From: a virus
Length of the DNA stretch: 35,026 bases
Reading direction: 5' to 3' (one strand)
Virus record (IMG/VR): IMGVR_UViG_3300021961_009547
Span: 1-35,026 of that record
This document shows, in pieces, positions 1 to 35,026 of this stretch. The notes under the pieces were generated by a model. That model was not told the origin of the DNA. It did no database searches and saw only the letters and a program-made list of their open reading frames with translations. Positions within the stretch are counted from its first letter, which is position 1; each line of letters begins with the position of its first letter. The position numbers and the translations under genes were made by a program.

Positions 1-689
1 TCTTTTTCTGCAACTGCTGTCGCACCATCTTGGTATACTCTGCCCACTCCAACTTTAAAGTTCTCACCAGCATATGTCACCGAAGCACCTTTAAGTTTAT
101 CAGTAGCATCTGCGGTTGCTGAGTTAGAGTTAAACGATCCACCCACTTGAACTTCAAACCCGTTTAGGTTGGGAGAGATGTATTTGAACACTCTTGAAGT
201 GTCACCACCCAGCTCAATTGCTGTACCGTTGGTTGGAATGTTAGTGAAGTTTCCAGCAGTCCACGCCAATGTGTCTAGATCGTTAGATGCCGTCACATCA
301 GTTTTACCTGCTTTAACTGTTCCTGCTTTTCCTGCCAATGCTAGTGAAGCTTCTCTGTTGAATGTTCCACCAGTGGATGTTGTTGAACCAAACTCACCTT
401 CTGTGGTAGTAAGTTTGCCTTCCAACGTACCGATGATCTTCATACCTTCAAACTCGGGCGAAGTTGCCTGCACTCCTAATCTGCTGGTATTCAATTGACC
501 GTCCGTCACTCTTTTCAAAGTGTCGGTGCCGTTGTCGATTGACTGAACGCCCACGTCCACGTTACCGTAGACCTTGACATTCGCTTCATCGGCTTTGGCT
601 TTTGTTGTAGGGAATAACACCGCGATCGCGACTGCTATTGCCACCACAAGAACTGCACCAATGAATATTTTCTTTTTGTTTATTTTCAT
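1..689 (-). CDS. Gram-negative outer-membrane porin, C-terminus off the window
   Basis: Reading the minus strand from ATG at 687-689 gives an open frame of 229 codons to the window edge. Residues 1-34 form a signal peptide: a Lys-rich start, a hydrophobic stretch rich in Val, Ala and Ile, and an AKA cleavage site before DEANVKVYG. The mature part has the general-porin (Porin_4-like) pattern: a first strand VKVYGNVDVGVQS, then SRLGVQATSPEFEGMKIIG, which matches the family's SRLGxxGxEdLggGlKaixxlE segment. Gly-rich alternating strands follow. Such porins are trimeric beta-barrels that let small solutes cross the outer membrane. An AGGAGA ribosome site lies 9 bases before the ATG. GC is visibly higher than in the glycan genes. 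A porin is unexpected in a T4-like phage; it may alter nutrient entry or surface receptors during infection. The family call is strong. Its physical linkage to the phage genes rests on this assembly. Confidence 0.85.
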   Translation of the reverse strand, partial: MKINKKKIFIGAVLVVAIAVAIAVLFPTTKAKADEANVKVYGNVDVGVQSIDNGTDTLKRVTDGQLNTSRLGVQATSPEFEGMKIIGTLEGKLTTTEGEFGSTTSTGGTFNREASLALAGKAGTVKAGKTDVTASNDLDTLAWTAGNFTNIPTNGTAIELGGDTSRVFKYISPNLNGFEVQVGGSFNSNSATADATDKLKGASVTYAGENFKVGVGRVYQDGATAVAEK

Positions 690-745
690 TTGTTTTTGTC
701 TCCTGTTAGTTCTCTGCGAAAGTTATTACCAACGCAAAGTCCGTT

Positions 746-775
746 ATTATACTACAAGTTGTATCTAAAATACAA
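746..775 (-). promoter_or_regulatory. Sigma70-type promoter of the porin gene
   Basis: On the minus strand a perfect -10 TATAAT (746-751) is preceded, after an 18-base spacer, by TTGTAT (770-775). The predicted start of transcription is near 739, giving a leader of about 50 bases that contains the AGGAGA ribosome site. This is a host-polymerase promoter rather than a phage late promoter. Confidence 0.6.
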
Positions 776-776
776 C
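758..776. promoter_or_regulatory. Operator-like inverted repeat at the porin promoter
   Basis: Perfect 7-base arms GTTGTAT (758-764) and ATACAAC (770-776) are separated by 5 bases. One arm covers the -35 element and the other lies in the spacer, so a dimeric repressor bound here would block the promoter. The TTGTAT/ATACAA half-sites resemble GntR- or LacI-type operators in general shape. No matching regulator gene is seen in the window. Confidence 0.45.
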
Positions 777-838
777 CTACAATTTTCCGATTATTTTGGA
801 TTTTTTAATGATGTAGACCTGTTGTCATAATAACCCAA

Positions 839-849
839 TATTTATCTTG
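839..849 (-). promoter_or_regulatory. CAAGATAAATA element (late-promoter-like)
   Basis: The minus strand reads CAAGATAAATA. GATAAATA differs by one base from the T4-type late -10 TATAAATA. The same 11-mer occurs at 34270-34280 upstream of gp32 in the same orientation. It lies about 150 bases before the porin ATG and may give the porin a second, late promoter. Confidence 0.3.
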
Positions 850-868
850 CATTGCCGCAACAGATTAC

Positions 869-898
869 AAAAATGAGCAGTGGGGGATCTCTCCCCCA
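869..898 (-). terminator. Hairpin terminator after the 64-residue gene
   Basis: A perfect 7-base stem, TGGGGGA/TCCCCCA with a 4-base loop (881-898), begins 13 bases past the stop codon of the minus-strand gene ending at 911. Seven bases further on comes a run of five T (873-869 on the minus strand). The T run is offset from the stem, so termination may be partial. It separates this gene from the porin promoter. Confidence 0.5.
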
Positions 899-910
899 AC
901 CGATATCGAA

Positions 911-1105
911 TTAGATTGCTTTTGATTCTATTTTGATGTGCTTCAACACTTTGCCTGCGTTGGCTCCCTGTTTCACAACATATCCAGACGTTCCGTTTCC
1001 GTTGATTTCAACTTCGTGTCTTGCCTTGAACAGTGCTTTCGCTTTCTGTTCCTGTGCTTTTGCGTTGCTGTATTTGGCAACGATGTCGCTCATACGTTCT
1101 CTCAT
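911..1105 (-). CDS. Small conserved-looking 64-residue protein of unknown function
   Basis: The product is a basic 64-residue protein. An N-terminal helix rich in Ala, Lys and Glu (about residues 1-31) is followed by a Gly/Asn turn (residues 36-41) and two short strands ending near residue 60. I do not recognise a family. The gene is well supported by a very strong ribosome site, AAGGAGGAG (1112-1120), 6 bases from the ATG, by a sigma70-type promoter at 1217-1244 and by a hairpin terminator just after the stop. It has its own transcription unit between the flavoprotein gene and the porin. The strong signals suggest abundant early expression. The leader folds into several hairpins, one touching the ribosome site. 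Confidence 0.75.
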   Translation of the reverse strand: MRERMSDIVAKYSNAKAQEQKAKALFKARHEVEINGNGTSGYVVKQGANAGKVLKHIKIESKAI

Positions 1106-1111
1106 AGGTTA

Positions 1112-1139
1112 CTCCTCCTTAAAAGTTTCCTACTTTTAA
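1112..1139 (-). promoter_or_regulatory. Ribosome site joined to a leader hairpin
   Basis: Perfect 8-base arms TTAAAAGT and ACTTTTAA (1119-1126 and 1132-1139, 5-base loop) end inside the Shine-Dalgarno AAGGAGGAG (1112-1120), sharing its first two bases. The hairpin could set ribosome access or protect the message 5' region. Whether it regulates is inference. Confidence 0.4.
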
Positions 1140-1181
1140 CTCATGTAGATGAGCCACTTTATTACCATGTGGATGGTCTAT

Positions 1182-1204
1182 TATTTATATGCAGATACTG
1201 CATA
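1182..1204 (-). promoter_or_regulatory. TATAAATA late-type element and overlapping palindrome
   Basis: The minus strand carries an exact T4-type late promoter core TATAAATA (1182-1189), 77 bases before the ATG of the 64-residue gene. It abuts a palindrome with 7-base arms TATGCAG/CTGCATA and a 3-base centre (1188-1204). The palindrome lies just downstream of the sigma70 promoter at 1217-1244, where an operator would act. Early-plus-late control of this gene is plausible. Confidence 0.4.
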
Positions 1205-1216
1205 CCTGATATGTTT

Positions 1217-1244
1217 ATATTACAACATAATGCCAAAAAGTCAA
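1217..1244 (-). promoter_or_regulatory. Sigma70-type promoter of the 64-residue gene
   Basis: The minus strand has TTGACT (1239-1244), a 16-base spacer and TAATAT (1217-1222). The predicted leader is about 105 bases long and contains the palindrome, a TATAAATA element and the ribosome-site hairpin. Confidence 0.5.
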
Positions 1245-1252
1245 CCAGTATA

Positions 1253-2098
1253 TTAACTTAATGATTTTACAAGATTGCGTAGTGATTGTATTTTTGGTCT
1301 ATTGGTTTGAGACAATACAGTTGAGCCAAATATCATTCCTTGGCTGTTGGTTAGTGCTTGATTATAATTTTTGTTTTGATTTTTATCGTCATCTTTAATG
1401 GTATCGCCCAATACAACAAGATTTTGACCATTTATTCGAGTAACCTCTTTCTTTTCAAGCATTTTTATTTTTGTCTCCATTGGAATGCTCGTACACTCAC
1501 GGCAAAGAGCAAACGCTGTACCCATCAATACCGATGAGTATCCAGCGTCTAATCTGCTGTGAATATCATCTCGCGACGATACTCCGCCGGTAGCAATCAT
1601 TGGTGTATTAGGAAATTCTCTTTGGCACCACTTAGCAAGTGTTATATAATCATAGGTACTAGTATCACCTGCCCCTCCAGCGTCCATGAGCTCAAAAGCA
1701 TCTGCTGTTTCTAATAAGTCACCCCAATAATCAATAGTGTCTGGCGATACATTCTTGATTATAATTTTGTTTGTTTTTTGAACTTCACGAATAGTTTGTG
1801 TTACATCTTTAACAGGAACCAGATGATTACGAGAACGTCTAAGTTGTATATAACTGTTGTTTGATAACAGTTTATCTTTATCCTCATTAACCATATGTGT
1901 ATTAACTCCGAGTATCAATCCAGTGCTGAATGTACTGTTAAACTCTACTATCTCTTCTCTAGAAATGTTATATGTTAATAAACCAGGAGTAACACCTAAT
2001 TGAGCTACATCCGCTATTAATCTATAATCGCCAATTTTGTACATTGGACTCATTGCAAATCTGTAGTTAGTAACAAGAAAATTTTCAGGTAAGGTCAT
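1253..2098 (-). CDS. Nitronate-monooxygenase-like FMN TIM-barrel protein
   Basis: The 281-residue protein follows the nitronate monooxygenase (2-nitropropane dioxygenase) plan. The N-terminal AMSPMYKIGDYRLIADVAQLG matches the family's APM and early substrate-side loop. ELMDAGGAGD (about residues 136-145) corresponds to the AGGHxG flavin loop. MIATGGVSSRDDIHSRLDAG followed by SVLMGTAF (about 167-195) is the phosphate-binding GGI...GAxxVxxGT motif for FMN. The family uses FMN to oxidise alkyl nitronates or related carbon acids. The C-terminal 50 residues, rich in Asn, Lys and Gln, match nothing I know. An IMPDH- or dihydroorotate-dehydrogenase-like enzyme is an alternative. TTAAATA stands 6 bases before the ATG and there is no Shine-Dalgarno, so the message may be leaderless. 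It diverges from the FTR1 gene. Confidence 0.7.
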   Translation of the reverse strand: MTLPENFLVTNYRFAMSPMYKIGDYRLIADVAQLGVTPGLLTYNISREEIVEFNSTFSTGLILGVNTHMVNEDKDKLLSNNSYIQLRRSRNHLVPVKDVTQTIREVQKTNKIIIKNVSPDTIDYWGDLLETADAFELMDAGGAGDTSTYDYITLAKWCQREFPNTPMIATGGVSSRDDIHSRLDAGYSSVLMGTAFALCRECTSIPMETKIKMLEKKEVTRINGQNLVVLGDTIKDDDKNQNKNYNQALTNSQGMIFGSTVLSQTNRPKIQSLRNLVKSLS

Positions 2099-2104
2099 CC
2101 AATC

Positions 2105-2111
2105 TATTTAA
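2105..2111 (-). promoter_or_regulatory. TTAAATA start-proximal promoter element
   Basis: TTAAATA lies 6 bases before the ATG at 2098 with no -35 hexamer at the proper distance. It belongs to a set of such elements (3141, 5976, 5999, 9683, 13477). If it is a late -10, transcription would begin at or next to the start codon. Confidence 0.4.
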
Positions 2112-2129
2112 CATATGCGTACTTTCACA

Positions 2130-2158
2130 TTGACACAATCTAGTTTTTGCTGTAGTAT
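2130..2158 (+). promoter_or_regulatory. Sigma70-type promoter of the FTR1/tRNA unit
   Basis: A perfect -35 TTGACA (2130-2135), a 17-base spacer and TAGTAT (2153-2158) place the transcription start near 2165. It would drive the iron permease gene and probably the four tRNAs that follow. No Fur-box-like 19-base palindrome is visible around it. Confidence 0.6.
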
Positions 2159-2163
2159 AACTA

Positions 2164-2199
2164 TGCTAGTTAAGAATTATTCGCAACTAGCAAAAGGAG
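2164..2199 (+). promoter_or_regulatory. 5' leader hairpin and ribosome site of FTR1
   Basis: Arms TGCTAGTT (2164-2171) and AACTAGCA (2185-2192) form an 8-base stem with a 13-base loop starting at the predicted transcript 5' end. The stem ends 1 base before AAGGAG (2194-2199), which is 6 bases from the TTG start. It may stabilise the message or act as an operator. Confidence 0.4.
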
Positions 2200-2205
2200 A
2201 GAACG

Positions 2206-2808
2206 TTGACAACATTATTAGCATCCACATTTGTTGTGGGCAGAGAAGGATTTGAAGCATGGCTTATCGCTATGCTGGCATTAGCATCATCGGGTGGTAA
2301 CATCCGGAACATCAGAGCAATATGGATAGCGGTTATAGCGTCTGTTATAGCCACTTTAGCGTTGGGTAGTATAACTGCCCAGTTTCTAGGAAGCCACGCA
2401 AATATAGAGCGATTTGAAGGGGTTATAGGGGTGTTTACAGGTGCTATATTGGCCTGGGTCGCATGGTTCTGTCACGGTGCTAGTCAGCACGTCAAACAGC
2501 TACCCTTCCATAATTCCGTGCTGTTAGGACTGGCAGTGTTTGGAATACTGTTCAGAGAAGGCGTAGAAGTTGTGGTGTTCCTATCAGGCATAATTGCCGA
2601 TACTCAGGACACACTTTCGGTAGGAATGGGGATTTTGGTAGGTTTGGTAATTATGGTGATAGCAGGTTTGGTGTCACACAATCAAATCAAGAAGTTTCCT
2701 GTGCGACAGATATTCAAAATAAGTCGTTGGATCTTTGGAGCACTTGCTGTATACTTTCTGTATACAGGTATTTCAGAAATAATAGAATACGGTATACTGC
2801 CCCTTTAG
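2206..2808 (+). CDS. Compact FTR1/EfeU-type iron permease
   Basis: The 200-residue, highly hydrophobic protein has both signature REXXE iron-binding motifs of the FTR1/EfeU ferric iron permeases: REGFE (residues 13-17, first membrane helix) and REGVE (117-121). It also has the family's FEG element (70-72) and a closing KISRWIFGALAVYFLYTG helix. In FTR1 proteins the paired Glu residues carry Fe3+ across the inner membrane. About seven membrane segments can be drawn, with almost no loops; typical EfeU proteins are about 70 residues longer. Translation starts at TTG, 6 bases after AAGGAG. No EfeO/EfeB-like partner is present. The final 10 bases, including the TAG stop, are also the 5' end of tRNA-Thr. 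An iron permease in a phage is unusual; raising iron supply during infection is inference. Confidence 0.88.
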   Translation: MTTLLASTFVVGREGFEAWLIAMLALASSGGNIRNIRAIWIAVIASVIATLALGSITAQFLGSHANIERFEGVIGVFTGAILAWVAWFCHGASQHVKQLPFHNSVLLGLAVFGILFREGVEVVVFLSGIIADTQDTLSVGMGILVGLVIMVIAGLVSHNQIKKFPVRQIFKISRWIFGALAVYFLYTGISEIIEYGILPL

Positions 2809-2874
2809 CTCATTAGGTAGAGCAACTGATTTGTAATCAGTAGGTGGCCTGTTCGAATCGGGCAAGGGGCACCA
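2799..2874 (+). tRNA. tRNA-Thr (anticodon UGU)
   Basis: The cloverleaf has a 7-base acceptor stem GCCCCTT/AAGGGGC, an anticodon arm ACTGA-TTTGTAA-TCAGT giving anticodon UGU, a GTTCGAATC T-loop and an encoded CCA end. Its first ten bases overlap the end and stop codon of the iron permease gene. Confidence 0.95.
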
Positions 2875-2881
2875 CAATTGT

Positions 2882-2957
2882 GGGCGTGTAGCTCAGTTGG
2901 GAGAGCACCTGATTTGCATTCAGGGGGTCGCAGGTTCGACTCCTGTCACGTCCACCA
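2882..2957 (+). tRNA. tRNA-Ala (anticodon UGC)
   Basis: The acceptor stem GGGCGTG/CACGTCC (one G-U pair), the anticodon arm CCTGA-TTTGCAT-TCAGG, the GGTTCGACTCC T-arm and an encoded CCA define tRNA-Ala reading GCA. It follows tRNA-Thr by 7 bases. Confidence 0.95.
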
Positions 2958-2960
2958 AAA

Positions 2961-3050
2961 GGAGAGATGGCTGAGCGGTTGAAAGCACCGGTCTTGAAAA
3001 CCGGCAATGGGGCAACCCATTCCAGAGTTCGAATCTCTGTCTCTCCGCCA
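2961..3050 (+). tRNA. tRNA-Ser (anticodon UGA)
   Basis: A class II tRNA with acceptor stem GGAGAGA/TCTCTCC, anticodon loop CTTGAAA giving UGA, a long variable arm (about ATGGGGCAACCCAT) and an encoded CCA. It starts 3 bases after tRNA-Ala, so the array is one transcript. Confidence 0.95.
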
Positions 3051-3056
3051 CAATGC

Positions 3057-3131
3057 GGTCCCTTCGTCTATCGGTTAGGACACGTGGTTTTCATCCTCGA
3101 AAGAGGGGTTCGATTCCCCTAGGGACCGCCA
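3057..3131 (+). tRNA. tRNA-Glu (anticodon UUC)
   Basis: The acceptor stem GGTCCCT/AGGGACC, the loop TTTTCAT with anticodon UUC, a GGGGTTCGATTCCCC T-arm and an encoded CCA give tRNA-Glu. The anticodon stem CGTGG/CCTCG has an internal T-T mismatch, unusual for a functional tRNA. All other arms are intact. Confidence 0.92.
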
Positions 3132-3140
3132 AATAATAAT

Positions 3141-3147
3141 TTAAATA
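3141..3147 (+). promoter_or_regulatory. TTAAATA start-proximal promoter element
   Basis: TTAAATA lies 5 bases before the ATG at 3153, directly after the tRNA array. There is no ribosome site and no -35 element. Confidence 0.4.
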
Positions 3148-3152
3148 GACGT

Positions 3153-3863
3153 ATGAAATACGGACATTACTCAGACAACGAGATACCCAAACAAGATAAT
3201 CCAGAATACACGGTCAACTCCCATGGCTATCGCTGTCCAGAGTGGAAGCCAATGCCTGACGGGAAAAAGAATGTAGCAGTGTTAGGTTGTTCGCACACGT
3301 TTGGAGAAGGATTAAATGATGGAGAAGTATGGGTCGAGCAACTAGCATCCAAAACAGATGCTAGAGTTTTAAGATGGTGGAACTTAGGACAGCCAGGAGC
3401 GTCAGCAGATAAAATAGTGCGAATACTCTATGCCACAGAGAAAGTCTTGTTTCCTAAAATTATTATCGTGTGCTGGCCGCAACAGAGCCGACGAGAGCGA
3501 TTAGAAAATTACACTCAAAGTTTGACAGGAGCCAACGAGCTATTAAAAACAGAAACAGATCAAACAGATGAACAAAACTTTTTAAAGAATGTTTTCTTTG
3601 TTGAAAAGTTTGCCGAAAAACAAGATGCAAAAACTTTTCATTGTTTTGCTCAAGATGTCTATGATATCAATGCTACAAATGTTTATAGCGACACAAGTTT
3701 AAAATCCTGTTGGCCAGAGTGGGATCGTCATCATCTATCCGGAGCAAAACGAGAACATATAACAGAACCTAATCTCGCTCGTGATGGCATACACTACGGA
3801 ATAGAGCATCATAAAACTTTTGCACAAAAAATTTATAATAAATTTAAATCAAAGTTAAAATAA
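3153..3863 (+). CDS. SGNH/GDSL-family hydrolase
   Basis: The 236-residue protein shows the SGNH hydrolase blocks: GCSHTFG (residues 45-51) with the nucleophile Ser47, NLGQPGASADK (about 78-88) with the oxyanion-hole Gly, and DGIH (211-214) with the catalytic Asp/His pair. The usual GxND block is replaced by VCWPQQSR, so the Asn is not obvious. SGNH enzymes remove or move acyl or acetyl groups on sugars and lipids, which fits the glycan genes elsewhere. It lacks a signal peptide and is probably cytoplasmic. The start has TTAAATA and no Shine-Dalgarno. Its 3' end overlaps the convergent radical SAM gene by 31 bases. Confidence 0.75.
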   Translation: MKYGHYSDNEIPKQDNPEYTVNSHGYRCPEWKPMPDGKKNVAVLGCSHTFGEGLNDGEVWVEQLASKTDARVLRWWNLGQPGASADKIVRILYATEKVLFPKIIIVCWPQQSRRERLENYTQSLTGANELLKTETDQTDEQNFLKNVFFVEKFAEKQDAKTFHCFAQDVYDINATNVYSDTSLKSCWPEWDRHHLSGAKREHITEPNLARDGIHYGIEHHKTFAQKIYNKFKSKLK

Positions 3864-4870
3864 TTTTTAAATTCTATAGATCTAAAATTATCCTGCTGTT
3901 CAACATATTCTTTTAATTGAGTAGAGTTGTTAACTTTTATTGCAATTTTTTCTGCAAGATTTTTAAGTAAGATATTGTCAGAATTAATATATTTTAATTT
4001 TGCATCCACTGTTAGTTTATTACAATGAGCAATAGATAACACATTAGGAGACTCTACAATTCCATAACTGTGTTCTAGTTTGTTATCTTCGGCATATGCT
4101 ACAATCTTATCAAATTGATTTACATTGTAAACACTCACAGTAGTCCAAAGATTTAATTTTAATAATGTTGGATAAGATTGTTGAATCTGTTTATACTCTT
4201 TTATTGTGTTTTCAACATTCAAAAACTTAATAGGCCATCTCACGTAATCGTGAATATCGTTTAATCCATCGAAGCTGATTGTGATAATAATCCTAACACC
4301 TCTCTCTAGTAAAGTTATAATTGAATCAAATGTTTTGTGTGCATTAGTGTTTATTCTAACTATTTTTATATTCGTTGGTAGATTTTCTAAGATTTTTTTA
4401 TAGTTAGGACTGTAAGTAGGCTCACCCCCATTTATATCCAACTCTACAATTCTGTCAGTGGGTAACTCGTAAAATTTTTTATAGTTGTCTACTCGAACAC
4501 TATTCTTCTTTAGACTACCAATTTTAGAACTTAAATTTTCATTACAGGTTTGACAGGCGCTGTTACAAATATTATCTAATACTCCGCCCACAATCAGATA
4601 ATCTTTATTGACAGATTTTAAAATTTTATCTCTTTCAATCATATCTAATCTAATGCTACGACGGTTTATACTTTCAGTTGTTTGACATCTTGTACACTCG
4701 TCTGGCCAGATATCGTTAGACATCTTATTATCTATATTTTTTAACCACTCGCTTTTCTGCATTTCATTATATGAGTCAAATTCAGGAGGATTGACCATAT
4801 GGCCACATTTCCCTAATTTTCCTGATGGTTGTAATCTTAAAAAGTGTTTAATTCTTGGACAAAAAATCAT
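3833..4870 (-). CDS. Radical SAM enzyme with N-terminal twitch/SPASM-like domain
   Basis: The 345-residue protein has the radical SAM [4Fe-4S] motif C102-x3-C106-x2-C109 and a GGEP element (148-151) that binds SAM. Before the core, Cys4, Cys22, Cys59 and Cys62 follow the spacing of a shortened SPASM (twitch) auxiliary-cluster domain, but at the N-terminus rather than the usual C-terminus. The same order is seen in the protein at 7129-8145. Such enzymes make 5'-deoxyadenosyl radicals to modify peptides, sugars or cofactors; the substrate is unknown. It is the last gene of a minus-strand unit after the dehydrogenase and sulfotransferase genes, overlapping the latter by 23 bases. Low GC and AT-rich codons match these neighbours. 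Confidence 0.85.
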   Translation of the reverse strand: MIFCPRIKHFLRLQPSGKLGKCGHMVNPPEFDSYNEMQKSEWLKNIDNKMSNDIWPDECTRCQTTESINRRSIRLDMIERDKILKSVNKDYLIVGGVLDNICNSACQTCNENLSSKIGSLKKNSVRVDNYKKFYELPTDRIVELDINGGEPTYSPNYKKILENLPTNIKIVRINTNAHKTFDSIITLLERGVRIIITISFDGLNDIHDYVRWPIKFLNVENTIKEYKQIQQSYPTLLKLNLWTTVSVYNVNQFDKIVAYAEDNKLEHSYGIVESPNVLSIAHCNKLTVDAKLKYINSDNILLKNLAEKIAIKVNNSTQLKEYVEQQDNFRSIEFKNYFNFDLNLL

Positions 4871-5420
4871 AACCTTCTTCTATAATAGTTTTTAATTTTA
4901 TAGTTCTGTTTTTAAATTTATTGATAAAAAAATAGTCAACATCGGTATATTTTTTAAATCTACGTTCGTTTATTTTATTTTTTAGTTCAATATCAACCGC
5001 AGGCACGTTGGGTTTTTCTCTTAACGATATAAAGGTTAAAAGATCTTCAATTCCTTTTATTGTAACATCGCCTTGATAATATTTGTTTAAATGAAATAGC
5101 CATAAAAATTGAGGTGTAAAATGTTTATCAATAAAATTATAATTTTCAACATCATTTAAAAAACTATCAATATCTAAAATACTTTCAAAATTAATCACTG
5201 TATTAATACCAGACACTAATCTTTCATATGGGTTTCTCACAAACACTGTGATATTGTTAAGAAGTGAAATATCATTATTAATAAATGTTTGACAGTTATG
5301 ATTTTTTGCATATTGAAATATACTGCTCTTTCCATTTTTAAAAATAGGATACACGTTTGTATTTTTAATATTAATAACAACACAGTCTCCTGAAATAATT
5401 TTTAAAAGATTTTTAAACAT
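4848..5420 (-). CDS. Sulfotransferase-like protein
   Basis: The 190-residue protein resembles PAPS-dependent sulfotransferases of the carbohydrate (Sulfotransfer_2) type. A P-loop-like 5'-phosphosulfate site PIFKNGKSS (residues 25-33) is followed by the 3'-phosphate site VRNPYERLVSG (61-71) with the diagnostic Arg and Ser. The C-terminal half is short and Lys/Asn-rich. It would transfer sulfate from PAPS to a hydroxyl or amine of a glycan or small molecule. It shares one base with the dehydrogenase gene before it (TAATG junction) and overlaps the radical SAM gene after it, so the three are co-translated. Confidence 0.7.
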   Translation of the reverse strand: MFKNLLKIISGDCVVINIKNTNVYPIFKNGKSSIFQYAKNHNCQTFINNDISLLNNITVFVRNPYERLVSGINTVINFESILDIDSFLNDVENYNFIDKHFTPQFLWLFHLNKYYQGDVTIKGIEDLLTFISLREKPNVPAVDIELKNKINERRFKKYTDVDYFFINKFKNRTIKLKTIIEEGYDFLSKN

Positions 5421-5968
5421 TATATTTTAAAATTTATATTTGTATGAACTAATGAAATCTCAGGTATGTGAAAACTTTCTTTGGTAGATATGATTTCAAT
5501 TAATTGTTTTGCCCATTCGTCGTAGCTGTTTGCTCCAGCAGTATTATTTTTTACAGCACCCGGTCTTATGATTGTGATTTTTGGTAGACTAGATTTATGT
5601 TGTAATTGTTTTGATGATTCCTCTAATGATTGTTTTTGAATTCTATATAGACTTATATCAATCTCGTTGTGCTCTGTTTTTACGTCCACTGGGTGGGTAG
5701 TCATATGAGTTGAAATATTCCAAATCCATTTTTCTTTGCCTTGCCATTTTTTCCATACTTCGAATAATAATTCTGTTTGAGCAAATTGACTTTGAGCATT
5801 ATTGATAAAAATATCACAAGGGTCAATTAGGTTTGCGGTATGAGCAGTTCTACGAATATTTTCACCATCTCGTCTAGAAATACCAACAACGTCGTGTCCT
5901 CTAACTTGTAAAATTTCTGCGAGTGATTTGCCAATCCCGCTGGTATGGCCTGTTATTGCGATCTTCAT
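5420..5968 (-). CDS. Short-chain dehydrogenase/reductase
   Basis: With ATG at 5968 (an upstream TTG at 5974 is less likely) the product has 182 residues. It has the NAD(P) loop TGHTSGIG (6-13), NNAQ (56-59, family NNAG), Ser86 and the YxxxK catalytic pair Tyr108/Lys112, then RPGAV. This is a classical but short SDR fold that oxidises or reduces a carbonyl or alcohol with NAD(P). It leads the unit with the sulfotransferase and radical SAM genes. A TAAATA element lies 7 bases before the ATG. The divergent radical SAM gene starts 45 bases away. Confidence 0.85.
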   Translation of the reverse strand: MKIAITGHTSGIGKSLAEILQVRGHDVVGISRRDGENIRRTAHTANLIDPCDIFINNAQSQFAQTELLFEVWKKWQGKEKWIWNISTHMTTHPVDVKTEHNEIDISLYRIQKQSLEESSKQLQHKSSLPKITIIRPGAVKNNTAGANSYDEWAKQLIEIISTKESFHIPEISLVHTNINFKI

Positions 5969-5975
5969 GATCAAA

Positions 5976-6005
5976 TATTTACACTAGACAATTATAGCTT
6001 AAATA
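5976..6005. promoter_or_regulatory. Divergent pair of TAAATA/TTAAATA elements
   Basis: In the 45 bases between the divergent starts at 5968 (minus) and 6014 (plus) there is one element per strand: GTAAATA with its TAAATA at 5976-5981 on the minus strand, 7 bases from its ATG, and TTAAATA at 5999-6005 on the plus strand, 8 bases from its ATG. Neither gene has a ribosome site. Confidence 0.4.
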
Positions 6006-6013
6006 TTTCTAAA

Positions 6014-7123
6014 ATGACAGAGATCCACACAGTAGAAGCCGCATACCACCCAAAAAATAAAATGGGTTTTTTAATTGATTGGTTGTTGACTTTGAAATGT
6101 AATTACGATTGTGCTTATTGTCCAATTGGGCCAGCAGGGCACGATAATTCCACACAGCACCCTGCTTTAGATCGATGCATCACAATGTTGAAACAGATGT
6201 ATCAATACACCGATGTGATAATGGAATACAAAAAAAATGCTTTCAAAGATGCAATACTGAATGTCTATGGTGGTGAAGCACTGTATCATCCAGACATAGA
6301 AAAAATTTTAATAGAGACCACACGAGAATATGAAAAGTATTCAGCTCGTTGGAGTTTGAAAAGAAGGATAACGACCAATGCCACTGCAACAGAAAAACTT
6401 TGGCACACGGTTTGTGAGCACGTTGAAGGCATTACTTTCAGCTATCACAGCCAAGGTCCAAAAAAAATGAAAACTTTATTCAAAAAAAATATAGATCATG
6501 CTGTAAAAACAAAAAAAGAACACGACATTATTGTGTGTATGTATCCACACATAGATTATTGGCCAGACTGTTTAGATTTTTTAAAATATTGTGTTGATAA
6601 TAAGCTAAATGCCCGCCCAAAATTATTAGACGGACCAGAAGGAGTGTACACGGAGTCACAATTAGAACAACTGATTCCTTATGTAAAAAATTTTGATGCA
6701 ACCGACATACAAAAAATTAACAAAAATAAAAGAGTGGATAGTTATGGTCGTGGGTGTTGTGGCGGAAGGCAGATGTGTACAAACAGGAACATAAAAGAAT
6801 ACACAACAACAATTTCTCGTGAATTAGGATTTAAAGGATGGCATTGTTCAGCCAATCAATTTTTTTTACACGGCAATAATATCTACGGTACGTATTATAC
6901 CAACAAAGATTGTAGAATGAAATTAGATGGAACAGTTGGACCAATTGCAAACATGGACACAATGGAAAAATACATAGAGAATATGTCCAGATCAAACGAC
7001 AATAGTTTGCCAACTCTGCTTTGTGCCCAGCGGCGATGTCATTGTGGGACGTGTGCACCAAAGAGTATATACAAGCAAAATCTAAATGACATTATGAAAA
7101 TCTATAATGTATCGATCTCTTAG
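6014..7123 (+). CDS. Radical SAM enzyme with C-terminal Cys-rich domain
   Basis: I place the start at ATG 6014 rather than 5945, because the longer form overlaps the divergent gene and this ATG has TTAAATA upstream. The 369-residue product has the radical SAM motif C29-x3-C33-x2-C36 (LKCNYDCAYC) and GGEA (86-89). About ten further Cys follow in the C-terminal third (RGCCGGRQMC, WHC, CRM and CAQRRCHCGTC), enough for one or two auxiliary Fe-S clusters. The substrate is unknown. It is transcribed alone, facing the third radical SAM gene with a 5-base gap. It differs from the other two in having its extra Cys at the C-terminus. Confidence 0.85.
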   Translation: MTEIHTVEAAYHPKNKMGFLIDWLLTLKCNYDCAYCPIGPAGHDNSTQHPALDRCITMLKQMYQYTDVIMEYKKNAFKDAILNVYGGEALYHPDIEKILIETTREYEKYSARWSLKRRITTNATATEKLWHTVCEHVEGITFSYHSQGPKKMKTLFKKNIDHAVKTKKEHDIIVCMYPHIDYWPDCLDFLKYCVDNKLNARPKLLDGPEGVYTESQLEQLIPYVKNFDATDIQKINKNKRVDSYGRGCCGGRQMCTNRNIKEYTTTISRELGFKGWHCSANQFFLHGNNIYGTYYTNKDCRMKLDGTVGPIANMDTMEKYIENMSRSNDNSLPTLLCAQRRCHCGTCAPKSIYKQNLNDIMKIYNVSIS

Positions 7124-7128
7124 ATACT

Positions 7129-8145
7129 CTAAAGGTTCTTGAACCCTTTAGCCAAATATTTTGGCTCTTTGTTAAATTTTTCATGCCTGCTCTGTATTTC
7201 ATGCAGTGATTTTTTGAAACCATCTAGATCAACGAATGTTTGTTTAGTATAATCCAATGCAGTGTTCCAGTCTTGTATCTTGTTGAAATATACCTGATCT
7301 ACTTCGTATTGTTCGGCAAGTTTTATCATTTCAGGCATCTCCCACCAGTTATCCTGTTGCACGACCATATGTAACCTAAAAACAAACTTATGTTTTACTT
7401 TCAATTCTGCCATTGATTGTAAGTTTGCTTTAATTTTCTCCCACTTGCCTCCCAGTCGTAGTTTCTCGTAGGTTTCCTCTGTTGCACCATCAATGCTGAC
7501 AGCGAGCTGATTCAAATTATTAATCACGTGAGGTATCTTAGTATGAAAGTCTTGGAACATTAAACCGTTGGTCAGTATAGAGTACTTGATGTTGTCCTTA
7601 CGTGGTGTGTGTTCCATAAAATGTCTATACACATAAGATGCAAAAGGATCACCGTCTGATCCTATATGCACCTGCACAGAAGAGTTGTAATTTTCCAACC
7701 ATCTGTTAATCTTGTTTGCTAGTTTGATGCCAAGTTGTAGTTTTGTGCCTGTCTTGTGGAATATCAGATCGTTCCTGCAACTAGGACATCTAAGGTTGCA
7801 ACTGTCGTCTATGGCCAGCCTTAAATACTTAATATGATCTGCAGACGTATCTTCTATTGTTCTATGCAGTAGGTAAGAACATATCTTGTCGTTGCAGTAT
7901 CTATAGGTACCGTTGGAAACAGATAATTGCATTTCTTTTCGCAACTCCGAGCCTAATATTTCATCCAGATTATTGACTTGGAGATTGCCTATACTCTGTG
8001 GCAACCACGACTGGCATTCACAGGCATAGCACGAGCCTTGCTTGTCTATTAGTATAGTGTCAAAAGGCCGCGGACACGTAATTTTAATTTTTAAATCTTT
8101 ATTAGTGTTGATTCCGTACCAGTCAAACAGTCGTTGATTGATCAT
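7129..8145 (-). CDS. Radical SAM enzyme with N-terminal SPASM-like domain
   Basis: The 338-residue protein begins with a SPASM-like block: Cys24-Pro, Cys39, Cys42, Cys44, an IGNL element (52-55), Cys84 and Cys89. The radical SAM core C116-x3-C120-x2-C123 follows, with a strand LAVSIDGATEETYEKLR typical of the family. The auxiliary domain precedes the core, the reverse of the common order. Its start codon overlaps the stop of the 65-residue gene (ATGA at 8142-8145), so the two are translationally coupled. A peptide- or sugar-modifying role is possible; the substrate is unknown. Confidence 0.85.
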   Translation of the reverse strand: MINQRLFDWYGINTNKDLKIKITCPRPFDTILIDKQGSCYACECQSWLPQSIGNLQVNNLDEILGSELRKEMQLSVSNGTYRYCNDKICSYLLHRTIEDTSADHIKYLRLAIDDSCNLRCPSCRNDLIFHKTGTKLQLGIKLANKINRWLENYNSSVQVHIGSDGDPFASYVYRHFMEHTPRKDNIKYSILTNGLMFQDFHTKIPHVINNLNQLAVSIDGATEETYEKLRLGGKWEKIKANLQSMAELKVKHKFVFRLHMVVQQDNWWEMPEMIKLAEQYEVDQVYFNKIQDWNTALDYTKQTFVDLDGFKKSLHEIQSRHEKFNKEPKYLAKGFKNL

Positions 8146-8339
8146 CGAGTCTTGTTGGGATTAGTAAGGATGTCCAATGTAACCACTTCGTTGGTTGGCA
8201 CCACGTACACGTCCTCTTCCTTGACTTTCTGTTTTTGCTTTTGTCGTTGCTGTGCTCGCCTACGCAACTCTTCTTGTTTCTGCTGTTTTTGAAGAGATCG
8301 TTCTCCACGCTGTGACTTGTAGGTGTGATGTATTCCCAT
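8142..8339 (-). CDS. 65-residue basic coiled-coil protein coupled to radical SAM gene
   Basis: The protein is strongly basic: a Gln/Arg/Lys/Glu-rich helix (about residues 10-42) is followed by VYVVPTNEVVTLDILTN. I recognise no family. The gene is supported by GAGGAGA 7 bases before the ATG, by a sigma70-type promoter at 8364-8391 and by the ATGA junction with the radical SAM gene. It could be a nucleic-acid-binding protein, an enzyme partner or a peptide substrate of that enzyme. Only the coupling is seen. Confidence 0.65.
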   Translation of the reverse strand: MGIHHTYKSQRGERSLQKQQKQEELRRRAQQRQKQKQKVKEEDVYVVPTNEVVTLDILTNPNKTR

Positions 8340-8363
8340 GATCGGTTCTCCTCATTCGCATAT

Positions 8364-8391
8364 ATTCTAACACATATTTAATGTTTGTTAA
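8364..8391 (-). promoter_or_regulatory. Sigma70-type promoter before the 65-residue gene
   Basis: The minus strand has TTAACA (8386-8391), a 16-base spacer and TAGAAT (8364-8369), each one base from consensus. A TTAAATA also falls inside the spacer. Confidence 0.5.
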
Positions 8392-8419
8392 TACTCGAGT
8401 AAAAAAATAAGTAGTATGA

Positions 8420-9031
8420 ATGATCGTTCGTATAAAAAACAAAACTATTCTAGCTGACGTGCCTCATAAGTGTGGCAAGAGCACAGTGTTAAATCTACTC
8501 AGCTATGCAGTTACCGGTACAGTGCTACCAAAAATGCAGATAAAGAAAAGATTGGGAGACGTGGTCTTATATCCTGGAGACGACTGGCAATGGTATCAGC
8601 AGAATCCTATGCCACTGGATTATCGATTTGCAGTGGTGCGAGATCCTGTAGACCGAGCACTGAGTGTGTGGGCAGATCGAGTGATTCGTAAAAGGCAGAT
8701 TGAGTTAGAAGATAGAAGTTGGAATTATTTTGTCAAACACTTTGAAACTCTTAAACAGCATCCAGATATTGAATTACACACTCGACCACAGCACACATAT
8801 ATCAATCCAGATTTAAATTTTTATGACGGAATCTTTAACGTTCGTAAACTATCCACCGATGTTCGCAAAGCATTAAACAAATTGTTAGACACTGATTGTC
8901 CTTTGGTACGTGCAAATCAAAGTCGCTATGAATCTAATCTTAGTACTCATCCTACAGTAACATTAGAGCAACGTAAATTTTTTGAAGACTATTATTCTCG
9001 TGACTACGAGTTATTTGGATCTATATTTTAG
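8420..9031 (+). CDS. Sulfotransferase family protein
   Basis: The 203-residue protein has a 5'-phosphosulfate loop VPHKCGKST (14-22) and a 3'-phosphate motif RDPVDRALS (75-83). Together these are typical of PAPS-dependent carbohydrate sulfotransferases of the Sulfotransfer_2 group. A central YDGIFNVRKLS segment matches the family's later strand. It is a different branch from the protein at 4848-5420. It is transcribed alone on the plus strand and overlaps the convergent methyltransferase gene by 11 bases. No ribosome site is evident. Confidence 0.75.
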   Translation: MIVRIKNKTILADVPHKCGKSTVLNLLSYAVTGTVLPKMQIKKRLGDVVLYPGDDWQWYQQNPMPLDYRFAVVRDPVDRALSVWADRVIRKRQIELEDRSWNYFVKHFETLKQHPDIELHTRPQHTYINPDLNFYDGIFNVRKLSTDVRKALNKLLDTDCPLVRANQSRYESNLSTHPTVTLEQRKFFEDYYSRDYELFGSIF

Positions 9032-9677
9032 CGAACACCACTTCTTTGCGTCTGCTTCGACCAATTTCTCGATAGTTTAATTCTTTAAGATAGTTGTGTA
9101 TGAGCTGTCCTGCGTTTTTTTGCTCTGGTGTTTTATGTTCTATCTCTATGTTTAGAATGGGTGATTCTCTGGTCAGTGTGTCGCGAGCACCTTTGAGTAT
9201 GTTGAGCTCAGATCCTTGTGTGTCTATTTTAATGAGACCTACATCTGTGAAAGCATACTCGTCCAGTGTACGCACAGTTATTTTGGTAGGAATCACAGTC
9301 TCCTCAAATACCTGCTCACGGAACACTGAGTGACCACCACAACAAACAGTGGATTTATAAAATGAAAGCTCTCCAGGAACATCTGCCAATCCTACTTCGT
9401 GTATGGTATAGTTAGATCGACCTTCTAGATTTGCCTTTAAACATTTTAAATTATCTAAATCTGGTTCAAAAATTTGTACATCCTTGAAACGATCACAGAA
9501 GTCTTTGCTCCAAAAACCAACATTGCCGCCTATGTCAATGGCTCGCTGAAACTGTTTTACTCGTTCTAATGCGTATGCTCTTTGTTTTTTCTGATAGGTA
9601 AACTCGTTATTCTCCTTCAGCCATTGTTCAAAGTGCGTATCGTAATCTGGCAAATACCAAGTGTGTACTTTTTTCAT
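9021..9677 (-). CDS. FkbM-family methyltransferase
   Basis: The 218-residue protein shows the FkbM SAM-dependent methyltransferase pattern: DIGGNVG (48-54) for SAM, FEPD (70-73) at the end of strand 2, and KIDTQGSE followed by ILKGA (150-163). FkbM enzymes O-methylate sugars or polyketides and are common in surface-glycan clusters. Two further FkbM genes lie at 28473 and 29118. TTAAATA is 5 bases upstream of the ATG without a Shine-Dalgarno. Confidence 0.85.
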   Translation of the reverse strand: MKKVHTWYLPDYDTHFEQWLKENNEFTYQKKQRAYALERVKQFQRAIDIGGNVGFWSKDFCDRFKDVQIFEPDLDNLKCLKANLEGRSNYTIHEVGLADVPGELSFYKSTVCCGGHSVFREQVFEETVIPTKITVRTLDEYAFTDVGLIKIDTQGSELNILKGARDTLTRESPILNIEIEHKTPEQKNAGQLIHNYLKELNYREIGRSRRKEVVFAKI

Positions 9678-9682
9678 ATTGT

Positions 9683-9689
9683 TATTTAA
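9683..9689 (-). promoter_or_regulatory. TTAAATA start-proximal promoter element
   Basis: TTAAATA lies 5 bases before the methyltransferase ATG at 9677. No -35 element or ribosome site is visible. Confidence 0.4.
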
Positions 9690-9712
9690 GGATCATCCTT
9701 TCGTACGCTATT

Positions 9713-9916
9713 TTACGCTTCGCTGTTTTCTAAATTTACGCTAACGCTTTTTCTAACTTTGGCGCTTCGCTTCGCTCGATCTTCTAAAAACCCTATCACT
9801 GAACTCATCCAACACAGCCATATGTTTGTGCTGTCACTGCCCCAAAATTCTTTGTCCTTCTTACGCATACCACTCTCTCGTAGTTTTTTTACTTGTTCCA
9901 CAGTTGCAAATTTCAT
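9713..9916 (-). CDS. Small 67-residue protein of unknown function
   Basis: The 67-residue product has a basic first half, a Trp-rich centre ([21 protein letters not shown]) and a basic tail. No family is recognised. Its ATG overlaps the ferredoxin stop codon (ATGA at 9913-9916), which supports translation as the last gene of the primase-helicase-ferredoxin operon. The tail is encoded by a repeated CGCTTCGCT motif (9715-9724, 9762-9778), denser in GC than the surroundings. Confidence 0.55.
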
Positions 9917-10227
9917 CGTCCTTTAAAGTATTTTTCTATCTTGTTTGGTTCGTCTGTGTGTTTCTCGTGATCTGGCAACGGATCTTTTTGCTTTGTGATA
10001 TTAGGCCACAGTTCAGCATACTTTCTGTTAAACTCCACTAGCTCTCCAGAATCCATTGGTTCAATAGCATTAATTGGACATTCTGGTTCACATACACCGC
10101 AATCAATGCATTCATCAGGATTAATAACGAGCATATTCTCTCCCTCATAAAAACAATCAACCGGGCAAACAGATACACACGTTGTATGTTTACACATCAC
10201 ACACTTGTCGTTTACAACGTAAGGCAT
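9913..10227 (-). CDS. fdxA: FdxA-type 7Fe ferredoxin ([3Fe-4S]/[4Fe-4S])
   Basis: The 104-residue protein is a close match to bacterial FdxA ferredoxins. Cys9, Cys17 and Cys50 are placed to hold the [3Fe-4S] cluster. Cys21, Cys40, Cys43 and Cys46 are placed to hold the [4Fe-4S] cluster, with the additional conserved Cys12 and Cys25. The stretches [15 protein letters not shown] and [14 protein letters not shown] are typical. It is a soluble electron carrier, distinct from the plant-type 2Fe-2S ferredoxin known in cyanophages. Its ATG overlaps the helicase stop (TAATG), so it is translated with gp41. Likely clients in this genome are the three radical SAM enzymes, which need a low-potential donor; that link is inference. 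Confidence 0.93.
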
Positions 10228-11666
10228 TATTGTTCTTCGTCTGAGTGTAAATCGTTTAACAGTTGTCTTAACTTGCCGCTTTCGACTGTGGCTTTAACTT
10301 TACCAAAGTCGTCGCCTTTACGTGGATTGATTTCGTCGTCACGAGCATCAGTTTTAGATTCTGTAGGTGATACTTTACTTTTTGTTTTGAGACTGTCCAT
10401 TATTGAAGACTGTGGTTTTGATTGGTATGAATGATTTTCTTCTTCATCAAGCGATCTAATTCTCAATGTGTCTACATCAAACTCTAGGTCAACTTTTTGT
10501 CCTACACCAGAACTACTTCTTGTTTTCATAAACTGTATTTGATATCTTCCTCGCTCTTTCATTGCTCTGCTTGTAAAGATACCAATTACGTTGTCTGCTG
10601 TTTGTACTTTGGATAAACCGCCCGAGATGTGCGAGTGATCGAATTCTATCTCTTCTACGGATGCTCTGTTCAATTGTGATGCTGTGGCCATAATCATCTG
10701 CGATTCTGTTGCAAAATTTCTTAACTCTTCTGACACATATTTGTCTTTGATAAACAGATCTGCAGGAGATATTTTTTTAGACTTAGGCATCATAAGATCC
10801 AAATAATCTATCAGTATACAGTCAGTTTTTTTCTTTTGTTTTAACTGTAGTTCTTTGATGTAGGCTTTTATGTCATTAACATTACTACCAGAAGGCAAAT
10901 ATTTGATCTGTATACCACCTGCTTTCTTTGCCAGCATTTTAACTTTCATCTCAACTGTGTCTATGTCTTTCATTACCTGACGAGTTGATACATTGGCCAT
11001 CATAGAATCCAAACGCATTGCACATAACGCCTCGCTTAATTCAAATGAGATGTACACACAGTTCAAGCCAGCAGTGGCCCAGTTGACTGCTAGATTCTGT
11101 AAGAATAAACTTTTACCTGCGCCTGATCCACCTGCAAAAATGTTTAGTTCTCCACGATTGAATCCACCATATAGTTTTTTATCAACGTTGGCCCACCCTG
11201 TGCTGACTTGTCCGTTAGAGTTTTTTAACAACTCTAATCTACCTCGAGGATCCTCAAAGTAATCTGTTCCTAAGTCTTTTGTAAGACTGATACTAACTGC
11301 CGCTTTGATTTTGTCTTCTACAGGATTATAATCTCCCTTCTCCAACAAATCTGCGGATTCTAATATTGCTCGCTCCATTGCTTTGTGTCTTGAAAATGTT
11401 TCAAACTCGTCTAGTAACCAACTAAAATGTGCCGGATCTAAATCTTTTGCCGATTTGAGTTTGATATCGTGACTAGCATTAACCTGTTCAACATCAGGCA
11501 TAACCTTGTACTCTTCAGAATAATCTTTAACAAACTTTGCAATTGGTTGTAGTTTTCTGTCAAAACTTGTAGGTTCAAAAATGTTCTGTGCTCTCGCAAA
11601 CGATTCTGCATCTGCAAGAAACATTTCTAAATATAATTTTTGTACATCAAACGAATAATCAGCCAT
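10227..11666 (-). CDS. 41: Replicative DNA helicase, gp41/DnaB type
   Basis: The 479-residue protein has a helical N-terminal domain and a RecA-like motor domain: GGSGAGKS Walker A (179-186), ISFEL (206-210), ILIDYLD Walker B (284-290), a SQLNR motif and HISGG. This is the T4 gp41/DnaB hexameric helicase, which unwinds DNA ahead of the fork and works with the primase encoded just upstream. The C-terminal 80 residues are charged and probably disordered. It overlaps the primase gene by 8 bases and ferredoxin by 1. Confidence 0.93.
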
Positions 11667-12675
11667 ACATTTTTCTTTTTAGATCTATTTTAAGTTTATT
11701 AGATTCTGTTGTTTTTAAAATAGATTGTAAAGTAAACAGTCTACCATATTGTAACACAGCATCCGCAACATCATCAACACCTTTTTGCCATTCTGGAAAT
11801 GCTACACTCCAGTTAAATTCTAATGCTTGATCTATTAATTTTTGTCCAGGAGCATCTCTGTCTGGAACAACAATAACTCTTCTACCAAGCCCGTCTATCA
11901 TCTCTCTTTGTATATCATTTACCTCTGAACCCAGTATGCTCACTCCAGATATGGTAATTGCATCAAACGGTCCTTCTGTAACTATCACAAATTTCCTCGA
12001 CCAATCTTGTGCATCTATGTTGAACACATATCCTGGCTGTGTCTCTGTCCAGTATTTTACTTCCTTGTTGCGTGTGTCAAACAGCCTTCCTGTATAACCC
12101 ACAGTATCTCCCTTCCAATAGAATGGTATCAATAATCTTCTATGGAAGTCTCCAGTCTGATCTGGCGAATAATAAAAATCATACCAGTTAGGTTCCACTC
12201 CTCTAGATTTAAGATAATTTAATAGTTGATCAATTTTATTATATTGTGTATCAGTTAAGTCTTTGCCTACATACTTTTCTAACCAATAATCTAAACGATG
12301 AGAATTTTTTGGTAACTCTTTTTTCTTAAATTCAATAAATCTTTTTTTTGGAATTACAGTATCTGCTTCTTCGTAACGCATAGCCTCTATAGCAAGTTTA
12401 CGAACAGTCTCTTCAGATATACCTATCCAACTCATAAACTGTCTCATTTTAAAATTTAATTTTCTACCAATGGTGTAATTGGCCTTATAACCACAGTTGA
12501 AACAGTGATACGATAGAGTGCCATCCGCAGTGGTCATTATACCTCCACGTTTCTTTTTGTCTTGCGATTCTCCGTTGTACACACAACAAGGTGCATTAAA
12601 AGATGTCCATCCACTAGGAGTTTTCTTCTTGCCAGCAGGCAACGAATTCAGAATTGTAGTCTGGATCAGGTTCAT
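11659..12675 (-). CDS. 61: DNA primase, gp61 type
   Basis: The 338-residue protein combines an N-terminal zinc-finger (Cys30/Cys31 and HCFNC at 57-61) with a Toprim domain (TEGPFDA 232-238, PDRDAPG 270-276). This is the phage primase plan: it lays RNA primers for lagging-strand synthesis as part of the primosome with gp41. The ATG is preceded by TTAAAATA, which also contains the end of the structural gene. It overlaps gp41 by 8 bases. Confidence 0.92.
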   Translation of the reverse strand: MNLIQTTILNSLPAGKKKTPSGWTSFNAPCCVYNGESQDKKKRGGIMTTADGTLSYHCFNCGYKANYTIGRKLNFKMRQFMSWIGISEETVRKLAIEAMRYEEADTVIPKKRFIEFKKKELPKNSHRLDYWLEKYVGKDLTDTQYNKIDQLLNYLKSRGVEPNWYDFYYSPDQTGDFHRRLLIPFYWKGDTVGYTGRLFDTRNKEVKYWTETQPGYVFNIDAQDWSRKFVIVTEGPFDAITISGVSILGSEVNDIQREMIDGLGRRVIVVPDRDAPGQKLIDQALEFNWSVAFPEWQKGVDDVADAVLQYGRLFTLQSILKTTESNKLKIDLKRKMYG

Positions 12676-12684
12676 TAAACTATT

Positions 12685-13470
12685 TTAATGTCTATATAGG
12701 ATTTTGTCAAGTGTGCCAGTATTACCACTACTGTTACCATAACTGAATCGTATGTTTTGGTAAACACCGTTAAAGTTTTGATACACAACAGAATCAGATG
12801 CAGTGATGTCAACGTTAGCGATGTCGAAGTAATCTGCGTCAGTTGGAGATGTTGTCATCATCGTGCCTTGTATTTTTACTCTACCAGCAAACCCTGTGGT
12901 GTAGATAGCCGCAGTGTGTAGTGAAGAATTATTGTTTTTTCCTGGATGAGCATTAATGGCTCCTGATGTTTTTGCCAGTGGTCCTGAAGTAACTGTGAAT
13001 GATGTTATAGTTTGACTTGGTTGGAATTGAGGATAAGCACCATCCAACAGCTCAATTGTGCCTGAGCTCACGTAACTGGTATCAGCGTAGGTGACCAACG
13101 TGCTACCATCTTCTTTAATTTCGTTAATTGAATATTCGTAAAATTTATTATCTAAATCTAATAAGTCAGCATCTGTAATTTCTACACTTGCAGTACCTTT
13201 TGTGGTTATTGTAGATCCGTCGTCTAACACAGTCAAATAGCGTGTTACAACTGCTTTTTTGCTCTCAGTATCGATAATATTGAACTGATATGTCTTGCTT
13301 GTAATATCCTGTTTCTTCTGATCTTCGTTTTTAAACACAAATGTTATAGGATTACGTACTCCCCTGTATATTTTTAGACGTCTATCGTACACTTTTGAGT
13401 TCCTTCCTACGTAACCGCTTTGGTAAACAATTACCGAGTTTGTGAGTAAATACCTTGACACTGTTTGCAT
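12685..13470 (-). CDS. Late phage structural protein (probable virion or tail-associated)
   Basis: The 261-residue protein is Thr/Ser/Gly-rich with predicted beta-strands throughout and few charged helices. After an N-terminal 40 residues it has a domain (about 44-140) like the beta-sandwich modules of baseplate or tail proteins. The last 110 residues end in NSSGNTGTLDKILYRH. I cannot name the T4 counterpart. An exact TATAAATA late core and a TTAAATA lie just upstream, which supports late expression with virion genes. It sits among replication genes. Confidence 0.65.
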   Translation of the reverse strand: MQTVSRYLLTNSVIVYQSGYVGRNSKVYDRRLKIYRGVRNPITFVFKNEDQKKQDITSKTYQFNIIDTESKKAVVTRYLTVLDDGSTITTKGTASVEITDADLLDLDNKFYEYSINEIKEDGSTLVTYADTSYVSSGTIELLDGAYPQFQPSQTITSFTVTSGPLAKTSGAINAHPGKNNNSSLHTAAIYTTGFAGRVKIQGTMMTTSPTDADYFDIANVDITASDSVVYQNFNGVYQNIRFSYGNSSGNTGTLDKILYRH

Positions 13471-13476
13471 AGTACA

Positions 13477-13494
13477 TATTTAACAGTATTTATA
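13477..13494 (-). promoter_or_regulatory. Late promoter TATAAATA plus TTAAATA
   Basis: The minus strand reads TATAAATA (13487-13494), the T4-type late -10, then TTAAATA (13477-13483). They are 16 and 6 bases from the ATG at 13470. No Shine-Dalgarno is present in this short leader. Confidence 0.6.
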
Positions 13495-13502
13495 GATATA
13501 CG

Positions 13503-13880
13503 ATGAACGAAGTTTTTGAAACATTAGGAAAAAAATTCCCTTTCTTATCCCTTATACGTAAGGGAGACCTTGAATATGTAGGTATCATATCTAACCAAGA
13601 TAACCAAGTAACGAGCTTCTATGATTATGGCAGAATAATGATGCCACAAGACAAAGCACAGTTCTTAAAAATGGGAGAAACTTGGTGGTGGGAATCCAAT
13701 CGTAAAATACCAATCAATATTTTCCTTAAAGGCTCGTTTGCTTACTTTCGACCTACCCTTGTAAGTCTATCCACGAAAGACATTGAAATAGTTCACGGAC
13801 CTGTGGTTCGATTAGATGACATAGCAAAGAAAAGAATCAAGCGAAGAACTATTCAGTTGATGCGAAGACCTATCGCATAG
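13503..13880 (+). CDS. Conserved phage protein of unknown function (125 residues)
   Basis: The 125-residue protein is compact and alpha/beta, with GDLEYVGIISNQDNQVTSFYDYG, a Trp-rich ETWWWESN segment (about residues 59-66) and a strongly basic C-terminus (KKRIKRRTIQLMRR). From memory similar small proteins occur in marine T4-like phages, but I cannot assign a function. It stands alone on the plus strand, divergent from the late structural gene by 32 bases. Its 3' end overlaps the next gene by 11 bases. Confidence 0.75.
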   Translation: MNEVFETLGKKFPFLSLIRKGDLEYVGIISNQDNQVTSFYDYGRIMMPQDKAQFLKMGETWWWESNRKIPINIFLKGSFAYFRPTLVSLSTKDIEIVHGPVVRLDDIAKKRIKRRTIQLMRRPIA

Positions 13881-14136
13881 GTACAACATACACACTGCGA
13901 GTTAGATGGTGATATGTCACACTCACTCCTTTTTCCTCTTCCCAATATTTCCTTCTTCGTTTGACCCAATCAGACCAATTGCTGTTATCAAGACTGACTA
14001 GGTAAGGTCGGTTTTCTTGTATGCTCTGCTCAAATATTTTAATGAGTTCAACATCTAAATAACCGCTTCCAGAAGAGGATAGATCTATTGTGGTGTGGGG
14101 GAGATTTTTAGCGTTGTTATTTTTCGTCGTGTACAC
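13870..14136 (-). CDS. Hypothetical 88-residue protein, GTG start
   Basis: The product starts at GTG (14134-14136) and is small and mixed alpha/beta, with SNWSDWVKRRRKYWEEEKG in the second half. No family is recognised. AATAAATA lies 8 bases upstream. It follows the DnaE-like gene by 7 bases on the same strand and is probably the last gene of that operon. Confidence 0.6.
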   Translation of the reverse strand: MYTTKNNNAKNLPHTTIDLSSSGSGYLDVELIKIFEQSIQENRPYLVSLDNSNWSDWVKRRRKYWEEEKGVSVTYHHLTRSVYVVPMR

Positions 14137-14143
14137 TAAATCA

Positions 14144-14707
14144 TTATTTATTACGATTCAACAGATTCATTTGTACAACTATGGCATGAGCATATGCCAC
14201 TGCGTGTGATTTTTTAAAGAAATATGAGCCATCTTTAGGACGCACCCAAACGTCTTTTATTATGTCGGTCCAGTATCGATTAAGTAGATGTCGTTTAGCA
14301 GGACGTATAATTGCTAACACTGCCGCGAGTTGTTCTATATTTCGAGGTTCCAATTTAGCAACAATATCATAGTGTCCGTTTATGTGAAATAGTTGATCCA
14401 CTATGGTTTTGTCTTTTAACATATCCCAATCTGGTTCTTGTATCATTAATTCTACAAGTTCTGTTTCAGAGCTAACGTCTTTGTAGATACTAACATTTAA
14501 ACAATCAATTTTAAAATACCCTCTCTCTTCGGCTTTCTTATAATCTAAACTTGAATATCCAGTGATGGGATCTGTAGGAGTGTTATGAAAATAAACTCCT
14601 GTCTTATGTTTTTCAATTGTATCTTCTTTAATAATTGAAGCAGGTATATTCTTAAAAAGTTTAAGTGCTTGTTCTCTATCGTAAAAATCTATATCTACAT
14701 CAGGCAT
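14144..14707 (-). CDS. Very short DnaE-like (Pol III alpha) protein
   Basis: The 187-residue protein contains, in order, the conserved blocks of the bacterial C-family polymerase DnaE. PDVDIDF (2-8) matches the palm motif with two catalytic Asp (Asp5, Asp7). FKIDCLN (65-71) matches the third catalytic Asp region (Asp68). IEQLAAVLAIIRPAK (124-138) matches the DLxAxxALxRPG block, and FKKSHAVAYAH (164-174) the FNKSHxxAYA block. DnaE is normally over 1,000 residues; PHP, thumb, tau- and clamp-binding regions are absent and the Asp7-Asp68 spacing is about 60 instead of about 150. It may be a minimal nucleotidyltransferase or a decayed polymerase with kept motifs. It overlaps the 60-residue gene by 8 bases, inside the replication operon. 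Confidence 0.7.
   Translation of the reverse strand: MPDVDIDFYDREQALKLFKNIPASIIKEDTIEKHKTGVYFHNTPTDPITGYSSLDYKKAEERGYFKIDCLNVSIYKDVSSETELVELMIQEPDWDMLKDKTIVDQLFHINGHYDIVAKLEPRNIEQLAAVLAIIRPAKRHLLNRYWTDIIKDVWVRPKDGSYFFKKSHAVAYAHAIVVQMNLLNRNK
14145..14152 (-). promoter_or_regulatory. AATAAATA late-like element
   Basis: AATAAATA on the minus strand lies 8 bases before the GTG start at 14136. It overlaps the stop codon of the DnaE-like gene, so it may be fortuitous. Confidence 0.25.
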
Positions 14708-14882
14708 TGTTTTCTAATTTCCATTGTTTATAAATTTCATAATCACCAGTTGCTACATAGGTTTGACCAGTCTCCATGTCTGTAATTTTCCATTTTTTAG
14801 GACACTTGGTTAAAATAGTTAGGTTTACTGGCTTATCCAATTCCTCAACTTCTATTCCGTTTTGTAGCATTCTTTTTTTCAT
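14700..14882 (-). CDS. Small conserved phage protein (60 residues)
   Basis: The 60-residue product has a basic start and the pattern TILTKCPKKWKITDMETGQTY, suggesting a small beta-rich domain. Function is unknown. Overlaps with both neighbours (TGATG junction at 14880-14884 with the gene before, 8 bases with the DnaE-like gene after) support it as a real member of the operon. Confidence 0.7.
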   Translation of the reverse strand: MKKRMLQNGIEVEELDKPVNLTILTKCPKKWKITDMETGQTYVATGDYEIYKQWKLENNA

Positions 14883-15103
14883 CAGTTCAAAGTTTTTTTA
14901 TCAACGTTCTCAAATGTTTTTAATTCAGCGTTAGGATCAAATATCTTTATTATTTCCAAAACTTTTTCTGTTCCAGGCGTGTGAGGGACACCTTTTTTAA
15001 TTTCTGGCATAATGAGTTTTTTCAATGTGCCATCTTCTCCAATGACTAGTACACTATCACCTGGCTGTATTTCTAGCGAATCGTCTGTATCGTCGTTATA
15101 CAA
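14882..15103 (-). CDS. Small conserved phage protein (73 residues), TTG start
   Basis: A perfect Shine-Dalgarno AAGGAGG (15110-15116) 6 bases upstream of TTG (15101-15103) decides the start. A longer frame from 15199 would run inside the preceding gene. The 73-residue product opens with an acidic stretch, then IQPGDSVLVIGEDGTLKKLIMPE, like a small SH3-type beta-barrel, and a short C-terminal helix. Function is unknown. It overlaps the zinc-finger gene by 8 bases. Confidence 0.75.
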   Translation of the reverse strand: MYNDDTDDSLEIQPGDSVLVIGEDGTLKKLIMPEIKKGVPHTPGTEKVLEIIKIFDPNAELKTFENVDKKTLN

Positions 15104-15782
15104 TTTTTGCCTCCTTAGCTGTTTCCTGTACAAACAGAACATCAGCAGGATAGTTTTTAAATTTATTATTCCAAAATGTAGGGTCAATAAATCTTTCAAC
15201 CATCTGTAACTGTTCGTCTGTAAATGATTTTAACATAGTTTTACCAGCCGCACAACCTAATACTAACCAAGGAGATATTTTACCTAACTGTATGTGTTGC
15301 ACTGCTCGTGGAGTATTGACCAACCTAAAATAATCTGCCCATTGTACACTTTGTTCTTCCGCCCAGTCCATCATAGTTTGTATAGATCGCTGAAGTGCGG
15401 CTTCAACAGGTTCAGACTTTAAAGTATCTACAAGATATGCTTCATAGAGATCATCTCGAGCCCAGTGGTCCAATTTTATTTTAGATAGTATTACATAGTC
15501 TATATATTTTTCTGGATACAACGGGTTAACGTGCATCATATATCTACCGAATTTAACGAACGCATTATAATATGAACTATTACAAAAATCATCATATGTT
15601 TTTGTTTTAGAATTATTTTGATGTATTTGATAAAAACGCTGGAACACCATAAATCCAGTTTGTACCCATTTCTCTGATTTTTGTAGATGTCTTCTTTTAG
15701 GTTCACACACGTGTACTTGCAAAGTTCTTTCTTTCTGAAAGCTCTTGCCGCAATACGTACAGGTCTTAAGATTGTTTTCCAT
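15096..15782 (-). CDS. Zinc-finger conserved phage protein
   Basis: The 228-residue protein begins with a zinc-finger-like CTYCGKSFQKERTLQVHVC (residues 8-26), followed by a helical domain with several conserved-looking Trp and Tyr. From memory, proteins of this type are widespread in marine T4-like phages next to clamp-loader genes; no activity is known to me. DNA or protein binding near the replication machinery is a reasonable guess. It overlaps the gp62-like gene by 17 bases and the 73-residue gene by 8. Confidence 0.8.
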   Translation of the reverse strand: MENNLKTCTYCGKSFQKERTLQVHVCEPKRRHLQKSEKWVQTGFMVFQRFYQIHQNNSKTKTYDDFCNSSYYNAFVKFGRYMMHVNPLYPEKYIDYVILSKIKLDHWARDDLYEAYLVDTLKSEPVEAALQRSIQTMMDWAEEQSVQWADYFRLVNTPRAVQHIQLGKISPWLVLGCAAGKTMLKSFTDEQLQMVERFIDPTFWNNKFKNYPADVLFVQETAKEAKIV

Positions 15783-16215
15783 GTGCCTCTAACAGTTCCT
15801 CAAGTTCACCGTCTGTGATTATCTTGTCAAGGGTTTCAACATCTGATTCCTTCATTGACGGGAAGATATCTAATAGTTGTTGCATACTTTTGTTGGCAGT
15901 CTTCTTCATTGGTTTGACCCATGGATGGAATTGTTGTTTAAGAGCACCACACATTGATGTTAGCATCCAACAGAGTTTTTTATGTTTGCTTGAAAGTGTG
16001 AATAAATGTTTATTGACACACTCGTTGATCATTTCCACATAATGTTCCTGATAGAAACGATCTCCCGAAACAGAACTTGCATACCGCATAATCATATAAG
16101 GTGAATACAAACTTTTTTCTTTGTCGTCAATTCGGTCATAATAATCTTTATTACGGAAATCCACCGCTTTCATTCCATTACGTAGTTCAAAAAACTTTCT
16201 ATTGTCTTTCTCCAT
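15766..16215 (-). CDS. 62: Probable clamp-loader small subunit, gp62-like
   Basis: The 149-residue protein has the short gp62 pattern as I remember it from cyanophages. SPYMIMRYAS (about 38-47) corresponds to KPFIVNRGLS. A Lys/Leu-rich block leading to FHPWVKP (about 96-102) corresponds to RFSKWAKP. The end, a D-V-E...L...L-x-x-H-G helix, is similar. gp62 works with gp44 to load the gp45 sliding clamp; those two are not in this window. The name is supported by motif resemblance and replication context, not by an alignment. Confidence 0.6.
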   Translation of the reverse strand: MEKDNRKFFELRNGMKAVDFRNKDYYDRIDDKEKSLYSPYMIMRYASSVSGDRFYQEHYVEMINECVNKHLFTLSSKHKKLCWMLTSMCGALKQQFHPWVKPMKKTANKSMQQLLDIFPSMKESDVETLDKIITDGELEELLEAHGKQS

Positions 16216-16216
16216 A

Positions 16217-17011
16217 TTAACCTATATCTGGTAATTCTATTTTGTTTTTTATATTTTTTAACCACTCCATCTGCGATTCATATGGATAGTGTACTTGATC
16301 AGTTTGAGTTTTAAAACCATTTTTTATAATAAAACTTAATGGTGGCTCTACAAAATTCTCTTTATCCAACATATTATAAATTTGATACGAGTTACTTTCT
16401 TTATCTATTACACCATCTTTAGAACTGTTAGACGATGGAGCCAACAAATAATCATAATATGTGGACCAGTTAAATTTTATTTTTAATTGTTTTAAAAAAC
16501 TTACACATTTATAAATTTCTAAAAGATTTATAAAATGAAGATTTAGTGCATTATCTTTTGAATAGAAATTTGAAAAGAGTCTTTTTGTAAACTCGTAATT
16601 TAACCAAGATCCTGTATATCCTCCACTGGGTATCCACGAGTAATATTTAGAGTGTCTTATTCTATATCCTTTTAAATTTATTCCTAACTCGTCTTTGGTT
16701 AAAGGCAAATCAATTCTTTGTAATCCAGAGAACTGTATGTAAACATAATCCGTAGTAGGATTTTCTGTTAAGAATTCAATACAGCGATTACTGATATAGG
16801 TATTGCCGGATCCGCTCAACGATAAATTATAAAATTCTACCAGGTCGTCACTTGCAATCTCATCGTAATCATCAAACCCAGAAGGTCCTACAGCACTTTG
16901 CTCTACTTTGAAATTTAATGTTTTATTTTTTTTAAATGTATCTCTAAAAACATGATGTAAACCAAGACCATTACTACAGCCAATTATTAATATTTTCTTT
17001 TTTGTTACCAT
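16217..17011 (-). CDS. SGNH-like hydrolase inserted in the replication operon
   Basis: The 264-residue protein starts ILIIGCSNGLG (7-17) with a candidate nucleophile Ser13. It has NLSLSGSGNTY (about 62-72) as block II and DQVHYP (238-243) with a candidate Asp/His pair near the end. YIQFSGLQR replaces the GxND block. It probably acts on acyl or acetyl groups of glycans. It is much richer in AT than its neighbours and lies between two conserved phage genes, suggesting an accessory insertion. It overlaps the 167-residue gene by 7 bases. Confidence 0.65.
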   Translation of the reverse strand: MVTKKKILIIGCSNGLGLHHVFRDTFKKNKTLNFKVEQSAVGPSGFDDYDEIASDDLVEFYNLSLSGSGNTYISNRCIEFLTENPTTDYVYIQFSGLQRIDLPLTKDELGINLKGYRIRHSKYYSWIPSGGYTGSWLNYEFTKRLFSNFYSKDNALNLHFINLLEIYKCVSFLKQLKIKFNWSTYYDYLLAPSSNSSKDGVIDKESNSYQIYNMLDKENFVEPPLSFIIKNGFKTQTDQVHYPYESQMEWLKNIKNKIELPDIG

Positions 17012-17508
17012 ACTTGACTATAATCTAGTATCTCTGATTGTCTTGAAATATCTTTAACAAAATATGCACATTGAGGGTTCTCACCATCTTCTAACGGAAC
17101 TGCTAGTATCTGTCCTGATTTAATTTTAGGAAAATACCATTTAACTTCTTGATATATGTCCACAATATCTACTTCAAAAAACTCAGGTTTAGATCCAGAT
17201 ATAGGATTAAAACAGAATGCTTCAAACCCTCGATCATTTAGACTAGTAATTGGTATTACGTATAACTCTCCTTGCTCAGCATCACCAATAATCATTTTCC
17301 AATCTAAAGGCATCTTTATTTTATATTTGCCTATAGTCAGTACTGCCGCAGGAGATGAGAAACTTTCTAAGAATATCAACGGAACAAAAAAATAATCAGG
17401 ATCCTGTGGATTTGAATTATCTAACACAGCAAAACGTAGACTGTCGTCTACATATTCTGGAATTTTTTCTAAAGTATATGTCTTGTTATCAAGTGTAAGG
17501 ATTTTCAT
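17005..17508 (-). CDS. Conserved phage protein of unknown function (167 residues)
   Basis: The 167-residue product is beta-rich, with short strands such as YFFVPLIFLESFSSP and ELYVIPITSLNDRGFEAFCFNP and a final YFVKDISRQSEILDYSQVW. I recall similar proteins beside uvsW or clamp-loader genes in marine T4-like phages, without known function. It overlaps uvsW by 20 bases upstream and the SGNH gene by 7 downstream. A replication- or transcription-linked role is inference from position. Confidence 0.75.
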   Translation of the reverse strand: MKILTLDNKTYTLEKIPEYVDDSLRFAVLDNSNPQDPDYFFVPLIFLESFSSPAAVLTIGKYKIKMPLDWKMIIGDAEQGELYVIPITSLNDRGFEAFCFNPISGSKPEFFEVDIVDIYQEVKWYFPKIKSGQILAVPLEDGENPQCAYFVKDISRQSEILDYSQVW

Positions 17509-18952
17509 AATCTATCTTCTCTACATTATACGGATAATTGGCCTCTTTGTAAAACTTTTTTCTTTGTCCAAGGTGTCTTTTTGCAAACTTACAGGAACTG
17601 GTTATATCCCATATCTGCACAGATTCCTTGTCTTCTGCTTTTCTAATTCCTCTTCCTATACTCTGAATAACACGAACAAACGACTTGCCCGGTTCTATGA
17701 GGACAAGATTAAAAATCCTAGGAATATTAATCCCCACAGCGGCAACTCCATATGTGGCAATAATAATTTTATTTGTTGCAGTAGATACTTCATCGTAGTG
17801 CTCCTTTCGATCTATGTTTTTGGTTGAACCTGAAATAAATGTTGAATCTTTTAGTTTCTTTTCAAGAATTTCTCCAGCTGATATTCTGTCAACTAGTATA
17901 AGTGTGTTGCCTGATGTAGCAATGTCTTTTATTGTGTTAGCAATCCACGTCATTCTTGTAGGATCTGTTGTAAGCCATTTCAATTCTTCCTGATAGTTTT
18001 TAAATTCTGGATGGTCCTGTGTTTGTAACACATTCACATTACATTGTGCTAGTACACCTTTGTCTTGTAATTCTTTAGCAGGTATCTTATTAACAACGTC
18101 ACCTATGGAACATCTTAACCCATAAAATTCAAAATCTGCTTTAGGCACAGTACCCGTCAGCCCCCAACGTATACCACAATGAGCAAAAGGACCTGTTAAC
18201 ATTCTTTTGAGAACATCTGCTTTGGCCATATGCACCTCATCCACTATTATTGTATTGATATTTTTTATCGCATCTGCAAATGCTTCTGAATCCTCGTCCT
18301 TACTCTTCTTCTCCAGCACGTTCAACGATTGCCAAGTTGCAATTGTATTTTGTCTTCCTAGTTCTTTTCGATCGCCATAATAGACTCCTACATCAAGATT
18401 ACACGCAATAAAATCATCTTCTGTTTGTGTAACTAAACTTTTGTTTGGAACAATAGTGAGTGTTCTCCCGTAATTCTCGACCAATTTACAGAGTGCCGCA
18501 GTAATAATTGTTTTACCTGCACCTGTAGCAATTTCTTGTATGCATTGAGGATTTTCAATAAATTTGTTAATTACTTCTATCTGATAATCTCTTAATTCAA
18601 TTGGCTGTCCAGCACACGGATGAGTAGTTGGCCATTTTATATCTGATAGATAATTTTTATCAATTAATTTAAATTCAAAATTATGAGGAGTTCTCTCGTC
18701 CACAAGTTCTACATATACTCCTGCTTCTTCTAACAACGGCAACACTTGATCCACTAGTGCTAGATAAGTCGTACCGCCTAATCCAAAGAAACTGATTTTG
18801 CCATCCCACCTACCTAATTTTACTGCGGGCAGATGACGAGCATAAGGTATTTCAAATTTAAATTTTGTATGAAGTCTTTTGCGATGTTCTAAGGATAAAT
18901 CTTCAAATTTAACATTTACTTCATCTTTTATTACCAGTTTACAAGAACTCAT
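17489..18952 (-). CDS. uvsW: UvsW-type SF2 DNA/RNA helicase
   Basis: The 487-residue protein has an N-terminal substrate-binding region (RLHTKFKFEIPYAR) and the SF2 motor: RDYQ (Q-motif-like, 121-124), ATGAGKT Walker A (142-148), DEVH (238-241), LTGT (265-268) and a QSIGRGIRK motif VI. UvsW unwinds R-loops and branched recombination intermediates, switching T4 from origin to recombination-dependent replication. It overlaps the 446-residue gene by 14 bases under the promoter at 20299-20326. Confidence 0.93.
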   Translation of the reverse strand: MSSCKLVIKDEVNVKFEDLSLEHRKRLHTKFKFEIPYARHLPAVKLGRWDGKISFFGLGGTTYLALVDQVLPLLEEAGVYVELVDERTPHNFEFKLIDKNYLSDIKWPTTHPCAGQPIELRDYQIEVINKFIENPQCIQEIATGAGKTIITAALCKLVENYGRTLTIVPNKSLVTQTEDDFIACNLDVGVYYGDRKELGRQNTIATWQSLNVLEKKSKDEDSEAFADAIKNINTIIVDEVHMAKADVLKRMLTGPFAHCGIRWGLTGTVPKADFEFYGLRCSIGDVVNKIPAKELQDKGVLAQCNVNVLQTQDHPEFKNYQEELKWLTTDPTRMTWIANTIKDIATSGNTLILVDRISAGEILEKKLKDSTFISGSTKNIDRKEHYDEVSTATNKIIIATYGVAAVGINIPRIFNLVLIEPGKSFVRVIQSIGRGIRKAEDKESVQIWDITSSCKFAKRHLGQRKKFYKEANYPYNVEKIDYENPYT

Positions 18953-20279
18953 ATTTTTTGTTAATCAACCATCCATTTGATTTAGTAACATAATACAACC
19001 TTTTTGGAAGATTTTCAACCACTCTTCCTAAAGTTTCTGTTCCGCTAGGCCAGTAACTAGAATCAAACATGGTAAATGAGCTTTTAATTATAATATTTGC
19101 TTTTATAAGTGTCCTAGGTATTCTTGTTCTTACAAATATTATTTTGGTGTGCTCGTCTATGTATTTAGATGATTTAGAATGAGTTTGCATATCACACCAT
19201 CGGTCATACAATTGTTCTCGAGCTTCGTCAGACATTTCTGATGGATATGAATCCCACGAACAACCAAAATTATCTTTTTGATTTCTTTGTCTCCAGTCTG
19301 GGGGATCTTCAATAGTATAGCCCCAGGCAACTTCACAGGGTTTAATGTCAAGTGCTTCAAATGTTTGATACCATTCTGACAGCTCGTTTATATCTGTGTG
19401 AGATGAAAATTCTGATCCTGTAGTAACAAGTGCTGGTAAACTATCTAACTCTAATAGAGCGTTTAAGAATTCTTTTTTAGTCCATCGTCCTCGGTCAACA
19501 TAAATTTCTCTGCTCTTATGTGTAGCTATTCTATCTGCAAGTGTAGAGTTATCTGTGGTTATAAAATTTATATTGTTTTCTATTTCTAAATCTTTTAAAG
19601 CATCACATTGATATATAAAACTTTTGTTAGCATAATTTTTATTCCACCAGTCGGTTAGGCTGTCTGGTGCGTTATTGAGAGTTAGGTGATTATTTTTTAA
19701 AGACATAGAAGGTTTGCGATACGCAAGTTTTTCTTGTTTAACTTCCTCGTAGTCCTCTAAAATTTCTGGATTAATAAATTTAAAATCATAACGAGTAGCA
19801 ATTAACACACAGAAGTATAGTGTTATCTCAGTACAAGCGATCTGCCATTTCTTTTGTTCTCCGTGATAAATCATTGGAACCAACCCTTGTGTTTTTTGAT
19901 GTTTAAGTGTCCTTAGTAATTCAATAATTTTTTTGTTATACGGAAATTTCATTTCAATCCATTCTTTGTTTTCTTCCTCATAACGTTCTATAGATTTTTC
20001 ATAATCTATTATTCGGAACGGATCTCGATATACGGGATTCTGTAACAGTTTGGATAGATCGATATTGTATTTTTGGAACAGTGTATGATATCGTTTCAAC
20101 AGCGCCAGAGCTAGATGCCCTTGTTTTTCAGTCCAAGCATATGGTGCATCCGCTAGGCTGTTCACAGTTTTTCGATCTTTTGGATGCACTTTAAATTCCT
20201 CCCAAAAGTGCTCGTTATAGGCTAGAATCTGTATGGCCTGCTCGATTGTGGTGATTGAATTATGTGTAGTTTTAACCAT
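18939..20279 (-). CDS. Conserved phage protein upstream of uvsW, function unknown (446 residues)
   Basis: The 446-residue protein has no Walker, HNH or membrane motif that I can see. It begins with a helical region (QGHLALALLKRYHTLFQKY, then PFRIIDYEKSIERYEEE) and has a central alpha/beta part. From memory, similar proteins precede uvsW in marine T4-like phages. It is the first gene of the replication operon, driven by a strong sigma70-type promoter, and overlaps uvsW by 14 bases, hence an early product. A UvsW partner role is a guess. Confidence 0.75.
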   Translation of the reverse strand: MVKTTHNSITTIEQAIQILAYNEHFWEEFKVHPKDRKTVNSLADAPYAWTEKQGHLALALLKRYHTLFQKYNIDLSKLLQNPVYRDPFRIIDYEKSIERYEEENKEWIEMKFPYNKKIIELLRTLKHQKTQGLVPMIYHGEQKKWQIACTEITLYFCVLIATRYDFKFINPEILEDYEEVKQEKLAYRKPSMSLKNNHLTLNNAPDSLTDWWNKNYANKSFIYQCDALKDLEIENNINFITTDNSTLADRIATHKSREIYVDRGRWTKKEFLNALLELDSLPALVTTGSEFSSHTDINELSEWYQTFEALDIKPCEVAWGYTIEDPPDWRQRNQKDNFGCSWDSYPSEMSDEAREQLYDRWCDMQTHSKSSKYIDEHTKIIFVRTRIPRTLIKANIIIKSSFTMFDSSYWPSGTETLGRVVENLPKRLYYVTKSNGWLINKKYEFL

Positions 20280-20298
20280 GGAGTTTTTAGATAATTAC

Positions 20299-20326
20299 AG
20301 TATAGCACAAATGGTAATATTGTCAA
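20299..20326 (-). promoter_or_regulatory. Strong sigma70-type early promoter of the uvsW operon
   Basis: The minus strand has a perfect TTGACA (20321-20326), a 16-base spacer ending in TGC (extended -10) and TATACT (20299-20304). The predicted start near 20292 leaves a leader of only about 13 bases without a Shine-Dalgarno. Arms AATGGT (20310-20315) and ACCATT (20329-20334) flank the -35. Confidence 0.65.
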
Positions 20327-20347
20327 CCACCATTATATGCGTAGTTT

Positions 20348-20833
20348 ATGAAAAGCAAGAAACAGAGGAAAATGTCCATCAAAGCAGTGAAGACAGTTCG
20401 CTTCCAGGTCAAGCAGGCTTTGGTAAAACGTGCTGACATCAAAAATTTTAGGCCCACGATAGCACAGGCACAGAGTTGGTTCAACATATTGAATAAAGGA
20501 ATATTCAACAGTCGACTGACAATGCCAGAATTAGAACTTCGAAGGTTAAAGGGTTGTTACGGACAGTGTGCCTGCTTATGGGACGCAAGAAAAGTGAAAA
20601 CAGTGAATGAGAGAGCATTGCCTGTAGATCAAATCCCACATCCAGCAGTAACTTTTAAAATTCAACTACTGACCAAGTACAACACCTGGAAGGACTTTAT
20701 TGAAACATTAGCACACGAAATGGTTCATCTGTATCAAATGACTGTGGATCGAGATATTTACTCTAATCACAATGCCAACTTCTATCGTTGGCGCAATCGT
20801 TTTAAGAGTCTAGGCCTAAAACTTTCTTTTTAA
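20348..20833 (+). CDS. SprT-like zinc metalloprotease
   Basis: The 161-residue protein has the SprT/Spartan-type zinc site HEMVH (123-127) with a probable third ligand His141 (SNHNANF). The N-terminus is very basic. SprT-like domains in eukaryotic Spartan cleave DNA-protein crosslinks, and phage versions may clear proteins from DNA at forks. It is divergent from the uvsW operon and overlaps the convergent glycan gene by 32 bases. The start could also be Met9. Confidence 0.85.
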   Translation: MKSKKQRKMSIKAVKTVRFQVKQALVKRADIKNFRPTIAQAQSWFNILNKGIFNSRLTMPELELRRLKGCYGQCACLWDARKVKTVNERALPVDQIPHPAVTFKIQLLTKYNTWKDFIETLAHEMVHLYQMTVDRDIYSNHNANFYRWRNRFKSLGLKLSF

Positions 20834-21551
20834 ATTCCGCATAGGTCATCAAAGAAGTATTTTTTATATCAGTGCCTGTTTGTAGGTGATTTAAATATTC
20901 TGGAGGAGTATTATGTACAACTGTAAAATGTACATACGGTCGTTGTTTTATTATTTTTCGAAAAGTAGTTAACCAACTATCAAATATTGCATCTGAATGT
21001 CTTTCTCCATAATTTTCAGTATTCTGATAAATGTTATTCAATTTGTTTTTTCCATACTCTCGAAAATCAAATCCTATCATATAAATTTTTTTATGACCGT
21101 GTATTATTGCAGTGTGTATTGCTTGATTACCGCTGGTTAGGTGTGCGTTATGCGGAATAAGAGTTAGTCCTTGATTTCTATTGACCTCAAGACTAGGAGC
21201 GTAACACACTACGCCTTGCTCTGATATTTTACTGTTAGAAATTTCTTGAGACATCTTTGCATCAACTGAGAAAAGAAAATTTGGTTTAAAATCTCTGTAG
21301 AGAGCATTACATCCATACGTTTGTCCAGAATCTTTTAGTAAATTTAAATCAAAATCTTTTCGTGATGGGCCATTACCTATACAATAAGCATTGCCCTTTG
21401 GCACTGCTTTAACTTTGTCTTCATAAAAAGCAGTTTCTTGAATCTTTTTACCTCCGCGGATCACAGTTTTTACAACCACAGTTTCTCCTTCGTACGGTTT
21501 CCACTCTATGGGTTCAATTATATTTTTATTACTTAAATCTATAGTTTTCAT
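20802..21551 (-). CDS. DUF115-like glycosyltransferase
   Basis: ATG at 21551 overlaps the stop of the preceding gene (ATGA), so I prefer it to the start at 21593. The 249-residue product has GNGPSR (59-64), GCNALYRDF (80-88) and SVDAKM (95-100). This is the nucleotide-sugar-binding pattern of the DUF115/motility-accessory or sialyltransferase-like proteins that add sugars to flagellin or LPS. It closes the seven-gene glycan operon. Its exact sugar is unknown. Confidence 0.65.
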   Translation of the reverse strand: MKTIDLSNKNIIEPIEWKPYEGETVVVKTVIRGGKKIQETAFYEDKVKAVPKGNAYCIGNGPSRKDFDLNLLKDSGQTYGCNALYRDFKPNFLFSVDAKMSQEISNSKISEQGVVCYAPSLEVNRNQGLTLIPHNAHLTSGNQAIHTAIIHGHKKIYMIGFDFREYGKNKLNNIYQNTENYGERHSDAIFDSWLTTFRKIIKQRPYVHFTVVHNTPPEYLNHLQTGTDIKNTSLMTYAEFKKKVLGLDS

Positions 21552-22432
21552 TTGATATATTTCTCTAATAGTCTTGCTCTTATCCTTGCCCAAGGAAGAC
21601 CTTCTCGTATTTCTTCAGTAGTCCATTCGGTGTAACTTAACCAGTTACACCAGTTTAATCTTGATGGCATAGCAGGATGTAGAATATCTGCCACATTTGT
21701 ATTGCCCACATCGTGACTCAAACTAGATTCTGAAACAAACACAGGTATACCATTAAACACTGCCTCCATTGCAGGATTAGAAGAATGATTCACTACTGCC
21801 CACGTGCTCTTTAAAACTTTTTTAAAATCTGTGTCGTCATATGTGGTCCAATCTCGTTTAGGCATATTAATTCTTACGTAAGGATATTTTTTTTCATTAA
21901 AATTAATTGGGTTTCTTGGATGTGGACGAATCACAATTGGTCGATCACAATATTTTCTTATAATTTTTATCTGATGATCAATCCATACACTTATATTGGG
22001 CATTCCTTCCCACTGTTGGCTAGTATTATGTTGACCGCAGATAACAATTATATTTCCAGTCTGTTTCCACGGTTGTAATTCCACACCAAATTTTGACCAT
22101 CTTTTATCGTCATACTGTTGATTAGCAAAATCAGCATCTCTATTAATACCATTGATTCCCATTTTCCAAGTCATGTTTCTCTTAATTCCACCTACTTCTA
22201 ATACCACAACAGGCTTATTGTGTTCTTTGAAAAAATCCCAAACTTTTTTATTTTGTTCCATTCGTCCTCTCCAAAGCACAGACCAAATTACTGCTACATC
22301 GCAAGTGTTATCGTATTTGTTGAGGACAAACTTTTCGTTTTTATCTTGGAGATGTTGTATAAATGCTTTGAATACTGGTTCAGAATTAAGACTACCATAT
22401 TCTGGAAAGACTGCTATTTTCATTCTCGCCAA
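21548..22432 (-). CDS. KpsS-like capsule biosynthesis transferase, paralogue A
   Basis: The protein of up to 294 residues (291 from the ATGA-coupled ATG at 22423) has the GT-B-like pattern of KpsC/KpsS and CDP-glycerol glycerophosphotransferase-type proteins. RPHPRNP is followed by WAVVNHSSNPAMEAVFNGIPVF and a tail SxxxW-TxEEIREGLPW. It builds or links surface polysaccharide in the cytoplasm. Three paralogues lie at 23328, 25092 and 27664. It overlaps the preceding glycosyltransferase gene. Confidence 0.7.
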   Translation of the reverse strand: MARMKIAVFPEYGSLNSEPVFKAFIQHLQDKNEKFVLNKYDNTCDVAVIWSVLWRGRMEQNKKVWDFFKEHNKPVVVLEVGGIKRNMTWKMGINGINRDADFANQQYDDKRWSKFGVELQPWKQTGNIIVICGQHNTSQQWEGMPNISVWIDHQIKIIRKYCDRPIVIRPHPRNPINFNEKKYPYVRINMPKRDWTTYDDTDFKKVLKSTWAVVNHSSNPAMEAVFNGIPVFVSESSLSHDVGNTNVADILHPAMPSRLNWCNWLSYTEWTTEEIREGLPWARIRARLLEKYIK

Positions 22433-23328
22433 TTCTCTGGAGTCGATTTCCAGTAATCTAATTGTGAAACATCTGTACTACTTCTAGAACCACGTAGGTC
22501 GTTTTTAGCACTACTGCCAATATTTTTTCTTTTACCTTTAAAATGATCTATGTATAATCCTAACTCAGAGTTAATAAAAACATGATGTCCCTTCACACCT
22601 TTCCAATAGCCAATGTCGTTAACTTTTATATTATATTTCTGTCTATAAATTTTTGATAAGTGCCAAAATACATAACTGTCATGCCATTCGGTTAATTTAA
22701 AAACAGAATCTGTAATATATAATTTTTCCCAATCGTTAACAAACTCTTGTATCTGTGGATGACGTAAATTGTATCCAACAAATCCACATTCTGGATATTT
22801 GCCCCCGTCGTTCTTTGTAGGGTTTTCTCTGCCTAAGTACGTCAACATTGAGTCTGCTGGTAATAGAGATTCTATAAAATCTCTTGGCATTGTACGGAAT
22901 GTATAAGTGTCCGCATCTAACCATATAACATAATCATACTCTTTTTCCACAGAAGTTTTAATCGAATGAGTGACACAAAATACTTTGTTTGCAAATCTCA
23001 CAGCATCAAATAAAAAACTACCTTTGTTTTTATCGTTGCCATCAAATTCTGCAGGACGTTTAACTCCTCCTGGTATTTCTTGTAATTCGCCACAGGCAAC
23101 TGGATCGTCTTTATGACGGTTTTTAAAAGACATTAGTTCTGGTTGTACTTGATGTAAATCAATCCATTTGATTCTAGGATGAAACATTTTAGATTCTTCG
23201 CACGGTCCTTCGTGATATACATTTATAGCAATACCCTCAGGCCAGTATTCTACAATGCTTCTCACACAACGATCTGCGTATTTGTTCCATGTGCCTGGTT
23301 TGTACGATGTAATGACTTTGAGTTTCAT
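22420..23328 (-). CDS. GT-A-type glycosyltransferase
   Basis: The 302-residue protein has a nucleotide-sugar-binding N-terminus and the metal-binding DxD motif WLDADTYTF (Asp138-Ala-Asp140), then a CGFVGYNLRHP acceptor-side segment. It would transfer a sugar from an NDP-sugar to a surface glycan. It shares 1 base with the KpsS-like gene before it (TAATG) and overlaps the one after it. Confidence 0.8.
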   Translation of the reverse strand: MKLKVITSYKPGTWNKYADRCVRSIVEYWPEGIAINVYHEGPCEESKMFHPRIKWIDLHQVQPELMSFKNRHKDDPVACGELQEIPGGVKRPAEFDGNDKNKGSFLFDAVRFANKVFCVTHSIKTSVEKEYDYVIWLDADTYTFRTMPRDFIESLLPADSMLTYLGRENPTKNDGGKYPECGFVGYNLRHPQIQEFVNDWEKLYITDSVFKLTEWHDSYVFWHLSKIYRQKYNIKVNDIGYWKGVKGHHVFINSELGLYIDHFKGKRKNIGSSAKNDLRGSRSSTDVSQLDYWKSTPENWRE

Positions 23329-24317
23329 TATGTACCTATATTTAACTTTTCTTTGAATCTTTTGAATACGATTCCTTTTTTAATTTCGTCTACACTCCAT
23401 AATTTATAACCTAAGTCGTTGACCCATTGTGTCCTGTCTGGCATTTCTGGATTTTCAATTTTGGTTAAATCAGTATTTGCTACTGGCCAACACATAGCAA
23501 GATCTGATGTGCAAAATGTTGGTATGCCTCTAATACAAGAATCTGTTGACGCAGTGGAGTTATGAGTGACAACAGCATGACAATTTGCTATTGCATCTTG
23601 AAAATGAAATCTATAATATTTTTTTTCGTCACCTTGAAACTGTTTTTGACCAATTGAAACTTCTACATCTGATGGAAACTCATGTAACCTTTGAGATATA
23701 CTATCTATATGATTAGGATGTGGTCGTACTATAAATTTTCTTTTGGTTAGTGGCCTTATTTTTTTGTAAACATCTTTAAACCATTCAATAGGACTCAGTT
23801 CGTTCATTGACCAGTTGTCTTGTGGTTGTAATACAAACAATATAGGATCTTCTGGATTTGATTTTCTCCACGGCTCATATCTTACATTAAATTCTTTTTT
23901 TAACATCTCCCAACGATCACTTGGAGAGTTGTCTGATAAGAAATCTCCATTGTTCATTGGAGAAAATAAACTTACACGAAAATAATGATTTGGGTACGAC
24001 GATACATTTCCAAAACTGCTTAACAAACCTCCATCAAATGTTATAACTTTAATACCTTTGGCTTTAGCATTTTCTACAAGTTCTAATCTTCTACCTTTAG
24101 TATGATGTCGTTGATTAGTACCACCATATCCAAACATACAAACTATAGGAGTAGTTGGATTCATTTCCCCTTCTGTTGTTGGACCTTCTTTTGTTTCGTT
24201 TACCATTACGGGTTCGTCACCACAAGCACGAATACCTTCTGACATCCACTTAAGGAGGTCATAACTTACTCCTCTTCTTCGGTCTTTCACCGTCCTTCTA
24301 AAAATTTCTACTTTCAC
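23328..24317 (-). CDS. KpsS-like capsule biosynthesis transferase, paralogue B
   Basis: The 329-residue protein has RPHPNHI followed by CHAVVTHNSTASTDSCIRGIPTF, then ANTDLTKIENPEMPDRTQW and the closing WSVDEIKKG. This is the shared signature of the four paralogues. It is the longest copy and keeps a Gly-rich FGYGG segment in the N-terminal domain. Proposed role: sugar or sugar-phosphate transfer on the surface polymer. TAATG junctions join it to the genes on both sides. Confidence 0.75.
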   Translation of the reverse strand: MKVEIFRRTVKDRRRGVSYDLLKWMSEGIRACGDEPVMVNETKEGPTTEGEMNPTTPIVCMFGYGGTNQRHHTKGRRLELVENAKAKGIKVITFDGGLLSSFGNVSSYPNHYFRVSLFSPMNNGDFLSDNSPSDRWEMLKKEFNVRYEPWRKSNPEDPILFVLQPQDNWSMNELSPIEWFKDVYKKIRPLTKRKFIVRPHPNHIDSISQRLHEFPSDVEVSIGQKQFQGDEKKYYRFHFQDAIANCHAVVTHNSTASTDSCIRGIPTFCTSDLAMCWPVANTDLTKIENPEMPDRTQWVNDLGYKLWSVDEIKKGIVFKRFKEKLNIGT

Positions 24318-25102
24318 TACAACTTTCCTTGGTCCCTCATTTTTTTTCTAATGTCAGTAGCAGATATTTTTTGTATGTTCTCTGGTAATACAATGTTCTC
24401 AATTTTGTAGCCTACACCACGACCATAACAGATATTAGTGATGTTTGGTACTAAGGTTACTTTATATCTACCTTGATATTCTTTTTCCAGAGCTGAATCT
24501 ATATTTTTTTTCACAGTATCAAAATCAAATGGATTATCTCCCACCCCTTGCACATCTCTAACTTGAATGTTGACCTGACCTGTTTTCTTAATGATCTCTT
24601 CGAATAGTGCTTGATGTCCTTCGTGCCACGGTTGCCATCTGCCTAGCATCTGTGCTGTAGGTTTTCTGTTATCCCAAACATATTCTTGTATTTCATTTGA
24701 AATACGTATTGCCCATAACTCCGCGTTTTGTGTGGGAACTCGGAAATCATAATGTTCGGGTGCCACAAACATCTTATTGGTATCTTCGAACCGACCTTCC
24801 TTAATGGTGTCTACCCATACTGTATAATCTGCTCCAAAATCTTCTCGAGTTTTGGGCGTAGGGCATACGAAATCTGCGATCACGTGTTTATTATTATCCA
24901 ACGCTTCTTGTGCTAATTTTTTCATTCTTTCTGCTTGTCGTGATCGTCCTTCGGGAGAAAAATCCCAGTCGTTTGCTTCTTGCCTAACTCGATCAGCATT
25001 CAGCCATACCGCATCTATCATAGGTGCTAATATACCTGCAAGATACGACTTACCTGATCCAGGTAATCCCATTACTAATATTTTTTTTGGTTTAATATTC
25101 AT
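24317..25102 (-). CDS. APS-kinase-like / nucleotidyltransferase fusion
   Basis: The 261-residue protein joins two enzymes. Residues 1-140 are a P-loop kinase like CysC/APS kinase: GLPGSGKS (12-19), WLNADRVRQEAN (33-44), SPEGRSRQAERM (49-60) and a late APEHYDFRV. Residues 148-261 are an HxGH nucleotidyltransferase: GRWQPWHEGH (154-163), GDNPFDFD (188-195) and ISATDIR (246-252), nearest to the NMN-/ATP-sulfurylase-type adenylyltransferases. It could make PAPS for the sulfotransferases, or phosphorylate and nucleotidylate an alcohol as donor for the KpsS-like transferases on either side. It overlaps the next upstream gene by 11 bases. Confidence 0.8.
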   Translation of the reverse strand: MNIKPKKILVMGLPGSGKSYLAGILAPMIDAVWLNADRVRQEANDWDFSPEGRSRQAERMKKLAQEALDNNKHVIADFVCPTPKTREDFGADYTVWVDTIKEGRFEDTNKMFVAPEHYDFRVPTQNAELWAIRISNEIQEYVWDNRKPTAQMLGRWQPWHEGHQALFEEIIKKTGQVNIQVRDVQGVGDNPFDFDTVKKNIDSALEKEYQGRYKVTLVPNITNICYGRGVGYKIENIVLPENIQKISATDIRKKMRDQGKL

Positions 25103-25910
25103 TTAACATTCTCCATGCTGTTCCGTTTGACATTTCTTCTATGTTCCAACACGAGTATGCTAGGCTCGAGAACAAAGATATTCTGTCTCCATATTTAGGT
25201 GTTTCTATTTTTGTTAAATCGGTTTCTGATATTGGTGTTGCCGCACTTGCTCTGGGATCACAAAATACAGGTACACCGTTATGCAATGCTTCTATTGCTG
25301 TATTACTATTAAATGTTACTACTGCGTGATACTGCGACCAATCGATTGGTCCTTTATTATCTGTGGGTCTATCTACCTTAACTGTTTCCCCATGGGGTCC
25401 TTTGGTAATCATAGGATTGTATGGTTTTTCTCTTACATCTACGTATCTATCTGTATACTTGTGTAATGTTTCTAAGGTCGAAGTAATCCAATCTTTAATA
25501 TTAAAAAAATCTTCAATTGCAAATGTTGGAGGTAGAAACAATATGTCTTTACCTGACTTATTCCAAAGTTTAATTTCTTTTTTAAAATATTTTTCGTATC
25601 TATCTGCAGGAACATTTTTTAATGTAGTTTGTGCGTGACCGTTTTTAGTTATACGCATCCAATGAGGCCATTCGTGACCGTTTACAAAATAGCTATGGTC
25701 CATATAATAAAAATCTTTGTTTGCTTGTTGGCACTGTTTGTACACTTCTCCAGATCCAGCAAGTATACCGTACAGAACTAAATTTTCTTCTGGTAATGTT
25801 TTAAGTTTTTTGAAGTTATAAATTTTATAAGGTCCGGGTGTTCCCTTAACAAATGCATCCACATATTTTTGTGTGCGATCTTTTGTAGTATGAATTCCTG
25901 CTATCATCAT
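25092..25910 (-). CDS. KpsS-like capsule biosynthesis transferase, paralogue C
   Basis: The 272-residue protein carries YHAVVTFNSNTAIEALHNGVPVF, then ETDLTKIETPKYGDR and WNIEEMSNGTAWRML, the paralogue signature. Its RPHP motif is replaced by a VREKPYNP segment. It lies between the GT61 gene (ATGA overlap) and the kinase fusion gene. Closest in sequence to paralogue D at 27664, with which it shares NGTA near the end. Confidence 0.75.
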   Translation of the reverse strand: MMIAGIHTTKDRTQKYVDAFVKGTPGPYKIYNFKKLKTLPEENLVLYGILAGSGEVYKQCQQANKDFYYMDHSYFVNGHEWPHWMRITKNGHAQTTLKNVPADRYEKYFKKEIKLWNKSGKDILFLPPTFAIEDFFNIKDWITSTLETLHKYTDRYVDVREKPYNPMITKGPHGETVKVDRPTDNKGPIDWSQYHAVVTFNSNTAIEALHNGVPVFCDPRASAATPISETDLTKIETPKYGDRISLFSSLAYSCWNIEEMSNGTAWRMLNEY

Positions 25911-26989
25911 AGGTGTTTTAATACTTCTTGAACATTTATTTTTATATTAGCCATATCGTTTATTCTTTTCACACCGGTTGGTTTATTTTTATAAGGTAAG
26001 TCTATTTTTTCTCCGTATAATACTTTGTGTTTGTGCCCACAATGATAACTTAACACAGGATAAACTTTTTTGTTTATCTGCTTTATATGATTTATTTCTA
26101 TAATTTTTGTACCGTATTGTGACCATAGTAAATTAACTAGTCCTGCACCATGCGTAGAAACTATGTGTGTGGCTTCGTCAAAAATTTGCATCTGTTCTTT
26201 GATAGAATAGTTAGACAGCTCTATGGGTTCAAATCCTCCTAGAGCTAACAGTAATTCATTTTGGTTTGTGAGTTGTCGAGTAAGTGCATCTGATCTAGTA
26301 ATAAAAATTTTTCTTGTAGGAGTAGATACTTGTATTGCTCTATATTTTTGGTCTCGTAACCAATCAATTGACGCTGGTTGTGTTTCTCCGTCGTTACAAT
26401 TAACCATACTAGGTACTAATATATCTTTGAAATGCCAAGCAGAGTTTTTTGGCATAACATAATATTTTATTTCAGGATAAATTTCTTTAAGTACACGCTC
26501 TAAATATTTTCCCATACAAGGAAAAACGTAGATATAATCAGTAAAAAGTTTGTCTTTTCTAAGCCATATTAATCTACATTTAGAAATTATGTCTATCCAA
26601 ACGTGCCATGGATTATTGCATGATTCTTCATCTATAGGCATCCATATATAGGTTTTCGTTTCAGTAAAATGTTTAGACACCGGAGGTAGGTTAATGTCTA
26701 CAGTATCTCCCCACTGTTTCCAAAGCGAGTGTGTCTTTTGTGGCTTGTGTTTCACTTTCCACAGCAACGGCCACACATGGTCTGTAACCATTTGTTTTTC
26801 TTCTGTTATTAATAGAGGCGGTGTACTATGTACAGTACAGTTATAAAAATTACCAATAAAAGTAGACGGCGAAGAAAACGTATCTTCTTTTTGTTCTTGA
26901 TGCCAACGTACCACATATTCGGAACGAGCATCTGCTTGTCCAAATTTTTCTATGTAGAATTTTATGTCAGAAATAGGCTTAACAATCAT
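25907..26989 (-). CDS. GT61-family glycosyltransferase
   Basis: The 360-residue protein shows the GT61 (DUF563) pattern: RKIFITRSD (226-234), an Asn-rich NQNELLLALGGFEPIEL segment and THIVSTHGAGLVNLLW (274-289) with the HGAGL donor loop. Family members transfer xylose or related sugars. It heads the glycan operon. TATAAT at 27003-27008 leaves only a short leader of about 7 bases, with no ribosome site. Confidence 0.82.
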   Translation of the reverse strand: MIVKPISDIKFYIEKFGQADARSEYVVRWHQEQKEDTFSSPSTFIGNFYNCTVHSTPPLLITEEKQMVTDHVWPLLWKVKHKPQKTHSLWKQWGDTVDINLPPVSKHFTETKTYIWMPIDEESCNNPWHVWIDIISKCRLIWLRKDKLFTDYIYVFPCMGKYLERVLKEIYPEIKYYVMPKNSAWHFKDILVPSMVNCNDGETQPASIDWLRDQKYRAIQVSTPTRKIFITRSDALTRQLTNQNELLLALGGFEPIELSNYSIKEQMQIFDEATHIVSTHGAGLVNLLWSQYGTKIIEINHIKQINKKVYPVLSYHCGHKHKVLYGEKIDLPYKNKPTGVKRINDMANIKINVQEVLKHL

Positions 26990-27002
26990 TGTAATTCAGT
27001 TA

Positions 27003-27031
27003 ATTATACTATAAAATACAGTTATGTTCAA
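27003..27031 (-). promoter_or_regulatory. Sigma70-type promoter of the glycan operon
   Basis: The minus strand has TTGAAC (27026-27031), a 17-base spacer and a perfect TATAAT (27003-27008), 13 bases before the ATG at 26989. The -35 lies inside the first codons of the divergent gene at 27024. Confidence 0.6.
27010..27018 (+). promoter_or_regulatory. TATAAAATA late-like element
   Basis: TATAAAATA ends 5 bases before the ATG at 27024, with no plus-strand -35. It is placed like the TTAAATA elements elsewhere and overlaps the spacer of the divergent sigma70-type promoter. Confidence 0.4.
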
Positions 27032-27692
27032 ACTCTTTTCTAATGGTTGTTCTTTTCTCACCACTCGTCCAAAAGACGGAGTTAATACATTTACGTCTAA
27101 GATTGTTGCAGAACACTATGGTATGGAATTACATAATCTTGCTATGGGTGGGCGAGGCAATGACAGATTATGTTTTACAACTAAACATTGGTTTGAAACC
27201 AATTCCAAAGAAAATGTTTTTGCTGTTATAGGATTTTCAAGCACACACAGAATGGATTACGTAACCAATGACGGATGGAAAAAAGGTAAAATACCTAGCA
27301 CAGAACTTACTTGGCGTACTTGGAAAGTGGGAGAACAGTTGAGATTTGTGGATGCTCAGCCAGGATGGGACATAGAACAAACAGGCACGATGCGATGGTT
27401 GAATCACGTGTTGGACCTACAAAACTACTTTGAAAACCATTCTATTCCTTACGTGATGTATAACTCGTTGCCAGTGGATATCGTCAAAAATAAGGGGGAT
27501 TTGAACGCTTTAATGGGCAGAATAAACACGAGAAGATACTTTAATATAGAGGATTCTCACTACAATTACATAATTAAAAATAACCAAATTGTAAGTCCAC
27601 AAGATCCACATCCAAGCACAGACGGACATAAAGATTGGGCAAAGCAGTTGATTGAATTTATAGATGTTAACAATTTACGCACCACAGGATAA
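27024..27692 (+). CDS. SGNH-like hydrolase (third copy)
   Basis: The 222-residue protein has NGCSF (7-11) with candidate nucleophile Ser10, HNLAMGGRGNDRLC (about 37-50) as the Gly/Asn block, AVIGFSSTHR, and DPHPSTDGH (194-202) carrying the probable Asp/His pair. The DPHPS-T-DGH ending resembles SGNH proteins near phage glycan genes. A cytoplasmic deacylase or acyltransferase for glycans is likely. It overlaps the next gene by 29 bases. Confidence 0.7.
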   Translation: MFKLFSNGCSFLTTRPKDGVNTFTSKIVAEHYGMELHNLAMGGRGNDRLCFTTKHWFETNSKENVFAVIGFSSTHRMDYVTNDGWKKGKIPSTELTWRTWKVGEQLRFVDAQPGWDIEQTGTMRWLNHVLDLQNYFENHSIPYVMYNSLPVDIVKNKGDLNALMGRINTRRYFNIEDSHYNYIIKNNQIVSPQDPHPSTDGHKDWAKQLIEFIDVNNLRTTG

Positions 27693-28476
27693 TCCAAAAA
27701 GCAAGTGTTGGGAAGTGTTCAATGGTATCGAAAAAACATGGCCTGATCAAGTACAGATACGCAACAATGCTCATATAGAAGAGCCGTCAACTAATTCTAT
27801 GTTCTGGGGATTTGTGAATCGAAATTTAGATCTAGTAAAAAAATTAGAACAGCAGTCGTTAGAGTATTGGTTTACAGATACTCCATACTTTGGAAGATTT
27901 GATAATCGTAATTTAAAACCTGACAATCACTACTGGCGTATTGCTAAAAATAATATTCACGTACCATTGATTAAAAATTGTCCATCAGATCGATTTAAAA
28001 AATTTAATATCAACATTAAAGAAAGAAACAATTCAGGCAAACATATTTTAGTTTGTCCCAGCAGTTACACAATACAGAATTATATTGATTGGAATGATTG
28101 GCACGTACACATCACCGGAGAGATACAAGAGTATACAGACAGGCCGATTGTATGGAGAGACAAACCCAGAAAAAACGGAACCAGTGGTCCAGCAGTAGCA
28201 GACGTTCCTATTGAAGAACAGCTCAAAGATGCCTGGGCGTGTGTAACTAGTTGCTCTATCAGTGCGGTGGAGGCAATAGCACAAGGTGTTCCTGTATTCT
28301 GTCATACAAAAAGTTTTGCAGAACCTATAGCAAATACAGATTTAAGATTTATAGAAAATCCTAAATGGAATGATCCCACAGAATGGTTTAATAGTCTTTG
28401 CTATCAACAATTCACACCAGAGGAGTACGCCAACGGTACTGCTGTAGCAGTTTTAAAAGATATAGGTGTGTTATGA
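27664..28476 (+). CDS. KpsS-like capsule biosynthesis transferase, paralogue D
   Basis: The 270-residue protein has WACVTSCSISAVEAIAQGVPVF, ANTDLRFIENPKWNDPTEW and TPEEYANGTAVAVL, aligning with paralogues A-C. The RPHP site is WRDKPRKNG. It is the only copy on the plus strand and is joined to the FkbM gene by an ATGA overlap. It probably works on the same polymer as the minus operon. Confidence 0.72.
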   Translation: MLTIYAPQDNPKSKCWEVFNGIEKTWPDQVQIRNNAHIEEPSTNSMFWGFVNRNLDLVKKLEQQSLEYWFTDTPYFGRFDNRNLKPDNHYWRIAKNNIHVPLIKNCPSDRFKKFNINIKERNNSGKHILVCPSSYTIQNYIDWNDWHVHITGEIQEYTDRPIVWRDKPRKNGTSGPAVADVPIEEQLKDAWACVTSCSISAVEAIAQGVPVFCHTKSFAEPIANTDLRFIENPKWNDPTEWFNSLCYQQFTPEEYANGTAVAVLKDIGVL

Positions 28477-29114
28477 AAATAGAAAAATTAAAAAATAATA
28501 TTTGGGTTCCATCAACTGATGCACAAATTGAAATATGGAGAGAAAATGGCTACCCTCATATGCAGGAAAAATGTTTAAATCAATTTATAACCTGGTGTCG
28601 TTCTCAAAATAAAAAATTTAAAACAGTGATTGATATTGGCGCTTGGTGCGGTACATGGTCATTGTCTGTCGAACAATTTGCAAAAAAAATTTATTGTTTT
28701 GAACCTCACACAGTTCATTATGAATGTTTATACAGAAACACATCAATGAATGAAAAAATTGTTTCATATAATCAAGCAATAGGAAATAATGATGATTATA
28801 TCAGTCTATCTGTTGAAGATGCAACACAAAACACACGTGTGTTGAAAGAAAAAGGAAAAATTAAAATTAGCACATTAGACTCATTTAAATTTAAAGATGT
28901 TGATTTAATCAAAATAGATGTTGAAGGGTTAGAAATGGAAGTTATTAAAGGAGGGTTAGAAACTATTTCAAACACACAGTATCTAATGATTGAGCTGAAT
29001 AACAATAGTAAAAAATATGGAAGCAATAATAACGAAATAGAAACCTTTTTACAGAAAGAGTTGGGCTTTAGAGAGTTAATTAAAACTTGGCCTGACATTG
29101 TGTATTTTAAATAA
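28473..29114 (+). CDS. FkbM-family methyltransferase
   Basis: The ATG at 28473 overlaps the previous stop (ATGA) and is preferred over a start at 28398. The 213-residue product has DIGAWCG (54-60), CFEPH (75-79) and the late LIKIDVEGLEMEVIKGG motif: a SAM-dependent O-methyltransferase of the FkbM type, probably acting on a surface sugar. The next gene is a relative, 3 bases away. Confidence 0.85.
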   Translation: MKIEKLKNNIWVPSTDAQIEIWRENGYPHMQEKCLNQFITWCRSQNKKFKTVIDIGAWCGTWSLSVEQFAKKIYCFEPHTVHYECLYRNTSMNEKIVSYNQAIGNNDDYISLSVEDATQNTRVLKEKGKIKISTLDSFKFKDVDLIKIDVEGLEMEVIKGGLETISNTQYLMIELNNNSKKYGSNNNEIETFLQKELGFRELIKTWPDIVYFK

Positions 29115-29117
29115 TTT

Positions 29118-29732
29118 ATGGAACCTGTATACGAATGGTTAAAAACAAATCTTGCTGATAAAGGCTACACCCCAAAACGAATATTAGATTTAGGTGCTTG
29201 GAATGGTTTTTGGACAAAAAACTGTAAAACTTTTTGGTCAAACTCTCATTATACTTGTATTGAAGCTGGACCAAAACACGAAAAACATCTTAAAGAAATT
29301 GCAGACGAATATCATATTGCAGTTTTAGGTAACGAAAATAAAGAAGTAACAATGTATATACATCCAGTAGGTTATACTAAAGGAGCAACATTACTACCTG
29401 CAACTATTGATAATAAAAAGAAACCAGATAAAAGACAGATGAAAACGTTATCATCAGTTGTAGGAAGCAATGCCAGATATAATTTTATCAAACAAGATAT
29501 ACAAGGTGCAGAAGTTATGTGTATGCAAGGTAGTCCTGAAATTTTTAAAAATGCTGATTATGTATTAAACGAAGTTAATAGATTTTCGTATAACCATTCA
29601 CCAAACACCCCTTGTGTAGAATCAATGGATCAATTTATGAAATCTTTAGGATTTAACTATGCTAAAACTATTGCTGGACCGTTTGGAGAACCGTCACAAG
29701 TAGATAGGTTATATTCTAAAAATGCTTTTTAA
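29118..29732 (+). CDS. FkbM-like methyltransferase
   Basis: The 204-residue protein keeps DLGAWNG (24-30), CIEAGP (47-52) and KQDIQGAE (125-132) of the FkbM pattern, with a less typical middle part. It is the last gene of the plus glycan operon. Its end overlaps the convergent gene by 17 bases. It may be a specialised copy of the neighbouring methyltransferase. Confidence 0.75.
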   Translation: MEPVYEWLKTNLADKGYTPKRILDLGAWNGFWTKNCKTFWSNSHYTCIEAGPKHEKHLKEIADEYHIAVLGNENKEVTMYIHPVGYTKGATLLPATIDNKKKPDKRQMKTLSSVVGSNARYNFIKQDIQGAEVMCMQGSPEIFKNADYVLNEVNRFSYNHSPNTPCVESMDQFMKSLGFNYAKTIAGPFGEPSQVDRLYSKNAF

Positions 29733-30144
29733 TAGTATCTAAAAATTTTTTATCAAACTTAACTATTAAAAAAGGCTTGTCAAAGTTAGATTTTTTAGTT
29801 TCTAAAAAGTTTATTACTTGTGATGCAGGTAAAATTAATAAAGAATTTAATTTGTATGGTCTAACTACATTATTAAACTTAACTTTAATATTCCTAATAT
29901 CTGCTCTATCTTTAAAAAATATAAAACCAACAAGTTTTTCCTCACCAATATACTGATAAGATTCTGTATTTTTAACTTTATCTAATAATGTTAACTTATA
30001 TTTTGTAAAAAATTCTTTCCATCGAATATGTTCAACATTATTCCAATTCTCATATATTTTATCAACACTAATTCTATCAAATGCTTCTTCTTTATAAATG
30101 TGTGGGGGGTTGGTAAAAATATTATTTTTAAGTATTTTTATCAT
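29716..30144 (-). CDS. Hypothetical 142-residue protein
   Basis: The protein is Lys/Asn/Phe-rich and AT-rich, with YQYIGEEKLVGFIFFKDRAD in the middle and NSLLILPASQVINFLE later. The second part faintly resembles the end of 2-oxoglutarate oxygenases, but no His/Asp iron ligands are seen, so I do not name it. It follows the glycosyltransferase gene with an ATGA overlap and ends the uvsX-side operon. Confidence 0.6.
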   Translation of the reverse strand: MIKILKNNIFTNPPHIYKEEAFDRISVDKIYENWNNVEHIRWKEFFTKYKLTLLDKVKNTESYQYIGEEKLVGFIFFKDRADIRNIKVKFNNVVRPYKLNSLLILPASQVINFLETKKSNFDKPFLIVKFDKKFLDTIKKHF

Positions 30145-30824
30145 TTTGAAAAAAGATTAATGGTCTCTTTTTTCCAAACGTCAGCATATTCACAATCAAA
30201 ATAATTGTCTATAAACCAAGGACCGCCTTCGGTCCAGTGATAAATTTTAGGTTTTCCATCTTTGGGTTCTTTGTACCAACCTACTAGCCAATTATAATGA
30301 TGTGGTAGAGATCCAATATCGTTATCGTTTAACCATTGAAACCTATGTAAGAATGCTCCTGTTTCTTTATTCAATAATTCTGGAGTCAACACTTTGTTTT
30401 TAGGATGAGCACAGTTCCACAGGATCATCGACGACCAATTTTTTCTTGGGTAGATGTGTTGTTGTTTGCCGTCCATTTTCATTCCTTCTGCAGGAGTGTA
30501 GTCGTGCTGAACCACAACAACTGCTTTGTCTGGATCGCAGTATTGTTTTAAATCTGTAGTAGGTACTGTCCACACAAAATCACAATCGCAAAAAACTGCC
30601 CATCCTTGATAGTTTTGTAAATGTGGAATAAAAAATCTTGTAAAGGTGAATTCAGTTGATGCTAGTTTGTCAACTTCTCTAGTATATAATCCGGCCTCTC
30701 TCATATCTTTTTGTTTGAGAGGTTTCACTGTGGCTCCTGGTTCTCTTCGTATAATAGAGTGTTTGCAAACTTGGTATGCTAGGTCTTCTCGAGAGTCGTA
30801 GCCCACGTAAACTGGTATAGTCAT
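30141..30824 (-). CDS. GT-A glycosyltransferase-like protein
   Basis: The 227-residue protein begins PVYVGYDSRED and has a DxD-type metal site FCDCDFVW (Asp80-Cys-Asp82), features of GT8-like sugar transferases. HHYNWLVGW near the C-terminus matches the acceptor part. It probably uses an NDP-sugar and may modify the phage DNA, the virion or the host surface. It lies directly after the HAD gene in the uvsX-side operon. Confidence 0.75.
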   Translation of the reverse strand: MTIPVYVGYDSREDLAYQVCKHSIIRREPGATVKPLKQKDMREAGLYTREVDKLASTEFTFTRFFIPHLQNYQGWAVFCDCDFVWTVPTTDLKQYCDPDKAVVVVQHDYTPAEGMKMDGKQQHIYPRKNWSSMILWNCAHPKNKVLTPELLNKETGAFLHRFQWLNDNDIGSLPHHYNWLVGWYKEPKDGKPKIYHWTEGGPWFIDNYFDCEYADVWKKETINLFSK

Positions 30825-30825
30825 A

Positions 30826-31419
30826 TTATGTTCTTCCGTTGATTACTTTGTATATATGTTTCCAGTGTTTTACTCTTGTGATATTTTGGTGTTTAAATTT
30901 GCGATTGTATACGTGGTCGACTAACAACGGTTTTAAACCATATTCTAATCCTAACAGTGCATTCTCTGGTTTGTCTTCTACCCACCATAATCCTGTGCCA
31001 TGGAATTCTGCCAGTGCTGAATCTTTGTCAGCACCTGTATCTAGGATAAAGAAGTTTTCAAACACTGTGCCACCAAACAGTTCTTGCAATCTCCTCTTCC
31101 GTAGTTCTTGTGCTGGTATGTCTGTGGTTTGTGATGTTATAGGGATGAATGTCCATCCCTCTGCGTGTAGCAATTTGACCCAGGTTTGAGATTCAGGCAG
31201 TGGAGTTTGTGTGCTCATCCACGCTGAATTGTTAAACTCTTTGATTAGCTCTTCTTTTTTCTTTTTAGTTATTCCGTATCTTCGGTCCATAGAATAGAGT
31301 TTTTCTTTACCTAATTTTTGTTGGTAACCTTTAGTTAACATCCAGTTAGAAAAATGATTCTCCCATTCTAAGAGTACACCATCCACGTCTGTGAGTATGA
31401 TTCTATTTGATTGAGGCAT
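30826..31419 (-). CDS. HAD-family phosphatase
   Basis: The 197-residue protein has the HAD motif I TDVDGVL (Asp11 nucleophile, Asp13), motif II ITSQTTD and motif IV WWVEDKPENA. It is a small-molecule phosphatase, perhaps for a nucleotide or sugar phosphate. It overlaps the preceding 152-residue gene by 17 bases. Similar HAD proteins are common in marine T4-like phages. Confidence 0.85.
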   Translation of the reverse strand: MPQSNRIILTDVDGVLLEWENHFSNWMLTKGYQQKLGKEKLYSMDRRYGITKKKKEELIKEFNNSAWMSTQTPLPESQTWVKLLHAEGWTFIPITSQTTDIPAQELRKRRLQELFGGTVFENFFILDTGADKDSALAEFHGTGLWWVEDKPENALLGLEYGLKPLLVDHVYNRKFKHQNITRVKHWKHIYKVINGRT

Positions 31420-31861
31420 CTTCCATTCCCGCTACTCTTAATTTAACGATATTGGTAAGTTGCCATTGTTTTTGATCGAGACCTTTAATAATACCAAGCC
31501 ATTTATTTCTTAGTAGTGCAAATTCTAATACTATTTTTTCCATATCAACTACATCTGATTCTCCGTCAACATATTTTTCAACATCTCGCGATGATAGTGC
31601 TCTTTGATAATTTTCTAAATATTTTTTAAATGTTTTAGATCTAAGTTGTCTTTTTTCGATGTTAAGATACTCTAATATGGCTTCTATTTCTTGCAATTGA
31701 TTAAAACGATGTTCAACTACACCGGGCAGAGCCGCTGATGCCTTTTCAAGATTACCGTATATTTTTACTTCACGTTTGGCTTCATTCAGTTCATTGTAAA
31801 AATGCTGTATACATTCTGGAATTTTACTAACTTCTTTACTAATGTCTGTGTACCAACTCAT
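31403..31861 (-). CDS. Conserved phage protein downstream of uvsX (152 residues)
   Basis: The 152-residue product is almost entirely helical and coiled-coil-like, with RALSSRDVEKYVDGESDVVDM and EFALLRNKWLGIIKGLDQKQWQL. From memory it closely resembles a widely conserved marine T4-like phage protein without assigned function. Being a helical protein next to uvsX, it might be the recombination mediator (UvsY role), but no sequence proof is seen. It overlaps the 83-residue gene by 4 bases. Confidence 0.8.
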   Translation of the reverse strand: MSWYTDISKEVSKIPECIQHFYNELNEAKREVKIYGNLEKASAALPGVVEHRFNQLQEIEAILEYLNIEKRQLRSKTFKKYLENYQRALSSRDVEKYVDGESDVVDMEKIVLEFALLRNKWLGIIKGLDQKQWQLTNIVKLRVAGMEDASIK

Positions 31862-32109
31862 TGTTCGTCGTAAAATCCTTCTCCCTCGTCTTCTTCTAAA
31901 CTCTCTTCATCATCTAATACAATTTGTACTGCTTGTTCTAAACGATCATCGTGCTCACCTGCGGCTTTTAACACTCTGGTATCAATTCCAACATCTATTA
32001 GTGTTTTAACATAATCCACAGCACAATCTAGTTTAACTCTTTCGGGAAGATAGTTTGATATTGACGTCCAAATTTCTTCAATTTGATTAGGCGTCATCTG
32101 ATTCTCCAT
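31858..32109 (-). CDS. Small acidic conserved phage protein (83 residues)
   Basis: The 83-residue protein has a helical part (NQIEEIWTSISNYLPERVKLD) and a very acidic tail of Glu and Asp (from about residue 67). I recall relatives in marine T4-like phages. It overlaps uvsX by 23 bases; starting at Met5 would cut this to 11. Function is unknown. Confidence 0.75.
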   Translation of the reverse strand: MENQMTPNQIEEIWTSISNYLPERVKLDCAVDYVKTLIDVGIDTRVLKAAGEHDDRLEQAVQIVLDDEESLEEDEGEGFYDEQ

Positions 32110-33160
32110 TTTTTACTGTCTCCTGTTCTGATGTTACAAAATTATGATTATGAAAGTCTTTCATAATACTATCTAATTTATCACCAGTCCAGTTTTTTCT
32201 GAACTCTGCAATAGTGTTCTTATCAGACCCTGTATATGCTAACTTGTTTCCTTGTTTTACGAGCAGACCTTTTTTCTCAAATAGATCCACTAATCCAGAG
32301 TATGGATCCATACCAGTATCATATGGAATCTTAACTTGCACTGATTCAAATGGTTTAGCATAACGAGTCTTCATCACTTTACAAGCGGCTCTTATACCTC
32401 TAACTTCAGATATTTTATTACCGTCTTCGTCCTCTTTTAGTTTTAGTTTCTTCATTGCAATCACAATAGATGACGCATAGATAAATCCTTGTCCGCCTGA
32501 TATTTTGTCATCTGGATCAAACATATCCTGCGATGCATAAGTGTGATTGGTTGCTATCAATCCCACATTGTAGGATCCAAACATATTCACACAGTTACGC
32601 ACAAGAGCTGTCAGTGCTTTAGGTTTTCTTCCTAAATCACCTTTCATTTCTCCTGCTTCAAACTGATTGACATCAGTTGGGGTCAATAACATACCCAACG
32701 AATCTATTACAAATAAAATTTTTGGAGCACTTTCTCTATTCTCTGAGTGCTCTTCTTTATAACCTTTCATAAACTCAGAAATAGTTTTGGCCACATCGTC
32801 TACCATAGAGATAGACAGTTTTAATAATTTGTCTTCTGATGTGTCTACTCCTAGTGCCTGAAGCCAGCTCTCATCTAGAGCATTCTCTGTGTCTACTAAT
32901 ATCACATAGATGCCCTGTGCCTGAGCATTTTTAATAATGTTACCTGAAGCAATATAAGATTTACCCGCACCTGACTCTCCTGCTAGTACAGAAACTTTTC
33001 CTAATGGAATACCTTTATTGAAATCGCCTGAGATAAGATAGTTCAATGCGAAATTGCCTGTTGAGATCCAGTCTGTGGGATCATTAAATCCTAAACCTAA
33101 TCCTTGAATTGATTTAGTGATACTCTTTCTAAATTTTGTTATATCAAATGGTTTTGTCAT
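32087..33160 (-). CDS. uvsX: UvsX RecA-like recombinase
   Basis: The 357-residue protein has a RecA/UvsX core: Walker A GESGAGKS (61-68), a VDTENAL segment, Walker B ILFVIDSLGML and NHTYASQDMF. UvsX polymerises on single-strand DNA and catalyses strand exchange in recombination-dependent replication. It has its own sigma70-type promoter whose -10 is only 6 bases from the ATG, so the message should be leaderless. Confidence 0.93.
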   Translation of the reverse strand: MTKPFDITKFRKSITKSIQGLGLGFNDPTDWISTGNFALNYLISGDFNKGIPLGKVSVLAGESGAGKSYIASGNIIKNAQAQGIYVILVDTENALDESWLQALGVDTSEDKLLKLSISMVDDVAKTISEFMKGYKEEHSENRESAPKILFVIDSLGMLLTPTDVNQFEAGEMKGDLGRKPKALTALVRNCVNMFGSYNVGLIATNHTYASQDMFDPDDKISGGQGFIYASSIVIAMKKLKLKEDEDGNKISEVRGIRAACKVMKTRYAKPFESVQVKIPYDTGMDPYSGLVDLFEKKGLLVKQGNKLAYTGSDKNTIAEFRKNWTGDKLDSIMKDFHNHNFVTSEQETVKNGESDDA

Positions 33161-33166
33161 ATGTGT

Positions 33167-33195
33167 ATATTAACACCAAGTAGCCACACTGTCAA
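33167..33195 (-). promoter_or_regulatory. Sigma70-type promoter of uvsX
   Basis: The minus strand has a perfect TTGACA (33190-33195), a 17-base spacer and TAATAT (33167-33172). The predicted start of transcription is at or next to the A of the ATG (33160). Confidence 0.6.
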
Positions 33196-33212
33196 CAGAA
33201 TGACTACTTGGT
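33175..33212. repeat. Inverted repeat between gp32 and uvsX
   Basis: Perfect 9-base arms ACCAAGTAG (33175-33183) and CTACTTGGT (33204-33212), with a 20-base loop, lie 11 bases past the gp32 stop. The loop contains the uvsX -35. No T run follows, so an operator or mRNA 3' hairpin is likelier than a strong terminator. Confidence 0.55.
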
Positions 33213-33223
33213 AAACTAAGGGT

Positions 33224-34189
33224 TTATTTTGCTTGTCTTGATCTAATTAATTTCAAGATATCCTCAGCTCTTTTAGCACTATCACCTGTGGGTTGTGCTT
33301 GTGGAGCCGGAGCCGCTTCTGCTTTAGGTTCTTCTTTAACAGCTTCTGCTGGTGCAGGTGCTGGTGTTGAAGTTTCCGCAGTTGCAGAACCTCTTTGAGG
33401 TGCAGATACGCCTGCTGGTCTATAGTATTGACCGTATTTTTCCAGATCGTATGCTTCACCATTCACAGACTGTTCAAATAATTCTTTGATTATTTTAACT
33501 TCTGCATCAGTAGGTTCTTTTGGTCTGAATTCAGATAGAGTATGCAATCCGTGTTTGTCAATTGCCGCTCTCTCTGCTTCATCCAATGCTCTTTCTCTTC
33601 TTGACCATTTTGAGGTTGAGTAATCAGCATACCCACCTTTTGAAGTTTTAGTTATTCTAAAATCCACTCCTCTCACAGAGTCAGTTGGTAACTCTTCCAT
33701 TTCTGGATCTAGTAATGCCGCTCTGATGATGTTGAAGATTTGAGGTCCAATAATGAATCTTCTAATTGGATTCTCAGGTGTTGTATCCTCTGCTAATGGA
33801 TTTTGTACAACAAAACCTTGAAAGATATAAGATTTTTTCTTCCAATATTTTCTGCCCATGTCCTCCATGGATTTGTCTTTAAACCATGGTCTAACTTCAG
33901 TTAGTACTGGGCAAGTTTTTCCATACATCTCCATACACGGTACCTGTACCTGTACTGGTCTTGAATCTGCTTGTCCTTTAATTCCGTTGAAAGGCAATTT
34001 GATCATTGCTCTCTCGGTCCAGAAAAAAGTATTGTTTGTATCGGAATCAGGTAAGAAACGTACTACCGCTTCCTGTCCTTCCTGTATGTTCCAATGTGGG
34101 TAGATGGCGTTGTCGCCGCCTGTGTTGGAAGTGGAGCGATTCACTTCTTGATCTTTTAATTTCGCTCTTATTTCAGCTAGTGTTGCCAT
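33224..34189 (-). CDS. 32: Single-stranded DNA-binding protein, gp32 type
   Basis: The 321-residue protein has the gp32 plan: a short basic N-terminal domain for self-association, an OB-fold core (EAVVRFLPDSD, FIIGPQIFNII) and a long Pro/Ala/Glu-rich tail ending AEDILKLIRSRQAK. Only two Cys (85, 93) remain where T4 gp32 has a His-Cys3 zinc site, so zinc binding is doubtful. AAGGAGG (34198-34204) stands 8 bases from the ATG. It coats single strands and works with UvsX. Confidence 0.9.
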   Translation of the reverse strand: MATLAEIRAKLKDQEVNRSTSNTGGDNAIYPHWNIQEGQEAVVRFLPDSDTNNTFFWTERAMIKLPFNGIKGQADSRPVQVQVPCMEMYGKTCPVLTEVRPWFKDKSMEDMGRKYWKKKSYIFQGFVVQNPLAEDTTPENPIRRFIIGPQIFNIIRAALLDPEMEELPTDSVRGVDFRITKTSKGGYADYSTSKWSRRERALDEAERAAIDKHGLHTLSEFRPKEPTDAEVKIIKELFEQSVNGEAYDLEKYGQYYRPAGVSAPQRGSATAETSTPAPAPAEAVKEEPKAEAAPAPQAQPTGDSAKRAEDILKLIRSRQAK

Positions 34190-34269
34190 AATGTAAGCCT
34201 CCTTGTTTGCCTATGTTTGTTTTTGTTTTGCCTAAATGTATATTAGACATAAAGAATAATATACACACT

Positions 34270-34280
34270 TATTTATCTTG
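34270..34280 (-). promoter_or_regulatory. CAAGATAAATA element upstream of gp32
   Basis: The same 11-mer as at 839-849, in the same orientation, 81 bases before the gp32 ATG. GATAAATA resembles the late -10. No clear sigma70 or MotA-type site is visible in the 122-base gap 34190-34311. Confidence 0.3.
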
Positions 34281-34311
34281 TGTCTAGTAAAATATTATAT
34301 TATTTTGGTAA

Positions 34312-35010
34312 TTAGATGCCTGCTAATTTAATGATAGCATCTAGTTCTGTGGATTCTTTTTTAGCATCAGCGGCCGCTTTCTTCATGGGCTCTGTTTTGT
34401 TGCCGTCTTTATCTAGATCCAAGAAATCTGGTTTTGATGCTTCGTTCTTTGGAAACTCTTCCGGGAAACTGCCGTATTCTTTCACGTAGTCCTCGTAACT
34501 GCCTTTGAATCCTGCCGCCAACGCTTTTTTGTAATGTTCCTTGCTTGGGTCTGCATATTCTGCCTCTGAGAAAAATTCTTCCAGTTGTAAACCTGCTTGT
34601 TCAATGGCATCTTTCAGTGTGTATTTCTTGCCACCTACTTCAAACTCGTCACCTGGTTTCATACCAGCCGCTTTGGCCTTGTTCACTGCTTGAGCAAATT
34701 CGTTGCCTTCGCCGACTTTTGATTGCATACGCTGTGTTTCGTAATCGTAATCTTCCTGTGCGGCCTTTAGTGCTTCCTCGTGCTCATCACCACCTGGTTG
34801 TATCATTTGGGTGGCAAGGTCGCTGTCCACTCTGGCATTGCCTTCGTACTCGTATTCGCCCTGCAAGGATTTAGGATCAACTTTTCCGTTCACTGCTTTG
34901 TAGTGTATTTTGCCATATGCTGTCTCGCCATCATCACCATATAACTCATAATCAAATGACCCTTCGTAATCTGTCTCTGGATTTTCATTCACAGAATCCA
35001 TTGTCGACAT
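34312..35010 (-). CDS. Acidic phage protein with EF-hand-like tail, probably 5'-incomplete
   Basis: The frame from ATG 35010 gives 232 residues, but it is open without a stop to the window edge, so the gene may begin outside. The product is highly acidic: it opens with DYEGSFDYELYGDD and ends with KPDFLDLDKDGNKTEPMKK, an EF-hand-like D-x-D-x-D-G loop. From memory, this tail occurs on several marine T4-like phage proteins. A structural or assembly role is possible. GC is higher than in the glycan region. Confidence 0.6.
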   Translation of the reverse strand: MSTMDSVNENPETDYEGSFDYELYGDDGETAYGKIHYKAVNGKVDPKSLQGEYEYEGNARVDSDLATQMIQPGGDEHEEALKAAQEDYDYETQRMQSKVGEGNEFAQAVNKAKAAGMKPGDEFEVGGKKYTLKDAIEQAGLQLEEFFSEAEYADPSKEHYKKALAAGFKGSYEDYVKEYGSFPEEFPKNEASKPDFLDLDKDGNKTEPMKKAAADAKKESTELDAIIKLAGI

Positions 35011-35026
35011 TCTTCTCTCATCGTAG

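Follow-up and report, generated by a model that had tools for sequence, protein, structure and literature searches.

Does a marine phage bring its own iron permease into the cell that it infects, and what would govern its expression? The question is raised by ftr1, a gene in a 35,026-nt viral fragment (IMG/VR record IMGVR_UViG_3300021961_009547, positions 1 to 35,026; hereafter the window). Iron is in limiting supply in much of the ocean, and iron in phage infection has so far mostly been discussed by way of tail-fibre iron and host transcript changes. Judged from the features collected in Table 1, ftr1 probably encodes (with a probability of roughly 0.7) a stand-alone six-helix FTR1-type iron permease, which a large myovirus-like phage would insert into the inner membrane of the infected host.

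Table 1 Features of the ftr1 locus, in window coordinates.
Feature	Position	Strand	Basis or remark
sigma70-type promoter, TTGACA-N17-TAGTAT	2130..2158	+	10/12 match; aligned position conserved in clade A
Fur-box-like 7-1-7 site, TAAGAATTATTCGCA (candidate)	2171..2185	+	Cellular matrix; between -10 box and ribosome-binding site
Ribosome-binding site, AAAGGAG	2193..2199	+	Sequence; 6 nt ahead of ftr1 TTG start
ftr1, short 6-helix FTR1-family iron permease gene	2206..2808	+	200 aa, TTG start
REXXE motif 1 (REGFE, residues 13-17, helix 1)	2242..2256	+	R13, E14, E17 invariant in 57/57 homologues
E71 of FEG element (residues 70-72), near helix 3 start	2416..2418	+	Alignment conservation
REXXE motif 2 (REGVE, residues 117-121, helix 4)	2554..2568	+	R117, E118, E121 invariant in 57/57 homologues
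tRNA-Thr(TGT)	2799..2874	+	ARAGORN; 5' end overlaps last 10 bases of ftr1
Conserved neighbour, 236 aa, GCSHTFGEG motif, synteny anchor	3153..3863	+	3' of ftr1 in 10 clade A loci compared

A phage-borne member of the FTR1 family

The original prediction was of an FTR1-type permease carried by a phage. The window protein scored 36.2 bits against Pfam FTR1 (PF03239; cut-off 25.3, E=5.5e-9), all 21 members of the alignment matched the same profile, and the search did not place the protein in another family, in agreement with that prediction. TIGR00145 aligned across residues 5-194 with 44 bits, far under its full-length cut-off; for the EfeU equivalog / full-length TIGR00145 type the scores were 44 against 303.8 and 39.9 against 255 bits. 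Pfam BacA, scored for the window copy only, gave 21.4 bits against the cut-off of 33.4 for BacA/UppP membership. A PDB sequence search returned no FTR1 relative, and fold searches gave no significant match; an MFS-type half-transporter fold, which occupied most VIA-align rows, was set aside with its Z of ~10 lying within the stated helical-bundle noise.

The phage location of the gene was borne out by strong PHROGs matches to a DnaB-type helicase, primase, UvsW-type helicase, UvsX and gp32 in the same window. The window UvsX shows 66-69% identity to its counterparts in Agrobacterium phage Atu_ph07 and Sinorhizobium phage Phosso (469-490 kb) and 65% to the one in Vibrio phage 2.275.O (349 kb), and the carrier is a large myovirus-like marine phage. 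The record is a 35-kb fragment, and gene absences there therefore mean little.

Motifs and helix architecture of the short permease

Yeast Ftr1p is an iron permease of the same family. It is a protein of ~45 kDa with seven helices that works with the oxidase Fet3p, and in E. coli EfeU, which is 276 aa long, the helices likewise number seven and the partners are EfeO and EfeB (PMC9174327). The phage form shares with EfeU and the bacterial FTR1 proteins the REXXE motifs in helices 1 and 4, the 3+3 helix repeat and an acidic or Asn element at helix 3, whereas it has only 200 aa and six helices, with no EfeO-type partner on the fragments searched. Helices 1-3 and 4-6 aligned as a profile repeat (hhalign probability 95.5%, E=1.4e-8), with one REXXE motif in each. 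An AlphaFold2 model also has six helices (pLDDT 72.9), and the basic residues of the protein occur mostly in loops 1-2, 3-4 and 5-6, a distribution that fits an arrangement with both termini outside.

We aligned 57 viral and cellular homologues (19 viral, 11 SAR11-like and 27 other cellular rows) and found that no close relative had lost the REXXE glutamates, the R/E/E positions being invariant throughout. Position 71 is Glu in all 19 viral and all 11 SAR11-like rows and Asn in 16 of the 27 other cellular rows. Both REXXE motifs and the FEG element had been noted, and all are present in the window; as a conserved element, FEG holds up in part, with E71 alone invariant in the phages and G or A at position 72. 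Relative to the aligned bacterial FTR1s, the phage form is without an 11-residue stretch between helices 3 and 4, the C-terminal linker and helix 7, and every viral copy stops after helix 6, ahead of the seventh transmembrane helix of EfeU/Ftr1. The protein is thus rightly described as minimal, in that helix 7 and a portion of the loop joining helices 3 and 4 are absent, but small-genome alphaproteobacteria have the short form too, and it is not a phage invention.

Iron import has so far been taken from the family name, and the permease might move another metal, such as Mn, Zn or Pb, or act in export. The FTR1 family is broad and includes the lead-uptake protein PbrT, and the aligned bacterial members are only 23-28% identical to the phage protein. 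Both REXXE motifs are nevertheless fully kept, and the Fur-box-like site in the phage, together with the Fur boxes on cellular short homologues (see below), points to iron; we consider a different substrate or direction unlikely.

A selected accessory gene in related phages

The same short protein is encoded by 24 further viral contigs in IMG/VR, at 36-86% identity to the window copy. These contigs fall into two subclades: identity to the window copy is 57-86% in clade A and 36-41% in clade B. Nei-Gojobori dN/dS values of 0.16-0.31 between the window copy and clade A members show that ftr1 is under purifying selection across related phages.

A tRNA-Thr gene lies directly 3' of ftr1 in the clade A loci scanned for tRNAs, L056 and L097 included. 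In the window the last 10 bases of ftr1, stop codon included, fall inside this tRNA gene, and likewise in L001-L004, while L009 and L010 have a gap. Clade B and subclade L108-L114 also end after helix 6 with no tRNA run-in, so that the truncation is not due to the tRNA overlap. The tRNA block after ftr1 (window 2799-3131; also L018, L023, L024, L025 and L027) varies by subclade, with anticodons Thr(TGT)/Ala(TGC) in one and Thr(GGT)/Ala(GGC) in the other.

With the conserved neighbour gene as bait, 55 related phage loci were recovered, comprising 13 already-known ftr1 contigs, four more records with ftr1 and 38 fragments in which it was not detected. The presence of ftr1 in part of the loci that share the neighbour marks it as a lineage-specific accessory gene, kept where present. 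In L052, L064, L069, L077 and L091, which have no ftr1 there, other variable ORFs stand upstream of the tRNA-Thr/Ala block, and this stretch may be a cargo site. On the other side of ftr1, the divergent neighbour (window 1253-2098, minus strand) has a short nitronate-monooxygenase/TIM-barrel match and is a singleton among the compared loci.

Could ftr1 encode a mere non-functional membrane remnant, or be a host gene whose contig was mis-binned? Helix 7 is absent and these contigs carry no EfeO-type partner, as might be expected of a remnant, but the short form, the synteny and the promoter are common to many contigs, dN/dS is well under 1, phage replication genes lie on the same contigs, and a first cellular genome scan found no species genome matching the close family. 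We therefore regard either origin as highly improbable.

Cellular relatives

A second cellular scan returned long FTR1s only, at ~28% identity. A search through the genomes of 385 alphaproteobacteria and 369 gammaproteobacteria, the two classes sampled in this way, gave mostly long FTR1s with at most 76 bits to the viral profile; two FTR1s of 215 aa, from 1.2-Mb genomes, reached 121-124 bits. Within one alphaproteobacterial order the short form was present in 11 of 397 genomes, at 101-127 bits. The genomes with a short FTR1 are 1.0-1.5 Mb in size, and G+C around the gene is 0.29-0.36; the small genomes, the low G+C and the size of the order suggest that it is Pelagibacterales (SAR11). This assignment fits publications that record FTR1 in a small number of SAR11 lineages (PMC4771312; PMC12636525); an FTR1 is present in strains HIMB058 and HIMB114, and FTR1 genes in SAR11 have Fur boxes ahead of them (PMC4771312).

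The SAR11-like short FTR1s (L128, L129, L152-L160) are open frames of 213-233 aa that stop just past helix 6, as in the phages, and L128 and L129 have no EfeO among their neighbours, again as in the phage loci. Most have Fur boxes upstream. They differ from the phage form in being cellular and in reaching only 100-127 bits to the viral profile. Among the two classes sampled they are the closest cellular relatives, and closer ones may exist elsewhere. In a tree with cellular homologues the viral proteins formed one clade (support 97/92), while a settled sister relation to the SAR11-like form did not emerge: a joint clade of the two was not rejected (AU p=0.53), and the relation is neither shown nor rejected.

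Among GenBank phages, tblastn gave only unannotated, unverified Listeria records, which were discarded. One of them, L028 (OR846728.1), an unverified 'Listeria phage', encodes a full-length FTR1 of 496 aa with an EfeO-like ORF next after it and is likely, from this gene content, to be bacterial chromosome sequence; OR848119.1, OR848130.1 and OR846748.1 are further unverified 'Listeria phage' records. Among the papers in the library searched, none joined FTR1 with viral contigs. The name FTR1 appears for a single Geitlerinema prophage region, a doubtful one (PMC5177637).

A promoter and a candidate Fur operator upstream of ftr1

An own sigma70-type promoter had been predicted for ftr1, and the 10/12 score and the same aligned position in the clade A relatives sustain this, with the caveat that the scan yielded 14 sites in 2.7 kb against 7.8 expected by chance. 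The stretch from the promoter to the start holds an inverted repeat whose arms match perfectly in L001 (GTTGCGAA-CTA-TTCGCAAC) and imperfectly in the window. Its reading as an RNA hairpin was rejected, as only the right arm is kept and the left one decays. The comparison with Fur that follows was not blind: the inverted repeat was noticed before its Fur resemblance, and both before the test.

Ten of the cellular short ftr1 genes had upstream sequence of sufficient length, and seven of these are preceded by clear 7-1-7 Fur boxes, for example TGAGAATCATTCTCA. We built a Fur matrix from 12 cellular short-ftr1 sites and no phage sites, and its top site in the window was the one at 2171-2185, with 16.7 bits against 10.0 for the next. 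A site of this kind is expected 0.0005 times per 110 bp, and the gap before ftr1 is 107 bp. The matrix also placed its best site before ftr1 in L015, L016, L018, L115 and L121, and the window site stayed first after the two most phage-like cellular sites had been dropped. It has two mismatches to TGAGAATNATTCTCA, and the sites of the relatives have 3-5 mismatches to the canonical box. A Fur-box-like site precedes ftr1 in two of the phage subclades; with the same cellular matrix no such site was found before ftr1 in subclade L108-L114 or in L122.

Simple constitutive sigma70 control of an iron permease has to be weighed here, with the Fur-like site as a chance palindrome or the operator of another protein. 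L108-L114 keep the promoter without the site, a literature-style Fur consensus ranks 2171-2185 third, and in a Markov control 10 of 300 sequences of 35 kb (~3%) reached the same score somewhere. That the best site of the whole window should fall inside the gap before ftr1 argues the other way, as does clade B, which at only ~40% identity has a similar site, there between the -35 and -10 boxes. Constitutive expression is a real possibility, if one that we would not bet on. Fur-type control of phage ftr1 we put at even odds or slightly better. No sequence feature marks ftr1 as early-expressed, the timing first proposed; the upstream site suggests instead that ftr1 expression is tied to iron status through host Fur, in some subclades at least. 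The fuller proposal, that host Fur reads the promoter of the phage six-helix permease and that iron import is on only in iron-starved cells, is more tentative, at a little under even odds.

A model for iron import during infection

In the model that we propose, the two REXXE repeats would form the iron path, and the glutamates of helices 1 and 4 would carry iron from the periplasm to the cytoplasm. The permease would import iron without EfeO or EfeB, as its SAR11-like counterparts may; the EfeO-type M75 domain was not found in 14 ftr1-bearing records, all of them genome fragments. Iron-bound host Fur would repress ftr1, so that the permease would appear chiefly under iron shortage in the infected cell; in this way the virus may help a starved cell to go on taking up iron.

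The imported iron would serve phage replication and possibly phage Fe-S proteins, such as radical-SAM-like enzymes and a ferredoxin, and it could also serve host respiration. Radical-SAM genes were present in all 14 ftr1-bearing records searched, and the link between iron and the phage Fe-S enzymes is circumstantial.

With a viral iron permease under selection, and a candidate Fur operator of the type that precedes ftr1 in SAR11-like cells, the question of whether phages manage host iron becomes directly testable. If the Fur reading is true, a viral metabolic gene would be wired into a host nutrient sensor. As a minimal FTR1 that occurs in nature, the six-helix form also lets one ask why helix 7 and the EfeO/EfeB partners are needed elsewhere.

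Other genes of the window

Near ftr1, radical-SAM-like proteins are encoded at 3833-4870 (minus strand), 5945-7123 (plus strand) and 7129-8145 (minus strand), two of them scoring below the Pfam cut-off. The window also encodes a phage ferredoxin (9913-10227, minus strand; Fer4 and DUF3470); it was dropped as a pointer to the host, its best matches being 65-67% to several alphaproteobacteria and not decisive. A 187-aa ORF at 14144-14707 (minus strand) had no Pfam match; it ends in KKSHAVAYAHAIVVQM, which by eye is like a bacterial DNA polymerase III alpha motif.
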